64,000 nt of DNA, from positions 3,707,309 through 3,771,308 of the forward strand of contig NZ_CP099490.1 of the NCBI RefSeq assembly GCF_023923205.1. Direction: 5' to 3'. This stretch comes from Ornithinimicrobium cryptoxanthini (lineage in GTDB: Bacteria > Actinomycetota > Actinomycetes > Actinomycetales > Dermatophilaceae). This document shows, piece after piece, positions 1 through 64,000 of the stretch. The first letter of the stretch is position 1, and every line of letters begins with the position of its first letter. Made by a program: the position numbers and the translations under genes. The notes below the pieces were generated by a model. The model saw nothing but the letters and a program-made list of their open reading frames with translations. It did no database searches and had not been told where the DNA came from.

Positions 1-1018
1 GCAGCACATAGAAGATCGCCGCGGACATCCCGGCGTCGCTGCCCAGCGCGATGCCGAAGAGCAGATAGCCGATGTGACTGATCAGGGTGAAGGAGAGCAT
101 CCGCTTGATGTCGTCCTGGGTGACCGCCCCGAGGATGCCGACGATCATGCTCGCGAGGGCGGCCCACATCAGCACCGTGTTGAGCGAGCCGTCCGGGAAG
201 AGCAGGGTCTGGGTGCGGATCAGCGCATAGATGCCGACCTTGGTCAGCAGGCCGGCGAAGACTGCGGTCACCGGGGCGGGTGCGGTCGGATAGGAGTCCG
301 GCAACCAGCCCGACATCGGGAAGACCGCGGCCTTGACGCAGAAGCCCAGGATCAGCAGCAGGTGCAGCACCACCGAGGTGTCGTGCGGGATCAGCTCCAG
401 GCGGGTGGCCAGGATCGCGAGGTTCACCGTGCCGGTGGCGGCATAGATCATCGCGATGGCGATGAGGAAGAGCATCGAGGAGAGCAGGCTGACGAAGACG
501 TAGGTGACTCCGGCGCGCACCCGTGCCTCGGTCCCACCGAGGGTGAGCAGCACGAAGCTGGCGGCCAGCAGCATCTCGAACCCGACATACATGTGGAACA
601 GGTCGCCGGCCAGGAAGGTCGTGGACACCCCGGCGCTGAGCACGAGCATCGTGGGGTGGAACACCGGCAGCGGTGCGTGGCCGTCGCTCTCCTGGTCGAA
701 CGACGAGCGCCCCTGGCCGATGGAGTAGCGCAGGACCGCCATCGTCACGACCGTCGAGACGATCACCATCAGCGCAGCCAGCCGGTCGACGATGAGCACG
801 ATGCCCTCGGTCGGGGCCCAGCCACCGACCTGGACGACCTGCGGGCCGCGGACGTCGGCGGCAAAGAGCAGCACCCCGGTGACGACCAGCACCGCGGTCA
901 GCACCGACATGCTGACGGCCCGCTGGATCCGGGTGCGACCGACGGCGGCCAGGTTGACCCCGGCACCGACGAGGGGCAGGACGACCGGCAGTGGCACGAG
1001 CCACGCGAACTCGTTCAT
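1..1018 (-). CDS. mrpD: Mrp/Mnh cation:proton antiporter subunit D (partial, runs off the window)
   Basis: Membrane subunit of the multi-subunit Mrp (Mnh) Na+(K+)/H+ antiporter, related to the proton-pumping subunits of complex I. Reading the minus strand from an ATG at 1018 gives a hydrophobic protein starting MNEFAWLVPLPVVLPLV, with the family region KAAVFPMSGWLPDSYPTAP followed by APVTAVFAGLLTKVGIYA, where the conserved Lys residues of the proton path lie. The start overlaps the mrpC stop in an ATGA, so the two are translationally coupled. The frame stays open to base 1, so the C-terminal part lies outside the window. The neighbouring mrpC and mrpA exclude other NuoN/NuoM-like assignments. 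Confidence 0.93.
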   Translation of the reverse strand, partial: MNEFAWLVPLPVVLPLVGAGVNLAAVGRTRIQRAVSMSVLTAVLVVTGVLLFAADVRGPQVVQVGGWAPTEGIVLIVDRLAALMVIVSTVVTMAVLRYSIGQGRSSFDQESDGHAPLPVFHPTMLVLSAGVSTTFLAGDLFHMYVGFEMLLAASFVLLTLGGTEARVRAGVTYVFVSLLSSMLFLIAIAMIYAATGTVNLAILATRLELIPHDTSVVLHLLLILGFCVKAAVFPMSGWLPDSYPTAPAPVTAVFAGLLTKVGIYALIRTQTLLFPDGSLNTVLMWAALASMIVGILGAVTQDDIKRMLSFTLISHIGYLLFGIALGSDAGMSAAIFYVL

Positions 1019-1449
1019 CAGTCGTCCTCCTCCGCAAACTCGGCAGCGATGACGTCGGCGTCGTCCTCGGACTCGCCGGCCAGGTCGTTCTCCTCGGCCC
1101 GGCGGTGGATGCGCGCCGACTCCTCGTCGTCCTCGAGCAGGTCGTCACGACCGAGCTGCCAGGCCCGGTGTGCCAGCGCGAGCACGAACGCCGTCATGGC
1201 CAGGGTGATGACGATCGCGGTGAGCACCAGCGCCTGCGGGATGGGGTCGGCCATCGGACCGCCCTCCCCCTCACCCAGGATCGGCACCTCACCGGCCGGT
1301 CCGGAGGCGACCATGAAGAGCAGGTTGATCCCGTTGCCCATCAGCAGGAAACCGACCAGGGCACGCACGATCGAGCGCGCGAGCAGCAGATAGACCCCCG
1401 TGCCGATGAGCGCCGAGGAGACCAGGATCAAGGTGATGTTAGGGCTCAT
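1018..1449 (-). CDS. mrpC: Mrp/Mnh cation:proton antiporter subunit C
   Basis: Small NuoK-like membrane subunit of the Mrp antiporter, 143 residues. Three transmembrane stretches are visible (about residues 4-23, 28-48 and 75-95), with the family glycine-rich segment GFLLMGNGINLLFM between helices 2 and 3. The C-terminal 45 residues form an acidic tail rich in Glu and Asp, longer than in many family members and probably cytoplasmic. The gene overlaps mrpA upstream by 4 bp and mrpD downstream by 3 bp, which indicates a single polycistronic unit. Confidence 0.93.
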   Translation of the reverse strand: MSPNITLILVSSALIGTGVYLLLARSIVRALVGFLLMGNGINLLFMVASGPAGEVPILGEGEGGPMADPIPQALVLTAIVITLAMTAFVLALAHRAWQLGRDDLLEDDEESARIHRRAEENDLAGESEDDADVIAAEFAEEDD

Positions 1450-4316
1450 TCGCCCTCCTGTGCGATCTGCTCGTCGAGCGAGGAGCCCAGGGAGCGCAGG
1501 ATGTCGAGCATCAGCCCGACGACCACGAGATAGACCCCGAGGTCAAACAGGAGCGAGGTGACCACATGGACGTCGCCGATGATCGGGATCGGGACGTCGA
1601 AGATCCAGGTGCGCAGGGGTGGTGAGCCGAAGAACATCGGGAGTATGGCGGAGGCCGCGGCCAGGAAGAGCCCGCCACCGAGCAGCAGACCGGGCATGAC
1701 AGGCAGGGCCACGCGCAGCTCGTAGCCGCGACCGGCCAGATAGCGCAGGGCGAGCGCGAGACCAGCCACCAGCCCGGCGGCGAAGCCGCCACCCGGTGAG
1801 TTGTGACCGCTGAACAGCAGATAGACCGACCACAGCACGATGGTGTGGAAGACCAGGCGGGTGACCACCTCGAAGATCGTGGAGCGCCGGCTCGGGTCCA
1901 GCTCCTGGGCGGCCGCGATCCAGCGCTGCCCGCCGCTCTCCTCGGTCGCTGCGGTGGAGCGGTTGCGCCAGGTCTGTCGCAGGGCCCGACGGGCGCGCAC
2001 GACGGCGTCTTGCTTGAGGAAGATGAGGCTGGTGACGCCGGTCGCGGCGGCCAGGACCACGGACAGCTCGCCCATCGTGTCCCAGGCCCGGACATCGACC
2101 AGGATCACGTTGACGATGTTGTCTCCGCCGCCATACTCCTTGGCCGTCTCGATCAGGCTCCTGGCGGAGGGCTCCTGGGAGCGCACGGCCACCGCGGTCA
2201 TCGCGACGGCCGCGACGACGGCTCCCACCGCGACACCGAGGACGGCGCGCAGCCGGCGGGTCAGCACGCTGGGGTCGTCCGGGAAGCGACCGGACAGGCG
2301 CCGGATCACCAGGACGAAGACAACCAGGGTCACCGTCTCGACGAGCACCTGGGTCAGGGCCAGGTCGGGTGCGCCGTGCAGCAGGAACAGCATGGCGGTG
2401 CCATAGCCGGTGACGCTGACCAGGAATACGGCGCGCAGGCGGCGCCGGGCGCGGGTCGCGGCAATCGCCGCAAACACCACGACGACGCCGACCCCCACCT
2501 GAGCCGGTCGGTCGAACCAGGTGATGTCGTCCGGCCAGGTCACCCCGCGCACGAGCTGCACGGTGGGCAGGGTCACCAGCACCACGAGGATGATCGCGAG
2601 CAGCGTCGGCAGGGAGCCCCGCTGGAAGCCACCGGTGACCTCGAGCGCCAGCCGGTCCACGCCCCGCACCAGCTGCTGATAGACCCGCCCTGCATCTAGG
2701 GGGACCTGCAGCCGGCGCTGGAGGTGAGCCACCGGCGCGCTGCCCAGGAAGAGCAGGGAGCCCAGGACCCAGATCAGGGCCGAGACGCCGAGCGCCGGGA
2801 CGAACCCGCTCCACAGCGCCAGGTGCGGTTCGTGGTCGGTGACGGGATAGGCGCTGGCGTAGCGGGCGAACTCGACCTCCAGCAGCGGTGAGGCCAGGCC
2901 GGCGACCAGCCCGGCCAGGCCCAGCACGCCCGGCACCGCCACGAGGAGCCGCTCCGGGGGGTGGGAGACCGTCGTCACCTGACCGGCGTCCCCCGCGAGC
3001 GCCGGGTCCTTGCGGGCGAACGCGCCCCACACGAACCGGGCGGAGTAGCCGAAGGTCAGCACCGAGCCCAGTGCCACCAGGAGCAGCACCACGACGTCGA
3101 AGGTCTCCCAGCCGCCGTCGGGATGCAGGAGTGCGTCGATCGCGGTCTCCTTGGCGGCGAAGCCCAGCACCGGCCCCACCCCGGCCATGGACAGGGCCGC
3201 AAGGATCGCGCCCGCGGTGAGCCACGGCATACGCCGACCGATGCCGGAGAGCCGGCGGACGTCACGGGTGCCGGTCGCGTGCTCGACGGTGCCCACGGTC
3301 AGGAAGAGGCAGGACTTGAACAGCGAGTGACTCAACAGCAGGCCGAGGCCAGCCATCGCCATGCCCTGGGTGCCGAACCCCACGAGGAGGGTGATGAAAC
3401 CGAGCTGGCTGACCGTGCCGTAGGCCAGGAGCAGTTTGAGGTCGTACTGTCGCAGCGCGCGGTAGCCGCCGAGAAGCATGGTGTAGCCGCCGAGGATGAT
3501 CACGAGGTAGCGCCAGACGGCCAGGTCGGCATAGGCCGGAGCGAACCTGGCCACCAGGTAGACACCGGCCTTGACCATCGCGGCGGCGTGCAGATAGGCG
3601 CTGACTGGCGTCGGGGCGGCCATCGCACCGGGCAGCCAGAAGTGGAACGGGACCAGGGCTGACTTGCTGACCGCGCCCACGATCAGGAGCACGACGCCGC
3701 CGGTGATCCACGGGCCTGAGCCGGGGTTGGCCAGGAGCTCGCTGATCAGATAGGTGTCCTGTGTCTCGCCGATCATGACGATGCCGACGAGCATCGCCAG
3801 CCCACCGAAGGTGGTGACCAGCAGTGCCTGCTTGGCGGCGGCGATGCTGGCCTTGCTGGTCATCACATAGCCGATGAGCAGGTAGGACAGGATCGTCGTG
3901 ATCTCCCAGAACACATAGAGCAGGAGCATGTCGTCGGTCGTGACCAGGCCGAGCATGGCGCCGGCGAAGGCGGTCAGCGACCCGGCAAACAGGCCCAGCC
4001 CCTTGCCGCGCTCCCGGTCGTCGAAGTAGTGCGCGCAGTAGAGCAGCACCAGTGCCCCGACCGCCGAGACGATCAGCGTCATGAGCCAGGCCAGGGTGTC
4101 CATCCGGAAGTTCAGCGACAGGTCGAGCTCGCTGATCCACGTGAAGGTCTCCGTGGGTGGGCGCCCCGAGCTGATCGCGGGGTACTGCCAGGCCGCATAA
4201 CCGGCGGTGAACGCCGGGACGGCCGCCAGCGGCACGAACGCCCGCGCTCCCATCAGTCGCACGAGCATGGGTGCGAGGATGCCCGCCACCGCGTGCACTG
4301 CGACCAGGACGAGCAA
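1446..4316 (-). CDS. mrpA: Mrp/Mnh antiporter subunit A fused to subunit B
   Basis: 956-residue membrane protein, the largest subunit of the Mrp antiporter. The N-terminal 500 residues carry the NuoL-like antiporter core, with the conserved Glu in FWEITTILSYLLIGY (about residue 138) and the Lys-containing segment KSALVPFHFWLPGAM (about 218). The MrpA-type C-terminal helices follow. From about residue 815 the sequence is a complete MrpB domain (VTRLVFHTIVLWSVYLLFSGH, then SPGGGFAAG). An A-B fusion explains why no separate mrpB is present; such fusions are known in actinobacteria. It is first in the operon, with mrpC overlapping its stop. The pathway role is pH and Na+ homeostasis. Confidence 0.93.
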   Translation of the reverse strand: MLVLVAVHAVAGILAPMLVRLMGARAFVPLAAVPAFTAGYAAWQYPAISSGRPPTETFTWISELDLSLNFRMDTLAWLMTLIVSAVGALVLLYCAHYFDDRERGKGLGLFAGSLTAFAGAMLGLVTTDDMLLLYVFWEITTILSYLLIGYVMTSKASIAAAKQALLVTTFGGLAMLVGIVMIGETQDTYLISELLANPGSGPWITGGVVLLIVGAVSKSALVPFHFWLPGAMAAPTPVSAYLHAAAMVKAGVYLVARFAPAYADLAVWRYLVIILGGYTMLLGGYRALRQYDLKLLLAYGTVSQLGFITLLVGFGTQGMAMAGLGLLLSHSLFKSCLFLTVGTVEHATGTRDVRRLSGIGRRMPWLTAGAILAALSMAGVGPVLGFAAKETAIDALLHPDGGWETFDVVVLLLVALGSVLTFGYSARFVWGAFARKDPALAGDAGQVTTVSHPPERLLVAVPGVLGLAGLVAGLASPLLEVEFARYASAYPVTDHEPHLALWSGFVPALGVSALIWVLGSLLFLGSAPVAHLQRRLQVPLDAGRVYQQLVRGVDRLALEVTGGFQRGSLPTLLAIILVVLVTLPTVQLVRGVTWPDDITWFDRPAQVGVGVVVVFAAIAATRARRRLRAVFLVSVTGYGTAMLFLLHGAPDLALTQVLVETVTLVVFVLVIRRLSGRFPDDPSVLTRRLRAVLGVAVGAVVAAVAMTAVAVRSQEPSARSLIETAKEYGGGDNIVNVILVDVRAWDTMGELSVVLAAATGVTSLIFLKQDAVVRARRALRQTWRNRSTAATEESGGQRWIAAAQELDPSRRSTIFEVVTRLVFHTIVLWSVYLLFSGHNSPGGGFAAGLVAGLALALRYLAGRGYELRVALPVMPGLLLGGGLFLAAASAILPMFFGSPPLRTWIFDVPIPIIGDVHVVTSLLFDLGVYLVVVGLMLDILRSLGSSLDEQIAQEGE

Positions 4317-4520
4317 CGGGCCTCCTCGGGTGGTTGGGCGGCGCAGCCGAGGCCCGGGTCAGTGGGTGCCCTCGACCCACGATCCGCAGGGGCGGAAGGG
4401 GGTTGGAGTCGCGGTCAGTTTACCTATAGCCGCCAGCCCAACGGCATGGTCCTTGAGGACACCGCCGGCGCGGTGCCGGCGACGGCCTGCTGACGGTGGT
4501 GCGGGCCCGGGCAGAGCAGA

Positions 4521-4552
4521 GGGGCCGGCCGGGATGACTCCCGACCGGCCCC
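4521..4552 (-). terminator. Probable intrinsic terminator of the rpsF-ssb-rpsR-rplI operon
   Basis: A near-perfect inverted repeat of 14 bp per arm (one mismatch) with a 4-nt loop lies about 50 bp past the rplI stop. The arms are GC-rich with no long T tract after them, as is common in high-GC actinobacteria. The rest of the 4317-4604 gap holds no open gene. A TATA-containing stretch near 4425-4432 (minus strand) could be the -10 region of the mrp operon, but no convincing -35 is visible. Confidence 0.7.
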
Positions 4553-4604
4553 TGGTGCTGCCTGCTCGCGTGGGCGGTGCTCACGCGAGTGGGGTGCTGA
4601 GTGC

Positions 4605-5051
4605 TCAGGCCTCCTGCACCACGACGGTGACGTCGACGGAGACGTCGTCGTGGAGGCGGACGTGAGCCTGGTGCTCGCCGACGTTGCGGATCGGGGTCGG
4701 GACCTCGATCTTGCGCTTGTCGACCTGGGGACCGCCGGATGCGACGATCGCCTCGGCGATGTCGCCGGAGGTGACCGCACCGAACAGTCGACCGCCCTGA
4801 CCCGCACGGGCCGAGACGATCACGGTGGTGGACTGCAGGGCCGCCTTGGCGGCCTTGGCCTCCTCCTCCGACCGGTGGGACCGGGACTCGCGACCGGCCA
4901 GGATCGCGTCGACCTGCTTCTGGCCGCCCTTGGTCCAGGCGGTGCCCAGCTTGCGGGGCATCAGGTAGTTGCGGGCGTAGCCGTCCTTGACGTCCACGAC
5001 GTCACCGGCCACGCCGAGGCCGGAGACCGGCTGGGTGAGAATGAGTTTCAT
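4605..5051 (-). CDS. rplI: 50S ribosomal protein L9
   Basis: Large-subunit ribosomal protein L9, 148 residues, full length. The N-terminal RNA-binding domain is recognisable from [20 protein letters not shown] and [14 protein letters not shown], followed by the long connecting helix and the C-terminal domain ([16 protein letters not shown]). I place the start at the ATG at 5051 because GGAG lies at good distance upstream; a TTG codon three bases earlier is possible but less likely. It is the last gene of the rpsF-ssb-rpsR-rplI operon, 21 bp after rpsR. Confidence 0.97.
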
Positions 5052-5072
5052 CAACTTCTCCTTGTCTGGTGC

Positions 5073-5309
5073 TCAGCGCGCCGAGCTGGAGTAGGGCAGC
5101 ATGGCCATCTCGCGGGCATTCTTGACCGCGGTGGCGATGCGGCGCTGCTCCTGCACGGAGACACCGGTCACCCGACGAGCGCGGATCTTGCCGCGGTCGG
5201 AGATGAACTTGCGCAGGAGCGCGGTGTCCTTGTAGTCGATGGACTCGATCTTGGCGGCCTTGAGAGGGTTCGCCTTCTTCTTGGGCTTGCGCACAACGGG
5301 CTTGGCCAT
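5073..5309 (-). CDS. rpsR: 30S ribosomal protein S18
   Basis: Small-subunit ribosomal protein S18, 78 residues. The sequence contains the family core [19 protein letters not shown] and [19 protein letters not shown]. No zinc-binding Cys cluster is seen, so this is the Cys-free form. I start it at the ATG at 5309 (MAKPVV), which has GGAG upstream; the frame also contains an ATG at 5324 but without a ribosome-binding site. It lies between ssb and rplI, its usual position. Confidence 0.95.
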
Positions 5310-5386
5310 CGTGGTGCTCTCCATTCTGTGAGAGCCCGAGGGGTCACCTCGGGATGGTGTGGTTCTTGGTGTTGGTCAGGGATAGA

Positions 5387-6025
5387 TCAGAACGGCGGGT
5401 CGTCGTAGGACGGGCTGTTCCAACCGCCACCCTGCTGTTGACCACCGGCGTTGCCGCCAGTGGCCCACGGGTCGGACTCGGCCTGGCCACCCTGGGTGGG
5501 TTGGCCACCCTGGGTGGGTTGGCCACCCTGGGGGGGCTGACCACCCTGGCCACCGGGTTGACCGCCGGCCGGGCTGGCGCCCTGCTGGCCGGCATACGGC
5601 TGCTGACCGCCGCCCTGCTGGCCCTGGCCGCCACCCCAGTTGCCACCGCCACCGCCGCCGCGCTGGGCCTTGGTGACCTTTGCGGTGGCGTATTTCAGAG
5701 ACGGGCCGACCTCGTCGGCCTGCATCTCCATGACGGTGCGCTTCTCGCCCTCGGGAGAGTCCCAGGAGCGGGAGACGAGGCGGCCGGTGACGACCACGCG
5801 GGTGCCGCGAGTCAACGACTCGGCGGCGTTCTCGGCCGCCTCACGCCAGATCGAGCAGCGCATGAACAGCGTCTCGCTGTCCTTCCACTCGTTGGTCTGC
5901 TTGTCGAACGTGCGCGGCGTGGAGGCCACGGTGAAGTTCGCGACGGCAGCGCCAGAGGGAGTGAAACGCAGCTCGGGGTCGGCGGTGAGGTTGCCAACGA
6001 TGGTGATCGGGGTTTCGCCAGCCAT
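5387..6025 (-). CDS. ssb: Single-stranded DNA-binding protein
   Basis: Essential SSB, 212 residues. The OB-fold occupies about residues 1-115 ([19 protein letters not shown], then [18 protein letters not shown] and [10 protein letters not shown]). A long Gly/Gln/Pro-rich intrinsically disordered linker follows, and the protein ends in the acidic tip SYDDPPF, which recruits partner proteins in this family. The linker contains perfect 6-residue repeats (GGQPTQ) encoded by an 18-bp tandem repeat. The gene lies between rpsF and rpsR, as in most bacteria. Confidence 0.97.
5485..5538. repeat. 18-bp tandem repeat inside ssb (three copies)
   Basis: Three head-to-tail copies of an 18-bp unit, the third diverged, encode [12 protein letters not shown] in the disordered SSB linker. 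Because the unit is a multiple of three, copy-number slippage would change linker length without a frameshift. Confidence 0.85.
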
Positions 6026-6053
6026 GTCTGAGTCCTTTGCTCTGTCGAGTCGG

Positions 6054-6341
6054 TCAGGCGCCGACGCGCATCAGCTTGGTGCGCAGAACGGTCTCGTTCA
6101 GGCCCAGCTGGCGCTCCAGCTCCTGTGCGGTGGCAGACGTCGCGGTCAGGTTGACCACGGCGTAGATGCCCTCAGACTGCTTCTTGATCTCATAAGCCAG
6201 ACGACGACGTCCCCACAGGTCGAGGTTGTCGACGCTGCCACCTTCCTTGGTGACAACAGCAAGCAGCTTCTCCAGCGTCGGCTGGAGGTTCCGCTCGTCG
6301 GACTCCGGATCAAGGATGATCATGAGTTCGTATTGACGCAT
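6054..6341 (-). CDS. rpsF: 30S ribosomal protein S6
   Basis: Small-subunit ribosomal protein S6, 95 residues, full length. [15 protein letters not shown], then [23 protein letters not shown], are clear family signatures. The ATG at 6341 is chosen because a strong GGAGG lies 11 bp upstream; an in-frame GTG at 6353 overlaps that site and is unlikely to be used. It is the first gene of the ribosomal protein/SSB operon, 28 bp before ssb. The promoter should lie in 6342-6590, which is shared with the divergent hydrolase gene and holds no other gene. Confidence 0.97.
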
Positions 6342-6590
6342 GCGTGAACCCACCTCCTTCGGTCTCAGCGGTCACGGTCTCTCCGTGACAGGAGGGTTGC
6401 ATTCGTCCCACCGCTTCGTGTTGGTCCCACTGTGCCAGAGCGGACCGACACCCGCAGGGCGCGATCCACAGGCAGGCGGGAGCCAACCGTCAACGGTGAA
6501 CCCGTCCACGATACCGAGCCGCGACCACCCTGGCCTAATCCGCGGTGGGCGTGGCGACCGGTGCGGGTCGTCGATGGCAGGATCGGGCTC

Positions 6591-7454
6591 ATGTCACCGC
6601 TGTTGAGGAGCGCCTCGGGGCCGATCTCCTACTCCCTGTCTGGTCCCCAGGATGCCGGGACACGGGACCTGGTGCTCGTCCACGGTTGGTGCTGCGACCG
6701 CACCGCCCTGGCGCCGCTGCGGGAGCGGTTCGAGCAGGCCCATCGCGTGCTGTCGCTGGACCTGCGCGGCCACGGTCAGAGCAGGGAGACGTATGACGAC
6801 GGGTCGGCCGGCGTCGGCAGCCGCCGGGGCGACCAGGACGAACCTGCGACCGGCACGGTCGCGACCCGCATCGAGGAGTTCGCCGACGACGTGCTGGCCG
6901 TCAGCCGGGAGGCCGGGCTGCACTCTCCGGTCGTCATCGGTCACAGCCTCGGTGCGCTCGTGGCCCTCGCGACGCTGGACCGTGCGGATGCGGCGGGGGC
7001 GGCCGTCCCGGTCGGTGCCGTGCTGCTCGACCCGGCACCGCTGGCCCACGGACGGGGCAAGGCCTTCTGGGCGGACCAGGTGGAGCCGGTGTCGCGGGAC
7101 CACAGCGGCGAGCTGCGGCGTGGCTTTGCCCGCTCCCTGGTCCTGCCGACGGACACGGCCGACTACACCCAGGTGGTGGAGGTCATGGCCTCCGTCCATC
7201 CGCGGGTGGCCGCCGGTGGTGCGCAGGCCATGGCCCAGTTCGACGGTGCAGCCGTGCTCGGTCGACTCTCCGCACCGATCCTGGTGATCCAGGCGGCGAC
7301 GGCCGAGCGTGACCTCGACCGGCTCGTCCCGGACCGCGCGCTGCTGACGCTGGGCCGGACCGTGGGGGCGGGCCACTTCCACCAGTTCGAGGTGCCCGAC
7401 CAGCTCGAGCCGATGATCGAGCGGTGGCTCAGCGTCACTGACCTGTCGAGGTAG
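6591..7454 (+). CDS. Alpha/beta-fold hydrolase
   Basis: Predicted cytoplasmic alpha/beta hydrolase, about 287 residues. The oxyanion-hole segment LVLVHGWCCD (residues 27-36), the Asp-containing LSLDLRGHGQS, the nucleophile elbow VIGHSLGAL (Ser about 119) and a C-terminal GAGHFHQFEVPDQ, which supplies the catalytic His, are all present. I start it at the ATG at 6591 because homology begins just after it; the same frame extends back to 6432 with low-information sequence. The substrate cannot be told from sequence (esterase, lactonase or similar). It stands alone and divergent from rpsF. Confidence 0.8.
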   Translation: MSPLLRSASGPISYSLSGPQDAGTRDLVLVHGWCCDRTALAPLRERFEQAHRVLSLDLRGHGQSRETYDDGSAGVGSRRGDQDEPATGTVATRIEEFADDVLAVSREAGLHSPVVIGHSLGALVALATLDRADAAGAAVPVGAVLLDPAPLAHGRGKAFWADQVEPVSRDHSGELRRGFARSLVLPTDTADYTQVVEVMASVHPRVAAGGAQAMAQFDGAAVLGRLSAPILVIQAATAERDLDRLVPDRALLTLGRTVGAGHFHQFEVPDQLEPMIERWLSVTDLSR

Positions 7455-7644
7455 CAGTCGGTTCTGGCGACCAGCGAGGCCGTCTGTCCGAGTTCTGTCC
7501 GAGTCAACGACCCCTCCTCAGGTTTGTCGACCTCGTCACAACTCTCGCTCAGGGGTGTCCAATAACACACCACTAGGGCTGGGAGTGGGCTGGGCACGCC
7601 GGTAGCCTCGACGAAACTTCTGTGTCTTCGACCAAGGACTGGGT

Positions 7645-8952
7645 ATGCGCATTTCGGTGATCGGAACCGGCTATCTCGGGGCGGTGCACGCTGCGGGGAT
7701 GGCCGAACTCGGCTTCGACGTGGTGGGCGTTGATGTCGACGCGGCCAAGATCGAGACCCTCAACCAGGCACGCATGCCGTTCTATGAGCCCGAGTTCGAG
7801 CCACTCCTGGCCAAGCACGTCGGCAAGGGGCTGCGGTTCACCACCGACATCGCCGAGATCGCTGACGCCGACGTCCACTTCATCTGTGTGGGCACACCGC
7901 AACGCCGGGACAGCCCGGCGGCGGACATGAGTGCCGTCGACGGCTCCGTCGACGCGATGATCCCCTTCCTCAAGGACGGGTCTCTCGTCGTCGGCAAGTC
8001 GACCGTCCCGGTCGGCACCGCCGAGCGGTTGGCCGAGCGGATCGAGGTCGCCACCCCCGAGAGCGTCACGGTGGAGCTGGCCTGGAACCCGGAGTTCCTG
8101 CGTGAGGGCTTCGCCGTCCAGGACACGTTGCACCCGGACCGTCTCGTCCTGGGCGTCAACGGGGACAACGCGGAGTCCATCCTGCGCGAGGTCTATGCCC
8201 GCACCATCGCCGAGGACCAGACACCGGTCGTCGTCACCGACCTGCCGACGGCCGAGCTGGTCAAGGTGGCCGCCAACTCCTTCCTGGCCACCAAGATCTC
8301 CTTCATCAACGCGATGGCCGAGATCGCCGAGCTGACCGGTGCTGATGTCACGCAGCTGGCTGACGCGATCGGTCACGACGACCGCATCGGGCGCAAGTTC
8401 CTCAACGCCGGCGTCGGCTTCGGTGGTGGCTGCCTGCCCAAGGACATTCGCGCGTTCAGCGCCAGGGCTGCTGAGCTGGGCGCTGGTCAGTCCGTCGCTT
8501 TCCTCCACGAGGTCGACGCCATCAACCAGCGCCGCAGAGACCACGTGGTCAACCTGGTGCGCACCCACCTCGGCTCACTCGCCGGCCGCCGCGTCGCCGT
8601 GCTGGGTGCAGCGTTCAAGCCCAACTCCGACGACGTGCGCGACTCCCCCGCCCTCTCGATCGCGGGTCAGCTGCACCTGTCCGGAGCCCGCGTCACCGTC
8701 TATGACCCCAAGGCCATGGACAACGCCGCCCGGATCTTCCCCACGCTGGACTACGCCGACTCCGCCAGCGCGGCCGTCGAGGGCGCCGAGGCCGTGCTGC
8801 ACCTGACCGAGTGGCCGGAGTTCCGTGAGCTCGACCCGGAGCAGCTGGCCGCAAGCGTGGCCACCAAGCTGATCATCGACGGGCGCAACGTGCTCGACCG
8901 GGAGGCTTATCGCAACGCGGGCTGGACCTACGTCGGTCTCGGCCGCCCCTGA
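7645..8952 (+). CDS. ugd: UDP-glucose 6-dehydrogenase
   Basis: Oxidises UDP-glucose to UDP-glucuronate with two NAD+, providing a uronic acid precursor for envelope polysaccharide. 435 residues, full length. It has an N-terminal Rossmann motif VIGTGYLGAVHA, the STVPVGTAERL segment, the ELAWNPEFLREG segment typical of UDP-Glc dehydrogenases and the catalytic Cys (about residue 263) in FGGGCLPKD. It is monocistronic and opens the glycan locus. A second nucleotide-sugar dehydrogenase of a different subtype lies at 12097-13359, so the locus can probably make two different UDP-uronic acids. Confidence 0.93.
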   Translation: MRISVIGTGYLGAVHAAGMAELGFDVVGVDVDAAKIETLNQARMPFYEPEFEPLLAKHVGKGLRFTTDIAEIADADVHFICVGTPQRRDSPAADMSAVDGSVDAMIPFLKDGSLVVGKSTVPVGTAERLAERIEVATPESVTVELAWNPEFLREGFAVQDTLHPDRLVLGVNGDNAESILREVYARTIAEDQTPVVVTDLPTAELVKVAANSFLATKISFINAMAEIAELTGADVTQLADAIGHDDRIGRKFLNAGVGFGGGCLPKDIRAFSARAAELGAGQSVAFLHEVDAINQRRRDHVVNLVRTHLGSLAGRRVAVLGAAFKPNSDDVRDSPALSIAGQLHLSGARVTVYDPKAMDNAARIFPTLDYADSASAAVEGAEAVLHLTEWPEFRELDPEQLAASVATKLIIDGRNVLDREAYRNAGWTYVGLGRP

Positions 8953-8968
8953 CCCTGCCTGACACCCC

Positions 8969-9038
8969 ACCTGGGCACGCTTATGGCGCCTGTGAGATGG
9001 ATATATCCCTCCCATGGGCGCCGAAACCGTGCCCAGGT
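8969..9038. terminator. 70-bp imperfect palindrome between convergent genes
   Basis: The outer arms 8969-8979 and 9028-9038 are perfect 11-bp inverted copies. The inner GGCGCC copies at 8985 and 9017 and a central GGATATATCC at 8999-9008 all share the same symmetry axis (9003.5). Only a few positions in the whole 70 bp are unpaired. It lies between the ugd stop and the converging glycosyltransferase stop, so a bidirectional terminator is the simplest reading. It is longer and more symmetrical than the other terminators in this window. Confidence 0.6.
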
Positions 9039-9077
9039 TGTTGGGGTGGGCGGTCAGTTGTTGGGGTGGGCGGTCAG
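9038..9077. repeat. 20-bp perfect tandem duplication at the 3' end of a glycosyltransferase gene
   Basis: TTGTTGGGGTGGGCGGTCAG occurs twice head to tail (9038-9057 and 9058-9077). The second copy includes the stop codon of the minus-strand glycosyltransferase gene; the first copy supplies another in-frame-like TCA just beyond it. It looks like a recent slippage duplication. Confidence 0.85.
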
Positions 9078-10201
9078 CGAGAGGTGACAGCTGCCTCGAG
9101 GGCTGCGATGAACTGCGGGGCGACCATCTCCCAGTCATAACCCTCGGCAGCGGCACGATGTCCGGCACGACCGACCTCCTGGGCCCGAGCGGGGTCGCGG
9201 TGCAGCGCCAGCACGGCTTCCACGGTCGCCGGCACATCCTGGAACGGCACGACCAGGCCACCGCCGGTGCGCTCGAGCAGCTCCTTGGGGACTGGCAGAG
9301 GTGTGCTGATCGCCGGGACGCCGCGCGCGAGGTACTCGATCACCTTCGTCGGCATCGAGTGCCGGAAGTTCGCCTCGTCGTGCAGCAGTGACAGACCGGC
9401 CAGGGCACCGTCGAGCATCGGCAGGGCGCGGTCACTCGGCACGAAACCGTGCCACACGACCGCTCCCTCCCTGGCTGCCACGCGCAGCGCCTCGCCGGAC
9501 GCACCGTGGGCCGGGCCGATCACGTGCACCTGGACCTGTCCGTTCGTCGCGGCCAGCAGGTGGTGGCCCACGTCGATCAGCTCCTGGGACCCGCGCTCGG
9601 GCGTCAGGCTGCCCAGATAGACCACGCGCTGCCGGCCGTCGTCGTCCAGGACGCCCGGAGGCTCCGGCTCTCGCGGCACCCGCGTGGTGTTGGGCACGAT
9701 CGGGTGGGTCTGCTGGAACCGGTCGGCATACTCGTGCTCGGCGAGCAGCAGCGGCATCCGGGCCTCGGCCCAACGCTCCAACCGGCGCACGGCCCACGCG
9801 GCTGGTGAGCGCAGCGGATCGGGCACCCACGGTCGCACCTGCAGCGCCGCGGCCGTGTCCTCGTGGACGTCCCAGACCACGGGCGGGAGGTCTCGCAGTC
9901 CGCGCACCGCCAGCAGCAGCTCGGGATCGTGCAGCAGCACGACGTCATGTCCGGCGGCGCGGTCACGCAGCATCTGCCGCGCCGCGCGCAGGGCGGTGAG
10001 CCGGTTGCGTCCGGTGGCCCGCGCGACGTCGATCGGGGTGAGCCCGCGGATGCCGACCGGCCGGGTCAGTCCATAGTCGGCAAACGGCGCGGCATAGGTG
10101 ACCCGCCAACCGGCCTGCAGCAGTGACTCGATCTGCCGGTGTCTGATCCGTGCGTCACTCGGGTGATGGACGACGGTGACGACGAGGGCCGAGCGCGTCA
10201 T
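9074..10201 (-). CDS. Glycosyltransferase, family 4-like
   Basis: Predicted cytoplasmic GT-B fold glycosyltransferase, 375 residues. The N-terminal half (LVVTVVHHPSDARIRHRQIE, then DVVLLHDPELLLA) resembles acceptor-binding domains. The C-terminal half has the donor-binding pattern VYLGSLTPERGSQELID and a GT4-type KVIEYLARGVPAISTPL. It is the last gene of a minus-strand operon with the ABC exporter and the nucleotide-sugar dehydrogenase; its ATG overlaps the upstream stop (ATGA). It probably adds a sugar to the exported polymer or its linkage unit; donor and acceptor are not predictable. Confidence 0.85.
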   Translation of the reverse strand: MTRSALVVTVVHHPSDARIRHRQIESLLQAGWRVTYAAPFADYGLTRPVGIRGLTPIDVARATGRNRLTALRAARQMLRDRAAGHDVVLLHDPELLLAVRGLRDLPPVVWDVHEDTAAALQVRPWVPDPLRSPAAWAVRRLERWAEARMPLLLAEHEYADRFQQTHPIVPNTTRVPREPEPPGVLDDDGRQRVVYLGSLTPERGSQELIDVGHHLLAATNGQVQVHVIGPAHGASGEALRVAAREGAVVWHGFVPSDRALPMLDGALAGLSLLHDEANFRHSMPTKVIEYLARGVPAISTPLPVPKELLERTGGGLVVPFQDVPATVEAVLALHRDPARAQEVGRAGHRAAAEGYDWEMVAPQFIAALEAAVTSR

Positions 10202-11217
10202 GCTCCCTGGCCTGTCCTCGGCTCGTCTGGCTTGTCTGCGTCCGGCTGGTCCACGTCAGGCTTGTCCAGCTCGGGTTCGGCCGCGTCCGGCTCGGGCTTG
10301 GCCGCGTCGGGTTTGGCCACGTCTGGTTTGGCCGCCTCGGGCTCGACCGCCTCGGGCGCCGGCTCCGCGGGCGGCGCCGTCTTCTTGGGCGCCGGCTTCT
10401 TGGGCGGAGGCTTCTTGGCAGCGGCCTTCTTGGCGGCGGCCTGCCGCTCGGCGACCCACGCCGCATAGGCGTCGACGACCTCACCGGCGGGGCCGTCCAT
10501 GATCAGGTGGCCCTGCTCCATCCACAGCGCCCGCTCGCACATCTTCTTGATGGTGGCGTCGTTGTGGCTGACCATGAAGACCGTCCCGGCGCTGTCCCGG
10601 ATCTTGGCGATCCGCTCCGTGGCCCGCTTGCGGAAGTCGGCGTCACCGGTGCCGAGCGCCTCATCCACCACCAGGATGTCCGGCACGGCAGCGGTCGAGA
10701 TGGCAAACCGGAGCCGCGCCGCCATGCCGGAGGAGTAGGAGCTCATCGGCAGGTCGATGAACTCACCGAGTCCGGAGAACTCCACGATCTCGTCGAACTT
10801 CTCGAGGACCTGGCCCTTGGACAACCCGAGGGCCTGCCCACCGATCATCACGTTGCGGGCACCGGACAGCTGCCGCATCAGCACCGCGTTGACCCCGAGC
10901 AGCGACGCCTTACCGTTGAGATAGATGTCCCCACCGTCCGGCGGTATCAGTCCGGCGACGGCGCGCAGGAGGGTCGACTTGCCCGAGCCGTTGCGCCCGA
11001 TCAGGCCGACCGACTCGCCCTGGTAGGCCACGAACGACACGTCCTTGACGGCGTGCACCACCCGCACACCCACCTGCTCCGCACCACGGTTGAGCAACCG
11101 CGTCAGGGCGGTCTGCTCGTCGACCACCTTGCCCCGGCCAGCGCCATACACGCGATAGGTGACGTCGACGTGGTTGGCGATGACGGCGGGCACCCTGCTC
11201 TTGTCAGGCACGGCCAT
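10198..11217 (-). CDS. ABC transporter ATP-binding protein, polysaccharide/teichoic acid export type
   Basis: ATPase of a Wzt/TagH-type polysaccharide exporter, 339 residues. It has Walker A GRNGSGKSTLLRAVAG, the signature segment YSSGMAARLRFAI and Walker B DILVVDEALGTGD. The last 90 residues do not form the carbohydrate-binding domain seen in some Wzt proteins; they are a Lys/Ala/Pro-rich then Asp/Pro/Lys repeat tail (KPDVAKPDAAKPEPDA), probably disordered. The start ATG at 11217 lies inside the permease gene (14-bp overlap) with GGAGG six bases upstream, so the two subunits are translationally coupled. Confidence 0.9.
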   Translation of the reverse strand: MAVPDKSRVPAVIANHVDVTYRVYGAGRGKVVDEQTALTRLLNRGAEQVGVRVVHAVKDVSFVAYQGESVGLIGRNGSGKSTLLRAVAGLIPPDGGDIYLNGKASLLGVNAVLMRQLSGARNVMIGGQALGLSKGQVLEKFDEIVEFSGLGEFIDLPMSSYSSGMAARLRFAISTAAVPDILVVDEALGTGDADFRKRATERIAKIRDSAGTVFMVSHNDATIKKMCERALWMEQGHLIMDGPAGEVVDAYAAWVAERQAAAKKAAAKKPPPKKPAPKKTAPPAEPAPEAVEPEAAKPDVAKPDAAKPEPDAAEPELDKPDVDQPDADKPDEPRTGQGA

Positions 11218-12100
11218 AGGTCGCCTCCGCGCGCCAGAAGAAGACGAACCCGATCCCCGTCAGGAGGACCCCCCAGGCCAGACTGACCACCCAGGTGACC
11301 GGATCGAGCGGGAACTCACCCATCAGCGACTCGCGCACCATCTGCAGGGACACGGCGATGGGTTGATACAGCAGCACGACACTGATCCACCCCTCGCCCG
11401 CGTAGTTCGCGATCGGAAAGAAGATGCCGGAGACGTAGCGCAGCATGCGGGTCAGCAGCGGGATCAGGTTGCCCACGTCGCGCGCTGCGTGCACGATCCG
11501 AGCGGCGATCAGCCCGATGCCCAGGGTGATGAGGCCGACGATGAGCAGAGCGACCGGGAAGAGCAGCCACTTCACGCTCGGGTCCTCACCGGTGGCCAGG
11601 CACAGCACCAACAGGATCAGGAAGGCTGGAACGGTCGCGATCAGCTCGGTGATGGAGACCGAGATCGGCAGTATGGCGCGGGGGAACCGGAGTGCTCGGA
11701 CCAGTCCGGTGCTGTCCACCATGGACTTGGCCGCATAGTTGAAGCCGGCCGAGATGAAGATGAAGGTGAACAGCCCGGCAGTCAGGAACGCGATGAAGTT
11801 GTCCACCCCGCGCGTGGTCTCCAGCAACAGCCCGAAGATCAGGTAGTAGGCGGCGCCCAGCAGCAGTGGGTTCAGCACCGACCAGAAGAGGCCGAGATAG
11901 TTGTTCTGGTGACGGGAGATGAAGCCCGCCTCCGACATCGTCCAGATGAAGTGGCGGTGCCGAAAGAGGTCCCGGACATAGACGGGCAGAGGGGGACGGA
12001 CCCCGACGTGCTCAAGGCCGTGCCGGCCTGCCAGCGCAGCTGCTTCCTGCGCCGACAACCCAGGCAGCGAACCCTGGTGGTCGGGGCCCCCCTGGGTCAC
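11204..12100 (-). CDS. ABC transporter permease, polysaccharide/teichoic acid export type
   Basis: Membrane subunit (Wzm/TagG type, ABC-2 family), 298 residues with about six transmembrane segments. The N-terminal amphipathic region ends in FRHRHFIWTMSEAGFISRHQ, followed by YLGLFWSVLNPLLLGAAYY, a pattern typical of O-antigen and teichoic acid exporters. The start is a GTG at 12100 that overlaps the stop of the dehydrogenase gene (GTGA). With the ATPase downstream it forms a complete exporter for a lipid-linked polymer assembled in the cytoplasm. Confidence 0.9.
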   Translation of the reverse strand: MTQGGPDHQGSLPGLSAQEAAALAGRHGLEHVGVRPPLPVYVRDLFRHRHFIWTMSEAGFISRHQNNYLGLFWSVLNPLLLGAAYYLIFGLLLETTRGVDNFIAFLTAGLFTFIFISAGFNYAAKSMVDSTGLVRALRFPRAILPISVSITELIATVPAFLILLVLCLATGEDPSVKWLLFPVALLIVGLITLGIGLIAARIVHAARDVGNLIPLLTRMLRYVSGIFFPIANYAGEGWISVVLLYQPIAVSLQMVRESLMGEFPLDPVTWVVSLAWGVLLTGIGFVFFWRAEATYGRA

Positions 12101-13359
12101 AGCCGGTGGATCCGCTCGCCGTCGGCGGCCTTGCCGCGGGTGTCGAAGAAGCGGGTGGCCTTCGCGGCCAGCGCGTCCACGTCATACTCACGGTGGTTCT
12201 GCACCAGCACGCTCAGGTCCGCCTCGGCCACCCCGACCAACTCGTCCTCGACGCGGGTGACCGAGTCACCCAGGGCGCCCCAGCTCTGCACGTGCGGGTC
12301 GTGGAAGCTCACAGCGGCGCCCTTGGCGACCAGAGCCTTGGCCAACGGCACCGCCGGGGACTCACGCTGGTCGGCGATGTTGGGCTTGTAGGTCACACCC
12401 AGCAGCAGGATCGTCGAGCCCTTCAGCGACTTGCCATCCTCGTTGAGCAGGTCCTGGATGCGGCTGACAACATAGGCCGGCATGCCCGAGTTGATCTCCT
12501 GGGCCAGCTCGACGAACCGGAACGGATAACCGAGCCGGGCCCGCACGTTGTGCGACAGATAGTTCGGGTCAATCGGGATGCAGTGCCCACCCACACCAGG
12601 ACCGGGATAGAACGCCTGGAACCCGAACGGCTTCGAGCTCGCCGCATCGATGACGTCCCACAGGTCGATGCCCAGCTCATGACAGAACCGCGCCATCTCG
12701 TTGACCAGCGCGATGTTGATGTGCCGATAGGTGTTCTCCAGCAGCTTGGCCGTCTCGGCCTCCCGCGTGCCCTTGGCCCGCACGATCGTGTCCACGAACC
12801 GGCCATAGAACTCCGCCGCAGCATCGGTGCACGCCGGGGTCTGTCCCCCGACGACCTTGGGGGTGTTCTTGGCCCCGAACGTCTCGTTGCCCGGGTCGAT
12901 CCGCTCCGGGGAGAAGGCCAGGTTGAAGTCCTCACCGACCACCATGCCGCCAGCCTCGAGCTTGGGCCGGACCACCTCATCGGTCGTGCCCGGATAGGTC
13001 GTGGACTCCAGCACCACCAACATCCCCGGCTGCAGGTGGCGGGCCACCGCCTCCACCGCACCCTCCACCGCACGCAGGTCCGGACCACCCTCGTCCGACA
13101 ACGGCGTCGGCACGCAGATCACAGCCACCTTGGCCGAGGCGATCTCCGACTCATCCGTCGTCGCCTTGAACCCACCCTCGACCATCGCCGCGATGTCACC
13201 ATCGGAGAGGTCATCGATGTGAGAGGTCCCAGCGTTCAGCGCGTCAACCACCCCCTGGTTGATGTCGAAGCCGAGGATCGTCAAGCCTGCCTTGGTGGCC
13301 TCCTGGGCCAACGGCAGACCGACATATCCCAGGCCGATGATGACGGCGTCTGCGGCCAC
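12097..13359 (-). CDS. UDP-N-acetylhexosamine 6-dehydrogenase (WbpA/WecC type)
   Basis: Nucleotide-sugar dehydrogenase of 420 residues, predicted to oxidise UDP-GlcNAc or UDP-ManNAc to the uronic acid. It shows the Rossmann motif IIGLGYVGLPLAQEA, the ESTTYPGTTDE and FSPERIDPGN segments typical of the UDP-HexNAc subtype, the catalytic Cys (about 260) in GVGGHCIPIDPNYL and the C-terminal GVTYKPNIADQRESP. The start is the GTG at 13359 with GAGGAG seven bases upstream; the frame extends further but without homology. It is first in an operon with the exporter and a glycosyltransferase. Whether UDP-GlcNAc or UDP-ManNAc is used is not decided by sequence. Confidence 0.88.
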   Translation of the reverse strand: MAADAVIIGLGYVGLPLAQEATKAGLTILGFDINQGVVDALNAGTSHIDDLSDGDIAAMVEGGFKATTDESEIASAKVAVICVPTPLSDEGGPDLRAVEGAVEAVARHLQPGMLVVLESTTYPGTTDEVVRPKLEAGGMVVGEDFNLAFSPERIDPGNETFGAKNTPKVVGGQTPACTDAAAEFYGRFVDTIVRAKGTREAETAKLLENTYRHINIALVNEMARFCHELGIDLWDVIDAASSKPFGFQAFYPGPGVGGHCIPIDPNYLSHNVRARLGYPFRFVELAQEINSGMPAYVVSRIQDLLNEDGKSLKGSTILLLGVTYKPNIADQRESPAVPLAKALVAKGAAVSFHDPHVQSWGALGDSVTRVEDELVGVAEADLSVLVQNHREYDVDALAAKATRFFDTRGKAADGERIHRL

Positions 13360-13575
13360 GTCGGTGCTCCTCGGTGTCTGTGAACTGTGCTCGGGACGGT
13401 GATGGCGCCCGGTGCCACTGCGGAGGGCGCGGTCCCGCGGTGCACGGCAGCATATCGCAGCGAGCACCGGGAACCCGGGCCTGATGGCCCCGATCCAACG
13501 CCTCGCCACGGCCGATGTATTCCATCTCACGCGCTCCCGGCCCTCGCCGTGCCCCCGTGGCAGGATGTGGGCACC

Positions 13576-15768
13576 ATGAGCCCCACTCGCCGCGACGTGG
13601 ACGTGATCCTCGTCTCCGACCTGCGCTTCCCGGGCGGCACGTCGCACAGCGTCGCCGCCGAGGTCGAGGCCCTGCACCGGGCGGGCTACCGGGTCGGGCT
13701 GCTCCACCTCAACGGCCCCCTGGTCGCCAAGGTCGGGCCCGTCAACCCGGCGATCGCCGCTCTCGTCCGGTCCGGGGTGGCCGACCTGCTCGTGGGACGG
13801 GCCCCGGTCGCGGCGCGACTGGTGATCTTCCGCCACCCCGGCGTGCTCCAGGCCGCGGCGCAGCAGCTGCCCCCCATCAGCACCGACACGGCCGTGATCC
13901 TGGCCAACTCCGGTCCGCGTGATGCCAACGGCAGGCAGGTGTATGACGTGGGGCTGGCCGACCGGGCCGCGCGGGCGCACGTCGGGGTCGAACCTCTCTG
14001 GGCACCGATCGGACCGCTCGTGCGGGCCGAGATCGTCGGCGACGTGCCGCGCGAGCGGTTGATGGAGGCTGACTGGGTCAACATCATCGACGTGGAGGCC
14101 TGGGCCCCCACCGTGCCCCGTGATGACTGGGCCGGCGACCGTCCGGTCATCGGCCGGCACAGCAGACCTTCCCGGCAGAAGTGGCCCCGGGACGCTGCCA
14201 CCCTGCGGCAGGTCTATCCGGTCGACGGCTCCTGGGAGGTGCGCGTCCTGGGCGGGGCAGACCCGGTCGAGCGGTTGCTGCGTCGCATCCCCCCGTCCTG
14301 GCAGGTGCTGGAGTTCGGTGAGCTGAGTCCGCACACGTTCCTGCAGGGCCTCGACTTCTTCGTCTACTATCACGACCCCCGGTGGGTGGAGGCGTTCGGC
14401 CGCACCATCCTGGAGGCTCTGGCCGCGGGAGTCGTCGCGGTCCTGCCACCGCACTTCGAGCCGCTCTTCGGCCCGGCCGCCGTCTATGCCGAGCCGGCGC
14501 AGGTCCGGCACGTGGTCGAGTCCCTGCGCTCGGACCGGGGGGCGTATGCCGCGCAGCGGGACCGCGCGCGACAGCTGGTCCGCGAGCGCTTCAGCTATGA
14601 CGCCCAGGTCGCGCGGGTGCAGGCCCTGATCGGTCCGCCCAGCGAGCCGGTCGACGGGCCCAGGGCCGCTCCGCGGCGGCCGCGCACCGGTCGCGCCCCG
14701 GGCGGGCCGCGGATCATGCTGATGTCCAGCAACGGCGCCGGGATGGGGCACCTGACCCGCCTGTTCTCCTATGCCACGCGACTCGGCGAGGGCGCGCAGG
14801 CCCACATCGTGTCACTGTCGCAGGCGGCACCGCTGGCCGGTCAGCTCGGGCTCAGCTACGAATACCTCCCCAGCTCCAGGGCGCTGTCGATGCCTCCGCA
14901 CCGGTGGCGGCCGATCTTCCGGGACCGGGTCGGTGACGCGATCAACCGGTTCGACCCGGACGTCGTGGTCTTCGACGGCACGTGGCCCTATGGCGGCATG
15001 GAGGAGATCCGCCTCGAGCACCCCGAGGCCCGCTGGGTCTGGTCCCGGCGTGCCATGTGGCGCGAGGGTCGCAACAAGGAGCAGCTGGCCAAGGACGACT
15101 GGTTTGACGCGGTGCTCGAGCCGGGAGACCTGGCGCAGGCCTATGACCGGGGCGTGACGGTGGACGCCCCCGCCCACCGGGTCAACCCCGTCACCCTGCT
15201 CGACCGGGGTGATCTGGAGCCACGCGACCAGGCCCGGGCCGCCCTCGGGCTGCCGGCGGACGGACCGCTTGCCCTCGTCTCGCTGGGCGCCGGCAACATC
15301 AACGACACCACCAGCGATGTCGGTGCCGCGATCCACGCCCTGACCGGTCTGGGCATCGGCGTCTGCGTGACGGTGCCGGGCATCGCCACCGCGGGAGCAG
15401 CGGCAGGTGAGGACATCCATCTCGTCCGGGACTACCCCCTGTCCCGGCGCTATGCCGCGTTCGACGTGGTCATCAGCGCCACCGGCTACAACTCCTTCCA
15501 CGAGCTGCTGCGGATGGGCGTGCCCTCCCTGTTCGTGCCCAACTCCTCCACGTCGCTGGACGACCAGCAGGCCCGGGCGCGCTTCGCGGCCGACCAGGGC
15601 TGGGCCCACCAGCTGCCGCACCTGAGCGTGGAGTCGGCGACGCCGCTGCTGGCTGACCTGCTGAGCAACGGCAGGGCCATGGCGCAGCGTGCCCAGGAGG
15701 CCGACCCCGGCAACGGGGCCCAGGACGCTGCGCAGCTCCTCATCCAGGTGGCAGGAGGACGGTCGTGA
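13576..15768 (+). CDS. Two-domain glycosyltransferase (GT4-like plus MurG-like)
   Basis: 730-residue protein with two GT-B-like modules. Residues 8-350 hold an N-terminal part (VILVSDLRFPGGTSHS) and a GT4-like donor region (GLDFFVYYHDPRWVEAFGRT). From about residue 378 a second module begins with IMLMSSNGAGMGHLTRL and ends with a donor region containing VISATGYNSFHELLRMGVPS and LDDQQARARFAA, which resembles MurG/GT28 glycosyltransferases. The start ATG at 13576 follows an AGGA; the frame is open further upstream without homology. The first module is shared with the proteins at 20659-23709 and, partly, 24317-26284. It is divergent from the dehydrogenase operon. Its substrate is unknown; it acts probably in envelope glycan assembly. 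Confidence 0.8.
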   Translation: MSPTRRDVDVILVSDLRFPGGTSHSVAAEVEALHRAGYRVGLLHLNGPLVAKVGPVNPAIAALVRSGVADLLVGRAPVAARLVIFRHPGVLQAAAQQLPPISTDTAVILANSGPRDANGRQVYDVGLADRAARAHVGVEPLWAPIGPLVRAEIVGDVPRERLMEADWVNIIDVEAWAPTVPRDDWAGDRPVIGRHSRPSRQKWPRDAATLRQVYPVDGSWEVRVLGGADPVERLLRRIPPSWQVLEFGELSPHTFLQGLDFFVYYHDPRWVEAFGRTILEALAAGVVAVLPPHFEPLFGPAAVYAEPAQVRHVVESLRSDRGAYAAQRDRARQLVRERFSYDAQVARVQALIGPPSEPVDGPRAAPRRPRTGRAPGGPRIMLMSSNGAGMGHLTRLFSYATRLGEGAQAHIVSLSQAAPLAGQLGLSYEYLPSSRALSMPPHRWRPIFRDRVGDAINRFDPDVVVFDGTWPYGGMEEIRLEHPEARWVWSRRAMWREGRNKEQLAKDDWFDAVLEPGDLAQAYDRGVTVDAPAHRVNPVTLLDRGDLEPRDQARAALGLPADGPLALVSLGAGNINDTTSDVGAAIHALTGLGIGVCVTVPGIATAGAAAGEDIHLVRDYPLSRRYAAFDVVISATGYNSFHELLRMGVPSLFVPNSSTSLDDQQARARFAADQGWAHQLPHLSVESATPLLADLLSNGRAMAQRAQEADPGNGAQDAAQLLIQVAGGRS

Positions 15769-16355
15769 GCGACAACCCGGGCAGGAAGAAGCTGACGCCT
15801 CGCAAGGTCGCCAGCGAGGTGGCCCGTCAGGTCCGGCGGGTGCCGGCGGCCGAGTCCGTCGCGCTCCGGGCCCTGACCGGGCTGCGGGAGAGCCAGCTGG
15901 CTCGTGAGGTCGTCTCGCGCACCATGGACCTTGACGAGGGGGTCGGCGGCACCGTCTTCGTCGCAGCTGGCCACCAGCTGGCCGGCCAGGGTCTGGACAA
16001 CGTGCCCGTCGTCATACTCTCCCTCGTCGACGCGCCGCCGGCGCAGCTGCCCGACCTGCTGGAGGAGATCGCGCGCGAGCAGCTGCTGACCGGTGGCTTC
16101 CGGCCGGTGCTCGTGGTCAGCGGGGACCACTTCACTGCCGTGCGCGAGTTCGGCTGGCCCGTGGAGCTGGTCCTGGACGAGGCGACCTGGCACGCCGAGG
16201 AGCAGGTCGCCGACGAGGACGGGTGGGCCGCCTATCTCGAGCGCCGGCTGCAGCAGCTCCGCCGGCACTACCAGGCTGTCGCCCTGATGCCCTTCGGGCC
16301 GGAGCACCCGATGACGATGACCTATCTGCGCAGCCTGGGCCCGGCCACCACCTGA
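15765..16355 (+). CDS. Unknown protein coupled to the two-domain glycosyltransferase
   Basis: 196 residues, function not recognised. The GTG start overlaps the upstream stop (GTGA), so it is co-translated with the glycosyltransferase. The N-terminus is basic (GRKKLTPRKVASEVARQVRR), without signal peptide or membrane segment. The centre looks like an alpha/beta fold (VPVVILSLVDAPPAQLPDLL, GGFRPVLVVSGDHFTAVREFG), and a helical part with ERRLQQLRRHY closes it. The TGA and the converging stop at 16389 are embedded in a weak inverted repeat (16352-16392). A partner or regulatory subunit of the glycosyltransferase is possible. Confidence 0.75.
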   Translation: MSDNPGRKKLTPRKVASEVARQVRRVPAAESVALRALTGLRESQLAREVVSRTMDLDEGVGGTVFVAAGHQLAGQGLDNVPVVILSLVDAPPAQLPDLLEEIAREQLLTGGFRPVLVVSGDHFTAVREFGWPVELVLDEATWHAEEQVADEDGWAAYLERRLQQLRRHYQAVALMPFGPEHPMTMTYLRSLGPATT

Positions 16356-16388
16356 GCGAGGCGACACCCAGGCGTCCACACCGAGCGC

Positions 16389-17585
16389 TCAGTCGCGAGC
16401 AGGTGGCAGCGCGCTGCCAAAGCACCACTGGGAGCAGTCGGCGCTCACCACCTCCCACCCCCTGTTCTCGTCGCGGTGCGAGCGGTGGTCCGGGGGGTAG
16501 TAGCTCGGCGCCGGGTGCAGGCCGTGCAGGTTGCGCAGCGGGCGGCCTCTGATGACATCCATGTCCAGGCGCCACCGCGCCTGGTCCCAGGCCAGGCCCA
16601 TCGCCATGTCATGGTCCTTGCGGTAGCGCTGGGCGCCGCCGGGGGCCCGGGTGAGCTCACCGAGGACGGGGCCGTCGACCGTGTCATAGATGTCGACCCG
16701 GATGAACGGCAGCGCCACCGCGCGGGAGAGGTGCCGCGCCACAGCGACGAACTCCTCGAACGGTTGGGGCAGCGGGATCGTCTCGTCGATCGTCTGACCC
16801 GGCGAGATGTCCATGCCGAGATTGACGCCGTCCTGGTCGACGTAGCGATAGCGCGCGGAGCGCAGACTGGCATGCACCGGCATGCGGCGCAGCAGCAGCA
16901 TGGTGACCTCGCCATAGCTGGCATAGACCTTGATGTCGTCGGGGATCTCCTCGCCGGCCTCGCGCTGCTCGAGGAACCCTTCGGCGAACCAGGGGCCGGC
17001 CAACGAGGCCCTGGTCCGGAAGCGCTCGATCAGACTCTCCCGGGTGTGGACCTCGTCGCCACCGACGAGCGCGAACCGGTCGTCATCGATCCTGCGCAGC
17101 GGGAAGACCCCGTGGCCTCCGGCCCCCTGGTCAGACTTCAGGACGAACCGCTCGGGCAGGCCGGACAGGTCGATCAGGTCCAGCGCGCCCCACACGCCCA
17201 GCACCTCGGGCACGGCAACACCGTGGCTGGCCGCAAGGCGGTAGTTGCGCAGCTTGCGAGGGATCTGCAGGACCGGGTGGAAGACCTGCGGGTCGAACGG
17301 GCGCAGCGCCTCGACGTCACGTCTGAGGTTGATCAGGTTGCGGCGGAACGATGGCGGCGCGGTCTCCCCGAACTCTGGTCGGTCCGCGACCAGCCGCTCC
17401 TGGGCCTTCTGACGCGCAGCCCGCTCCTTGCGCACGGTCGTCCGGAGCTCGGCGATCTTGGCGTCGCGGTCTGCGAGCTGGCCCCGCAGCTTGTCGACCT
17501 GCTGGGCACGCTGGTCCAGCAGGTCGGTGCGCCAGCCCACGCCGGGCAGTCTGCGCACCACCTTGCGCCGCAGGGAGTCAGTCAT
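16389..17585 (-). CDS. TupA-like ATP-grasp protein
   Basis: 398-residue protein similar to the TupA-like ATP-grasp family (teichuronopeptide biosynthesis), which forms amide links on wall polymers. Residues 25-70 form a charged coiled coil (DKLRGQLADRDAKIAELRTT). The ATP-grasp core contains FVLKSDQGAGGHGVFPL, IKVYASYGEV and the metal-binding segment FIRVDIYDTVDGPVLGELTR, followed by a Gly/Arg-rich APGGAQRYRKDHD. The start ATG at 17585 has GAGGAG five bases upstream. It lies alone, convergent with 15765-16355 and divergent from the asparagine-synthase-like pair. The amino acid and acceptor it joins are unknown. Confidence 0.78.
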   Translation of the reverse strand: MTDSLRRKVVRRLPGVGWRTDLLDQRAQQVDKLRGQLADRDAKIAELRTTVRKERAARQKAQERLVADRPEFGETAPPSFRRNLINLRRDVEALRPFDPQVFHPVLQIPRKLRNYRLAASHGVAVPEVLGVWGALDLIDLSGLPERFVLKSDQGAGGHGVFPLRRIDDDRFALVGGDEVHTRESLIERFRTRASLAGPWFAEGFLEQREAGEEIPDDIKVYASYGEVTMLLLRRMPVHASLRSARYRYVDQDGVNLGMDISPGQTIDETIPLPQPFEEFVAVARHLSRAVALPFIRVDIYDTVDGPVLGELTRAPGGAQRYRKDHDMAMGLAWDQARWRLDMDVIRGRPLRNLHGLHPAPSYYPPDHRSHRDENRGWEVVSADCSQWCFGSALPPARD

Positions 17586-17693
17586 GCGTCTCCTCGAGTC
17601 CTCGGGCCGTCGCGGTTGCTCACGAACGGCCACCAGGCACCTTACGCTGGGCAGGCCGGAGACCGGTGAACAGATGAACGGGAGAGCGGTGTG

Positions 17694-19310
17694 ATGGCAC
17701 AGGACCAGCCGGTTGGGCACGACGCCCTCGTCGTCGATGGCGCCTTCGGCTGTGGCTACCTGGTCCGGGCCGGCACCAACACCGCGCCGGGGCTCGTGGC
17801 GGGCTGGCCGGTCCACAAGCTGGGCTCCTTGACCTATCACCTGCACCCCCGCACCCGCCTGCACGCCGCGGTGCGTGACGGAGGGCCCGGGCGCGTCGTC
17901 ATACTCGGTCATCCGGTGGACGTGCGCGCCGGGCTCGGGGACGGCGACCTGATCTGCGAGGACGTGCTCGACTCCTGGACGGACCAGGGTCTCGATGCGG
18001 CGGTCCGCCACCTGGCCTATCTCGGCGGCCGGTGGACCGCCTTCCTGGACGCCGTCGTGGCGCCCGGAGAGCCGGGGCGGGTCACCGTCGTGCCCGACTG
18101 TCAGGCCACCCAGGCGGTCTTCTACTCCACATACAAGGGGGTGGCGCTGGGCTCCCAGCCGGCGCTGGTCGCGCAGGCCGTCGACACGGGGCCCGACGAG
18201 GCGGCGCAGCGGATGTGGGACGCGCTGCGCAAGGCGCGTCGCACCGGGGTGATCTTCCACCCGGGCACGATGACCACGCACGAGGGCGTGCTCCCGCTGG
18301 TCCCCAACCACCTGTTGCGGTTGTCTGTCGCGGGCGCGGCGGTGAGCGTGGAGCACGAGCGCTTCTGGCCCTTCCAGGACCGCGTCGAGCGCACCGACAC
18401 GCGGGCGGTGACCAGCGAGTTCATCGACTACTTCCGCGAGCACACGCGGCTGCTGTGCGACTTCGGGACCCCGGTCATCAGCCTCACCGGCGGGATGGAC
18501 AGCCGCACCTCCCTGGCTGCCGCCCTCCCGCACCTGCACGAGGACTCCTTCACGTTCACCTACTTCAACCCGCGCGACGGGCTGACCAAGAAGGGGGCGG
18601 CCGATGACGTCTTCGAGGCCAACGCGATCGCCTTCGGGGTCGGGGTCCAGCACCGTGTGCTCCGGTGGCGCCGGCCCCGCCGGGGCAGCGCGTTCGACGA
18701 GATCATCGCCCGCACCTATCCGGTCCAGCGCGCCTCGACCGGCGCCGCGCACGCGATGTGGGCCGACCTGCCGCACGACATCATCCACCTGCAGTCGATC
18801 GGCGCCGAGGTGGGCACGACGTTCTTCACGAAGCGCCCAGAGGGCCCGATCACCGCGGACCGGCTGCTGGAGATCGTCAGCACGCGCGCCGACCTCGGCC
18901 AGGAGATGGCACGGGCAGCGTTCGGTGACTACCTGGACTACGCGCAGTTCACCCACGAGGCGATCCGCGGCTATGACCCGCACGATGTCTTCTACTGGGA
19001 GCAGCGGATGGGCAAGTGGGGCTACCAGAAGTTCCAGGACGGCGACTTCAGCCACCGCATGCTGCTGCCGTTCAACGACCGCGGGCTCATCGAGCTGATG
19101 CAGTCCCTGCCCTATCCGCAGCGGGAGTCCAAGGTCCTGCTCCACGCTCTGCTGGCGACGGTGCCCGCCCCGGCCACACCAGCACCTGCCGACGAGGCGC
19201 GCATCGGCTGGCGCGACGTGGTCGCCGCACGACCCCATGTGCGTCCGCGTCTCGCCCGGCTGCGAGACAGGTTGCCCCGCAGGCAGACCACACAGCGGAG
19301 TATGCCGTGA
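17694..19310 (+). CDS. Asparagine-synthase-like protein with intact PP-loop
   Basis: 538 residues, related to glutamine-dependent asparagine synthases. The C-terminal half has an intact pyrophosphate-binding loop SLTGGMDSRTS (about residues 263-273), so ATP-dependent adenylation is plausible. The N-terminal half resembles the second part of a class II glutamine amidotransferase domain (GGRWTAFLDAV, VVPDCQATQAVFYST) but lacks the catalytic Cys at position 2, so glutamine hydrolysis is unlikely. The ATG at 17694 follows GGGAGAG. The gene overlaps its degenerate paralogue downstream (GTGA). In this setting it may amidate or aminoacylate a sugar acid of the polymer; this is inference. Confidence 0.75.
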   Translation: MAQDQPVGHDALVVDGAFGCGYLVRAGTNTAPGLVAGWPVHKLGSLTYHLHPRTRLHAAVRDGGPGRVVILGHPVDVRAGLGDGDLICEDVLDSWTDQGLDAAVRHLAYLGGRWTAFLDAVVAPGEPGRVTVVPDCQATQAVFYSTYKGVALGSQPALVAQAVDTGPDEAAQRMWDALRKARRTGVIFHPGTMTTHEGVLPLVPNHLLRLSVAGAAVSVEHERFWPFQDRVERTDTRAVTSEFIDYFREHTRLLCDFGTPVISLTGGMDSRTSLAAALPHLHEDSFTFTYFNPRDGLTKKGAADDVFEANAIAFGVGVQHRVLRWRRPRRGSAFDEIIARTYPVQRASTGAAHAMWADLPHDIIHLQSIGAEVGTTFFTKRPEGPITADRLLEIVSTRADLGQEMARAAFGDYLDYAQFTHEAIRGYDPHDVFYWEQRMGKWGYQKFQDGDFSHRMLLPFNDRGLIELMQSLPYPQRESKVLLHALLATVPAPATPAPADEARIGWRDVVAARPHVRPRLARLRDRLPRRQTTQRSMP

Positions 19311-20662
19311 GCCGGGTGCCCGAGGGGCAGCACCAGACCTCCCGGCAGGTGAGCGGGTTGGCAGGGCAGGCGCGACGCCTGGCCGGGCGGGCGCGACGCC
19401 TGGGCGTGACCGCACGCCGGCAGATCGGTGAGCGGGTCCGGCAGCGCGTGCGCACCGTCCGTTCCCGGCAGGCGGCGCTGCAGCCGGGCGAGGTCGCGCG
19501 CGCGGGGGCTTTCCGCCACGGCTATCTGGTGTCCGCAGCCGGATCATCGGTGCCCCCGGCCGTGGCCCAGTGGGTCCGGCGTGAGGTCGGCACCGTGACC
19601 TACCGCCTGCACCCGAGCACCCGGCTGACCGTGGCAGCCGATGCCATCGTGCTCCTCGGCGACCCGGTTGACGTGGACGCGGACACCGCAGACACCGCGA
19701 TGATCGCGCAGCGACTCGCCGGGCTGCGCCCGGACGGCACGGCCGCGATCGTGCGGGCCGCCAGCCGGCTCGGTGGTCGGTGGACGCTCTTCGTGCACGA
19801 GAGCGACGGGAGGCTCACGGTGGTGACCGACGCGCTGGCCAGCCAGGGTGTGTGGTGGGACCAGGAGGATGTGATCGCCTCGCACCGGGCGCTGCTGTCC
19901 ACGCCGGTCTCCGCGCTGCAGCCGAACACGCTGCTGCGGGTCGGGCTCCCAGGCCGTGACGATCACGAGGTGCACTGCTACTGGCCCGCTCCTGAAGGAA
20001 GTGGTGCGGACCTGGTGGTCGAGCCTGGGGCGGCTGGGCGCGAGCTGCGTGAGCGGCTCGTGACCCACACCCGGTTGCTCGCGACGTTGGGCCGGCCGGG
20101 TCTCGCCCTGACCGAGGGAGTGGCCAGCAGGGCGCTGTTGGCGGCCTATCTGCGGCATCCGCGCGATGACGGCTTCGCATTCACCACGTTTGAGGTCAGC
20201 TCCGTGGGCGAGGGGCTGGGCCCGGTGGAGCACCTGTTCGCCGCCAGTCACCTCGCCCAGACTGTCGGCCTGCCTCACCGGGTGCTGGAGGTCGCCGCCA
20301 CACCGGAAGCCGAGCCCCTCGCCGTGGCCTTCAGCCAGACCTATCCTGAGGGCGCGAGCCATCCCCAGAGCGCATCAGCTGGAGTAGCGCGGGCCTACTC
20401 AGCACTGCCGGAGGGCACGGTGGTGCTGCACCCGGCCGGGGCCGAGGTGCAGGACCAGGCGACCTGGGAGGCGGGCGACCACCTCAGATCTAGCGAGGGG
20501 TTCCCCGAGGGTGATCTCACGCAGCGGGTTCTGCTGCCGTTCAACGACCGCCGGGTCATCGAGCTGCTGCTGAGCCTGTCGGGGGCACGGGAGGACGCGT
20601 CGGCACCGCTGGCACCGTTGGTCGACGAGCTGCCCACGCCCACTCCCGCGCTGGACGCCTAG
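19307..20662 (+). CDS. Degenerate asparagine-synthase-like paralogue
   Basis: 451 residues, clearly related to the upstream protein: both share VTYRLHPSTRL-type and GGRWTLFV-type N-terminal segments and a C-terminal LLPFNDR(R/G)(V/L)IEL. The PP-loop is lost: where the upstream protein has LTGGMDSR this one has LTEGVASR (about residues 268-275), so ATP use is unlikely. An extra Arg-rich N-terminus (residues 15-60, GLAGQARRLAGRARRLG) precedes the shared part. The GTG at 19307 overlaps the previous stop. Its TAG stop shares CTAG with the convergent gene at 20659. It may be a non-catalytic partner of the upstream protein. Confidence 0.75.
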   Translation: MSRVPEGQHQTSRQVSGLAGQARRLAGRARRLGVTARRQIGERVRQRVRTVRSRQAALQPGEVARAGAFRHGYLVSAAGSSVPPAVAQWVRREVGTVTYRLHPSTRLTVAADAIVLLGDPVDVDADTADTAMIAQRLAGLRPDGTAAIVRAASRLGGRWTLFVHESDGRLTVVTDALASQGVWWDQEDVIASHRALLSTPVSALQPNTLLRVGLPGRDDHEVHCYWPAPEGSGADLVVEPGAAGRELRERLVTHTRLLATLGRPGLALTEGVASRALLAAYLRHPRDDGFAFTTFEVSSVGEGLGPVEHLFAASHLAQTVGLPHRVLEVAATPEAEPLAVAFSQTYPEGASHPQSASAGVARAYSALPEGTVVLHPAGAEVQDQATWEAGDHLRSSEGFPEGDLTQRVLLPFNDRRVIELLLSLSGAREDASAPLAPLVDELPTPTPALDA

Positions 20663-23600
20663 TCCACCGGCTGCACCGGCTGAGACACGAGCCGTCCCGG
20701 CCGGCCGTCCTCCGCAGGCAGCGTCAGGTGCTGTGGACCCTGGCGCACCGACCACCTGGTCGTCCACCAGGTGCCGTGGGCGACGTCGTCGATCTCGATG
20801 CCGTCCTTCTCGCTGCCGTCCGTCTCAGCCGGACCGCGCAGTGCGCCACGCACGAGACCCTCGCGCACCATGACCACGGCGCGCACCGCCTGCGGTGCTC
20901 CCGTGAGATCGACCCAGCCCACTCCCTCGGCGACAGGACCGGTGAGCTCGTCGCGGAGCCAGTCCTGCGTCGCTGACGTGGCCGCGTCCCCCGGGGCGTG
21001 CAGCACGACCAGTTGGTCGGCGCGCGCACCGTCCGACTGGGACCGCAGAGGGACCGAGAGCGTCGCGACCGCAGCGTCGGTGCCGACCTCGATGGGACTG
21101 GCCGGGTCGCCGGTGGGGCGCACGCTCAGCTGCACCGGATCCATGTCCTGCACCGGCTCCATATCCTGGCCCGCTCCCCCGCCGTCGGCGGCCGGCCCCG
21201 TCAGCGCCCTGATCCGCTGGGCGAACCCCGCGTGTCCAAAACGCTCGGCGACGAGCAGTCGTGACCGCTCGACCCGCTCCCGGTAGGCCGCGGGATCTGC
21301 GACATAGCCGGCGATCAGTGCCTGTGCCTGCCCCGGCGTGGCGTAGTCCACGGTGTCACCGAAGACCACGCGGTGTTTGGGGTGGACGATGGTCAGCACA
21401 CCGCTGGCAGCGGCCTCCAGGATGACCCGTCCGAAGGCCTCGTGCGCCGAGGTGTTGTCCGCATAGAGGAAGAAGTCCAGCCCCGCGAGGAAGTCGCCCA
21501 CCTCCATCGCACCCTGCTCCAGGATCTCCCAGTTCGAGGGCAGGACGATCTCACGACTCGGCTCTGACGCTGCCGCCTCCGCCTGGGTCAGCGACCGGAC
21601 CGTCTTCGTGCCGCCCATGATCCGCACGCGATAGTCGGGTGGGAACTGATAGGCCGTGAGCAGCTCGCCGAAGGTCTGGGGGAACTTGATGCGGTCGTCA
21701 CGCGAGTAGCGGCCGACCACGACCGGGCCGTCCTGGCCGGGCACCCGGTCATCGCGATGGCGCCACGCGACCACGTCGATCAGGCCCGGGTCGTCCCAGG
21801 TCGTGAGGTTGACCTCGGGGTCCTGCTCCAGGAGCACCTGGCGGATCCCCGGCCCTTGCGGGACCCACACGGGGTCGACACCGAACAGCTCCCGGGCCCG
21901 CTGCGTGACATCGCGCACGACATAGCGTTGATCGGTGCCGTCCCGCTCCAGCGGTGCCTGGTTGGCGACCAGCAACAGGTGCCCGACCGTCACCGGGTCA
22001 CGGAGCAGGTGAGGGGGATACTGCAGGATCGGTGGATAGCGCAGGACCAGCACGTCGACGTGCGCTCGGTCGTCGGGCTGGAGCCACTCCACCGCCCCGC
22101 TGACGATCAGGTCCATGACCGGGTCGCAGAGCGGGAGGTCCTCGGTGGTCATGAAGCGGAAGGCCTCCAGGTGCATGACGGCCACCGACAGCCCAGCCTC
22201 GAGGCAGGCCCTGATCTCCTCCATCATCGAGCGCTGGGGCCCGCCGTAGCGGCGCCAGTCCCCCGCGAAGCACACCTGCACGCGGTGCCCGCCGGGCAGT
22301 GCCGGCTTCGTCCACCGGCGCGGCTCTGGGAACGCCCGCGGCGCCACGGGGTCGAGGAACGGGTCGGCAGTGCCTGCCGCGATCGCCTGGTGCCACCGTC
22401 GGTAGGCGGACTTGTAGGCGTGCCGCGCACCGTGCCGCCACCCCATCGAGAACTCGCCCGACGAGAGCGTGTCACCGCCCCGCAGGAAGAGGATGGACTC
22501 AGGAAGATCTTCGATCACCTGCCCGAAGGCCACGCGGAGCCGCAGGCCGAACTCCGTGTCTGCGCCCTTGGACGTGTGGTCGAACCAGCCGATCCGGGCC
22601 ATCACCTCGGGCCGGCGGAACAAGAGGGTCCCGGAGGCCCTCATCCGGGGCAGGTAGCCCGGCCGGGTCAGCTCGAGGTCCGGCGTCACCCGCACGCCCT
22701 GCGCCCGGGTCGCCAGCAGTTTTGGGCGGGCCAGGAGGCGACGCATCCCCAGCTCGAGAGCCTGCGGGTGCAGGTAGTCATCCGAGTCAAGGGTCGTGCA
22801 GAACTCACCGGTCGCGACCCGCAGGGCGCTGTTGCGAGCGCGGTAGGTGCCACCGTTGACGGCCTTGGGCAGCAGCCTGATCCGGGGGTCCCGGGCGGCA
22901 GTCTCGGCCAGCAGGGCGGCATACTCCGGCCCCGAGGCGTCGTCGACGATGATCAGCTCCAGATTTGACCAGGTCTGCTCGAGCACGGACCGCACCGCGG
23001 TCTGGAGCTCGGGCCCCGGCCGGAAGCAGCTCATCAGCACGGTCACCCGGTGGGGCGCATCGACCGTCGTCAGGCCAGGGGCACGCAGGCGATCCAGCGG
23101 ACTGCCCGGACCCTCCCACCCGAGCATCGGGTCAGGGTCCACGACCAGGTCGGCCAAGGCACTCGAGTGCAGCGCGGCATTGAAGGCGGAGGTCCACTGA
23201 TCGAGGTCCCCGTCGGGGAAGATCCACGGATTTGCCCGGTCGGCGATCAGCGAGGTGCGCGCGCCATCGCGCACGGACGGATCCGCCAGCAGGTCAGCGA
23301 TCGCACCGTCACGGGCCACCAGCCGCAGCTGGGCCAGGAGCTCGGTGGAGCGCCAGTGGAGCGGCCCGGCCAGGTGGACCGCCTCGAGCATCCGGCGAGC
23401 GGTGTCCTGCTCCTGCCGGTCACTCAGCTGCACCGCGAGCACCTGGGCGTAGTTGGCCAGCCACTCGGGGTTCTGGTCGTCCCGCACGGTTGCCCACGGC
23501 TCGCCGCTGCGTGCCCACTGGGCCACGTCGTCCGGGGCGTGTCCCGGCCAGGCCAGCTCCGCGAAGATCTCTCGCGACCAGACGGACTTGGTCCGCAGCG

Positions 23601-23709
23601 CGGTGGAGACCAGCGCCCGCGGTCTGCGCAGCGGGTGGAGCTGGTGGTCGCGGGCGGTCCCGACGCGGGTGGCGCGCACCTGGCCGCCAGCGTGGTCAGC
23701 GGGCGGCAC
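20659..23709 (-). CDS. Large bifunctional glycosyltransferase (GT2 plus GT4-like)
   Basis: About 1016 residues. Residues 80-210 are helical. A GT2 (GT-A) domain starts near 218 (HRVTVLMSCFRPGPELQTAV) with LIIVDDASGPEY and a DSDDYLHP metal-binding motif near 306. A second half begins near 490 (VQVCFAGDWRRYGGPQRSM), with a GT4-like donor region (VVVGRYSRDDRIKFP; FFLYADNTSAHEAFGRVILE). A 150-residue tail closes it. Several in-frame GTG codons (23730, 23721, 23715, 23709) could be the start; all are close to or overlap the upstream stop at 23696, so the choice changes little. It probably builds or extends an envelope glycan. Confidence 0.8.
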   Translation of the reverse strand: MPPADHAGGQVRATRVGTARDHQLHPLRRPRALVSTALRTKSVWSREIFAELAWPGHAPDDVAQWARSGEPWATVRDDQNPEWLANYAQVLAVQLSDRQEQDTARRMLEAVHLAGPLHWRSTELLAQLRLVARDGAIADLLADPSVRDGARTSLIADRANPWIFPDGDLDQWTSAFNAALHSSALADLVVDPDPMLGWEGPGSPLDRLRAPGLTTVDAPHRVTVLMSCFRPGPELQTAVRSVLEQTWSNLELIIVDDASGPEYAALLAETAARDPRIRLLPKAVNGGTYRARNSALRVATGEFCTTLDSDDYLHPQALELGMRRLLARPKLLATRAQGVRVTPDLELTRPGYLPRMRASGTLLFRRPEVMARIGWFDHTSKGADTEFGLRLRVAFGQVIEDLPESILFLRGGDTLSSGEFSMGWRHGARHAYKSAYRRWHQAIAAGTADPFLDPVAPRAFPEPRRWTKPALPGGHRVQVCFAGDWRRYGGPQRSMMEEIRACLEAGLSVAVMHLEAFRFMTTEDLPLCDPVMDLIVSGAVEWLQPDDRAHVDVLVLRYPPILQYPPHLLRDPVTVGHLLLVANQAPLERDGTDQRYVVRDVTQRARELFGVDPVWVPQGPGIRQVLLEQDPEVNLTTWDDPGLIDVVAWRHRDDRVPGQDGPVVVGRYSRDDRIKFPQTFGELLTAYQFPPDYRVRIMGGTKTVRSLTQAEAAASEPSREIVLPSNWEILEQGAMEVGDFLAGLDFFLYADNTSAHEAFGRVILEAAASGVLTIVHPKHRVVFGDTVDYATPGQAQALIAGYVADPAAYRERVERSRLLVAERFGHAGFAQRIRALTGPAADGGGAGQDMEPVQDMDPVQLSVRPTGDPASPIEVGTDAAVATLSVPLRSQSDGARADQLVVLHAPGDAATSATQDWLRDELTGPVAEGVGWVDLTGAPQAVRAVVMVREGLVRGALRGPAETDGSEKDGIEIDDVAHGTWWTTRWSVRQGPQHLTLPAEDGRPGRLVSQPVQPVD

Positions 23710-24151
23710 CGTCACCGGCACCTGAGCCACCGGCAACGGGGTCGCTGGCACCTCGGTCACCGGCGTTCCGGAGCTCTGCGACCGCCTCATCGAGGGAGGC
23801 CTGCAGGTGGTCGAGGCGCGCGGTGTACTGAGCCTGGAGGACACGGACAGCCCCCAGCATGTCCGCACGCCCGGTCTGGATCGGGACCTCGTCCTCCTCG
23901 ACGGGGCTCGGCTCAGTCTCCCGAGGCGGAGTCTCCTCGGTCCGCACGGCGGCACGCGCCAGCTTCAACAGCTTGCGCCGGACCAGGCGCGCCTGCCGGT
24001 TGGCGTCCGCCGCCACGAGGAGAGTGGTGCTGACCAGCGCCGCCCCGAGCGCCGTGGCGAGCGTCCACTGCTCCAGCGCGACCGCGACGGTCAGCGCGAC
24101 AGAGACCACGATCGCCATGGCGAAGCTCAGCTGGAGCATTCGTGATCTCAT
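23696..24151 (-). CDS. Small membrane protein with coiled coil, unknown function
   Basis: 151 residues. Two adjoining transmembrane helices span about residues 5-50 (LSFAMAIVVSVALTVAVALE; LATALGAALVSTTLLVAA). A basic stretch (ANRQARLVRRKLLKLARAA) follows, then an acidic linker and a short coiled coil (VLQAQYTARLDHLQASLDEA). The topology suggests most of the chain is cytoplasmic. The ATG at 24151 has AAAGGG upstream. It overlaps the large glycosyltransferase gene downstream and is probably co-transcribed. It could tether that enzyme to the membrane; no family was recognised. Confidence 0.75.
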   Translation of the reverse strand: MRSRMLQLSFAMAIVVSVALTVAVALEQWTLATALGAALVSTTLLVAADANRQARLVRRKLLKLARAAVRTEETPPRETEPSPVEEDEVPIQTGRADMLGAVRVLQAQYTARLDHLQASLDEAVAELRNAGDRGASDPVAGGSGAGDGAAR

Positions 24152-24316
24152 GGAGACACCCTTTCGCTTCTGTCATCTGAACCGACGGCCCCAAAGCGGT
24201 CGGCTCACATCGGCGTCTGTCCCGCCCGGTACCTTACCTCTTGCAGAGGGGGCGGCCCGAGCAGCCACCCGATGACCAGCAACCGCGGACCGGGACCCAA
24301 GAGGCCAGGAGGATCG

Positions 24317-26284
24317 ATGAAGGCGCACCACGTGCAGCACAGTTCCAGCATGTCCTCCCTGGTGCAGCTCCGACTCGTCTCCGACGGCGGGCCCGACCAC
24401 CCCCACCGACTCGCGTCGGCGGCCCTGCGCTCTCGCAGCCCACAGGTTCTCGACGCCCTGGTCGAGTGCGCCGGCGGCGGTCCCGGTGGCATCGAGCGGG
24501 TGCGCGGGCTGCTGCGCGAGGGCACCGTGCCCCACTCGATGCTCACCTCGCAGACCGGCCCCTACAGCGTCGCACTCGCGACCGTCCTGGCCGGTCTCCA
24601 TCCCGGGACTGCGGACGCACCCCTGGCGCTCGCGCTCGCGACCGCCGCCGCCGACGTCTCCCCCAGACAGTGGTGGTGGCGACGAGCCTCCATCGTGGCC
24701 ATCCAGAACGCCGTGCTGTGCGGCGCCCATGACACTGCTTTGCGTCTGCTCGAGCAGCTGCCCGCACTGACCCGGGCGGTGAAGTTCGGGACCCTGGCCG
24801 ACGTCGCCAACCCCTATCTCGGAACCCGCGGCGAGCAGCCCTCCGACCCGACCAACGCCGACACCGACAGCGCCCACGTCGCCTGGGAGGAGGCGCTGTC
24901 GTTCCCCTTCGTGCGGGCCGAGCTGTCCCCGCTGCGGGTGGACCGCGCCGCCGCCACGCTCTTCGACGGCCTGGCCGCGGCCTCCGAGCCAGGATCCGTC
25001 GATGGTCCGCTGGTCACCGTGGTGATGCCGACCTACGCCCCGGACGAGGGACTGTTGACGTCGGTGCGCTCGCTGCTCGCCCAGAGCTACGGCAACCTGG
25101 AGATCCTCCTGGTCGACGACTGCTCCCCACCGGGGTTCATCGAGCGCTACGAGCAGGCCGCCGCCCTGGACCCGCGCATCACCCTCCTCCGGATGCCGGT
25201 CAACGGCGGCAGCTACCTGGGCCGCAACGCGGCGATGGCTCGCGCGACCGGCCGGTTCATCACCTTCCAGGACGGCGACGACTGGTCCCACCCTGAGCGC
25301 ATCACTCAGCAGGTCCGCATGCTGCAGGAGCACCCGGAGGCGCCAGCGTCGCTGAGCAGCGCCATCCGCGCCACCGATGACCTGGCCTACACGTGGCTGG
25401 GGTTCTCCCCCCAGCGCGACAACGCCAGCTCGTTGATGATCACCCGCCCCACCCTCGAGCGCCTGGGGCCGTTCCAGCGCGTGCGCAAGGGTGCTGACTC
25501 GGAGTATCACAAGCGCATCGAGGCCGTGCTGGGCCCACTCGCCTACGTCCGGCTGCCGCTCGCCGTGACCCGGCTCCGGGCCGGCAGCCTGTCCCGCGCT
25601 GACTTCACCCTCGACTGGCACACGCCAGACCGCGTGAACTATCGCAACGTCTTTGGGCACTGGCACCGGACCAGGGCCCCCCAGGAGGTGCCGCTCGACG
25701 CGCGCGACGGAGCTGTCCAGCCCTTCCCACCCCCGCGCAGCTTCCTGCGAGCCCTGCCCGGAGAGCCGGCCCCGCGCATGCACTTCACCCTCGGATACCT
25801 GCTCGATGCGAGCCTGCCCTCCCCCCTGCCGGGGCAGCACGCGATAGCACCGGCGCTCCCGGCGGACGAGACCCCGGCGGTCATCCACCGGGAGGACTTC
25901 GGCCTGGCCCGTCAGTCGTGGGAGCCGTTCACCGAGGAGTTTCTTGAGCTGGTGCAGTCAGGTGCCGTGGACCTGATCAGTGCGACCGACCAGGTGCACC
26001 TGGACACCCTCGTGGTGCTGCGTCCCGGCGCCGTGGAGATGCGCGACGACAAGGGCGTCGCCTTCACAGCCGGCCAGGTCATCGTGACCGTCCCGGTCCC
26101 CGACCGGCACGGTCGGTTCGTCGACCTGACGGAGGTCTCCGACACCTGCGTGGACCTCTTCGGCCACCGACCCCGCTGGGCAGCGCTGGACTCGCAGAGC
26201 CAACAGGCCTGGGCCGACGACGGCTGGGAGCTGCCCCGGCTGGAGGAGCTCATCGGGACTCCCGTCCCGGTCGCGGCACCCTGA
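24317..26284 (+). CDS. Glycosyltransferase family 2 protein with an incomplete second module
   Basis: 655 residues. The first 220 residues are helical, without a recognised family. A GT2 domain starts near 231 (LVTVVMPTYAPDEG) with ILLVDDCSPPGF and QDGDDWSHPERI (metal binding, near 317). After 500 the sequence resembles the start of the second half of the 20659-23709 protein (FLELVQSGAVDLISATDQVH; CVDLFGHRPRWAALD) but stops before the GT4-like donor part. The start ATG at 24317 has AGGAGG four bases upstream. It is divergent from 23696-24151 and convergent with the acyltransferase gene. Confidence 0.8.
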   Translation: MKAHHVQHSSSMSSLVQLRLVSDGGPDHPHRLASAALRSRSPQVLDALVECAGGGPGGIERVRGLLREGTVPHSMLTSQTGPYSVALATVLAGLHPGTADAPLALALATAAADVSPRQWWWRRASIVAIQNAVLCGAHDTALRLLEQLPALTRAVKFGTLADVANPYLGTRGEQPSDPTNADTDSAHVAWEEALSFPFVRAELSPLRVDRAAATLFDGLAAASEPGSVDGPLVTVVMPTYAPDEGLLTSVRSLLAQSYGNLEILLVDDCSPPGFIERYEQAAALDPRITLLRMPVNGGSYLGRNAAMARATGRFITFQDGDDWSHPERITQQVRMLQEHPEAPASLSSAIRATDDLAYTWLGFSPQRDNASSLMITRPTLERLGPFQRVRKGADSEYHKRIEAVLGPLAYVRLPLAVTRLRAGSLSRADFTLDWHTPDRVNYRNVFGHWHRTRAPQEVPLDARDGAVQPFPPPRSFLRALPGEPAPRMHFTLGYLLDASLPSPLPGQHAIAPALPADETPAVIHREDFGLARQSWEPFTEEFLELVQSGAVDLISATDQVHLDTLVVLRPGAVEMRDDKGVAFTAGQVIVTVPVPDRHGRFVDLTEVSDTCVDLFGHRPRWAALDSQSQQAWADDGWELPRLEELIGTPVPVAAP

Positions 26285-26308
26285 TGTCAGCCCGCGGCGT
26301 CCTGACGC

Positions 26309-28573
26309 CTAGTCCCCAGCGTGCTCGACCAGCGGCACGAGATAGGCCGCGAGCGGCTCGGTGAGCACCTGGGCGAAGGTGCCGGTGATGTGCGAACCCT
26401 GCCGATAGGTCAGCACATTGCGATAGACGCCGACGCACCTGCCGCCGGGACAGACCCACGGGTCCATGTCGACGAACTGGGCACCGTCCACCTCGTCGAC
26501 CGCCGCCTGCAGGACCGTGGACCCGGCCGACGTCGCCAGGTCCCAGCTGCACACCGAGGGATCGTCACGGTGGTCGTCGACGCAGGCATAGACCGGGGCG
26601 ACGTCCCCTGGCTGCGGGGTGTCGGACAGCGCGATCACCTGGACACCGGCGTCCTCCAGGGCACTCCAGTAGCGCACGTAACCGTCGGTGAGCCCCTCCC
26701 GCGAGGCGTCGTCGGGGTCGGCGGCGTCGCCGGGCAGGCCGCGGCTCATCACGCTGGAGGTGATGATCGCAGCGGGGCGCTCGGGCCCGGTCAACCGCTC
26801 GAGGACGTCGCGTCCCCAGTCACGACACGTGGTGTATTCGGCGCCCTCGGCGGTGATCTGCATCGAGTCGGCGAACGGGCAGCCTGACTTGGTGTAGCTG
26901 CGCACCAGCCAACCGTTCTCCTCAGCAATCGCATCGATCGCCGGGAGCCACTGGGCCACCTTGGAGTCGCCGACCACCGCGACGACCACCGACCCGTCGG
27001 GGTCGCCGGACTCGCACGGGCTCGACGTGGTGTCCTCGGCGTCGAGCTGGCAGCCCGCGTCATAGATCGACGGGACGTCGCGGACGGCGTCCAGCGGGTC
27101 TGGTGTCAGCGTGTCGAAGAACGGCTCGTCACCGGCCTGCTCGGCCTCCGGCAGGGGCAGACCCACGGCCTGCCCGCCCGGACCCTGCGTGCTCGCAGCG
27201 CTGTCGTCGGGGACACCGGTGGCGGCACTGTTGTCGGTCGAGGCGCTGCGGTCGGTGGTCCAACCGGCGCCGGTGGCCCTGCCGGTGCCCGCGTTCTGGG
27301 CCGTCGCGGCCCCGGTGAGCAGGAGGCCGGCGACCAACGAGACCAGCGTGAAGTTGAACCCGACGGAGAGGGCATACCTCGGCTTCACGTTCAGCGCCCT
27401 CGCGTGCCTGATCGGGCTCTCCACCCACCGGTAGGACAACCAGGAGGGCACTACCGAGGCCGCCACGACCAGGAGACCGATCGGCACCGAGGGAGCGCCG
27501 AACTGCCACTCCCAGAAGCGCAGGAGCGGCCAGTGCCACAGATAGAGCGAGTAGGAGAGTCCACCGATCCAGACCATCGGGGCGGTGCCCAGCAGCACGG
27601 ACGGCGACCACCGCGTGTGGGTGAACCCACCCACGATCACCGCCGCGGTCCCGAGCACGGGCAACAACGCGGCATACCCGGGCCAGGGGGTGGAGGTGTC
27701 CACCAGGAACCCGCTGGCCACCACGGCGACCACGCCGGTCCACGCGAGCGCGGCGCCCCACCCCGGTGACCACCGGGTCCAGGCGCCGGCGCCCAGCGCG
27801 ACCAGGGCACCGGCGCCCAGCTCCCACAGCCGGGTCGGCGTGATGAAGAAGGCCTCGCTGGGTCGCAGCGCCGTGTAGACGACGGAGAACACGAGCGAGG
27901 GCAGGACGATCATGGCCAGCAGCCCGATCGCCAGCTGACGACGCTGCGGGACCACGATCTGCCCGGCGGGCAGACCCTGCCGCCCGGCGGCCCGGTGCGC
28001 CCGACGTCGCAGGACCGCGAGAAGGACCAGGATGATGACCGGCCAGATCAGATAGAACTGCTCCTCGACCGCAAGCGACCAGTAGTGCAGCACCGGTGAC
28101 GGCTCGACGTCCTCGGCCAGGTAGTCCACCGAGCGGGCCGCGAACACCCAGTTCACGACATACACCGCGGCCCCCACGATGTCCCCGCCGATCTGTTGCC
28201 ACTGGACCCGGCTCGTCAGCAGCCACGACCCGATGGTGGTGACCACCAGGACCAGTCCGGCGGCCGGCAGCAGACGCTTGGCGCGCCGCCCGTAGAACCC
28301 CATCAGGGACAGTCGGCCGGTCGACTCCACCTCACGCAGCAGCTGGTTGGTGATCACGAAGCCGGACACCACGAAGAAGACATCCACGCCCACGAAGCCA
28401 CCGGACACGGAGACAACGCCCGCGTGATAGACCAGCACCAGGAGCACCGCGATGGCGCGCAGGCCCTCCACGTCACCACGGAACCGCGAGCCACCGGGGG
28501 TCGTCCTCACCGGCGCGCCTCCCGCGGGAGAGGACGGCGGCACGGCCTCAGCGGCAGTCAGGGGGTGCGACAC
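26309..28573 (-). CDS. Acyltransferase family 3 / SGNH domain protein (OafA type)
   Basis: 754-residue membrane enzyme predicted to O-acylate an envelope polysaccharide. Residues 31-420 form the acyltransferase-3 domain with about ten helices; FRGDVEGLRAIAVLLVLVYHAG contains the likely catalytic His (about 50), followed by GGFVGVDVFFVVSGFVI. A periplasm-facing SGNH-like domain follows (about 480-754). In it the usual GDSH is GDSK (near 535) and the C-terminal D-x-x-H is replaced by QGSH in TYRQGSHIT, so activity of this domain may be altered. The gene is alone, with 143 bp to the next gene. Confidence 0.87.
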   Translation of the reverse strand: MSHPLTAAEAVPPSSPAGGAPVRTTPGGSRFRGDVEGLRAIAVLLVLVYHAGVVSVSGGFVGVDVFFVVSGFVITNQLLREVESTGRLSLMGFYGRRAKRLLPAAGLVLVVTTIGSWLLTSRVQWQQIGGDIVGAAVYVVNWVFAARSVDYLAEDVEPSPVLHYWSLAVEEQFYLIWPVIILVLLAVLRRRAHRAAGRQGLPAGQIVVPQRRQLAIGLLAMIVLPSLVFSVVYTALRPSEAFFITPTRLWELGAGALVALGAGAWTRWSPGWGAALAWTGVVAVVASGFLVDTSTPWPGYAALLPVLGTAAVIVGGFTHTRWSPSVLLGTAPMVWIGGLSYSLYLWHWPLLRFWEWQFGAPSVPIGLLVVAASVVPSWLSYRWVESPIRHARALNVKPRYALSVGFNFTLVSLVAGLLLTGAATAQNAGTGRATGAGWTTDRSASTDNSAATGVPDDSAASTQGPGGQAVGLPLPEAEQAGDEPFFDTLTPDPLDAVRDVPSIYDAGCQLDAEDTTSSPCESGDPDGSVVVAVVGDSKVAQWLPAIDAIAEENGWLVRSYTKSGCPFADSMQITAEGAEYTTCRDWGRDVLERLTGPERPAAIITSSVMSRGLPGDAADPDDASREGLTDGYVRYWSALEDAGVQVIALSDTPQPGDVAPVYACVDDHRDDPSVCSWDLATSAGSTVLQAAVDEVDGAQFVDMDPWVCPGGRCVGVYRNVLTYRQGSHITGTFAQVLTEPLAAYLVPLVEHAGD

Positions 28574-28716
28574 GTGGCGGATGACCCTCAGCTAGGGAAC
28601 AGAATCTTCTCGCGGGCACCGGGCCCGTCCCACGGCGGTGCCGAAGGCGTCGCCCATCGTCTCACGGACCTGGGTCCGCCTCGCAGACGGCGGGGGTCGT
28701 ATGCCGTGCGGTCGCG

Positions 28717-30936
28717 TCAGCGCCCGACGGTCCCCAGGATCGCGTCCCGGTAGGTCTGGGCCGCCGGTTCGGCGGCGAAGAGTTCAAGCACCTCGCGTCG
28801 CGCGCGATCTGCCGCTGCCTGCCAGTGCTCGGGGTCCGCCAGCGCGGTGAGGCGCGCGTCCGCCTCGTCGAGGTCGGCCACGACCCACTCGGCCGGGAAG
28901 AGACTGCGCGCCCCTCCGCGGCGGGCGACGAGCGGCCAGTCGCGCACCACCGGGACGGCTCCGCTTGCCGCGCCCTCGATCAGGCCCAGGTGCCAGCCCT
29001 CGCGGATGCTGCTCGACAAGATGATGCCCACCTGTGCCAGCTCGCCCGCCACGTCGGACGTCGGTCCCACCACGGTGATCCGCTCGCGCAGGTGCGGCTG
29101 CTCCATCCGCGCCAGGACCTGCTCGAAGTAGGTGCGGGTCGCGGCATACGGCTCCACACCGGGAGGCGCGCCGATCAGCACCAGCCGACGTCGCTCGTCG
29201 CGCTCCAGCAGATCCAGAGCCCAGGCGGGGTCCTTGGGCGCGCGGCCCCACCCGACCATGCCGATCGTGAAGCGGGTGGAGGGGTCCCTGGGGCGGTGCC
29301 AGTCCGGCAGGTCGGGGCGGTGCGGGCGCACGGTCATCCCTTCCGGTGCCCCGGTGCCCGCGGTCAGCTCGCGATAGATCGACATCATGCCGTCGTTGGA
29401 GACCATGACCTCATCGACCGTGCGCCAGTCCACCAGGTGGAGCCAGGGGTCGAGCAGGTCGAGACTGTGGGCGCGCAGGACCAGGCGCACACCAGGTGGT
29501 CGCACCTGACTGGCCCACATGGCGCCCGCATCGACCCAGTCACTGACCACGACGTCAGCCGCGCTCATCAGCTGCCACAGGGTCTGCAGTCCGCGAAGTC
29601 CCGTCCGCAGGCGCCGCGTCCGGACCGGGTCGTTGCGCCAGAGGCCCTCGGCGATGTCGATGTGCCCGCGGCGCAGACCGGTGAGGAGCTCGAGGTCGTC
29701 GGGTGAGGGACGGCGCTGCCGCAGCAGCTGGACCTGCCGCGGCAGGTCGGGCGCCGAGACCTCTGCCGTGGATCCCAGCGAGTCCACCATGTCCTGGTGG
29801 AACGCGCCGTAGGACCCGGGCAGGATCAACACCCGCGGCCGCCCGTCTGACGTGGGTTCGGACTCGGCCGCTGCCGGCCCGCCGACCGGCCCGGCACCAC
29901 GCAGGACTCCAGCCACCCGGCTGGTGGTGAAGGGCTCGAGGAAGGAGGCGGCGTCCCCGGCGATCGGTGACCCGTCGAGCGCCGCATGCCGTGACCGGTG
30001 CAGCAGCAGGCTGAGCCCGTCGTGGGCACGGGCCACGGCGCGGTGTCGGGCACCGATGTCCGCGGCCTCGTCGGCCGCTCGGAAGCTCGCCCGCACCGCG
30101 TGCTCGAGCTCGGCCTCGTCCGGCACCCGGCTGCCCGAGACCAGGGCGGCCGACGCGGCCGGGCTCGCGAACAGGTCGGCGACCTGGGGGGCGGCCCGGT
30201 TGACCAGGGGGACGAGCACCGTCTCGACCACGGCGGCAGAGATGCCGGCGGGCAGGAGGGTCGGCACCTTGCGGGTCACGACCTCGGTCCGCGCCACCAG
30301 GTCCCGGCTGAGGAGCTCCGGCACCGCGACCATCGTCCCGACCGTCTCGGCGAGCGTCTCGAGCACCGGGAAGACGTCGTCGGCGTCTGCGCCGAGCGCG
30401 GCCTCCAGGTCCGACACCGCCTGCTCCCAGTGCTCGAGCGTGGCCAGCACCGCGGGCCCCAGGTCCGCACCCAGCACCGGCACCCCGCGGGCCAGGTCAG
30501 GAGCCGCCTGCAGGGCTGCTCCGGTCTCAGCGTCCAGCACGAGCAGCAGCTCGCTGCCGCGCACATCGCCGGCGAGCGCCCGGTCGGACTTCAGCGCCCA
30601 GAGCCAGCCCGGGTCGACACCCCGACGACGGGCCGCCACCGACGACTTGGCCCGGGCGCCGGCGGTGCGCAGGAGGGCCCCACGCGCGGTGCTCGCGCCG
30701 GAGGCGGTGCCGCTCTGCGGGCGCGCGCCCGCGCCTCCGACCAGGCCGCCGCGCGCCCACCACCGGGTGCGCCGACCCGGTGCCTCACCGGCCCAGAGCA
30801 CCACCTCCAGGGTATCCGCTCCGGTCCACGGGCGCTCGGAGGGCACCGCGTCGAACCACCGCGTGAGCAGCACGACCCGTGGTCGCTCTGCCGCGCGCCC
30901 GGCACCCTGGCTACCTGCGGTCACGCGCCACATCAT
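28717..30936 (-). CDS. Large glycosyltransferase, GT4-like C-terminal domain
   Basis: About 739 residues. The C-terminal 330 residues are a GT-B glycosyltransferase: VLILPGSYGAFHQDMVDSL, VVVSDWVDAGAMWAS, FTIGMVGWGRAPKDPAWALD and a GT4-type SSSIREGWHLGLIEGAASG. The N-terminal 370 residues begin with a short alpha/beta region (RVVLLTRWFDAVPSERPW) and are otherwise helical and unassigned. The start is uncertain: ATGs at 30936 and 30933 and a GTG at 30924 are close together without a clear ribosome-binding site. A TATGAT stretch overlapping the ATGs raises the possibility of a leaderless mRNA. Divergent from the CWB2 gene. Confidence 0.78.
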   Translation of the reverse strand: MMWRVTAGSQGAGRAAERPRVVLLTRWFDAVPSERPWTGADTLEVVLWAGEAPGRRTRWWARGGLVGGAGARPQSGTASGASTARGALLRTAGARAKSSVAARRRGVDPGWLWALKSDRALAGDVRGSELLLVLDAETGAALQAAPDLARGVPVLGADLGPAVLATLEHWEQAVSDLEAALGADADDVFPVLETLAETVGTMVAVPELLSRDLVARTEVVTRKVPTLLPAGISAAVVETVLVPLVNRAAPQVADLFASPAASAALVSGSRVPDEAELEHAVRASFRAADEAADIGARHRAVARAHDGLSLLLHRSRHAALDGSPIAGDAASFLEPFTTSRVAGVLRGAGPVGGPAAAESEPTSDGRPRVLILPGSYGAFHQDMVDSLGSTAEVSAPDLPRQVQLLRQRRPSPDDLELLTGLRRGHIDIAEGLWRNDPVRTRRLRTGLRGLQTLWQLMSAADVVVSDWVDAGAMWASQVRPPGVRLVLRAHSLDLLDPWLHLVDWRTVDEVMVSNDGMMSIYRELTAGTGAPEGMTVRPHRPDLPDWHRPRDPSTRFTIGMVGWGRAPKDPAWALDLLERDERRRLVLIGAPPGVEPYAATRTYFEQVLARMEQPHLRERITVVGPTSDVAGELAQVGIILSSSIREGWHLGLIEGAASGAVPVVRDWPLVARRGGARSLFPAEWVVADLDEADARLTALADPEHWQAAADRARREVLELFAAEPAAQTYRDAILGTVGR

Positions 30937-31090
30937 AGGGGGCAGCCCCACCCGGTGAGCCGCCCCAGAACTCGTCGTGGCCAGGACACGGAGCGCAACG
31001 CGTCCAACATCGGTGCAACCTTCTGGCACTCCGGTAGCGTTTCACTCTGCAGACCTGGGCAGGACCCATCCAGCAGCGGGGAGAGATCAC

Positions 31091-32608
31091 GTGACCACCA
31101 GAGTGACGACACGGTGGGGAGTTGCAGCACTGGCAGGTGCGGCGGTCGTGCTGAGCCTCGCCTCAGGGCCGGCCGGCACCACCCCCTTGCCCGCCGACGA
31201 GATGTCTCCACTGGAGACGGCGCAACCCGTGGCATGGACCGGCGGCCTGGGCGGGCAGGCACCGTGTCCGGAGGGACGCACCCGCAGTGCCACCCTGATG
31301 ACCGAGGGCTTTGGCAGCGGGATCCCCAACAACGCCTTCAACAACGGCTGGGCCACCGTCGCCGGCTCGGTGGACGGCCGGGCCGCCCGCTCCGTGGTGA
31401 ACTCGTCGGACAGCGAGGACTGGTTCTTCACCGACTGGGCCATCGGCTCCCCCGGCACCCAGACCATGCTCGCCTTCACCTCCCGCGGCAACGTGTCCTC
31501 GTCGAGCTACTCCCGGGCCGACGTCAACTCGGTGTCGCTGCACGCGGCCGCCAACACCACCAGCTGGCGCGGCAAGGTCTTTGACGTCACGGCCGCGACC
31601 CACGACGAGGACGGCCGGCTCGGCACCTGGTTCCAGCACCGCTCCCAGGCCGGCGCCAGCCAGTGGTGGGAGGTCGACAACATCCAGATCTACGCCTGTC
31701 GGGCTGCAGCCGTCAGCCGGATCCAGGGCGCTGACCGCTTCGCGACCTCGGCTGCGATCGCGGCGACCTATCCGGTCGGTCCCGACGTCGCCTACCTCGC
31801 CAACGGCCGGGGCTTCGCCGACGCCTTGGCCGGCTCCGCCCTGGCCGCCAAGGCGGACGCACCGATCCTGCTGGTCGAGCGGGACTCCATCCCGGCCTCG
31901 GTCGCCGCGGAGCTCGACCGGCTGGACCCCGCCAGCATCGTGGTCTTCGGTGGTCCCAGCTCGGTCAGTGACACCGTCCTGACCCAGGCGGCCGGCTACA
32001 CCGGCGGCGAGGTGACCCGGCTCGCCGGCGACAACCGCTATGCCACCTCGGCCGCGATCGCCGACACCTATCCCGCCGGCATCAGCACTGTCTATATCGC
32101 CAGCGGCACCGGCTATGCCGATGCTCTCTCCGGCGGCGCCTCGGCCGGTCGCAACGCCCGCCCCATGCTGCTCACGGACCCCACGTCACTGCCGCCGGAG
32201 ACGCGCGCCGCCCTGGCGGCGCTCGAGCCGGGGAGCCTGGTCATCCTCGGCGGCCCCAGCTCGGTGTCGGACACCGTGGCCGCCCAGCTGGCGGCCTACA
32301 CCACCGGTGGGGTGTCGCGCATCGCCGGCGCCGACCGCTACGACACCTCCGCGCGGATCGCCCGCACGTTCCCGCTCGAGCGGGACCGCGTCTTCGTCGC
32401 CACCGGCACCTCCTTCCCGGACGCGCTGTCCGGTTCGGCGCTGGCCGGCAAGGAGGCCACCCCGGTGGTGCTCACCAGGCCGAGCAACCTGCCGTCCCAG
32501 GCACGAAGCGCCATCGACCGGCTCACCCCGGCGTCCGGCGTGGTCCTCGGCGGCGCCGGCTCGGTCCAGTCCATCGTCCTCGACCAACTCGGCCAGCACG
32601 TCGGCTGA
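31091..32608 (+). CDS. Exported protein with three CWB2 cell-wall-binding repeats
   Basis: 505 residues. The N-terminal signal peptide is TTRWGVAALAGAAVVLSLASG. Residues 50-200 look like a beta-sandwich of the choice-of-anchor/adhesin type (LMTEGFGSGIPNNAFNNGW; QWWEVDNIQIYAC). Three CWB2 repeats follow (starting near 209, 303 and 397), each with a (I/L)xGxxRxxTSAxIA signature and an ALxGSALA-like segment. In clostridia CWB2 repeats bind an anionic secondary wall polymer. The GTG at 31091 has GGGGAGAG upstream. It is first in a run of closely spaced genes that continues with the Mau-like cassette; 12 bp separate it from the next gene. Confidence 0.88.
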   Translation: MTTRVTTRWGVAALAGAAVVLSLASGPAGTTPLPADEMSPLETAQPVAWTGGLGGQAPCPEGRTRSATLMTEGFGSGIPNNAFNNGWATVAGSVDGRAARSVVNSSDSEDWFFTDWAIGSPGTQTMLAFTSRGNVSSSSYSRADVNSVSLHAAANTTSWRGKVFDVTAATHDEDGRLGTWFQHRSQAGASQWWEVDNIQIYACRAAAVSRIQGADRFATSAAIAATYPVGPDVAYLANGRGFADALAGSALAAKADAPILLVERDSIPASVAAELDRLDPASIVVFGGPSSVSDTVLTQAAGYTGGEVTRLAGDNRYATSAAIADTYPAGISTVYIASGTGYADALSGGASAGRNARPMLLTDPTSLPPETRAALAALEPGSLVILGGPSSVSDTVAAQLAAYTTGGVSRIAGADRYDTSARIARTFPLERDRVFVATGTSFPDALSGSALAGKEATPVVLTRPSNLPSQARSAIDRLTPASGVVLGGAGSVQSIVLDQLGQHVG

Positions 32609-32620
32609 CCAGGAGATCCC

Positions 32621-33304
32621 ATGCGCACCACACGACGACTGATCAACGGGGAGACCCTCGTGCTCGACGTGCCCGACGCCGAGACCATGCCCCCGGCCAC
32701 GGCCATCAGCGTGCTGGCCCAGGACGGCCTGGAGCTCGAGGTCAACAGCGGTGGTTCCGACCACCTGGAGCACTACCTCGCGGTGAGCGGAAGCACGCTC
32801 ACCGGCGAGATCCAGCTGCGCAACGGCGTCACGCTGCGCCACGGACGCTATGGCGGCGACCCGGCTCAGGGGATGGCCTTCTCGGTCCGGGTCGGTGACC
32901 ACGAGATCTTCGGCTTCACCGTGCCAACCCTCGACCTGGAGGGGCTGAGTGCCCTGCTCTCGCAGGTCGAGTTCACCGCCCACGCCGACGGCGCGGTCCT
33001 CACGCCGGGCGGCTCGGTGACCTGGTCGGACTACCGCACCCACGACGTCGCCCAGGTGGTCCACCTGGCCCAGGGTCGCCGAGCACTGCTCGATGTCCGG
33101 CGCACCCGCACCGGCGTCACGCGCCCCTCCGGCCCCGGCCTGGACGTGCGCGGCGGGCGGCTGAGCCGCTCGGCCGAGGACGAGCGGGCCCACTACGCCG
33201 TGCTCGAGGCCGCGGCCTTCGTCGTCTACGGCATCCCCGGCACCGCGGAGGACGTCGACGCCCTAGCCACCTCACTGAGCCAGGTCACGGCGGAGCTGGC
33301 ATGA
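32621..33304 (+). CDS. Unknown protein of the Mau-like cassette
   Basis: 227 residues, no recognised family. No signal peptide or membrane segment is seen. The sequence looks beta-rich with long hydrophilic strands (GSTLTGEIQLRNGVTLRHGR; SVRVGDHEIFGFTVPTLDLE) and ends in a helix (PGTAEDVDALATSLSQVTAE). AGGAG lies seven bases before the ATG. Its stop overlaps the start of the MauE-like gene (ATGA), so it belongs to the same operon. A chaperone, modifying enzyme or assembly factor for the exported Cys-rich product is possible, but nothing in the sequence shows it. Confidence 0.78.
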   Translation: MRTTRRLINGETLVLDVPDAETMPPATAISVLAQDGLELEVNSGGSDHLEHYLAVSGSTLTGEIQLRNGVTLRHGRYGGDPAQGMAFSVRVGDHEIFGFTVPTLDLEGLSALLSQVEFTAHADGAVLTPGGSVTWSDYRTHDVAQVVHLAQGRRALLDVRRTRTGVTRPSGPGLDVRGGRLSRSAEDERAHYAVLEAAAFVVYGIPGTAEDVDALATSLSQVTAELA

Positions 33305-33888
33305 GCATCCTGTCCCCCGCCCTGCTCGGCGCCGTCGGCCTGGTCCTGCTGGCCGCCGCCGTGGGCCACCTGCGCGACCCTGGCTCCCTGCGCCGCGGGC
33401 TGCGCGCTCACGGCGTGCTGCCCGACGGCACCCACCGCTTCGTCTCGGTCGTGCTGGGCCCGCTCGAGGCGGTCCTGGGTGCCGCGGCACTCGTGGCCGT
33501 CGTCACCGGACCGTCGCGCGCTGCCGCCCTGGCCGTGAGTATGCCGATCGCCGGACTCTTCCTGGCCCTCACCGGTTATCTGGCCCAGGTGCTGCGGGTC
33601 ACCGCTGGTCAGGTCGTGCCGTGCGCCTGCGGCCTGGGCGACACCCCGGTGGGCGGGCCCGCGGTCCTGCGCGGCGGCATACTCACCGCCATGGCGTTCG
33701 TCGGCGGTGCCACTGCCACCGGTTGGAGCGCCTCGGGCGCCCCTGCCGAGGAGGCCGTGGTGGCGCTGGCCGCAGCACTCGTGCTCGGGCTGGCCACCGC
33801 GCTGCTGCCCGCGGCCCGGGCGGTGCCGGACGCAGCGCTGCGGGCGTCGGCCACCGCCGGCAGCGCACACCACGGAGGTCATCGATGA
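33301..33888 (+). CDS. MauE-like membrane protein
   Basis: 195 residues with about four to five transmembrane helices (LLGAVGLVLLAAAVGHLRDP; VLGPLEAVLGAAALVAVV; AVSMPIAGLFLALTGYLAQV). A conserved-looking CxC pair occurs in VVPCACGLGDTPVGGP. This pattern matches MauE/DoxX-like proteins; MauE of methylotrophs is needed for disulfide formation in the methylamine dehydrogenase small subunit. It overlaps the genes on both sides (ATGA at each), indicating tight coupling with the MauD-like protein. It may transfer electrons or oxidising equivalents across the membrane. Confidence 0.8.
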   Translation: MSILSPALLGAVGLVLLAAAVGHLRDPGSLRRGLRAHGVLPDGTHRFVSVVLGPLEAVLGAAALVAVVTGPSRAAALAVSMPIAGLFLALTGYLAQVLRVTAGQVVPCACGLGDTPVGGPAVLRGGILTAMAFVGGATATGWSASGAPAEEAVVALAAALVLGLATALLPAARAVPDAALRASATAGSAHHGGHR

Positions 33889-34442
33889 GCTTCATGGAGT
33901 CCGCCGTCCTCCTGGCGTGGGTCGCGCTCGTGCTGCTGGCACTGGGGCTGGCCGGGCTGCTGCGCCAGGTGACCGTCCTGACCCGTGGTCAGGCTGGCGG
34001 CGCGGCACCGGCCGGTGGGAGCCCGCGAAGCACCCGCGACCTGGTCGGTTTCCGCCTGCCCGCCCACGGCGAGCTCGCGGCACTGGTCGAGCCTGGCGCC
34101 CACCGCACCGTCGTCGCCTTCGTCTCGCCCGGCTGCTCGTCGTGCGCGGTGACTCTCAGCGGCCTGGCCGACGTCGCGGACGTGCGCGCAGGTTCGGTCG
34201 CGCTCATCGCCGTCTCCACCGGGTCCTGCGAGCCCGCCCAGGACAACCTCGCCGGCGCCGGCCGGTGCATCGCGCAGGGCCGGGCGCTGCTGGAGCAGCT
34301 CCACGTGCCGGCCACCCCCTATCTCCTGGCGCTGGACGCCAGCAGCACCATCGTCGCGGCCACGCTGCCCGACCAGGATCTTGACCTGACCGCCTGGGTC
34401 CACCGGGCTCGCGGAGCACTCAACCTCACCGAGGAGCAGTGA
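33885..34442 (+). CDS. MauD-like thioredoxin-fold protein, membrane-anchored
   Basis: 185 residues. One N-terminal transmembrane helix (SAVLLAWVALVLLALGLAGLL) anchors an extracytoplasmic thioredoxin-like domain with the redox motif SPGCSSC and a cis-Pro region VPATPYLLALD. The layout matches MauD/TlpA/ResA-type thiol oxidoreductases. Two additional Cys (STGSCEP, GAGRC) may also take part. GGAGG lies six bases before the ATG at 33885, which overlaps the stop of the MauE-like gene. Adjacent MauE- and MauD-like proteins suggest a dedicated disulfide pathway for the Cys-rich protein encoded next. Confidence 0.82.
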   Translation: MSFMESAVLLAWVALVLLALGLAGLLRQVTVLTRGQAGGAAPAGGSPRSTRDLVGFRLPAHGELAALVEPGAHRTVVAFVSPGCSSCAVTLSGLADVADVRAGSVALIAVSTGSCEPAQDNLAGAGRCIAQGRALLEQLHVPATPYLLALDASSTIVAATLPDQDLDLTAWVHRARGALNLTEEQ

Positions 34443-34996
34443 TGACTGACACCAGCGCCACGACCACCGGCGCCGCCACCGGCGTGACCTTTGCCGACCT
34501 GCCGGTCACTGACGCGGGCCACCTGCGCAAGCGGCTGCGGCCCCGCCCCTCCCGCAGGACCTTCATGGGCTCGGTGCTGGGTGCGGGGGCGGCGGTCGGG
34601 CTGGGCTCACTGTTTCTGGTCAACAGGGCCGCGGACAGTGCCCAGGCGGCCTACTGGCAGGACTGGACGAGCACCAACACGGGGCCGTGCGACCCGGTGA
34701 CCGGCTATGCCCGGGGCCACACGGAGAGCGGCATCATGTGCGGGCCCTCCCCGATGTGCACCTCCCGGTCGTGCTGCTGGAAATATCGCAACGGCGCCGG
34801 CAACCTGGTCGGCTGGCACAAGAACGCGCCCGGCTCGACCGGCTACTACACGCACCGGCCTGACGACTGCTGGAACGGCACCTACGACTCCTGGCACTGG
34901 AAGTTCAGCGACGGCAACACCTATCGCTGCTCGGACGGCTGGACGTGCAGTGCCTCCGGCGCCTGCAGCAAGTCGATCTGCCCGTGGGCGATCTGA
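34442..34996 (+). CDS. Tat-exported Cys/Trp-rich protein, unknown function
   Basis: 184 residues. The N-terminus has a twin-arginine signal (SRRTFMGSV, followed by LGAGAAVGLGSLFLVNRA). The mature part of about 115 residues contains ten Cys and nine Trp, many Gly, Tyr and His, and no long hydrophobic stretch. Cys come in clusters (MCGPSPMC, SRSCCWK, YRCSDGWTC, SGACSKSICPW). The Tat signal, size, Cys content and MauE/MauD neighbours recall the methylamine dehydrogenase small subunit MauA, but I see no MauA sequence match and no large-subunit gene. GAGGAG precedes the ATG, which overlaps the upstream stop by one base. Confidence 0.8.
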   Translation: MTDTSATTTGAATGVTFADLPVTDAGHLRKRLRPRPSRRTFMGSVLGAGAAVGLGSLFLVNRAADSAQAAYWQDWTSTNTGPCDPVTGYARGHTESGIMCGPSPMCTSRSCCWKYRNGAGNLVGWHKNAPGSTGYYTHRPDDCWNGTYDSWHWKFSDGNTYRCSDGWTCSASGACSKSICPWAI

Positions 34997-35181
34997 GCAC
35001 TCCCGCCCAGGTCTCGCCACCGCGCCGCTGGATCGCTGACCCGCTCGCGCTGCTGGGACTGCTCGCACTGGGCTCGGTCGGGCTCGGCGCGCTCCAGCTC
35101 AGCGGCACCCCCGTCACCTGGCCGGTGCCCGCGCTCCTGGCCGTCGTGGCTGCGGGTCTGGCGCTGTCCGGCTCCACCTGA
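34984..35181 (+). CDS. Short membrane protein ending at an in-frame TGA
   Basis: 65 residues with two transmembrane helices (DPLALLGLLALGSVGLGALQ; VPALLAVVAAGLALSG). The GTG start at 34984 overlaps the upstream gene by 13 bp. The reading frame continues without a shift beyond the TGA at 35179-35181 into the next membrane-protein frame (35206-35763). The two may therefore be one gene cut by a nonsense codon, or two genes in the same frame. Confidence 0.6.
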   Translation: MGDLSTPAQVSPPRRWIADPLALLGLLALGSVGLGALQLSGTPVTWPVPALLAVVAAGLALSGST

Positions 35182-35205
35182 GGCCTCAACAGCGCCTGGG
35201 CGCTG

Positions 35206-35763
35206 GTGGCCTCGGTCCGAGGCCGTTCGACGCAGCTGCGACTGTGGCTCGCCTTCCTGGCGGGCTGCACGGTCGGCGGCGCCCTCACCGGCACCGCGCT
35301 AGGAGTGGTGTCGGGGTTGTTCACCCCGGTCCCGCTGCCCTGGCGGGCGGGCCTGCTGGCCGCACTGGTCCTGGCACTGGTCCTGATGGACCTGAGCCAA
35401 CCCGTGCTCCGGCTGCCGCAGCGCCGCGAGCTGATCCCCCAGGAGGTGTTCGCCCGGGGGATGGGCCGCGGCGGTTTCCGGTTCGGCGTGGAATATGGCT
35501 GCGGCTTCCGCACGCTGGTGCCGTCTGCTGCCTCGTATGCCGCGGCGCTGTTCGTCCTGCTCGCCGCATTGCCCCTGGGCTGGGCCGTGCTGCTCGGCGG
35601 CACCTTCGGGGCGTCGCGGTCGCTGGCCGTGCTGCAGTATGTCCTGCTCGGCCAGCCGGGGTGGCAGCGCTTCCTGTCTGGTCACACCCGTTGGCTCGAG
35701 CGCGGGGGAACGCTCGCCACGGCGGTGCTCCTCGCCTGGGCCGTCGGGCTGCTGCTTACCTGA
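35206..35763 (+). CDS. Membrane protein of the Mau-like cassette (possible downstream half of a split gene)
   Basis: 185 residues by the first GTG. About five transmembrane helices are seen (LRLWLAFLAGCTVGGALTGTA; WRAGLLAALVLALVLMDL; SYAAALFVLLAALPLGWAVLL; GTLATAVLLAWAVGLLLT). Between helices lies PQRRELIPQEVFARGMGRGG and a GVEYGCGFRTLVPSAASY segment with one Cys. No ribosome-binding site precedes the GTG at 35206, and the frame runs back to the TGA at 35179 without a break, which supports a single original gene. No family was recognised. It is the last gene of the cassette; a terminator follows. Confidence 0.65.
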   Translation: MASVRGRSTQLRLWLAFLAGCTVGGALTGTALGVVSGLFTPVPLPWRAGLLAALVLALVLMDLSQPVLRLPQRRELIPQEVFARGMGRGGFRFGVEYGCGFRTLVPSAASYAAALFVLLAALPLGWAVLLGGTFGASRSLAVLQYVLLGQPGWQRFLSGHTRWLERGGTLATAVLLAWAVGLLLT

Positions 35764-35815
35764 AGCCGCGGGCTGCACCGGGCTGCTGCTGACCTTAGGC
35801 ACGTCCCACAGCGTA

Positions 35816-35842
35816 GGACCGAGGTCCGGGCGACCTCGGTCC
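35816..35842. terminator. Bidirectional terminator between convergent genes
   Basis: A perfect 11-bp inverted repeat (GGACCGAGGTC / GACCTCGGTCC) with a 5-nt loop sits between the last gene of the Mau-like cassette and the converging peptidase/CWB2 gene. It can fold on either strand. Confidence 0.8.
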
Positions 35843-35864
35843 CACGCCGGGGCGAATGCGGCCG

Positions 35865-38081
35865 TCAGCCCACGTAGTCCTGCAGCAGCGTCTCCACCTC
35901 GGTGGAGACCACCTCCGTGCCGCCGATGACCAGGATCCGCTTGGGGTTCAGCTGGGCGAGCGCGTCCTTGGTGGGCTGGAAGATCGTGTTGGTGGCGACC
36001 AGCAGGACCGGGCCGTGCGAGTCGCCCGCACGGGCCGCTCCGGACAGTGCGTCCGGATAGGCCTGTCCCGTGGCCACGACCACCGTGTCCAACCCGTTCG
36101 GGTAGTACTTCGCCAGCTCGGCTGCGGTGGCATAGCGGTTGTGCCCCGCGACCCGTTGCAGGTTGCCCGAGCGGGTCAGGTCCTTCAGCTGGTTCGCGAC
36201 CGCATCGCTGACCACGCTTGGGCCACCGAGCACCACCACCCGATAAGGGTTGATCGCCTGGATGGCGCTCAGCGTCGCGTCGGGGATGCTGTCGGGCTTG
36301 ACCAGCAGGACGGGACCGTCGTTGTAGCCCGCCCGAGCCGCGCCCGCGAGCGCGTCCGGATAGTCCAGCCCCGTGGCGACATACAGCACATCGACCCGGT
36401 TGCCGAAGGTCTTGGCCAGCGCGCCCGCGGTGGCATAGCGGTCCGCCCCACCGACCCGCACGACAGGGGCGGTCGTGAGCGAGTCGACCTGGCTCAGCAC
36501 AGAGCCGCTGATGGAGCCGGTGCCGCCGACGATGGTGACCCGTGACGGCTTCAGCGCCTTGATCGCATCGCGGGTCACGTCGGGCAGCACGGTCTCCTGG
36601 GTCAGCAGGACCGGGCCACCCAGGGAGCCCGCGCGGGCGGCGGCCGTCAGCGCGTCCGGGTAGTCCCCGCCGACCGTGATGAACAGCTGCTTGCCGGTTG
36701 GGAAGGTGCTGGCCAGCTCGGCCGCGGTCGAGTAGCGGTTGCTCCCGGAGATCCGGACGACGCCGGGTGCGGGCTCCGGCTCGGGCTCGGGAGCGGGAGG
36801 CGGCGGGGTGGGCTCCGGCGGCACACCGGCTGCGATCATGAACGCCCACGTGGCGTTGTCGAGGACACCGGTCCACGGCAGCGACTTCGCGGCCTGGTAG
36901 TTCAGCAGCGCCTGCAGGGTCATCGGACCGAACGAACCGTCCAGATCGGTGCCGGTGAAGCCGAGATAGGTCTGCGCCTGACGGACGTAGTTGTTGTTTG
37001 CCCCCGGCAGGACGACCGGGTTCGGCGAGTAGGGAGCCGACGGGAGGCCGGTGGCGCAGACCGAGCCGTTGAAGCCCTGGTAACGCGGTGCGTACTGCGC
37101 GGCGTAGACGCGGCAGGTGCCGTAGTCGTGCGCGGTGACGGGCGTGCCGTCCCACCACGAGGTGCGGCCCATCGCGCCGTCCCAGCTGAAGCTGATGTGC
37201 AGGTGGTCGGTGTGCGGCGACGCCCCGTAGTAGGGGTGCCAGCTGCCCGGCTTGTAGAGGTACCAGGACTGGCGGTTCCAGATGATCGACTGGACGCCGA
37301 AGCGGCGTGCCACCTCACCGTTGTTGGCGGTGATCCACTGCGCCACGGCGTCGCCGATGGCCTTCTCCGACGGGTTGTAGGCATTCATCGGCCAGTCGAC
37401 GGCGCGACCCTCGTAGTGCTGGCTGTTGTCACCCTGCCGGCAGGCGCGGGAGCCATACCAGGTCGGCTTGCCGTAGTGGCTCGACACGAGGTTGGCGAAG
37501 GCGACCATGCCCGGCTTGTTGTTCGGGTCGCAGGAGTAGGAGTACTGCCACGGCGGTGCCGCATCGAGCGTGTTGGGCAGGTCCTTGGTCGGCGGGGCCG
37601 GGACGGACATGAGGTCGGCCTCGGTCAGGCGCGGACCGGCACCCAGGTCGGCGAAGCCTCCCCCGATGTAGCCGTCATCCGCCGACATCAGCTCCGCTCC
37701 GGTCGAGGGCACGATGTCGGTCGCCGGCTGCTCGACCAGCCACTCCTGGGGCACCTGCCCGGGGTCCGGTGGGGCACCCCGCCAGTCCATCGGGCTCTGG
37801 GGTATGCCGCGGACCAGGTTGTCGGACTCGCTCTCACCCGGCACCACGAACGGGTCGGTCGGCAGAGTCAGCCCCTCGGCGAAGGGGTCGCCCAGGGCCT
37901 GCAGACCCGCGATATCGGCGTGGCTGTGCTCGTGTTCGTCCGCGTGGACCGGTGCCGGCCCCGCGTCGGTCACCGAGGTCCCCTCAGGGACCGGGTCGGC
38001 GGAGGCGATGGGAACGGCGGCCACCAGGGCCACGGCGCTGACGCCGACGACAAGTCCCTGACGCAGGGGTTGGAGACGCAT
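35865..38081 (-). CDS. Secreted peptidase-like wall protein with peptidoglycan-binding and CWB2 domains
   Basis: 738 residues. Signal peptide at the N-terminus (GLVVGVSAVALVAAVPIASA). After a 150-residue variable region, residues 185-345 carry an M15/VanY-like or ARB_07466-like domain with HYEGRAVDWPMNAYNPSE and SPHTDHLHISFSW, the latter supplying metal-type His residues. A peptidoglycan-binding_1 domain follows (VRQAQTYLGFTGTDLDGSFG), then a Pro/Glu linker and three CWB2 repeats (near 450, 545 and 640). The ATG at 38081 is preferred; a GTG lies five codons upstream. The mature N-terminus has a His/Glu cluster (HADEHEHSHAD), possibly metal-binding. Likely role: wall remodelling while bound to a wall polymer. 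Confidence 0.85.
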   Translation of the reverse strand: MRLQPLRQGLVVGVSAVALVAAVPIASADPVPEGTSVTDAGPAPVHADEHEHSHADIAGLQALGDPFAEGLTLPTDPFVVPGESESDNLVRGIPQSPMDWRGAPPDPGQVPQEWLVEQPATDIVPSTGAELMSADDGYIGGGFADLGAGPRLTEADLMSVPAPPTKDLPNTLDAAPPWQYSYSCDPNNKPGMVAFANLVSSHYGKPTWYGSRACRQGDNSQHYEGRAVDWPMNAYNPSEKAIGDAVAQWITANNGEVARRFGVQSIIWNRQSWYLYKPGSWHPYYGASPHTDHLHISFSWDGAMGRTSWWDGTPVTAHDYGTCRVYAAQYAPRYQGFNGSVCATGLPSAPYSPNPVVLPGANNNYVRQAQTYLGFTGTDLDGSFGPMTLQALLNYQAAKSLPWTGVLDNATWAFMIAAGVPPEPTPPPPAPEPEPEPAPGVVRISGSNRYSTAAELASTFPTGKQLFITVGGDYPDALTAAARAGSLGGPVLLTQETVLPDVTRDAIKALKPSRVTIVGGTGSISGSVLSQVDSLTTAPVVRVGGADRYATAGALAKTFGNRVDVLYVATGLDYPDALAGAARAGYNDGPVLLVKPDSIPDATLSAIQAINPYRVVVLGGPSVVSDAVANQLKDLTRSGNLQRVAGHNRYATAAELAKYYPNGLDTVVVATGQAYPDALSGAARAGDSHGPVLLVATNTIFQPTKDALAQLNPKRILVIGGTEVVSTEVETLLQDYVG

Positions 38082-38096
38082 GCTTCTCTCTTTCAC

Positions 38097-38300
38097 ACAG
38101 AAGTTTGGGGCCTGAACAACTGCGCCACATGAGGCAGGTGTGACTATTGGGGCGACTGCAGACTACACACGGAAAGGAGAAGGGGAAAGCCCCAAAGATA
38201 ACGATTCTATGAATGACAGCCGTGTAGTTTCTTTCGGCTGCTAAAGAACACTGGTGTAACTTAAGAATGAACAGCAAAGGTGTTATTTCCTGGTGAGGCC
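38097..38300 (-). promoter_or_regulatory. AT-rich leader/promoter region of the peptidase gene
   Basis: About 200 bp of distinctly lower GC than the rest of the window, without an open gene. It contains an inverted repeat (ACTACACACGG at 38162-38172 with CCGTGTAGT at 38220-38228) closing a 50-nt internal segment, a small GGGG-AAAG-CCCC hairpin and several (G/A)TAAC elements (38198, 38255 and, inverted, 38282). This suggests a regulated promoter and a structured 5' leader for the gene starting at 38081. No known riboswitch class was recognised. Confidence 0.5.
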
Positions 38301-38329
38301 ACCTGTGTCAGCTAAGGTCCTGCCCACGC

Positions 38330-38367
38330 AAGAGCCCGCCCTACGCACGTGGCGTGGGCGGGCTCTT
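38330..38367 (-). terminator. Terminator of the padR-ino1 operon
   Basis: A perfect 12-bp inverted repeat (AAGAGCCCGCCC / GGGCGGGCTCTT) with a 14-nt loop that itself can pair (ACGC/GCGT) lies about 20 bp after the ino1 stop. Confidence 0.85.
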
Positions 38368-38388
38368 GACGGTGCTGAGCGGCGGAGC

Positions 38389-39468
38389 CTAGCGCTCGAC
38401 CTCACCACGGATGAAGGCCTCGACCTGGGCGCGGCCCTCTTCGTCGGGGAACTGCTGCGGCGGCGACTTCATCAGATAGGCCGACGCCGAGATGATCGGA
38501 CCGCCGACGCCGCGGTCCTTGGCGATCTTGGCGGCGCGGAGCGCATCGATGATGATGCCGGCCGAGTTCGGGGAGTCCCACACCTCGAGCTTGTACTCCA
38601 GGTTGAGGGGCACATCACCGAAGGCGCGGCCCTCAAGGCGGACATACGCCCACTTGCGGTCGTCCAGCCACTGGATGTAGTCGGACGGACCGATGTGCAC
38701 GTTGCGGGCACCGAGGTCGTGCGAGACGTTGGAGGTGACGGCCTGGGTCTTGGACACCTTCTTGGACTCGAGCCGGTCCCGCTCCAGCATGTTCTTGAAG
38801 TCCATGTTGCCGCCGACGTTGAGCTGGAAGGTGCGGTCCAGGACCACGCCCCGCTCCTCGAAGAGCCGGGCCATCACGCGGTGGGTGATGGTGGCGCCCA
38901 CCTGCGACTTGATGTCGTCGCCGACGATCGGGACCCCAGCCTCCTCGAACTTGGCGGCCCACTCGGGGTCGGACGCGATGAAGACCGGCAGCGCGTTGAC
39001 GAAGGCGACCTTGGCATCGATGGCGCACTGGGCATAGAACTTGTCGGCCGCCTCGGAGCCGACCGGCAGGTAGGACACCAGCACATCGGCCTGGGTGTCC
39101 TTGAGCACCTGCACGACGTCGACCGGCTCGGCGTCGGACTCCTCGATGGTCTCGCTGTAGTAGCGGCCGATCCCGTCGAGCGTGGGGCCACGCTGCACCT
39201 GGATCCCGGTGGGCGGCACGTCGGCGATCTTGATCGTGTTGTTCTCGCTGGCGTTGATGGCCTCAGCCAGGTCGAAACCGACCTTCTTGGCATCCACGTC
39301 GAAAGCGGCGACGAACTCGACGTCACTGACGTGGTAGGGCCCGAACTGCACGTGCATCAGCCCCGGCACCCGGGCGCTGGCGTCCGCATCGCGGTAGTAC
39401 TCGACTCCCTGCACCAGCGAGCTGGCGCAGTTGCCGACACCCACGATGGCAACTCGAACTGATCCCAT
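38389..39468 (-). CDS. ino1: myo-Inositol-1-phosphate synthase
   Basis: Converts glucose-6-phosphate to myo-inositol-1-phosphate, feeding phosphatidylinositol and mycothiol synthesis in actinobacteria. 359 residues, the short actinobacterial form. It has an NAD-binding [16 protein letters not shown], the family core [29 protein letters not shown] and [14 protein letters not shown], and KSKTV-type Lys residues ([15 protein letters not shown]). The ATG at 39468 has GAGGAG five bases upstream. It starts two bases after the padR stop, so both are one operon; PadR probably controls it. Confidence 0.96.
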
Positions 39469-39470
39469 AC

Positions 39471-40034
39471 TTACTCCTCGTGTTGTGCAGCACCGCGGTG
39501 GCCCGCGCTGCGTTCGGTTTCGATCAGCCGGGTCACCCAACGCACATCGCGTTCAGCGGACTCCAGACCGTGACGATGAAGTTCGGCCGCATAACCATCC
39601 ACGTCGGGCCCCTGACCGGGACCGTTGTCGCGGAACATGGCCAGGCGCTCCTCCAAGCGGGCCCGTCGGCCCTCCAGGATGCGCAGTCGGACCGCGCGGT
39701 TGGTGCGACCAAAGAAGGCGAAGTGCACATCGAAGGCCTCGTCCTCCCAGGCGGTCGGACCAGCCGCGGCCAGCAGCTGCTGGAACCGTTCCTGACCCGC
39801 CGACGTTACTGCATAGGTGATCCGGGCCCGACGCCCCAGTTCGGGGGAGTCGACCTCAACGATGAGGTCGCGTTCCACCAGCAGTCGCAGCCGTGGATAG
39901 AGCGTGCCGTAGGACATGGCGCGGACCGTGCCCAGGACGCGGTGCACCTGCTTGCGCAGCTCGTAGCCGTGCATCGGCGAGTCGTGCAACAGACCGAGGA
40001 TGGCAAGCTCGAGCATCTCGGAGCGCCGGGTCAT
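39471..40034 (-). CDS. PadR family transcriptional regulator
   Basis: 187-residue DNA-binding regulator. The N-terminal winged helix is typical of PadR ([39 protein letters not shown]), followed by a C-terminal helical dimerisation region ([19 protein letters not shown]). It begins at an ATG with AGGAGG six bases upstream and is cotranscribed with ino1, as in mycobacteria (Rv0047c-Rv0046c). A twin palindrome in the divergent promoter region upstream (40088-40110) is the probable operator, implying autoregulation. The ligand is unknown. Confidence 0.93.
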
Positions 40035-40087
40035 GACTCACCTCCTGCAGGGCTACGGTCACCGGTGGACGCCGACAACCGCCGTTT

Positions 40088-40110
40088 CGATATATCGACC
40101 CGATATATCG
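40088..40110. promoter_or_regulatory. Probable PadR operator (two 10-bp palindromes)
   Basis: The perfect palindrome CGATATATCG occurs twice, separated by three bases (period 13 bp), 54 bp upstream of padR and 97 bp before the PBP gene. AT-rich palindromes of this kind stand out in this GC-rich sequence. The position fits repression of padR-ino1 and possibly of the divergent PBP gene. A -10 element for padR may be part of the same sequence. Confidence 0.7.
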
Positions 40111-40206
40111 TACGGCACGTTTGGGGCGCGTCCTGCGCAGGAGCGGCGCCACGCCCCACCAAGGGGTGCAAGATGATGAGACAGACCGCGACACGAGGAG
40201 GAGTCC

Positions 40207-42498
40207 GTGGGACACGGACCACGTAGGGGAGCGCGCACACGAGCCGAGCACCGCGACCGGCAGCGCTCCCGCAAGCGAGGCGCCCGGCGCCGGCCGCGCT
40301 GGAAGAAGGTGCTGCTGACCCTGGCCGGGTTGGCAGTGGCTGGCGCCCTTCTGGTGGGTGTCGCCCTAGCCGTCGTCTATGCACGCACCGACATCCCGGA
40401 GCCCAACGAGTTCGCCACCTCACAGAGCTCGATTCTCTTCTATGCCGACGGCGAGACGGAGCTGGCCCGCTTCACCGGTGGTCACAACCGCGAGACTGTC
40501 GCGCTGTCCGACATACCTGATCATCTGCAGAAGGCGATGCTGGCTGCCGAGGACCGCTCGTTCTATGAGAACCAGGGCGTCTCGATCACCGGCACCGGTC
40601 GCGCGATCTGGCGCAACCTCACGTCCGACGACACCCAGGGCGGCTCCACGATCACGCAGCAGTACGTCAAGAACTACTTCCTGTCCCAGGACCAGACGCT
40701 GACCCGCAAGTTCAACGAGATCATCATCGCGGTCAAGATCGACAACGAGCTGTCCAAGGACCAGATCCTGGAGAACTACTTCAACACGATCTATTTCGGC
40801 CGCGGCTCCTACGGCATCCAGACCGCCTCGCAGGCCTACTTCGGCAAGGACGTCAGCGACCTGAGCCTCTCCGAGGGGGTCTTCCTGGCCGGGGTGACGA
40901 ACGCACCCTCGCTGTTCGACCCGGCCTACCAGGAGGGCAACCAGGAGCGGGCCGAGCAGCGGTTCGACTACATCGTGGGCGGCATGGTGGAGGAGGGCTG
41001 GCTGACGGCGGCGGAGGCGGCCGCCGCCACCTTCCCGCAGATCCAGGACCCCGAGGCCACGACCGCCAGCACCGGCACGGAGGGCTACATCGCCAGCCAG
41101 GTGCGCGACGAGCTGGTCAACGAACTCGGCATCGCCGAGGCCGACATCGACCGCGGTGGCCTGCGGATCGTCACCACCATCGACGAGCAGCACCAGGAGT
41201 CCGCCGAGGCGGCGGTCGAGGGGCAGCTGCCCGACGAACCGGATGACCTCAAGGCGGGCCTGGTCGCGGTGCGCCCCGGTGACGGCGCGATCACCGCGAT
41301 GTATGGCGGGGCCGACTACAGCCAGGAGCAGCTCAACACCACGACCGACGCCCACCTGCAGGCAGGCTCGCTGTTCAAGATCTTCACGCTGATCGCAGCC
41401 GTGCAGGACGGCCTCAGCACGGAGTCGGAGTTCTCCGGCCCGAGCCCGATGGAGTTCACCATCGAGGGCCAGGACGAGCCCTACGAGGTCAACAACTTCC
41501 GGGACGCGCAGTTCGGCCAGATCGACCTACGCACCGCCACCGCACACTCGGTCAACACCATCTTTGTCCAGCTCAACGAGGAGATCGGCCCGGCCCGGAC
41601 CGCGGAGGTCGCCCGTGCGCTCGGCCTTCCTGAGGACACGCCCGGCCTGAACGACGACCTGTCCAACGTCCTGGGCCCGGCCGCGCCGACGGTGCTGGAG
41701 ATGGCCTCGGCCTACTCCGTGCTCCCCGCGGAGGGCGTGCTCGCGGAGCCCTACCTCGTCACCTCGGTCACCAGCGAGAACGGTGTCTATGACTATGAGC
41801 ACGAGGCCACCACCAAGGAGGTGCTGGACGCCGACGTCGCGGCCGATGTGATCGAGGCGATGACCCACGTGATCACGGAGGGCTCGGGCAGGTCGGCCGG
41901 TGACCTGGGCCGTCCGGCTGCCGGCAAGTCCGGCACCAGCGAGAACAACAAGTCGGCCTGGTTCAGCGGCTTTGCCCCGCAGCTGACCGCCACCGTCGGC
42001 ATGTATCAGGGCGACGGCACGATCTCGATGCAGGACATCGGAGAGTTCGACCAGATCACCGGAGGCACCTATCCCGCCCGCATCTGGGGCGATTTCATGC
42101 GTGGCGCCCTCGAGGGTGAGCCGGTCGAGGAGTTCCCCGCACGGGTGGGTGTCGGTGACGAGGCGCTGGTGACGATCGCGCCCACGACCGAGGACACCAC
42201 CACCGTGACCGAGGAGCCCACCACCGACGAGCCCACGACGACGACATCCGAGGAGCCGACCACCACCGAGGAGCCCACGACGACGTCCGAGGAGCCGACC
42301 ACCGAGCCCACGACGGAGCCCACGACGGAACCGACCACGGAACCGACCACGGAGCCCCCACCCACCACCAACCCACCGACCGGGACCGGACCACCCACTG
42401 GCACCGGTCCACCCGAGGAACCACCCGGCGACGGTGGCGGCGGCGGGACCGGCGGCGGCGGAGGTGGCGCGACGGGCGGAGGCGGCGGGACCGGCTAA
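40207..42498 (+). CDS. Class A penicillin-binding protein
   Basis: Bifunctional peptidoglycan glycosyltransferase/transpeptidase, 763 residues. A basic cytoplasmic start and one membrane anchor (LLTLAGLAVAGALLVGVALAVV) precede the GT51 domain (MLAAEDRSFYENQGVS, GGSTITQQYVKNYF). The transpeptidase has the active-site SLFK (in QAGSLFKIF), SVN (TAHSVNTIF) and KSGT (AAGKSGTSENN). The tail after 660 is a Thr/Glu/Pro repeat followed by poly-Gly. GTG at 40207 has AGGAGG five bases upstream. It is homologous in position to ponA1 of M. tuberculosis (next to padR and a GT87 gene). Confidence 0.95.
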   Translation: MGHGPRRGARTRAEHRDRQRSRKRGARRRPRWKKVLLTLAGLAVAGALLVGVALAVVYARTDIPEPNEFATSQSSILFYADGETELARFTGGHNRETVALSDIPDHLQKAMLAAEDRSFYENQGVSITGTGRAIWRNLTSDDTQGGSTITQQYVKNYFLSQDQTLTRKFNEIIIAVKIDNELSKDQILENYFNTIYFGRGSYGIQTASQAYFGKDVSDLSLSEGVFLAGVTNAPSLFDPAYQEGNQERAEQRFDYIVGGMVEEGWLTAAEAAAATFPQIQDPEATTASTGTEGYIASQVRDELVNELGIAEADIDRGGLRIVTTIDEQHQESAEAAVEGQLPDEPDDLKAGLVAVRPGDGAITAMYGGADYSQEQLNTTTDAHLQAGSLFKIFTLIAAVQDGLSTESEFSGPSPMEFTIEGQDEPYEVNNFRDAQFGQIDLRTATAHSVNTIFVQLNEEIGPARTAEVARALGLPEDTPGLNDDLSNVLGPAAPTVLEMASAYSVLPAEGVLAEPYLVTSVTSENGVYDYEHEATTKEVLDADVAADVIEAMTHVITEGSGRSAGDLGRPAAGKSGTSENNKSAWFSGFAPQLTATVGMYQGDGTISMQDIGEFDQITGGTYPARIWGDFMRGALEGEPVEEFPARVGVGDEALVTIAPTTEDTTTVTEEPTTDEPTTTTSEEPTTTEEPTTTSEEPTTEPTTEPTTEPTTEPTTEPPPTTNPPTGTGPPTGTGPPEEPPGDGGGGGTGGGGGGATGGGGGTG
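42179..42357. repeat. Low-complexity repeats encoding the Thr/Glu/Pro tail of the PBP
   Basis: Short degenerate direct repeats encode runs of TTEEPTT, TTSEEP and TTEPTTEP in the extracellular C-terminal tail of the class A PBP. The 12-bp unit coding TEPT is repeated at least four times in direct order. Tail length is likely to vary between strains. Confidence 0.8.
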
Positions 42499-42507
42499 CC
42501 TGCCCCC

Positions 42508-43848
42508 ATGCGCAGACCGCCCTACGTCGTGCCCTCGCGCCACGACCGGGTGGTCGCCACCGCGACGAGAGCGATCGGTGGCCCCGTCGGTCGCTATGCC
42601 GCCATCGGCACCCGTGGCCTGGGCGGAGTCGCTGCCGCCCTGATCGCGCTGGGCACGGCCATGCTGGCCCTCGGGGTCTTCCAGAAGGGCCACTGCGTGG
42701 CCAAGGGGTGGTCCAACCCGAGCCAGTTCTGGCGGGCCTGCTACTCAGACCTCCCCGTCGTCCACGTCACCTCCGGCCTGGCCGACCGGTCCCTGCCCTA
42801 CGCCGGCGCGGGCAGCGACCAACCCCTGGGCTCGGGACTGGTGATGTGGCTGGTCTCGCTGGTCACCCCCCAGGCCGGCACCGACGTCGGAGCGCAGCGC
42901 TGGGTGTTCCTCACCTGGGCAGCCCTGGCCGTGCTGCTGCTCGCTGTGGGGGTCCTGGCCGGGATCGCGCTCCTGCCGCAGGACCCGTGGCACATCGCCC
43001 ACCTGGCGCTCACGCCGGTCCTCGTGGTCCTGGCCCTCGTCTCCACCGACCTGGTGGGCATCGCCCTGGTGCTGTGGGGCTGGTGGGCCTGGACGCGTGG
43101 CCATCCTGTCCTGGCCGGCTCGCTCATGGGCCTCGCCTTCCTGATCCGTCCCTATCCGCTGGTCTTCCTGCTGGCCATCGCGCTGGTCGCGTGGCGCGAG
43201 GACCGGGTCAGGGCCGCAGCGACCGCGCTGGTGTCGGCGGCACTCGCCGCCCTGGCGCTCTATCTGCCGGCGCTGCTGCTGGTGGGCGAGGGCATCCTCG
43301 CCGCGCCGCGGGGCTGGTTCTCGGCCGGTCCTGGCTATGGCGCCCTCGCGCTGCTGCCGCAGTCCTTCGGCTTCACCCTCCTGACACCCGTGCCGACGGT
43401 GATCTCCCTGCTCGGCTGGCTGGCTGCCCTGCTGGTCGGCGCGTGGCTGACCTTCCGCTCCCTCGCCAGACCCGACGCGGTGCGGGTCGCGGCGGTCATG
43501 CTCCTGATCGTCGCGCTGAGCGCCAAGTCGCTGTCCGTGCAGACCGGGTTGTGGCTGCTGCCGCTGCTCGCGCTGTCCGCCGTCCGCTGGCGCGACCACC
43601 TGGTCTGGGCGGCGACCGAGATCGTGCACTTCGAGGCCACCTGGCTGCACATCGGCTTCAGCTCCGACGCCGGCAAGGGCCTGCCGGGTGAGACCTATGC
43701 CCTGGCCATCATGCTGCGGATGGCCGGGTGGGCCTGGGTGGTCTGGCAGATCTGGCAGGGCCCCACCCGGCACCGACCAGGGCGCACAGCCCTCCACCAG
43801 GAGAGCGGGAGCGACGGGTCCTGCGCGGTCGAGCCAGCGCTCAGATGA
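42508..43848 (+). CDS. GT87-like polytopic membrane glycosyltransferase
   Basis: 446 residues with about ten transmembrane helices; similar in layout to the DUF2029/GT87 polyprenol-phosphate-mannose-dependent mannosyltransferases. A short extracytoplasmic segment after helix 1 contains FWRACYSDLPVVHVTSGLADRSLPYA, where an acidic residue would be catalytic in the family. Later helices show GLAFLIRPYPLVFLLAIALVAW. It begins nine bases after the PBP stop and is probably cotranscribed. In M. tuberculosis the gene after ponA1 (Rv0051) is of the same type. Its 3' end overlaps the converging oxidoreductase by 8 bp. Confidence 0.8.
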   Translation: MRRPPYVVPSRHDRVVATATRAIGGPVGRYAAIGTRGLGGVAAALIALGTAMLALGVFQKGHCVAKGWSNPSQFWRACYSDLPVVHVTSGLADRSLPYAGAGSDQPLGSGLVMWLVSLVTPQAGTDVGAQRWVFLTWAALAVLLLAVGVLAGIALLPQDPWHIAHLALTPVLVVLALVSTDLVGIALVLWGWWAWTRGHPVLAGSLMGLAFLIRPYPLVFLLAIALVAWREDRVRAAATALVSAALAALALYLPALLLVGEGILAAPRGWFSAGPGYGALALLPQSFGFTLLTPVPTVISLLGWLAALLVGAWLTFRSLARPDAVRVAAVMLLIVALSAKSLSVQTGLWLLPLLALSAVRWRDHLVWAATEIVHFEATWLHIGFSSDAGKGLPGETYALAIMLRMAGWAWVVWQIWQGPTRHRPGRTALHQESGSDGSCAVEPALR

Positions 43849-44812
43849 CCAGCAGCAGCTTGCCCGTCGTCCCGCCAGAGGCCAGGTCGGTCTGCGCCTG
43901 GGCCGCGTCGGCGAGCGGATAGCGCCCACCGATCCGCACGTCCAGCCTCCCGGCGGCCACCTGTCCGAGGACGTCGGCGGCGCGCTGCAGGAGCTCCTCC
44001 CGCTCCGCCGCGTAGTGCGCCAGGGAGGGGCGGGTGAGGAAGAGCGAACCCTTGGCGTTGAGCACCTGCGGGTCGATCGGCGGCACCGGCCCGCTGGCCC
44101 CGCCGAAGAGCACCATCGTCCCGCGGGGGCGCAGCACCTCCAGGCCGGCGTCGAAGGTGGCCTTGCCGACCCCGTCATACACGACGTCGACACCGGCTCC
44201 GTCGGTGAGCCGCTCCACCTCGGTCACCAGGTCCACGTCGCGATAGAAGACGATCTCGGCGGCGCCGGCAGAGCGCGCGAGCTCGGCCTTCTCGGGCGTC
44301 GAGGTCGTGCCGATGACGCGCACCCCCTTGGCGGCCAGCATCTGGCAGAGCAGCAGCCCCACACCGCCAGCCGCTGCGTGCACGAGCGCCGTCTGGCCGG
44401 CCTGCGCGGGGAAGGTGGACTCGACCAGGTAGTGCGCGGTCATCCCCTGCAACAGCACCGCCGCGGCCAGCTCACCACTGACGCCGTCGGGGACCGGCAC
44501 CACCTTGTCGGCAGCGAGGACGACCTGCTCGGCATAGCCGGCGCCGCTGACCATGGCCCAGGCCACCAGGTCACCCACGGCGACGTCGGCCACCCCCGGA
44601 CCAATCGCGCTGACCGTGCCAGCGCCCTCGGATCCCGCCACGAACGGGGTCTGCATCGGATAGGTGCCGGAGCGCTGATAGATGTCGATGTAGTTGACCC
44701 CTGCAGCCTGCACGTCGACCCGCACCTGGCCGTCACCCGGCTCGGGCACCTCCCGGTCCTCGACCCTGAGCACCTCGGGGCCGCCCTGCTCGCTGACTAC
44801 CACCGCACGCAT
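43841..44812 (-). CDS. Zinc-independent quinone oxidoreductase (MDR superfamily)
   Basis: 323-residue NADPH-dependent medium-chain reductase similar to quinone oxidoreductase (Qor). AGVNYIDIYQRSGTYPMQTPFVAGSEGAG and the Rossmann motif HAAAGGVGLLLCQM are typical; zinc ligands of alcohol dehydrogenases are absent. The ATG at 44812 has GGAGG five bases upstream, better than the in-frame ATG at 44824. 51 bp separate it from the MaoC gene upstream, so it may be the last gene of the minus-strand group pcnA-ydeI-maoC-qor. Natural substrate unknown. Confidence 0.88.
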   Translation of the reverse strand: MRAVVVSEQGGPEVLRVEDREVPEPGDGQVRVDVQAAGVNYIDIYQRSGTYPMQTPFVAGSEGAGTVSAIGPGVADVAVGDLVAWAMVSGAGYAEQVVLAADKVVPVPDGVSGELAAAVLLQGMTAHYLVESTFPAQAGQTALVHAAAGGVGLLLCQMLAAKGVRVIGTTSTPEKAELARSAGAAEIVFYRDVDLVTEVERLTDGAGVDVVYDGVGKATFDAGLEVLRPRGTMVLFGGASGPVPPIDPQVLNAKGSLFLTRPSLAHYAAEREELLQRAADVLGQVAAGRLDVRIGGRYPLADAAQAQTDLASGGTTGKLLLVI

Positions 44813-44863
44813 CGCTGCCTCCATCTATGGGGTTGGCCCCAGTATGCCGAGCCGCCCTGCGCG

Positions 44864-45370
44864 TCAGCCTCGCGGGCGGACCGCCACCAGGTTCAGCACC
44901 TGCTGGGTCAGCACGGGCTGGTCGTCCTGATTGAGCAGCTCGGTCGCAGTCACCAGCAGACCGCGATCCGGCTTGGACCTCGACAGGCGCGCCTCCACCG
45001 TCTCGGTGCGCAGCCGCAGGGCGTCGCCGGGGCGCACCGGTCGGGGCCAGCGCACCTCGTCGACCCCCGGCGAGGCCAGCGAGCCGCACCGGGTGAGGTA
45101 GTGGTCGGCATAGAGGCGCATGAAGATGCCGATGGTCTGGATCCCGCTGGCGATCAGCCCCGAGAAGGGTCCGGTCCGCGCCCACTGCGGATCCGTGTGG
45201 ATCGACTGGGGGTCGTAGCGGTGCGCGAACTCGACGATCTCGCGCTCGGACAACGTGATGGTGCCGTATTCGCGCACGTCTCCCACCGTGTAGTCCTCGA
45301 ACCAGCGGTCGGTCCCGGGGACCGCGAAGTCCGCACGCAGGGCACGGGTGTCACTCCAGGAGTCGGTCAT
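44864..45370 (-). CDS. MaoC-like (hot-dog fold) dehydratase
   Basis: 168-residue hot-dog fold protein of the MaoC family. The hydratase signature FAHRYDPQSIHTDPQWA provides the catalytic Asp and His, and GLIASGIQTIGIFMRL the following helix. Such proteins hydrate enoyl-CoA thioesters or related substrates; the exact substrate is unknown. The ATG at 45370 (MTDSW) is preferred because AGGA lies at good distance; an ATG at 45379 is also possible. Five bp separate it from the YdeI-like gene. Confidence 0.85.
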   Translation of the reverse strand: MTDSWSDTRALRADFAVPGTDRWFEDYTVGDVREYGTITLSEREIVEFAHRYDPQSIHTDPQWARTGPFSGLIASGIQTIGIFMRLYADHYLTRCGSLASPGVDEVRWPRPVRPGDALRLRTETVEARLSRSKPDRGLLVTATELLNQDDQPVLTQQVLNLVAVRPRG

Positions 45371-45375
45371 GACGA

Positions 45376-46035
45376 TCATCCTGCCTGGGCCGCGGCCAGT
45401 GCTGCGCGCTCGACCCATGTCGGGGTCGTGCCATAGCGCTGGCTTCGGATCAGCCGTCCCGCGGCCGAGTCCTCCACCAGCTGACCCATCCGACGGTCTC
45501 GGGTGGCGGACTGCTTCGCGCTCAGCACCCAGTTGGTGGCCACCTTGCGATAGGACGGTGTCGCCTCGTCCCAGAACGCGCTGGCCGCAGCAGAGGTAGC
45601 CAGCTGCGCGGCATACTCCTCCGGCAGGTCACGGTCAGCGTTCTCATAGGCATAGACGCCAGACCGGTCCTCCCTCCGCGCCTCGAACGCGGCCAGTCCC
45701 GACGGTTGCATCCGGCCCTGCGCGGTCAGCCGCTCGACGTGCGCGATGTTGACCGCACTCCAGTTGCCGCCGAGGCGGCGCGGGGTCCACCGCTGCCGGC
45801 GGGAGTCCTCGTCGATGCGCTGGGAGACCGAGTCAATCCAGCCCCAGCACAGCGCGACCGGCACCGCGTCGGCCCAGGTCAGCCCGCCATCGGGGACCTG
45901 CTTCTTGTGCAGCCCCATCCACAGTTCGGACTCGGTGTCGTGGTGGGCCGCCAGCCAGGCGTCGAACTCCTCGGCGGACTGAAAGAACCGGGCCGGTCGC
46001 TCGGGGGTGCCGCCCATCCGTCCAGGTGTGCTCAC
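45376..46035 (-). CDS. YdeI/OmpD-associated family protein
   Basis: 219 residues. The N-terminal part matches the YdeI (bacteriocin-protection) family: RFFQSAEEFDAWLAAHHDTE, LTWADAVPVALCWGWIDSVS and RRQRWTPRRLGGNWSAVN. The C-terminal part has FWDEATPSYRKVATNWVLSA and SAKQSATRDRRMGQLVEDSA. The start is a GTG at 46035 overlapping the pcnA stop (GTGA), with AGGAAAG upstream inside pcnA, so it is translationally coupled. The biochemical role is not established. Confidence 0.85.
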   Translation of the reverse strand: MSTPGRMGGTPERPARFFQSAEEFDAWLAAHHDTESELWMGLHKKQVPDGGLTWADAVPVALCWGWIDSVSQRIDEDSRRQRWTPRRLGGNWSAVNIAHVERLTAQGRMQPSGLAAFEARREDRSGVYAYENADRDLPEEYAAQLATSAAASAFWDEATPSYRKVATNWVLSAKQSATRDRRMGQLVEDSAAGRLIRSQRYGTTPTWVERAALAAAQAG

Positions 46036-47528
46036 AACTGTCTTTCCTGCTCTGTCCCGGAGGAGCCGGCCTCCGGTTGCTCGGCCCACCACCGCCGCAG
46101 CTCCTCCGCGGCGGCCTCCTGCCCGATCGGCCCCTGGTCCAGGCGGATGCCCAGCAGGTGCTTGTAGGCCCGGCCGAGCACCGGACCGGGGCTGATCCCC
46201 AGCACCTCGGCGATCTCGTTGCCGTTGAGCTCTGGTCGGACCGCCGACAGCTCCTCCTGCGAACGCAGTCGGGCGATCCGCGCCTCGAGGTCGTCATAGG
46301 TCCGGGCGAGCCGTTCGGCCTTGCGCCGGTTGCGGGTGGTCGAGTCCGACCGGGTGAGCCGGTGCAGGTGGCCCAGCAAAGGACCGGCGTCGGTGACATA
46401 GCGGCGCACCGCCGAGTCGGTCCACTCGCCACCGCCATAGCCGTGGAAGCGCAGGTGCAGCTCGATGAGCCGGGTCACCGCCTTGATGGTCTCCTTGTCA
46501 TAGCGCAGCGCCCGCAACCGGCTCCGCGCCAGCTTGGCGCCGACGATCTCGTGGTGGTGGAAGCTGACGCCCCCGCCCTTCTCGAACCGGCGCGTCGCGG
46601 GCTTGCCGATGTCGTGCAGGAGGGCGACCAGACGCAGCACCAGGTCGGGGCCGACCACGGCGTCCACCCCCTCGGTGCCGGGCTCGTCCTCCAGCGCGAT
46701 CGCCTGCTCCAGCACCGTCAGCGAGTGCTGATAGACGTCCTTGTGCCGGTGGTGCTCGTCGATCTCCAGCTGCAGGGCCGGCAGCTCGGGCAGCACGACG
46801 TCGGCCAGGCCGGTGTCGACCATCAGCTCGAGCCCGGCCCGGGGGTCGGCGCCCAGCAGCAGGCGGCTCAGCTCGTCCCGGACCCGTTCGGCGGAGACGA
46901 TCGACAGGCGCCCGGCCATGTCTGTCATCGCGCCGCGCACGTCGTCGTCGACGGTCAGCCCGAGCTGGGCCGTGAACCGGGCCGCCCGCATCATCCGCAG
47001 CGGGTCGTCGGAGAAGGAGACCTCGGCCGTATGAGGAGTGGTCAGGACACCCTGCGCCAGGTCACCCAGTCCGTGGTGCGGGTCGGCGAAGACCAGCTCG
47101 GGCAGCCGCAGTGCCATCGCGTTGACCGTGAAGTCCCGCCGGACCAGGTCGTCCTCGAGGTTGTCCCCGAAGGCCACGACGGGCTTGCGCGAGTCCGGGT
47201 CGTAGGCGTCGGCCCGATAGGTGGTGACCTCCACCGTCGTCCCCTGCCGGCGCGCACCGATCGTGCCGAACTCCCGCCCGATGTCCCAGGTCTGCTCGGC
47301 CCACCCCGCGAGGGCCGCCTCGATCTGCTCGGGCGTCGCGGAGGTGGTGAAGTCCAGGTCGGGCGACGTGCGGCCCAGGAAGGCGTCCCGCACCGGTCCG
47401 CCCACCAGCGCGAGCTCGTGCCCGGCGTCCTGGAACCTCGCTCCGAGGTCTGTCAGCAGGTCGAGCACGGGCGTCAGGTGACGCAGCGCGCGGGCCAGCA
47501 GCTCGGGCTCGGTCAATGAGGGGGACAC
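46032..47528 (-). CDS. pcnA: CCA tRNA nucleotidyltransferase
   Basis: About 498 residues. Adds or repairs the 3' CCA end of tRNA. The nucleotidyltransferase head contains LVGGPVRDAFLGR and the DxD in SPDLDFTT; DLVRRDFTVNAMAL and SFSDDPLRMMRAARF follow. A C-terminal HD domain (LRLVALLHDIGKPATRR) is present as in actinobacterial enzymes. The start is uncertain between a GTG at 47528 and a TTG at 47537; the frame further upstream has no homology. It diverges from the mutT gene, and a TAACGAT stretch near 47572-47578 could be its -10. Confidence 0.93.
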   Translation of the reverse strand: MSPSLTEPELLARALRHLTPVLDLLTDLGARFQDAGHELALVGGPVRDAFLGRTSPDLDFTTSATPEQIEAALAGWAEQTWDIGREFGTIGARRQGTTVEVTTYRADAYDPDSRKPVVAFGDNLEDDLVRRDFTVNAMALRLPELVFADPHHGLGDLAQGVLTTPHTAEVSFSDDPLRMMRAARFTAQLGLTVDDDVRGAMTDMAGRLSIVSAERVRDELSRLLLGADPRAGLELMVDTGLADVVLPELPALQLEIDEHHRHKDVYQHSLTVLEQAIALEDEPGTEGVDAVVGPDLVLRLVALLHDIGKPATRRFEKGGGVSFHHHEIVGAKLARSRLRALRYDKETIKAVTRLIELHLRFHGYGGGEWTDSAVRRYVTDAGPLLGHLHRLTRSDSTTRNRRKAERLARTYDDLEARIARLRSQEELSAVRPELNGNEIAEVLGISPGPVLGRAYKHLLGIRLDQGPIGQEAAAEELRRWWAEQPEAGSSGTEQERQL

Positions 47529-47591
47529 GAGGGTCAAGCGTACGGCCCGAGCGCCCGTGCAACCCGGTCCCAGATCGTTAGAGTGAGTCAG

Positions 47592-48074
47592 ATGAGCACC
47601 GCCCCGACTCCCCGCAGATGGCAGCCACACCTGCCGTCCGTGCTGGAGACGTCTGCCGGCGGCGTCGTGATCGACGTCCACGAGGGTGCCGCGCGGATCG
47701 CGATCATCGCGCGGCGCAACCGCGCCGGGAGGGTGGAGTGGTGTCTGCCCAAGGGGCACATGGAGCCCGGTGAGACGTGGGAGCAGACCGCGGAGCGCGA
47801 GGTCGCTGAGGAGACGGGGATCGTGGGCCGTGCCCTGCTGGCGCTGGGGACGGTGGACTACTGGTTCTCCACCTCGCAGCACCGGATCCACAAGCGGGTG
47901 CACCACTACCTCCTGGAGGCGACCGGGGGCGAGCTGTCGGTGGAGGGGGACCCCGATCAGGAGGCCTTCGACGCCATCTGGTGTCCACTCGACGAGGCGC
48001 ACCGCGTGCTCACCTTCCCCAACGAGCGCCGCATCGCACGCGTCGCCTGGGACCGCCTGGCCGGGACGGCGTGA
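47592..48074 (+). CDS. Nudix hydrolase, MutT4-like
   Basis: 160-residue Nudix hydrolase. The Nudix box GHMEPGETWEQTAEREVAEETGI is complete (split here as GHMEPGETWEQ and TAEREVAEETG), preceded by ETSAGGVVIDVHEG and RVEWCLPK and followed by VDYWFSTSQHRIHKRVHHYL, which matches the MutT4 type found at this place in mycobacteria (Rv3908). The substrate is likely a nucleoside di- or triphosphate or capped derivative. The ATG at 47592 is used; a GTG at 47583 is in frame. Its stop overlaps the start of the DUF6049 gene. Confidence 0.9.
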   Translation: MSTAPTPRRWQPHLPSVLETSAGGVVIDVHEGAARIAIIARRNRAGRVEWCLPKGHMEPGETWEQTAEREVAEETGIVGRALLALGTVDYWFSTSQHRIHKRVHHYLLEATGGELSVEGDPDQEAFDAIWCPLDEAHRVLTFPNERRIARVAWDRLAGTA

Positions 48075-50656
48075 CGGCCCGTCGCGGCTCGCGCAGCGAT
48101 CTCGCGGTGGCCCCGCCCGCTGCGTCGCCACCGGGACCGCTCCTGACCTTCACCCGCACCGCCCTGGTGCTGCCGTATGCCGTCCTGCTGGCGGCACTGC
48201 TGCTGGCGGTCACCGTCGTGGCACCCCCTGGGTGGCTGGCCAGCCGGGCGGCTGCCGCCGAGGACCCCGTGGTGCTGGTGCAGCTGGACGACGTGGACCC
48301 GTTGATCGCCGGCCCCGGGGTCGAGGTGCGGTTGACCGGCAGCATCACGAATGCCGGTCCCGCACCGGTGGCGGTGGACAGCATCAGGGTCAGCACCGCC
48401 TATCGCGGCCTGGACACCCGCGGGGAGGTCCAGCGCTGGGCGAGCGAGGGCCTCGACCCGACGCCGATCCTGCTGGGCGAGGACGGCATCGGCGCCACGG
48501 TCATGCCTGGCTCACGCGTGCGGTTCTTTGTCGACATCCCCCCCGCCGCACTCGACCCGGGCTTCCAGTTCGCCACCTTGCCCGTGCGCATCGACGTCAT
48601 CGCCCAGGCGGGCGCGGGTGGGGAAGAACCACCGCCACTGCCCGGCGGTGAGCTGCGCACCTTCCTGCCCTGGCAGGCTGCCGAGGCCGACCAGTTCAAC
48701 CCCGTCGACATCGCCTGGGTGGCGCCGTTGACCCTGCCTGCCGGCGAGGACCTGGTGGACCCCGACGAATCGACCCGGGACGCTGCCTGGGACCCGGTCA
48801 TCGGGCCGGCCTCTCGCACCGCGGCCCTGCTGGACGGACTGGCCGACACCAGTGCGACCTTCATGATCGACCCGGCGCTGCTCAACCCGCTCAACCCGGT
48901 CGCCTCGCTGACCGAGGTGGTGGTGCTGCCCGGTGCGGACGGCCCCGAGTCAGAGCCGACGCCGCAGGCACCGGAGACGCCGCCAGCAGCCACAGCCGAA
49001 CCCGCTCCGACGGGTCAGGAGTCCTCCCGCGGCAGCGATGACAGCGGTGGCGGTGCTACCGGTGGCGATGGCAGTGACGGGACGACCGGTGATGATGCCG
49101 TGGGCACTGCGGACTCCTCAGCCGGAGCTGACAGCGGGCCGATCGCGCCAGACGAGGCAGAGACCACCTCGGTCAGCCCCGAGGACCCGCTCGAGACGCC
49201 GGAGCCGGTGATCCCGCCCACGCCGGTGACGATGCTGCAGTCTGTCCAGGAGCTCCGGCAGAGGATCGCTGAGCTTCCGCAGGACCGGGTGTGGTGGCTG
49301 CCCGTCGGCGACACCGACACCGGCGCGCTGCTGGAGCTCGATGCAGCGCCGGAGAGCATCGCCGCCCTGGTCGCCCGTCCCCCGGCGCAGCCGCTGCCCA
49401 CGCCCGGACGCACCGACATGGCGTGGCCGCTGGGCCCGGGCTTTGACAATGCCGACGTGCAGACACTGCGCGCGGTCTGGGCCCAGGCAGGCGGAGCCAC
49501 CGGAGCAGACCGGGCCACCGGAGCAGACGCGGCCGACGCCCGCCTGCATGGCCTCATCCTCCCGTCCGCGGCGCTGGCCGACAGCCCCCTGACCGAGCGG
49601 GCCGTCCGCCAGCACGCCTCCGGCTCACTGCTCATCGGCTATGACGAGCGGCTCAGCGGCCTCGCCGCCGCAGGCGGGCCGGAGGGCGACGGGCGCACGG
49701 TGCAACGCTTCCTGGCCGAGACCATGGCGATCTATCAGGAGCAGCCGGCCATGGACCGCAGCACGGTCGTGGCGATCCCCCGCTCGGTGGCTCCCACGGC
49801 TGCGACGCTGCAGGCACTGACCGAGGCGGTCGACTCGGCGCCGTGGCTGACCGACACCAGCGTGGAGGACCTCATGGCCAGCGCAGACGGGGACGACCCG
49901 GTCGCGGTGCGGCCCGTCGAGGCGCAGGACCCGGCGACGGGGGTCGGGACAGCCGCGACGACGGGCGACCTCACGGCATACTCCCTCCCCGGTGCGAGTC
50001 CGTTGACCTCGGAGCGCATCACCAGGGTGGAGGACGTGCGGAGCGACGTGGTGGCGGCCACCGAGGTCGTGCCCGGCACCGAGGAGGCCAGGGAGACCTG
50101 GCTGCGAGCGCTCGACCAGCAGTACTCCGCACGCTGGCGACAAGGGGGCGAGCAGTGGGCCGAGCCGGTGGAGACCGCAGCCGGGCTGGCCACCGAGGTC
50201 CTGACCGGCGTGCGGATCAACCCCACCACGATCAACTTCCTGGCCGACGAGGGAGTCATCCGCATCACGGTCGTCAACGAGCTGCCCCTGCCGGTCGAGG
50301 GGCTGCGGATGACCGTCTCCCCCGGCAACGCCCGGCTGCGGATCCTGGCCCAGCCCGAGCCCATCACCATCGGGCCCGAGTCACGGGCGACGGTGCAGTT
50401 CCGCGCCCGGGCCGTCGCTGCCGGGCAGGTGCCCCTCAACACCTCCCTGAGCACCCCCAACGGGACGCCGGTCGGGGAGATGGAGAAGACGCAGGTGCGG
50501 GTGCAGCCCACCGGCGTGTGGATCTACTGGCTGCTCGGCGGCGTCGCGGGTGTCATCCTTGTCCTCGGCCTGGTGCGCGCCCTGCGCCCGTCCCGAGGCC
50601 CCAAGAGCACCCCACACAGCAAAGAGACCCCCGGGTCCGACCTGGAGACGACGTGA
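48071..50656 (+). CDS. DUF6049 family exported/membrane protein
   Basis: 861 residues, similar in position and layout to M. tuberculosis Rv3909. An N-terminal signal anchor (YAVLLAALLLAVTVVAPPGW), a large extracytoplasmic part starting with AEDPVVLVQLDDVDPLI and ending with a beta-rich domain (GVIRITVVNELPLPVEGLRM), and a C-terminal transmembrane helix (WIYWLLGGVAGVILVLGLV) are seen. A Ser/Gly/Asp/Thr-rich disordered insert occupies about residues 290-375. The GTG start overlaps mutT and the stop overlaps murJ, so the three are coupled. The function is unknown; adjacency to murJ suggests a role in envelope assembly. Confidence 0.85.
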   Translation: MTARRGSRSDLAVAPPAASPPGPLLTFTRTALVLPYAVLLAALLLAVTVVAPPGWLASRAAAAEDPVVLVQLDDVDPLIAGPGVEVRLTGSITNAGPAPVAVDSIRVSTAYRGLDTRGEVQRWASEGLDPTPILLGEDGIGATVMPGSRVRFFVDIPPAALDPGFQFATLPVRIDVIAQAGAGGEEPPPLPGGELRTFLPWQAAEADQFNPVDIAWVAPLTLPAGEDLVDPDESTRDAAWDPVIGPASRTAALLDGLADTSATFMIDPALLNPLNPVASLTEVVVLPGADGPESEPTPQAPETPPAATAEPAPTGQESSRGSDDSGGGATGGDGSDGTTGDDAVGTADSSAGADSGPIAPDEAETTSVSPEDPLETPEPVIPPTPVTMLQSVQELRQRIAELPQDRVWWLPVGDTDTGALLELDAAPESIAALVARPPAQPLPTPGRTDMAWPLGPGFDNADVQTLRAVWAQAGGATGADRATGADAADARLHGLILPSAALADSPLTERAVRQHASGSLLIGYDERLSGLAAAGGPEGDGRTVQRFLAETMAIYQEQPAMDRSTVVAIPRSVAPTAATLQALTEAVDSAPWLTDTSVEDLMASADGDDPVAVRPVEAQDPATGVGTAATTGDLTAYSLPGASPLTSERITRVEDVRSDVVAATEVVPGTEEARETWLRALDQQYSARWRQGGEQWAEPVETAAGLATEVLTGVRINPTTINFLADEGVIRITVVNELPLPVEGLRMTVSPGNARLRILAQPEPITIGPESRATVQFRARAVAAGQVPLNTSLSTPNGTPVGEMEKTQVRVQPTGVWIYWLLGGVAGVILVLGLVRALRPSRGPKSTPHSKETPGSDLETT

Positions 50657-53600
50657 GCGAGCACCCTGCGGCGACCACCGCCAACAGCGGGCACTCCTCG
50701 GCGTCGCTCGCGCGATCCAGCGCCCTGATGGCGTCGGGGACGTTTGTCTCCCGCCTCCTCGGCATGGTGCGCGTGCTGCTCCTCGCCGGAGCGGTCGGCG
50801 TGCTCAACTCTCCCGCCGGCAACGCGTGGCAGACCGCCAACACGCTGCCCAACACGATCTACATCCTGCTGGCTGGTGGCGTGCTCAACGTGGTGCTCGT
50901 GCCGGCGCTGACGCGCGCCATGGCGATGAGCCCCGAGAAGGGGCGCGACTTCACCGACCGGCTGATCACCCTGGCCCTCGTGGGTCTGCTCGTGATCACC
51001 GTGGTCTTCACCGTCGGCGCGGGCGTGCTCACCAAGCTCTATGCCCTGTCGTGGTCGGGTGAGCAGCTCGCCCTCGCGGTGACCTTCGCCTATCTGTGCC
51101 TGCCCCAGATCTTCTTCTACGGCATCTACACCCTGCTGGGGCAGATCCTCAACGCCCACGAGAAGTTCGGGTGGTACATGTGGGCCCCCGTCGCCAACAA
51201 CATCGTGGCGATCGCGGGCATCATCGTGTTCACGGTCCTCTATCCGCAGGCCCGCACGATCGGCCCCGGCGCCTGGACCGGCGAGATGATCTGGCTCCTC
51301 GCGGGCACGGCGACCCTCGGTGTCGCGGTGCAGGCCGGGGTGCTGGTGTGGCCCGTGTGGCGCTCTGGCTTCCGCTATCGCCCGCGGTGGGGCTTCCGCG
51401 GGGTCGGGCTCGGGGCCGCCTCCCGGATGGCCCTGTGGATGCTGGCGATCATCGGCATCTCCCAGGCCGGCATGTGGCTGTCGACCAACGTGCTCAACCG
51501 GGCCACCGAGATCGATCCCTCGGTCGGCGGCAAGATCCTCTATGAGAACGCCTTCCTGATCTACATCCTCCCGCACAGCCTGATCGCGACGTCCCTGATC
51601 ACGGCGATGTTCACCCAGATGTCGCGGGCCGCCCACCGGGAGGACCTCGAGGGTCTGGGTGCGCAGTACAGGCACGGCCTGCGCCTCCTCGGTGTGGCGA
51701 TGGTGCCGATCAGTGTCGGCATGCTGCTCCTGGCGCCGGCGATGACCAGCATCCTGTTCTTCAACAACACCCCGGCAGAGACGATGGCGACCGCCTGGGT
51801 GACGATGGCCATGGTGATCGGGCTGGCGCCGTATGCCGTCTATATTCTCTCCGGCCGGATCTTCCACGCGTTCCAGGACGGGTGGACGCCGTTCAAGATG
51901 CAGGTGGCGATCACGACGGTCTCGATCGCCGGCATCCTGGTCGCCGCCTCGCTCCCGCCCGCGCAGACGGCGGTCGGCGTGGGTCTGGCGCAGACCGCCG
52001 GCCAGGGCGTCGCCGCGGTCCTCGGCATCCTCTGGGTGCGCAAGCGCCTCGGTGAGCTGCCGCTCGGTGACGTTGCGCGCAGCTATCAACGGGTGAGCGT
52101 GGCCACCGTCGCCGCGGCGATCCCCACCGTGCTGGTGGTCCTCGGCACCCGGGCGGTCCTGGACGGCACGATGGCGGCGCTGGTCATGCTGCTGGTCGGC
52201 GGACCGCTGTTCTTCCTCGTCTATGGGCTGGTCGCACACCGGTTGGGTGTCACCGAGCTCGCTGACGTGGCCGCCCCCGTGCTGCGCCGCCTCGGTCGCG
52301 GGCGCACGCGCGGCGCCGCCGCGACACCGATGGGACCCGGGGCGGGCCGCGGGGTCGCGGCCGTGGGCGGCGCGGCACCACCGAGGCCGTATGCCGAGGG
52401 GCCGGGGGCCTCTGATGGCCCGGCCGACGCGGCCGCCGACGGATCCGGCGCACCCTCGGACAGATCCGCCGGCCGACCCGCCGACGACAGTCCCGGTGAG
52501 GACGATGACACCGGGTGGCACACGGCATACGACGACCTTCAGCACGCTGAGCAGGCGTCATCAACGTGGACCACCAACGGACCCGGCCTAGGATTGGGCG
52601 AGGTCTCAGGATTTGACGACGACAGGGAGGTGTGGGGTTTGGACATCGAGCCGGGCACGATGCTGGGTCACAGGTATGTCCTGGAGGAGCTGCTGGCGCA
52701 GCGCGGGGGCGTCCTCGAGTACTGGTCCGCACAGGACGCCACCCTCGAACGACTCGTCGCGGTCACCCTGTTGCCCTCCACCGGGGACCAGGCGATCCTG
52801 GCGCACGCCGTCCTCGACGGTGCACGGCGCACCGCGGGCGTCGACGACCCTCGCCTGGTGCGGGTGCTCGACGTCGGCGAGGAGAACGGCCACTGCTGGA
52901 TCGTCGAGGAGGGTCTGCCCGACGCCGAGTCCCTGGCCTCGCTGACCCACACCCACGCGCTGCCCGCCGAGGAGATCCGGCGCATCGTCGGTGAGGCGGC
53001 CATCGGGCTGGAGTCCGCCCGTCGACGAGGCCTGCACCACCTCTATCTCAACCCGCACTCCGTGCTGCGCACCCGGGACGGCAGCGTGAAGGTCTCCGGC
53101 GTCGGGGTCACCGCGGCCATCGAGCAGGCCGACGACATCGGCGCCCGCGAGGCCTCGCTGATCGACACCGCTGACCTGGTCAGCCTGCTCTACACCGGCC
53201 TCACCGCCCGGTGGCCCGGCGATGAGATGGAGGGCCTGCCGTCCGCGCGACGCCTGGCCGACGGGTCCCTGCCCGCGCCGTCGGAGGTCGCCTCCGGCGT
53301 GCCCGGCGACCTGGACGCGCTCTGCCGCTCCATGCTGGGCCTGGACTTCGACCCCTCGTCAGGTCCTCAGACCCCCGGTGAGCTGGCCCAACAGCTCTCC
53401 CCGTGGTCCTCCGACATCGTCACGACGTCCAGCCCGGGCCATTCCTCTGCCGGCGCGAGCGAGGTGGGCGCGAGCTCCACCGGCTCCCCCGACGCGGCGG
53501 ACCCCAGCGCCGCGGGTGCCGCTGGAGCGGACCCCAGCGCCGCGGGTGCTGCTGGAGCGGCGGCCATCGGTGCTGCTGCAGCGGCCGGAGCAGGAGGCGA

Positions 53601-54444
53601 CAGCGGCGCTGTCGCCGCTGAGCAGAGGGGCCGTGGCTACTTCCGCACAGAGGTCCCGCAGGAGCGTGGCGCCCGTCCTGGCGTCGGTGGCATCTCGTTC
53701 GAGCCGGACGACGAGCCGGACCTGGCGGGTCGCTATGACCGCACCCCCGACCGGGGGATGCCGCCGGGGCTGCGCGAGCGGGAGTCCGGCGGGGGTGTCG
53801 CCCCCTGGATCGTGATGCTGATCATCGGCGCGCTCCTCGCCGGTGCCGCCTTTGTCGCCTACACCGCGATCCGCGGGATGGGTGACGACACCCCGGACGA
53901 CTCTGTCGCCCGCCCGCTGCCCACGAGCACCGCGGACTCCACCGACGATCCGTCGGACACGGCGGACGATGAGACCTCTGACGCTGAGACCACCACCGAG
54001 GCACCGGAGCCTGGTGCCCCCATCGAGCTCGTGGGCGCCAGCGACTTCGACTCCACCGGCGGCGAGGAGAAGCCGGACCTGACCAGGTTCGCCATCGACG
54101 ACGACCCGGAGACCTGGTGGAACACCTTCACCTATCTCACCCCCAACTGGGGCGGTCTCAAGGAGGGTGTCGCACTGGTCGTCGACACAGGCGAGAGCCA
54201 GCCGATCTCCGAGGTGACGGTGGAGTTTCCCGAGGGTGACTATGGCGCCACGATCTATGTTGGTGACAGCTCCGATGACACGTCGGGCACCGAGATCGGC
54301 ACCTCGGACTCAGCCTCCGGCACATGGACGGTGGCTCCGGACGAGCCGGTCTCGGGCCGCTACATCGTGATCTACTTCGACCGGGCCTGGCCGGGCCCCG
54401 GCGGCGAGGTCGTGCGGGTGTCGGAGGTCACGGCGCGGTCATGA
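50653..54444 (+). CDS. murJ: Lipid II flippase MurJ with pseudokinase and extracellular domains
   Basis: 1263 residues. Residues 20-540 form the MurJ/MviN flippase (ASGTFVSRLLGMVRVLLLAG; QTANTLPNTIYILLAGGVL). After a Ser/Pro/Asp-rich linker a kinase-like domain begins near 665 (GTMLGHRYVLEELLAQRGG). The kinase catalytic loop reads HHLYLNPHSVL and the metal-binding loop VKVSGVGV, so HRD and DFG are missing: a pseudokinase, as in M. tuberculosis MviN, where it binds FhaA. An Ala/Gly-rich repeat, a transmembrane helix (WIVMLIIGALLAGAAFVAY) and a discoidin-like beta domain (DDDPETWWNTFTYL) complete it. The GTG overlaps the upstream stop. Confidence 0.92.
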   Translation: MSEHPAATTANSGHSSASLARSSALMASGTFVSRLLGMVRVLLLAGAVGVLNSPAGNAWQTANTLPNTIYILLAGGVLNVVLVPALTRAMAMSPEKGRDFTDRLITLALVGLLVITVVFTVGAGVLTKLYALSWSGEQLALAVTFAYLCLPQIFFYGIYTLLGQILNAHEKFGWYMWAPVANNIVAIAGIIVFTVLYPQARTIGPGAWTGEMIWLLAGTATLGVAVQAGVLVWPVWRSGFRYRPRWGFRGVGLGAASRMALWMLAIIGISQAGMWLSTNVLNRATEIDPSVGGKILYENAFLIYILPHSLIATSLITAMFTQMSRAAHREDLEGLGAQYRHGLRLLGVAMVPISVGMLLLAPAMTSILFFNNTPAETMATAWVTMAMVIGLAPYAVYILSGRIFHAFQDGWTPFKMQVAITTVSIAGILVAASLPPAQTAVGVGLAQTAGQGVAAVLGILWVRKRLGELPLGDVARSYQRVSVATVAAAIPTVLVVLGTRAVLDGTMAALVMLLVGGPLFFLVYGLVAHRLGVTELADVAAPVLRRLGRGRTRGAAATPMGPGAGRGVAAVGGAAPPRPYAEGPGASDGPADAAADGSGAPSDRSAGRPADDSPGEDDDTGWHTAYDDLQHAEQASSTWTTNGPGLGLGEVSGFDDDREVWGLDIEPGTMLGHRYVLEELLAQRGGVLEYWSAQDATLERLVAVTLLPSTGDQAILAHAVLDGARRTAGVDDPRLVRVLDVGEENGHCWIVEEGLPDAESLASLTHTHALPAEEIRRIVGEAAIGLESARRRGLHHLYLNPHSVLRTRDGSVKVSGVGVTAAIEQADDIGAREASLIDTADLVSLLYTGLTARWPGDEMEGLPSARRLADGSLPAPSEVASGVPGDLDALCRSMLGLDFDPSSGPQTPGELAQQLSPWSSDIVTTSSPGHSSAGASEVGASSTGSPDAADPSAAGAAGADPSAAGAAGAAAIGAAAAAGAGGDSGAVAAEQRGRGYFRTEVPQERGARPGVGGISFEPDDEPDLAGRYDRTPDRGMPPGLRERESGGGVAPWIVMLIIGALLAGAAFVAYTAIRGMGDDTPDDSVARPLPTSTADSTDDPSDTADDETSDAETTTEAPEPGAPIELVGASDFDSTGGEEKPDLTRFAIDDDPETWWNTFTYLTPNWGGLKEGVALVVDTGESQPISEVTVEFPEGDYGATIYVGDSSDDTSGTEIGTSDSASGTWTVAPDEPVSGRYIVIYFDRAWPGPGGEVVRVSEVTARS

Positions 54445-54502
54445 CGTCCACGCGCACCGCCTCCTGGCACCGCAGGAGACATCATCGAGCCGGGTCGGGT
54501 CG

Positions 54503-55045
54503 GTGACGGTGGCGACCCCTGATCTGCTCGCGCTCTCCGACAAGGAGCTCCTGCAGCGGCACAACGAGGGCGACGCCGACGCCTTCGGTGAGCTCTTCCG
54601 CCGCCACAAGGACCGGATGTGGGCGGTGGCCCTGCGCACCGTGCGTGACCCCGAGATCGCCGCTGACGCGGTCCAGGACGGCTTCATCAACGCGTTCCGT
54701 CGCGCTGGGTCCTTCCGCGGCGACGCGGCTGTGACGACGTGGCTGCACCGGATCGTGGTCAATGCCGCCCTCGACCGGGTGCGCCGCATCAAGCCCACGG
54801 CCGACCTCGCCGATCACGACCCCGTCGAGCCCCGCGACCATCACCGCAGCGTCGAGGTGCGGTTGGACGTCCGGGAGGCACTCGAGCAGCTGCCCGAGGG
54901 ACAGCGGATGGCGCTCGTCCTGGTGGACATGCACGGGCTGAGCGTCGCGGAGGCGGCCCGGGTCCTCGAGGTGGCCGAGGGCACCGTCAAGTCACGATGT
55001 GCCCGTGGCCGGGCAGCCATGGCCCAGCTGCTGGAGCCGGCATGA
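54503..55045 (+). CDS. sigM: ECF RNA polymerase sigma factor, SigM type
   Basis: 180-residue group 4 sigma factor. Region 2 is clear (FGELFRRHKDRMWAVALRTV, DAVQDGFINAFRRAGSF, TTWLHRIVVNAALDRVRR), as is region 4 (LPEGQRMALVLVDMHGLS, VAEGTVKSRCARGRAAM). GTG codons at 54503 and 54509 are both possible starts; no strong ribosome-binding site. It lies between murJ and an anti-sigma gene in the same order as M. tuberculosis sigM (Rv3911). A typical ECF promoter downstream of it (55095-55121) suggests that it activates its own anti-sigma factor. Confidence 0.92.
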   Translation: MTVATPDLLALSDKELLQRHNEGDADAFGELFRRHKDRMWAVALRTVRDPEIAADAVQDGFINAFRRAGSFRGDAAVTTWLHRIVVNAALDRVRRIKPTADLADHDPVEPRDHHRSVEVRLDVREALEQLPEGQRMALVLVDMHGLSVAEAARVLEVAEGTVKSRCARGRAAMAQLLEPA

Positions 55046-55094
55046 GCCGGCGCGTGCACGTGGCAGCCGTCACACCAGATCGGCGCAGGTCCGT

Positions 55095-55121
55095 GGGAAC
55101 CTGCGAGGCCGGTCGCACGTC
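55095..55121 (+). promoter_or_regulatory. Probable ECF-sigma promoter upstream of the anti-sigma gene
   Basis: GGGAAC (55095-55100) and CGTC (55118-55121) are separated by 17 bp (16 bp if the -35 is read as GGAACC). This is the classical layout of an ECF-dependent promoter. It lies in the 145-bp gap between sigM and the anti-sigma gene. Confidence 0.65.
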
Positions 55122-55190
55122 GTATCCCCGTGGGGCTGATTGCAGCCACCACCCGTCAGCAACGTGCAGCACACCTGTGAGGAGGTCCTA

Positions 55191-56012
55191 GTGGTTGGGT
55201 CGCGTCCCGGTTCCGATCTGCCTGACGACGAGCTGGACCCCACCGGTGTCAGGGCCATGCTCGCCAACCTGCCAGACCCCGGCCCCATGCCCGAAGAGCT
55301 CGTGGCGCGCATCTCCCAGAGCCTGCTGCTGGAGCAGGAGCGGCGCGCAGAGCCCTCCCGTGAGACGTCCAGCTCGCCGGTCATCTCGTGGGATGCCGAA
55401 CGCCGCCGCAGACGCCCCGGGCGCACGGTCCTGTGGCTGGGTGGGGCCGCTGCCGTCGCGATGGTCGCGACCGCCTCGGTCAACCAGCTCTTCGACGACG
55501 GGACAGACAGCGGAGTCTCGGCACAGGCTCCGGCCAGAGACGCCTCCGAGGCCGGCGGCGACGCCGGCGCCCCCGCACCAGCAGCGGAGGACCGCGAGTC
55601 TGCCGACGACGCTGGTGGCGCGGACAGTCCGGCCGAGGGCGGCTTGCGGCCTGAGGCCGAGGACGGCGTCGCCTCCCCCCAGTCCGAGGCAGATGCGGCA
55701 GGCGGAGCTGAGGTGCTGGCGCTGAGCGGCACGCTGTCGCTGAGCTCGACAGATGTCGCGGCCCAGGTGCAGGAGTGGTTGACCGCTGAGCCGGCCCCAG
55801 GAGCCGTCTCGTGGACGACCGCGCAGGTCAACGACTGCGTCGACCGGCAGGACCTGGACACCTCGCGGGCAGGGCAGGTGGTCGTGGCCAACGCGATGTG
55901 GAGCGCTGAGCCTGCCATGGTGCTGGTGGCACGCACCGACGTGGGCGGAACGGCTTGGGTGCTGACACCCGACTGCGACGCCGTGCTGACCGGGCCCGTG
56001 ACGCTCGACTGA
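55191..56012 (+). CDS. Putative membrane anti-sigma factor for SigM
   Basis: 273 residues with a cytoplasmic N-terminal part (DPTGVRAMLANLPDPGPMPE), one transmembrane helix (TVLWLGGAAAVAMVATASV) and an extracytoplasmic Ala/Glu/Asp-rich linker, then a small C-terminal domain with two Cys (NDCVDRQ, TPDCDAV). No zinc-binding HxxxCxxC is seen, as in the mycobacterial Rv3912. The GTG at 55191 has GAGGAGG five bases upstream. Identity as an anti-sigma factor rests on topology and on its place after sigM; the two C-terminal Cys could make it redox-responsive, which would suit the adjacent thioredoxin genes. Confidence 0.75.
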   Translation: MVGSRPGSDLPDDELDPTGVRAMLANLPDPGPMPEELVARISQSLLLEQERRAEPSRETSSSPVISWDAERRRRRPGRTVLWLGGAAAVAMVATASVNQLFDDGTDSGVSAQAPARDASEAGGDAGAPAPAAEDRESADDAGGADSPAEGGLRPEAEDGVASPQSEADAAGGAEVLALSGTLSLSSTDVAAQVQEWLTAEPAPGAVSWTTAQVNDCVDRQDLDTSRAGQVVVANAMWSAEPAMVLVARTDVGGTAWVLTPDCDAVLTGPVTLD

Positions 56013-56027
56013 TCCCTCGGCATACCA

Positions 56028-56042
56028 CCTAGCCCGGCTAGG
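56028..56042. terminator. Short perfect palindrome after the anti-sigma gene
   Basis: CCTAGCC-C-GGCTAGG is a 7-bp perfect inverted repeat with a one-base centre, 16 bp after the anti-sigma stop and 12 bp before a likely trxB promoter. It may be a weak terminator or a regulator-binding site; the centre is too small for an efficient RNA hairpin loop without fraying. Confidence 0.4.
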
Positions 56043-56053
56043 CCGTCGGCGCA

Positions 56054-56080
56054 GGGAACATCGGGCACGTAGGATCGGTT
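56054..56080 (+). promoter_or_regulatory. Probable SigR/SigH-type oxidative-stress promoter of trxB
   Basis: GGGAAC (56054-56059) and GTT (56078-56080) are exactly 18 bp apart, as in SigR (Streptomyces) and SigH (Mycobacterium) promoters, which control trxB-trxA. The trxB ATG lies about 73 bp downstream. Confidence 0.6.
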
Positions 56081-56152
56081 GAAGCACAGCAGTGGGGTCG
56101 ACTGTCCTCAGCCACCCCCAGCCCCGACCATGCCGCACCTGGAGTGAAGTCC

Positions 56153-57157
56153 ATGATCACGATCCCCACGCAGCCGGTGACCCCGATCGAGTCCGACGGC
56201 GAGGTGCGAGACGTCATCATCGTCGGCTCCGGTCCAGCTGGTTACACCGCTGCGATCTATGCTGCCCGCGCCAACCTGCGGCCGCTGCTGTTCGAAGGGG
56301 CCGTCACCGCTGGTGGCGCCCTGATGAACACCACCGACGTGGAGAACTTCCCGGGCTTCGAGAACGGCATCATGGGCCCTGAGCTGATGCTGGCCATGCG
56401 CGCCCAGGCCGAGCGCTTCGGTGCTGAGCTGGTGCGTGACGACGTGGTGGGCATGGAGCTGGACGACGCAGTGAAGACCGTGACCGACGCCAGCGGTGGG
56501 GTGCACCGCGCCCGCGCGGTCATCCTGTCGATGGGCTCTGCCTATCGCGAGCTCGGGCTGGCGGACGAGAAGCGCCTCTCCGGCCACGGTCTGTCCTGGT
56601 GCGCCACCTGTGACGGGTCGTTCTTCCGGGAGCAGGACATCGCCGTGGTCGGCGGCGGCGACTCAGCGATGGAGGAGGCTACCTTCCTGACGCGCTTCGC
56701 ACGCTCGGTCACTGTGCTCCACCGGCGCGACGAGCTGCGAGCGTCCAAGATCATGGTCGAACGTGCCGAGAACGACCCCAAGATCACCTTCGCCTGGAAC
56801 ACCGAGGTCACCGCCCTCCACGGTGACCCCAAGCTCACTGGCGTGACGTTGCGCGACACGGTGACCGGCCAGGAGCGTGAGGCAGAGTTCGGCGCGGTCT
56901 TCGTCGCCATCGGGCACGACCCGCGCAACGAGCTGATCCAGGGCCAGGTCCACCTGGATGACGCCGGTTATGTCCTGGTCGAGGGGCGCACCACCCAGAC
57001 CAACCTGGCCGGCGTCTTTGCCTGTGGCGACCTGGTCGACCACAGCTATCGCCAGGCCGTCACGGCGGCCGGTTCCGGCTGCTCGGCAGCGCTAGACGCA
57101 GAACGCTTCCTCGCCACGCTCGAGGCCAACCAGGCCATCGCAGAGCTCGTGCACTGA
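56153..57157 (+). CDS. trxB: Thioredoxin reductase
   Basis: 334-residue flavoprotein that reduces thioredoxin with NADPH. It has an N-terminal FAD motif [20 protein letters not shown], the redox-active WCATCDG, the NADPH-binding [15 protein letters not shown] and a C-terminal [17 protein letters not shown]. The ATG at 56153 follows GGAG at eight bases; a GTG at 56144 is in frame. It is followed by trxA after 74 bp. The full length and the clear motifs leave little doubt. Confidence 0.97.
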
Positions 57158-57231
57158 CGCGAACTCTGCACTGGCACAACGCAATTCGCAGGCACGACAA
57201 ACTGACCCACACCCCGACGAAAGGGACAATG

Positions 57232-57555
57232 ATGGCCACCAAGCACACCACCGACACCGAGTTCCAGGCTGACGTCCTGGACCAGCAGACCCCCGTCCTC
57301 GTCGACTTCTGGGCGCCCTGGTGTGGGCCGTGCAAGATGGTCGCGCCCATCCTGGAGGAGCTCTCCGAGGAGTATGCCGACAAGATCCAGGTCGTCAAGC
57401 TCAACACCGACGAGAACCCGCAGATCACCGGCCGCTACGGCATCACCGGCATCCCCACCATGAACGTCTACGTGGATGGCGAGGTCGTCAAGACCCTGGT
57501 CGGCGCCTACCCCAAGCAGAAGCTGGTCCGCGAGCTGGAGGACTTCCTGAGCTGA
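57232..57555 (+). CDS. trxA: Thioredoxin
   Basis: 107-residue thioredoxin with the active site WCGPCK in VDFWAPWCGPCKMVAPIL, the cis-Pro in GIPTMNVYVDG and the family C-terminus. Two adjacent ATGs (57229 and 57232) are possible; the second has better spacing to AAGGG. It is cotranscribed with or closely follows trxB, and a strong terminator follows. It provides disulfide reduction in the cytoplasm. Confidence 0.97.
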   Translation: MATKHTTDTEFQADVLDQQTPVLVDFWAPWCGPCKMVAPILEELSEEYADKIQVVKLNTDENPQITGRYGITGIPTMNVYVDGEVVKTLVGAYPKQKLVRELEDFLS

Positions 57556-57597
57556 GCCCGCGAACCATCGCGGTCCTCAGCCGCAACGCAGGCCACA

Positions 57598-57630
57598 ACG
57601 CCCCAGACCTCTCGGGTCTGGGGCGTTCTT
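57598..57630. terminator. Rho-independent terminator after trxA
   Basis: A perfect 12-bp stem (ACGCCCCAGACC / GGTCTGGGGCGT) with a 5-nt loop is followed by TCTT on the plus strand. It lies between trxA and the converging parB. Confidence 0.88.
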
Positions 57631-57680
57631 GCGTCTGAACTGTCCGGCATGGGCGACACGCCGTGCCGGGGACCTCACGG

Positions 57681-58865
57681 CTAGTGGCTCGATCCCGCGC
57701 CGAGGAGGTCCAGGATCCGCTCAAGGTCGTCGATCGAGGCGAACTCGACGGTGACCTTGCCCTTGCGACGGCCCATCGCGATCCCGACACGGGTGTCGAG
57801 CCGATCAGCAAGGCGGGCGGCCCGCTCCTCGAGCTCTGGCTGCGGCTCGCGCGGCGCCGCCCCCCGCCGCCGGGTCGGCTCGCCACCCTCGCCCAGCACC
57901 ACGATCTCCTCGACCGAGCGCACCGACAGGCCTTCAGCCGCGATCCGCTGCGCCAGGCGCTCCATCGCGGCCCCGTCCGGCAGGCCCAGGAGGGCCCGGG
58001 CGTGCCCGGCGCTGAGCACGCCGGCTGCCACGCGCCGCTGCACCAGGGGCGGCAGCTTGAGCAGGCGCAGAGTGTTGCTGATCTGCGGACGCGAGCGCTT
58101 GATCCGTCCGGCGAGCTCATCGTGGGTGCAGCCAAAGTCGTCGAGCAGCTGCTGATAGGCGGCAGCTTCCTCCAGCGGGTTGAGCTGCGCGCGGTGCAGG
58201 TTCTCGAGCAACGCGTCCCGCAGCATGTCGTCGTCGCCTGTGACCCGCACGATCGCCGGGATCGTCGCGTTCCCGATGTTCTGCGAGGCACGCAGCCGCC
58301 GCTCGCCCATGATGAGCTCGTAGCCGGTCGCAGTAGGCCGCACCACCACCGGTTGGAGCACCCCGATCTCACGGATGCTGTGCTCGAGCTCCGCCAGGTC
58401 GTCCTCGTCGAAGACCTGGCGCGGTTGGCGTGAGTTCGGCACGATCCGCTCGATCGGCAGATCCGCGAAGTGCGCGCCGGGGACCGGCGTGAGCTCTGCC
58501 TGACCAGCGTCCGCCGGTGCGCCGTCCTGCGGCCGTGCTTCGTCCTGGTCCGACGCCGCCATTGCGTCCGTCCCGATGTCATCGGTCTCGGTGGGTGCCG
58601 TCCCGGCGTCGTCGGTGGCGCTGGGTGCCGTCCCGATGTCATCGGCGTCGATGCGTGCCGTCCCCGCGTCGTCGGTGCGCGTCCGGAGTAGGTCGTCGAT
58701 ACTTGTCTCCGAGCCAGCTGGAGCAGTGGTCACACCGTCCTGACCTGCGGAAATGGGAACCGTGGGCCGTGGGAAGAACACGTCGCTGGGCCGGTCAGCG
58801 GTGGCCGGAGCCGTCGGGATCAGGGCTCCTAGACCGCGCCCCAGTCCTCGTCGCCGCTCACTCAT
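57681..58865 (-). CDS. parB: Chromosome partitioning protein ParB
   Basis: 394 residues. Begins with the conserved basic [14 protein letters not shown], which interacts with ParA. A 110-residue linker rich in Asp/Thr/Ala follows, and contains an internal repeat. The CTP-binding/ParB N domain ([19 protein letters not shown], then [10 protein letters not shown] and [16 protein letters not shown]) and the helix-turn-helix ([19 protein letters not shown]) are complete, as is the C-terminal dimer domain. The ATG at 58865 overlaps the parA stop by 8 bp. It binds the four parS sites nearby. Confidence 0.97.
58569..58678. repeat. 60-bp tandem repeat in the parB linker
   Basis: Two copies of a 60-bp unit, each built of two related 30-bp parts, encode DDxGTA-type repeats ([16 protein letters not shown]) in the linker between the ParA-contacting tip and the CTP-binding domain of ParB. 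The unit keeps the frame. Confidence 0.8.
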
Positions 58866-60075
58866 CTGTGCCACCTTCCTCTTGGGCCCGTGCCGCACGA
58901 GCAATCTCCTTGGCCGCCTCGAGATAGCAGAGGGCGCCACTGCTGATCGGGTCATAGGTGATGACGGTCTCCCCATGACTGGGCGCCTCGCTGATCCGCA
59001 CCGACCGTGGGATGGAGGTGCGCAGCACCGTGTCGGTGAAGTGCGCTCGCACCTCGTCGGCCACCTGGGCCGACAGGCGGGTGCGTCCGTCAAACATGGT
59101 GAGCAAGATGTGCGACACCTGCAGGGACGGGTTGAGGTGCTCCTTGATGAGCTCGATATTGGTGAGCAGCTGACTCAGCCCCTCGAGTGCGTAGTACTCG
59201 CACTGGATCGGGATGAGCACTTCGGAGCCAGCCACGAACGAGTTGATGGTCAGCAGGCCCAGGCTCGGCGGACAGTCGATGAAGACGTAGTCGATGGGGT
59301 CGCCCGTGGCGGCCCGCTCATCGAGGAAGACCCGGACAGCCTTGCGCAGACGGCCCTCTCGGGCCACCATCGGGACGAGCTCGATCTCGGCGCCCGCCAG
59401 GTCGACCGTGGCGGGAGCGCACCAGAGCCCGGGGAGCGATGGGCTCTCCTGGACGACGTCTGCGAGTGCCGTGCCGTCGATCAACACGTCATAGACGCCG
59501 GCCACGTCGCCCGTGTGCGGGATGCCGAGTGCGGTGCTCGCGTTGCCCTGAGGGTCCATATCGACCACGAGGACCTTCAGGCCCGACTGGCTCAGCGCTG
59601 CGGCCATGTTCACCGCTGTGGTGGTCTTCCCGACCCCGCCCTTCTGGTTGGCGACAGTGAGCACCCGCGTCTGCCGCGGACGAGGCAGCTCGCTGAGTCG
59701 GTTGCCAGCTGGCTCCACCGCTGCGGTGTCCGTGTCGGGCACTTCCACCGACTTGCCCATGGTCTGCGGTGCCGGGGCCGTGGTTTCACGTGAAACGTCC
59801 ACTTCTGGGCTGTTGATGAGGGCCGCTTCTGCCTCAGGATGGAGCGCTGTTTCACGTGAAACGTCGGGCACGCCGGCCCTCGCCGCGGGGGTCGTATCCG
59901 CCTCGTAAGCCTGGGGGGTTTCACGTGAAACATCGCGGTCACACGGCCACCCGACCGGCGTCGGAGTGGACAAGCGGCCGTCGGGTTCCTCCGACTGGGG
60001 CCATCCGAGCCGGGCGCCGTAGGCCGCGTGAACAGCCGTCCTGGCCGCCGGGGCCCTGCGCGTCAACGTCTTCAT
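58858..60075 (-). CDS. parA: Chromosome partitioning ATPase ParA
   Basis: 405 residues. The ATPase core starts near 138 ([16 protein letters not shown], deviant Walker A with both Lys; [30 protein letters not shown]). It is preceded by an unusually long, low-complexity extension of about 135 residues in which DVSRET occurs three times (48-53, 71-76, 93-98); each is encoded by a parS site. The ATG at 60075 has GAGAGG upstream; the ATG at 60084 overlaps the rsmG stop (ATGA) but its ribosome site is too close. It works with ParB and parS in origin segregation. Confidence 0.95.
59783..59796. other. parS: parS site 1 (inside parA)
   Basis: GTTTCACGTGAAAC, a perfect 14-bp palindrome identical to the core of the bacterial parS consensus. 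It encodes part of the third DVSRET of ParA. Confidence 0.95.
59849..59862. other. parS: parS site 2 (inside parA)
   Basis: A second perfect GTTTCACGTGAAAC, 66 bp from site 1, again coding DVSRET (the middle copy). Confidence 0.95.
59918..59931. other. parS: parS site 3 (inside parA)
   Basis: A third perfect GTTTCACGTGAAAC, 69 bp from site 2, coding the first DVSRET of ParA. The three sites are in the same reading phase. Confidence 0.95.
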
Positions 60076-60080
60076 CGTGC

Positions 60081-60905
60081 TCATCCTCTCCCGTCACGCG
60101 CCGAATCCCGGGACCCGCGCCGTGTCGAGGACCCCGCGCTGCGTGCCGTCGACCCAGACCTGCCGGACGTGGGGGCGGCCCTGCGGGAAGAGCCGGGCTT
60201 GCGGGAGGCCGCGGCTGCCTTGACGGCAGCCTCTGTCGGGCGCACGGGACGGTCACCGATCTGGATTTCGATGAGACGGGTGGGTTCGGACATCAGCTCC
60301 TCGCCCAGGAGGGTCAGGTGTCCCGAGACGGCACCAGCCCGGCGGAGCTCCGCCTCGTCCTCGGCCAGTTCCCGCCCGGCGGTCGCACCCTTCAGGGCGA
60401 TGAGGCGCCCCTCGGCGTCGAGCAGTGGGAGACACCATCGGGAGAGCTCACCGATGCGAGCCACGGCGCGGGCCGTCACGACCGGCGCGCGCAGCTTGCC
60501 CCAGAAGTCCTGGGCCCGGCCGCGCAGCACCTGGACGTTGCTGAGGCTCAGCTCCTGGACCGTCGACTCGAGCCAGGTCGTGCGCCGAAGCATCGGTTCG
60601 ACGAGGACCACGTCCAGGTCCGGGCGGGCGATGGCGAGCACCAGTCCCGGCAGTCCCGCCCCGGACCCCACGTCGATCAGGCGGGTCCGGTGGGGCAGGA
60701 CCGACTCCACCACTCCACAGTTGAGCAGGTGTCGTTCCCACAAGCGCGGCGTCTCGCGAGGCCCGATGAGCCCATGACTCACGCCGGTGTCGGCTAGGAG
60801 GTGGGCGAAGTGCTCGACGACGGGAAGCTGGTTGCCAAACACTTCCGAGGCCACGGGCGGTGGCCGCTCCGGGAGGCCGGGCTGCTCAGTCTGGTCGTGT
60901 TTCAC
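60081..60905 (-). CDS. rsmG: 16S rRNA (guanine(527)-N(7))-methyltransferase RsmG
   Basis: 274-residue SAM-dependent methyltransferase (GidB). The core LIGPRETPRLWERHLLNC, the SAM-binding LIDVGSGAGLPGLVLAI, and VLVEPMLRRTTWLE are typical; the C-terminal 60 residues form a basic Arg/Ser-rich tail beyond the family domain. The GTG start at 60905 lies within a parS site (60899-60912); GAGGA is nine bases upstream. It is followed by parA in the usual rsmG-parA-parB order. Confidence 0.95.
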   Translation of the reverse strand: MKHDQTEQPGLPERPPPVASEVFGNQLPVVEHFAHLLADTGVSHGLIGPRETPRLWERHLLNCGVVESVLPHRTRLIDVGSGAGLPGLVLAIARPDLDVVLVEPMLRRTTWLESTVQELSLSNVQVLRGRAQDFWGKLRAPVVTARAVARIGELSRWCLPLLDAEGRLIALKGATAGRELAEDEAELRRAGAVSGHLTLLGEELMSEPTRLIEIQIGDRPVRPTEAAVKAAAASRKPGSSRRAAPTSGRSGSTARSAGSSTRRGSRDSARDGRG

Positions 60906-60912
60906 GTGAAAC
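60899..60912. other. parS: parS site 4 (at the rsmG start codon)
   Basis: A perfect GTTTCACGTGAAAC whose CAC/GTG centre forms the predicted start codon of rsmG on the minus strand. It is about 970 bp from parS site 3. Confidence 0.95.
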
Positions 60913-61030
60913 GTTCCTCGTCACCTCTGTGTATTTGGTCAGATGTCGATGCCCGAGCTTCGTTCGCACTGGTGTGCGCATCGCTCCCGGTGGCATCGCG
61001 GCCCAGTGTGCCATCTCCGACAGACAGCGA

Positions 61031-61086
61031 CGGCCCACCCCCGACACTGTGGGAGTGGGCCGGCGCGGGATCTTGGCCCGCGCGCC
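61031..61086 (-). terminator. Probable terminator of the rpmH-jag operon
   Basis: Two neighbouring GC-rich inverted repeats (CGGCCCAC/GTGGGCCG at 61031-61062, GCGCGGG/CCCGCGC at 61063-61083) lie after the jag stop on the minus strand. No other gene lies in the 61115-60906 gap; the rsmG promoter should also be here. Confidence 0.65.
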
Positions 61087-61115
61087 CCGGCCAGGGGAGC
61101 GCCGCGGGACCGAGC

Positions 61116-61808
61116 TCAGGTCTGCGGCAGGATCACGACATGCCGGGTCGGCTCTGTGCCCTCCGACTCAGACACCAGTCCGGCCGCGAGCACCTCGTCA
61201 TGGACCACCTTGCGCTCGAAGGCCGACATCGGCTCCAGCTCTGCCCGCTCGCCAGACTCCTTGACCCGGGCGCTCGTGGCGCGGGCCAGCTCGACGAGTT
61301 CAGCGCGTCGCCCGGCGCGGTGACCAGCCACATCAAGCATCAGGCGGCTCCGCTCGCCGGTCTCGGCCTGCACGGCGAGCCGGGTCAGCTCCTGGAGCGC
61401 CTCAAGGACGTCCCCACCGTGACCCACCAGGGCCTTCGGTGCCGCCCCGTCCTCTGAGTCGACGATGGCCACGGCCGCACGATCCCCCTCCACGTTGACC
61501 TCCAGATCGCCGTCGAGGTCCGCAATGTCCAGCAGGGTCTCCAGGAAGTCTGCGGCGATGTCCCCCTCGTGCTCCAGCTCGGCGCGTCGACCGCTCGTCC
61601 GCTTCACCACGGGCGTGGCATCCGCGTCCGCCTCGTCGGCCTCCGTGCTCGGCTCGTCGACCTCCGTGCTCGGCTCGGCCTGCTGAGCTGCCTCAGTCAC
61701 CAGCTCGCCCGCAGGTTCCTGGGCCGCCGCCTCAGCCCCGGGCGCCAGATCCTGTGCCGTCCCGTCGCTCTGCTCGGATGGGTTGTGTGTCATCGGTTCG
61801 GTGCTCAC
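61116..61808 (-). CDS. khpB: KH/R3H RNA-binding protein Jag (KhpB)
   Basis: 230-residue RNA-binding protein. A long acidic, Glu/Ala-rich N-terminus (about 90 residues) precedes a KH-like domain (LVGHGGDVLEALQELTRL) and an R3H domain (EPMSAFERKVVHDEVLAAGL). The start is the GTG at 61808, which has AGGAG five bases upstream. It is downstream of yidC, the usual place. In firmicutes KhpB influences cell-wall synthesis; its role in actinobacteria is less clear. Confidence 0.93.
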   Translation of the reverse strand: MSTEPMTHNPSEQSDGTAQDLAPGAEAAAQEPAGELVTEAAQQAEPSTEVDEPSTEADEADADATPVVKRTSGRRAELEHEGDIAADFLETLLDIADLDGDLEVNVEGDRAAVAIVDSEDGAAPKALVGHGGDVLEALQELTRLAVQAETGERSRLMLDVAGHRAGRRAELVELARATSARVKESGERAELEPMSAFERKVVHDEVLAAGLVSESEGTEPTRHVVILPQT

Positions 61809-61898
61809 CAAAACTCCTGGGTTTGTGCGGATCATTGGGTCTGTGGGACGTGGCCACCCGGAGCACCTCGTGCTCCAGGGTGTGGCGCGCAGGGGGGA

Positions 61899-62900
61899 CT
61901 AGCGACCCTTGGGCCGGTTGTTCTTGCTCTTCTTGCGCTTCTTGCTCTGCGGCTGGACGCGCTGGCCAGAACGCGGCACCGTGACATTGGCTCCGGTGCC
62001 GGCCTCGACGACCTCACCCTCGGCCTCCTGCGTGGCCAGCTGCAGCTTCTTCACCGGCTTGCCCTTGGCCAGCCGGCGCTCCTCGAGCGCCTTCTCCGCC
62101 GGCGAACCCGGGGCAGGCATGGCCCGGATGACATAGAACTGCTGGCACATGGTCCACAGGTTGGATGCGGTCCAGTAGACGAGGACACCGAGCGGGAAGT
62201 TGACACCCGTGACCGCAAAGACCAGGGGCAGCGCATAGAGCAGCACCTTCTGCTGGCGTGCCATGGGGTTGTCCAGCGCCGACGCCGGCATGTTCTTGCG
62301 CATCAACTGGTGCTGCGTGGTGAAGGTCGTCACCGACATCGCGATGATCAGCACCACCGCGAGGAACTTGGCCGAGGTGTCGTCACTGTGCAGGAAGCTT
62401 GAGGAGAGCTTGGCGCCCAGGACGGTGGACTCGTTCATGGCCTGAGCCAGCGCGGGCGTGAAGAAGCCAGGCACCGAGTGGGAGCCGTCAGCAATCTTGG
62501 GCACCGAGTTCAGGATCCGGAAGAGCGCAAAGAAGAAGGGCATCTGCGCGAGGATTGGCAGGCAGGAGGAGAACGGGTTGGTGCCGTGCTTCTTGTAGAG
62601 CCCGAAGCTCTCCTCCTGCATGGCCTTGCGGGACGCCTCGTCCTTCTTGCCCTTGTACTTCTTCTGGATCTTCATCAGTTCGGGCTGGATCAGCTGCATC
62701 CGTCGCTGCGAGTGGATCTGCCGCACGAACAGCGGCATCAGCAGCAGCCGGAGGACGATGACCAGGCCGACGATGACCAGGATCCAGGTCAGCCCGTTCG
62801 TGTCCTGCATCCCGATCCGGGTCAGCAGCCAGTGGAATCCGGCCATGATCGATGAGACGAGCCAGGTGAACGGCCAGAGCAGGGTGTCTAGGAAGCCCAT
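61899..62900 (-). CDS. yidC: Membrane protein insertase YidC
   Basis: 333 residues with five hydrophobic segments: WPFTWLVSSIMAGFHWLLT, WILVIVGLVIVLRLLLMPLF, and the LPILAQMPFFFALFRIL region, then FLAVVLIIAMSVTTFTT and FPLGVLVYWTASNLWTM. A positively charged residue in the first groove helix (LRLLLMPLFVRQ) is the functional Arg of the family. The C-terminal 60 residues are basic and end in KKRKKSKNNRPKGR, which may contact the ribosome. It lies between yidD and khpB. Confidence 0.97.
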   Translation of the reverse strand: MGFLDTLLWPFTWLVSSIMAGFHWLLTRIGMQDTNGLTWILVIVGLVIVLRLLLMPLFVRQIHSQRRMQLIQPELMKIQKKYKGKKDEASRKAMQEESFGLYKKHGTNPFSSCLPILAQMPFFFALFRILNSVPKIADGSHSVPGFFTPALAQAMNESTVLGAKLSSSFLHSDDTSAKFLAVVLIIAMSVTTFTTQHQLMRKNMPASALDNPMARQQKVLLYALPLVFAVTGVNFPLGVLVYWTASNLWTMCQQFYVIRAMPAPGSPAEKALEERRLAKGKPVKKLQLATQEAEGEVVEAGTGANVTVPRSGQRVQPQSKKRKKSKNNRPKGR

Positions 62901-62952
62901 ATGGTCCTCGGTGTCAGGCGGGCATCGTCGATCAGGCCCGCGGGGTCAACAG

Positions 62953-63243
62953 TCAGGGGGTCAGCTGCGGCGGTTGGGGCCGCGGGTCTCGCTCGGGAAC
63001 GTGGTCGACGCCGCCGTGGCTCCAGGGGTGACACCTGAACAACCGCCGGGCCGCCAACCAGGTTCCCTTCAGTGGTCCATAACGACCGAGGGCGGTGACC
63101 GCGTATGCCGAGCACGACGGGTAGTACTTGCACGATGGTCCGAGCAGTGGCGAGACCAAGAGCTGGTAGGCGCGCACCAGCCAGATGAGGGGTAGGGCGA
63201 GGTAGCCGCCGATGGTGCGCGTCTGTGTCGTCTGCGTGGTCAT
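62953..63243 (-). CDS. yidD: Membrane protein insertion efficiency factor YidD
   Basis: 96-residue membrane-associated protein with the three conserved Cys: [23 protein letters not shown] and [18 protein letters not shown] are diagnostic. Its ATG overlaps the rnpA stop (ATGA). It supports YidC-dependent insertion. The gene is short because the C-terminal tail after the DHVPE motif is only about 15 residues. Confidence 0.96.
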
Positions 63244-63605
63244 GCTGCCACCGGACAGGCCCGAGACAGCGCCGTGTCGAGCGCCTCACCCAGAGCACGC
63301 GACGAGGCAGTCGCCGCAGCCGGGTTGGCCCGGATCACCAGGTCCGTCGATGCCGGGACCCTGCTCAACCGGGCAGCAACCAGCGCTCTCAACCGGCGCG
63401 CCACCCGATGCCGCACGACCGAGTTGCCGACCGCTTTGGAGACGACGAAACCGACTCGGGCCGAGGGGCTCAAATCGGTTCTCTCGGCGCAGTGCACCAC
63501 GAGAAGCGAGGTGCCGGCACGACGCCGCCCGGTCACACTCCCGTCGCCCCGCAGCACCGCAGTGAACTCCTGCGGTCGGGTCAGGCGGTGGTGACGCGGC
63601 AGCAC
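63240..63605 (-). CDS. rnpA: Ribonuclease P protein component
   Basis: 121 residues. [18 protein letters not shown] at the start, [23 protein letters not shown] (the RNR motif variant, split here as [13 protein letters not shown] and [10 protein letters not shown]) and [10 protein letters not shown] are typical of RnpA. The GTG at 63605 is preferred; the frame continues upstream through rpmH sequence but without homology. It forms RNase P with the RNA component and lies 20 bp after rpmH. Confidence 0.95.
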
Positions 63606-63625
63606 AGCGCGATCAGACTCGAGAA

Positions 63626-63763
63626 TCAGGCAGACAGCTTGCTGCGGCCCTTGGCCCGTCGCGAGGACAGGATGGCGCGACCCGCACGGGTGCGCATGCG
63701 CAGGCGGAAGCCGTGCACGCGGGACCGACGACGGTTGTTGGGCTGGAAGGTGCGCTTGCTCAC
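63626..63763 (-). CDS. rpmH: 50S ribosomal protein L34
   Basis: 45 residues, the usual length: [18 protein letters not shown] then [17 protein letters not shown] and a C-terminal KGRSKLSA. The GTG at 63763 has GGAG six bases upstream; an ATG four codons earlier is less likely. It marks the region next to dnaA in most bacteria; dnaA is expected beyond the right edge on the other strand. Confidence 0.97.
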
Positions 63764-63920
63764 GTGGTACTCCATTACCGCAGCACGGCTTGTGCTGCCT
63801 GACCTTGGTCTGGGTGGGTCGGCTGGCGGACCGGCCGCAATCGAAAGCCCACGCCGTGTTGACCCACTGGGCCACTACTCGTGGGCAGGCGAAAACGGCC
63901 GAGACAACTGGCCAGGCTCT

Positions 63921-63950
63921 ACGCTACGGGAGACCAGCCAGTCTGGTCAA
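63921..63950 (-). promoter_or_regulatory. Probable housekeeping promoter of rpmH
   Basis: On the minus strand TTGACC (63950-63945) and TAGCGT (63926-63921) are separated by 18 bp. Between them lies the inverted repeat GACCAG-ACTGG-CTGGTC (63932-63948), which could bind a regulator. The rest of 63764-64000 holds no gene and no recognised DnaA box. Confidence 0.5.
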
Positions 63951-64000
63951 ACTAGCCCGTCGAATCGTCACGCTGGCCACGGAGGCCAGGGGAACTGATC

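Follow-up and report, generated by a model that had tools for sequence, protein, structure and literature searches.

A probable selenocysteine MauF-like protein in a recurring gene cassette

We analyzed a 64,000-nucleotide stretch of Ornithinimicrobium cryptoxanthini DNA (GCF_023923205.1, NZ_CP099490.1, positions 3,707,309–3,771,308), referred to here as the window, from whose start all coordinates are counted. One of its genes, F, appears from sequence conservation to carry selenocysteine (Sec) in place of the cysteine found in MauF-type membrane proteins. This bacterium and some distant relatives share a recurring X-E-D-A'-F gene set, within which F, by analogy with the mau system, probably aids the maturation of a Cys-rich surface protein. 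We put the probability that a relay of Sec-containing F, E and D matures the disulfides of a wall-held A' at roughly 0.7.

Gene layout and recurrence of the cassette

All genes of the cassette are located on the plus strand. It is preceded at 31091–32608 by the gene for a CWB2 cell-wall-binding protein, as initially annotated (PF04122, 3.6e-58, three CWB2 stretches). This neighbor is lineage-specific: it stands immediately upstream of the cassette here, as it does in 10/10 close relatives (L006–L015), and no CWB2 match was obtained at E 1e-5 in the remaining 16 loci. Protein X (32621–33304, 227 residues) has no predicted membrane helix and matched no Pfam or NCBIfam model. It is followed by E, a MauE-type membrane protein with a CxC motif (33301–33888; PF07291, 8.3e-15), and by D, a MauD-type membrane-anchored thioredoxin-like protein with a CxxC motif (33885–34442). 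The D protein of the window reached only 21 bits with TIGR02661 (cut-off 188.6). The earlier designation of these two genes as MauE-like and MauD-like was borne out by profile comparison, in which their families matched true MauE with 98.0% and true MauD with 98.8%. The next gene encodes A', a Cys-rich protein predicted to be exported by the Tat route (34439–34996), whose mature part begins at ~34649, and the last is F (34984–35763).

The initial annotation had listed seven plus-strand frames and no mau gene other than mauE and mauD. The seven frames are present, but the gene count is six, since the last two, the hydrophobic frames 34984–35181 and 35206–35763, lie in the same reading frame with a single TGA between them and form one gene. 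The second statement was wrong: the hydrophobic gene 34984–35763 is a MauF homologue, which was overlooked because the in-frame TGA splits it.

The grouping exceeds chance: members of the X, MauD, Cys-rich and MauF-like families were found together within 6 kb of the TGA at all 27 loci, on which the search models had themselves been iterated; the match to X was weak at four of these (1e-8 to 1e-10). MauE was present within 6 kb at 25 of the 27 loci, and both L042 copies share one MauE. The CxC motif occurred in 25/25 rows of the E alignment, and CxxC together with a Pro in 27/27 rows of the D alignment.

The in-frame TGA and a candidate SECIS element

The predicted F protein has 259 residues, with GTG at 34984 as the likely start, Sec at residue 66 (TGA at 35179–35181) and six hydrophobic stretches in its hydropathy profile. 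It matched no NCBIfam model or Pfam family. TGA occupied the split site in all 27 copies of F, which come from 23 genomes and rule out a sequencing error as its source. Locus L065 (G022) is truncated by a contig end, and L018 was set aside as a false match by eye. Two strong matches, G377 and G315, list a TAG as well.

Were the TGA a true stop, the locus would encode two small membrane proteins, the second produced by re-initiation or coupling. Gene callers would indeed terminate the frame here, and GTG codons exist 3' of the TGA. We nevertheless regard this as extremely improbable. Residues are conserved on both sides of the TGA (motif SGS[T/V]-U-x-x-N-S) and, in all 27 copies, ahead of any restart codon: the Asn at U+3 and the Ser at U+4 are invariant, the Ser is encoded by both codon groups (AGC in 19, TCN in 8), and the earliest possible start is codon 6 or later after the TGA. 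TAA and TAG never occur at the split site, and both halves align to a single MauF protein. The covarying hairpin and the association with SelA described below argue against a stop as well. Cys occupies the Sec position in true MauF and in two proteins of a sister family (L061 and L090), and these Cys homologues, together with the SelA link, argue for Sec and against decoding of UGA as another residue.

A 7-bp hairpin with GGUC at its tip (35208–35224), located 3' of the TGA, is a candidate SECIS element on the evidence of covariation. Among 24 sequences, 98.8% of 168 cells were paired, and five of the seven pairs had changed on both sides. The covariation exceeded that of all 500 shuffles (0/500 reached it). 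A second hairpin upstream of the candidate was left out of the count, as its register shifts between sequences. The hairpin model (R1) recovered the window's own hairpin. At the TGA of a formate-dehydrogenase-like gene, and at that of each of the seven sister genes covered, it returned no match with an E of 1 or below; therefore, the SECIS claim is based on the main family. The other matches to this model (best E 0.0015) fall elsewhere, several of them inside the window.

Selenocysteine machinery in the host genomes

The genome of O. cryptoxanthini contains tRNA-Sec (71.9 bits), SelA (390.8 bits) and SelB (229.7 bits, under the TIGR00475 cut-off of 242.25), along with a second TGA-split gene, of the formate-dehydrogenase type. 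SelA was chosen as the marker because the SelB search picks up EF-Tu-like proteins everywhere (matches in 394/394 genomes, 75 above the cut-off). SelA and tRNA-Sec were both present in 14/14 sampled genomes of the class with strong F matches, against a SelA background of 42/138 genomes overall. The SelB cut-off was passed by only eight of these 14 genomes, and no SelB could be distinguished from EF-Tu-like matches in G309. Six of the 14 carry sel genes nearby, within 8 kb; selA, selB and tRNA-Sec often adjoin the cassette in actinobacteria.

Relation of F to MauF, its sister family and DsbD

In profile comparison, F matched MauF with 97.0% (E 8.5e-11, 179 columns), while controls gave 0.3% or less. 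The predicted Sec of F aligned with the invariant Cys of the MauF SPC motif. Because the full MauF motif STWSPCG was not found in F, the protein is named, and filed here as, MauF-like. A profile search against the PDB returned no match for F up to E 1.

A sister family carries the motif TWSP-U/C-G, with a natural exchange of the two residues: the codon at this site was TGA in seven of the loci read and Cys in two (L061 and L090). SelA was found in 6/6 tested genomes with TGA and in 0/2 with Cys. Of the nine loci L087–L095, five contain the motif, and L087 and L092–L094 fall outside the pattern. One sister Sec protein passed the DsbD_2 cut-off (26.2 vs 24.9 bits), whereas true MauF and F had no DsbD Pfam match. 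DsbD/CcdA thiol carriers resemble these proteins in the SPC-type motif and in this one sister match. They differ in their conserved second Cys: F has no second invariant Cys, so the two-thiol DsbD mechanism is not directly transferable.

These comparisons bear on the direction of electron flow. DsbD/CcdA carriers operate in the reducing direction, and Sec is well suited to reductive catalysis. Both facts, like the DsbD_2 match of the sister protein, would agree with F sending cytosolic electrons outward so that A', or a different wall protein, stays reduced, for instance as a defense against peroxide or metals. We consider such a reducing relay possible though doubtful, as F has a single invariant redox residue, and MauE and MauD are thought to promote disulfide formation in MauA.

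The Cys-rich protein A' is not a recognizable MauA

The product of 115 residues reported initially was confirmed, with 10 Cys and nine Trp in the mature part behind a twin-arginine leader. Tat models scored 14.4 and 14.8 bits, under their cut-offs; the twin Arg was invariant in 27/27 rows (26 distinct proteins), as were C100, C111, W151, W153, C163 and D165 (numbered from the ATG at 34442). The Trp richness held up in part: the nine Trp are present, but only the WxW pair is invariant and the remainder are mostly local. Every full-length copy searched sits in a cassette, and none was found alone; two weak partial matches were also obtained (G119 and G127).

As had been claimed, A' showed no MauA match. 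PF02975 did not match it, although the same library detected the domain in L073, and the mature-domain profiles matched with 0.1%. A genome search with PF02975 gave 0/246, with its controls silent as well. Pfam, a PDB sequence search and profile comparison thus showed no mature-domain relation to MauA. The Tat leaders of A' and MauA did align (86%, E 5.2e-6, 61 columns), which is weak evidence because Tat leaders resemble one another in general. The sister substrates L082, L083 and L085 appear MauA-like by eye (CPPG...W), a likeness unsupported by Pfam (L082 and L085) and hhalign.

If A' were a diverged MauA-type light chain, the cassette would make a tryptophan-quinone enzyme. The homology of E, D and F to mau proteins, an E-D-A order matching that of mau and aau-type operons, the leader alignment, and the two invariant Trp and invariant Asp of A' are compatible with this. 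The failure of the mature domains to align and the lack of a PF02975 match count against it, as does the spacing of the invariant Trp pair, only one residue apart; moreover, no gene within the cluster is annotated or recognized as MauB or MauG. A light chain is thus very unlikely, and the original description, a Mau-type cassette that lacks the dehydrogenase and serves a Cys/Trp-rich protein of the Tat type, stands, given the MauE/MauD homology and the absence of a light-chain match.

Comparison with known systems

The mau operon of Paracoccus denitrificans and Methylobacterium (mauF-B-E-D-A...) encodes homologues of F, E and D by profile comparison. It shares with the cassette the E-D-A order and a Cys-rich export product whose leader is Tat-like. 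In contrast to this operon, the cassette has Sec for Cys in F and places F at the opposite end, lacks recognized mauB, mauC and mauG, adds protein X, and encodes an A' whose mature part is unrelated to MauA. Operons of the aromatic-amine-dehydrogenase type (L071 and L074) encode the large subunit, MauE, MauD and a true light chain in the order B-E-D-A and, unlike the cassette, had no MauF annotated in the stretch examined. According to the parts of a review covering 119 families that were compared (PMC13188914), TsoB is a rhodanese/DsbD fusion-like selenoprotein (model NF045694), which shares with F a DsbD-like part and differs in its two Sec and its rhodanese part. The Sec-MauF family was absent from the selenoprotein inventories checked, including the same parts of this review.

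Proposed role and significance

In the favored reading, the UGA in F would be decoded as Sec by means of SelB, tRNA-Sec and the hairpin just downstream, giving a predicted MauF-type (DsbD/CcdA-like) membrane protein whose active Cys is replaced by Sec. F (Sec), E (CxC) and D (CxxC) could then form a membrane selenol/thiol relay that forms or shuffles the disulfides of A'. This role is suggested by the mau system and by the invariant Sec and Cys residues. A' itself would be exported by the Tat route and kept at the cell wall, a location suggested by wall-binding domains that are fused to relatives of A' or lie next to them: PG_binding_1 occurs on one such relative and LGFP repeats on a sister substrate, and the CWB2 protein is a neighbor in this lineage.

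A bolder version, which we consider rather unlikely, is that the cassette is a mobile, dedicated selenium module in which the Sec-MauF/MauE/MauD relay installs a new protein-derived center in the wall-held Tat protein, and that it is a main reason why many actinobacteria retain the Sec machinery. An example site for such a center is the invariant WxW with its neighboring Cys and Asp.

F likely represents a further selenoprotein family, cut in two by gene callers and missing from the inventories checked, as far as these were covered. It would place selenocysteine in a membrane carrier of the MauF type, about whose part in disulfide formation little is understood, and the Sec machinery of actinobacteria likely finds one of its uses in the cassette. 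Since Sec and Cys replace each other naturally in the sister family, the reason for selenium use can be tested directly.

Organization of the cassette

The window (G000:C1:3707309-3771308) lies at the end of a 3.77-Mb genome that consists of one contig, making up its final 64 kb. All frames listed in the initial annotation are present in the window. The first frame of the group encodes a protein with three CWB2 stretches. The others encode X, a 227-residue protein without a Pfam or NCBIfam match; E, a MauE family protein (PF07291, 8.3e-15); D, a MauD-like protein of thioredoxin type (TIGR02661, only 21 bits); and A', whose twin-arginine leader is followed by a mature part of 115 residues containing ten Cys and nine Trp. 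X/E and E/D each overlap by 4 bases; the D/A' overlap is 4 or 1 bases, according to which start is used. The two hydrophobic frames at 34984-35181 and 35206-35763 also exist, but they lie in the same reading frame, with a TGA as the only break between them; the joined frame is termed F. A convergent frame of 743 aa (35865-38096, minus strand) encodes a second CWB2 protein and ends ~100 bases past the cassette. It was matched by the window's CWB2 query, and similar frames lie in the same place in L006, L007, and L008. Elsewhere in the genome, L002 (G000:C1:3614359) has a MauE-type part joined to a thioredoxin-like part in one frame; PF07291 had five matches in this genome, three of them above the cut-off. 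The named relatives carrying A', found by searching with A', were mostly Ornithinimicrobium and Serinicoccus.

For 27 loci, the frames lying up to 6 kb from the TGA were searched with iterated profiles. X, D, A', and F were found in all of them and E in 25 (absent within 6 kb in L078 and L079), with E-values that are not independent because the models were trained on the same loci; the X match was weak in four loci (1e-8 to 1e-10). Gene order was variable, with E after F in some loci, and locus L042 carries two cassette copies on opposite strands with one shared E.

Invariant residues were read from 27 rows (26 distinct, as both L042 rows are one protein). D retained a CxxC and a Pro, E a CxC (25/25 rows), and F the Sec, without other invariant Cys. 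The invariant residues of A' were the twin Arg, C100, C111, C163, W151, W153, and D165; WxW and C-x-D were also present in the other A' of L042. The description of A' as Cys/Trp-rich thus holds for the window copy, but this richness is partly local, because only three Cys and two Trp are invariant.

The TGA within F is probably read as selenocysteine

The TGA at 35179-35181 is the sole separator of the two halves of F, and the same TGA-split single frame was found in all 27 F copies read. These came from 23 genomes: the window, ten copies from named contigs (two from one MAG), and 16 from 13 class genomes. The motif SGS[T/V]-U-[G/T/S]-x-N-S runs across the TGA, with Asn at U+3 and Ser at U+4 in 27/27 copies. 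Translation restarting downstream cannot supply these two residues, because the earliest ATG, GTG, or TTG lies at codon 6 or later in every copy. The Ser at U+4 is encoded by AGC in 19 copies and TCN in eight; since both codon groups are used, the protein itself is constrained and not the DNA alone. Among nine close copies, pN/pS was 0.57 upstream and 0.46 downstream of the TGA, values that are compatible with coding on both sides, though not strong evidence of it.

A 7-bp hairpin with the tip GGUC follows the TGA (35208-35224). In 24 sequences (the 27 minus the near-duplicates L010, L013, and L057), 98.8% of 168 cells were paired, with two-sided change at 5/7 pairs. The covariation score was 0.689, compared to 0.259 ± 0.035 after shuffling (0/500 shuffles as high) and up to 0.256 for slid versions. 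Bacterial SECIS elements have a GU-bearing loop, which the tip fits.

The genome of O. cryptoxanthini encodes SelA (390.8 bits), tRNA-Sec (71.9 bits, cut-off 47; ARAGORN anticodon TCA), and, adjoining the latter, SelB (PF09107, 4.1e-15; TIGR00475, 229.7 bits, below the 242.25 cut-off). These sel genes are distant from F. Near selB and tRNA-Sec, a second TGA-split gene (L038:13680-17111, minus strand), formate-dehydrogenase-like by motif, probably encodes a second selenoprotein.

F occurs together with the selenocysteine machinery

The read-through profile A3 matched 19/394 class genomes, 14 strongly (E < 1e-50). The 17 F copies of these 14 genomes all had the TGA; of the five weaker genomes, three had a sister-family gene (related MauF-type genes) with TGA and one a sister-family gene with Cys, and the match in the fifth was cut by a contig end. 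SelA was above the cut-off in all 14 strong genomes, against a background of 42/138 class genomes; the chance of this is ~6e-8 if genomes are independent, and these are related, though from five families. tRNA-Sec of at least 69 bits was likewise present in 14/14. SelB passed its cut-off in 8/14 (75/394 overall), and in G309 no SelB could be distinguished from EF-Tu-like matches. In six of the 14, sel genes lay within 8 kb of F: selA, tRNA-Sec, and a SelB match in G183, G285, G307, G369, and G043 (the SelB match being below cut-off in G285, G307, and G369), and only tRNA-Sec, at a contig end, in G275. The two Sec cassettes of L042 (G183) lie near selA, selB, and tRNA-Sec in a selenium-island-like arrangement. 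At phylum level, 17/139 genomes matched, the window's alone strongly and the others at sister-family level.

F is related to MauF

True mau operons for comparison were the plasmid-borne mauF-B-E-D-A of L069, L070, and L072. Profile alignment of F with MauF covered 179 columns (97.0%, E 8.5e-11; 96.8% with 22 rows) and placed the Sec of F on the invariant Cys of MauF STWSPCG, whereas control comparisons of F (MauE, E family, MFS protein) stayed at or below 0.3%. Profile matches to true MauE and MauD were 98.0% for the E family and 98.8% for the D family. MauF is matched more closely by the sister family (99.2%) than by F, and the sister motif read TWSP-TGA-G in seven loci and TWSP-Cys-G in two (G109, G517). 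SelA was present in 6/6 tested TGA sister genomes, as well as in the seventh (G009), and in 0/2 Cys sister genomes. A Sec/Cys swap of this kind, at one position and in line with whether the genome has the machinery, classically indicates a selenoprotein. Two sister Sec-MauF genes, L089 (G048:C1:1781058) and L063 (G009:C221), lie ~2 kb or less from selA. DsbD_2 passed its cut-off in one sister protein and had no match in two true MauF, the Cys sister, and one F. The sister cassette in L082 (5532-6926, minus strand) and L083 comprises MauE, MauD, Sec-MauF, a small protein, and a Tat-type Cys-rich protein with LGFP repeats, and lies between map-like and infA-like genes in a ribosomal-protein region (gene names assigned by eye).

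F in its read-through form had no meaningful match in Pfam or NCBIfam 20.0. The accessible part of a 2026 review (PMC13188914) tabulates 119 families with no MauF, MauE, or methylamine entry, TsoB being the nearest to F, and no mention of Mau, methylamine, or DsbD was found in the accessible parts of PMC12013277, PMC9312934, and PMC5029168. The literature search, in which preprints and most subscription journals were not covered, found nothing pairing 'selenoprotein' with 'MauF' and nothing on the F family; an earlier description may exist in those sources.

A' lies at the position of mauA

In the comparison with the mau operon, A' occupies the place of mauA, and the A' and MauA leaders align (86%, E 5.2e-6). 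The initial annotation had reported no MauA match for A', and this was borne out: the mature profiles gave 0.1%, and PF02975 did not match the window's A'. By sequence, A' does not belong to the MauA family, and we treat A' as working in place of MauA. A true MADH light-chain domain (PF02975, 9.2e-9) was seen on a Thermomicrobium plasmid (L073:10501-10953), together with three tblastn places; no large subunit is annotated within that 12-kb stretch.

Proposed function of the cassette

In the window, as in 10/10 close relatives, a CWB2 gene lies upstream of the cassette. PG_binding_1 repeats occur on one A' relative (the G285 copy) and LGFP repeats on the Cys-rich sister substrate of L082, with L085 slightly below the cut-off. 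Judged by domain content, these are a recurring tie of the cassette to the cell wall.

The sequence evidence supports F as a MauF-like selenoprotein encoded with a UGA. It further shows that E and D retain their thiols and that A' is their constant neighbor. In the mau system, the accessory proteins probably set the disulfides of MauA, and Sec provides faster exchange and resistance to over-oxidation. By likeness to that system, F, E, and D probably pass electrons along a membrane relay that would set the disulfides of A', and the Sec in F would quicken the exchange and withstand over-oxidation.
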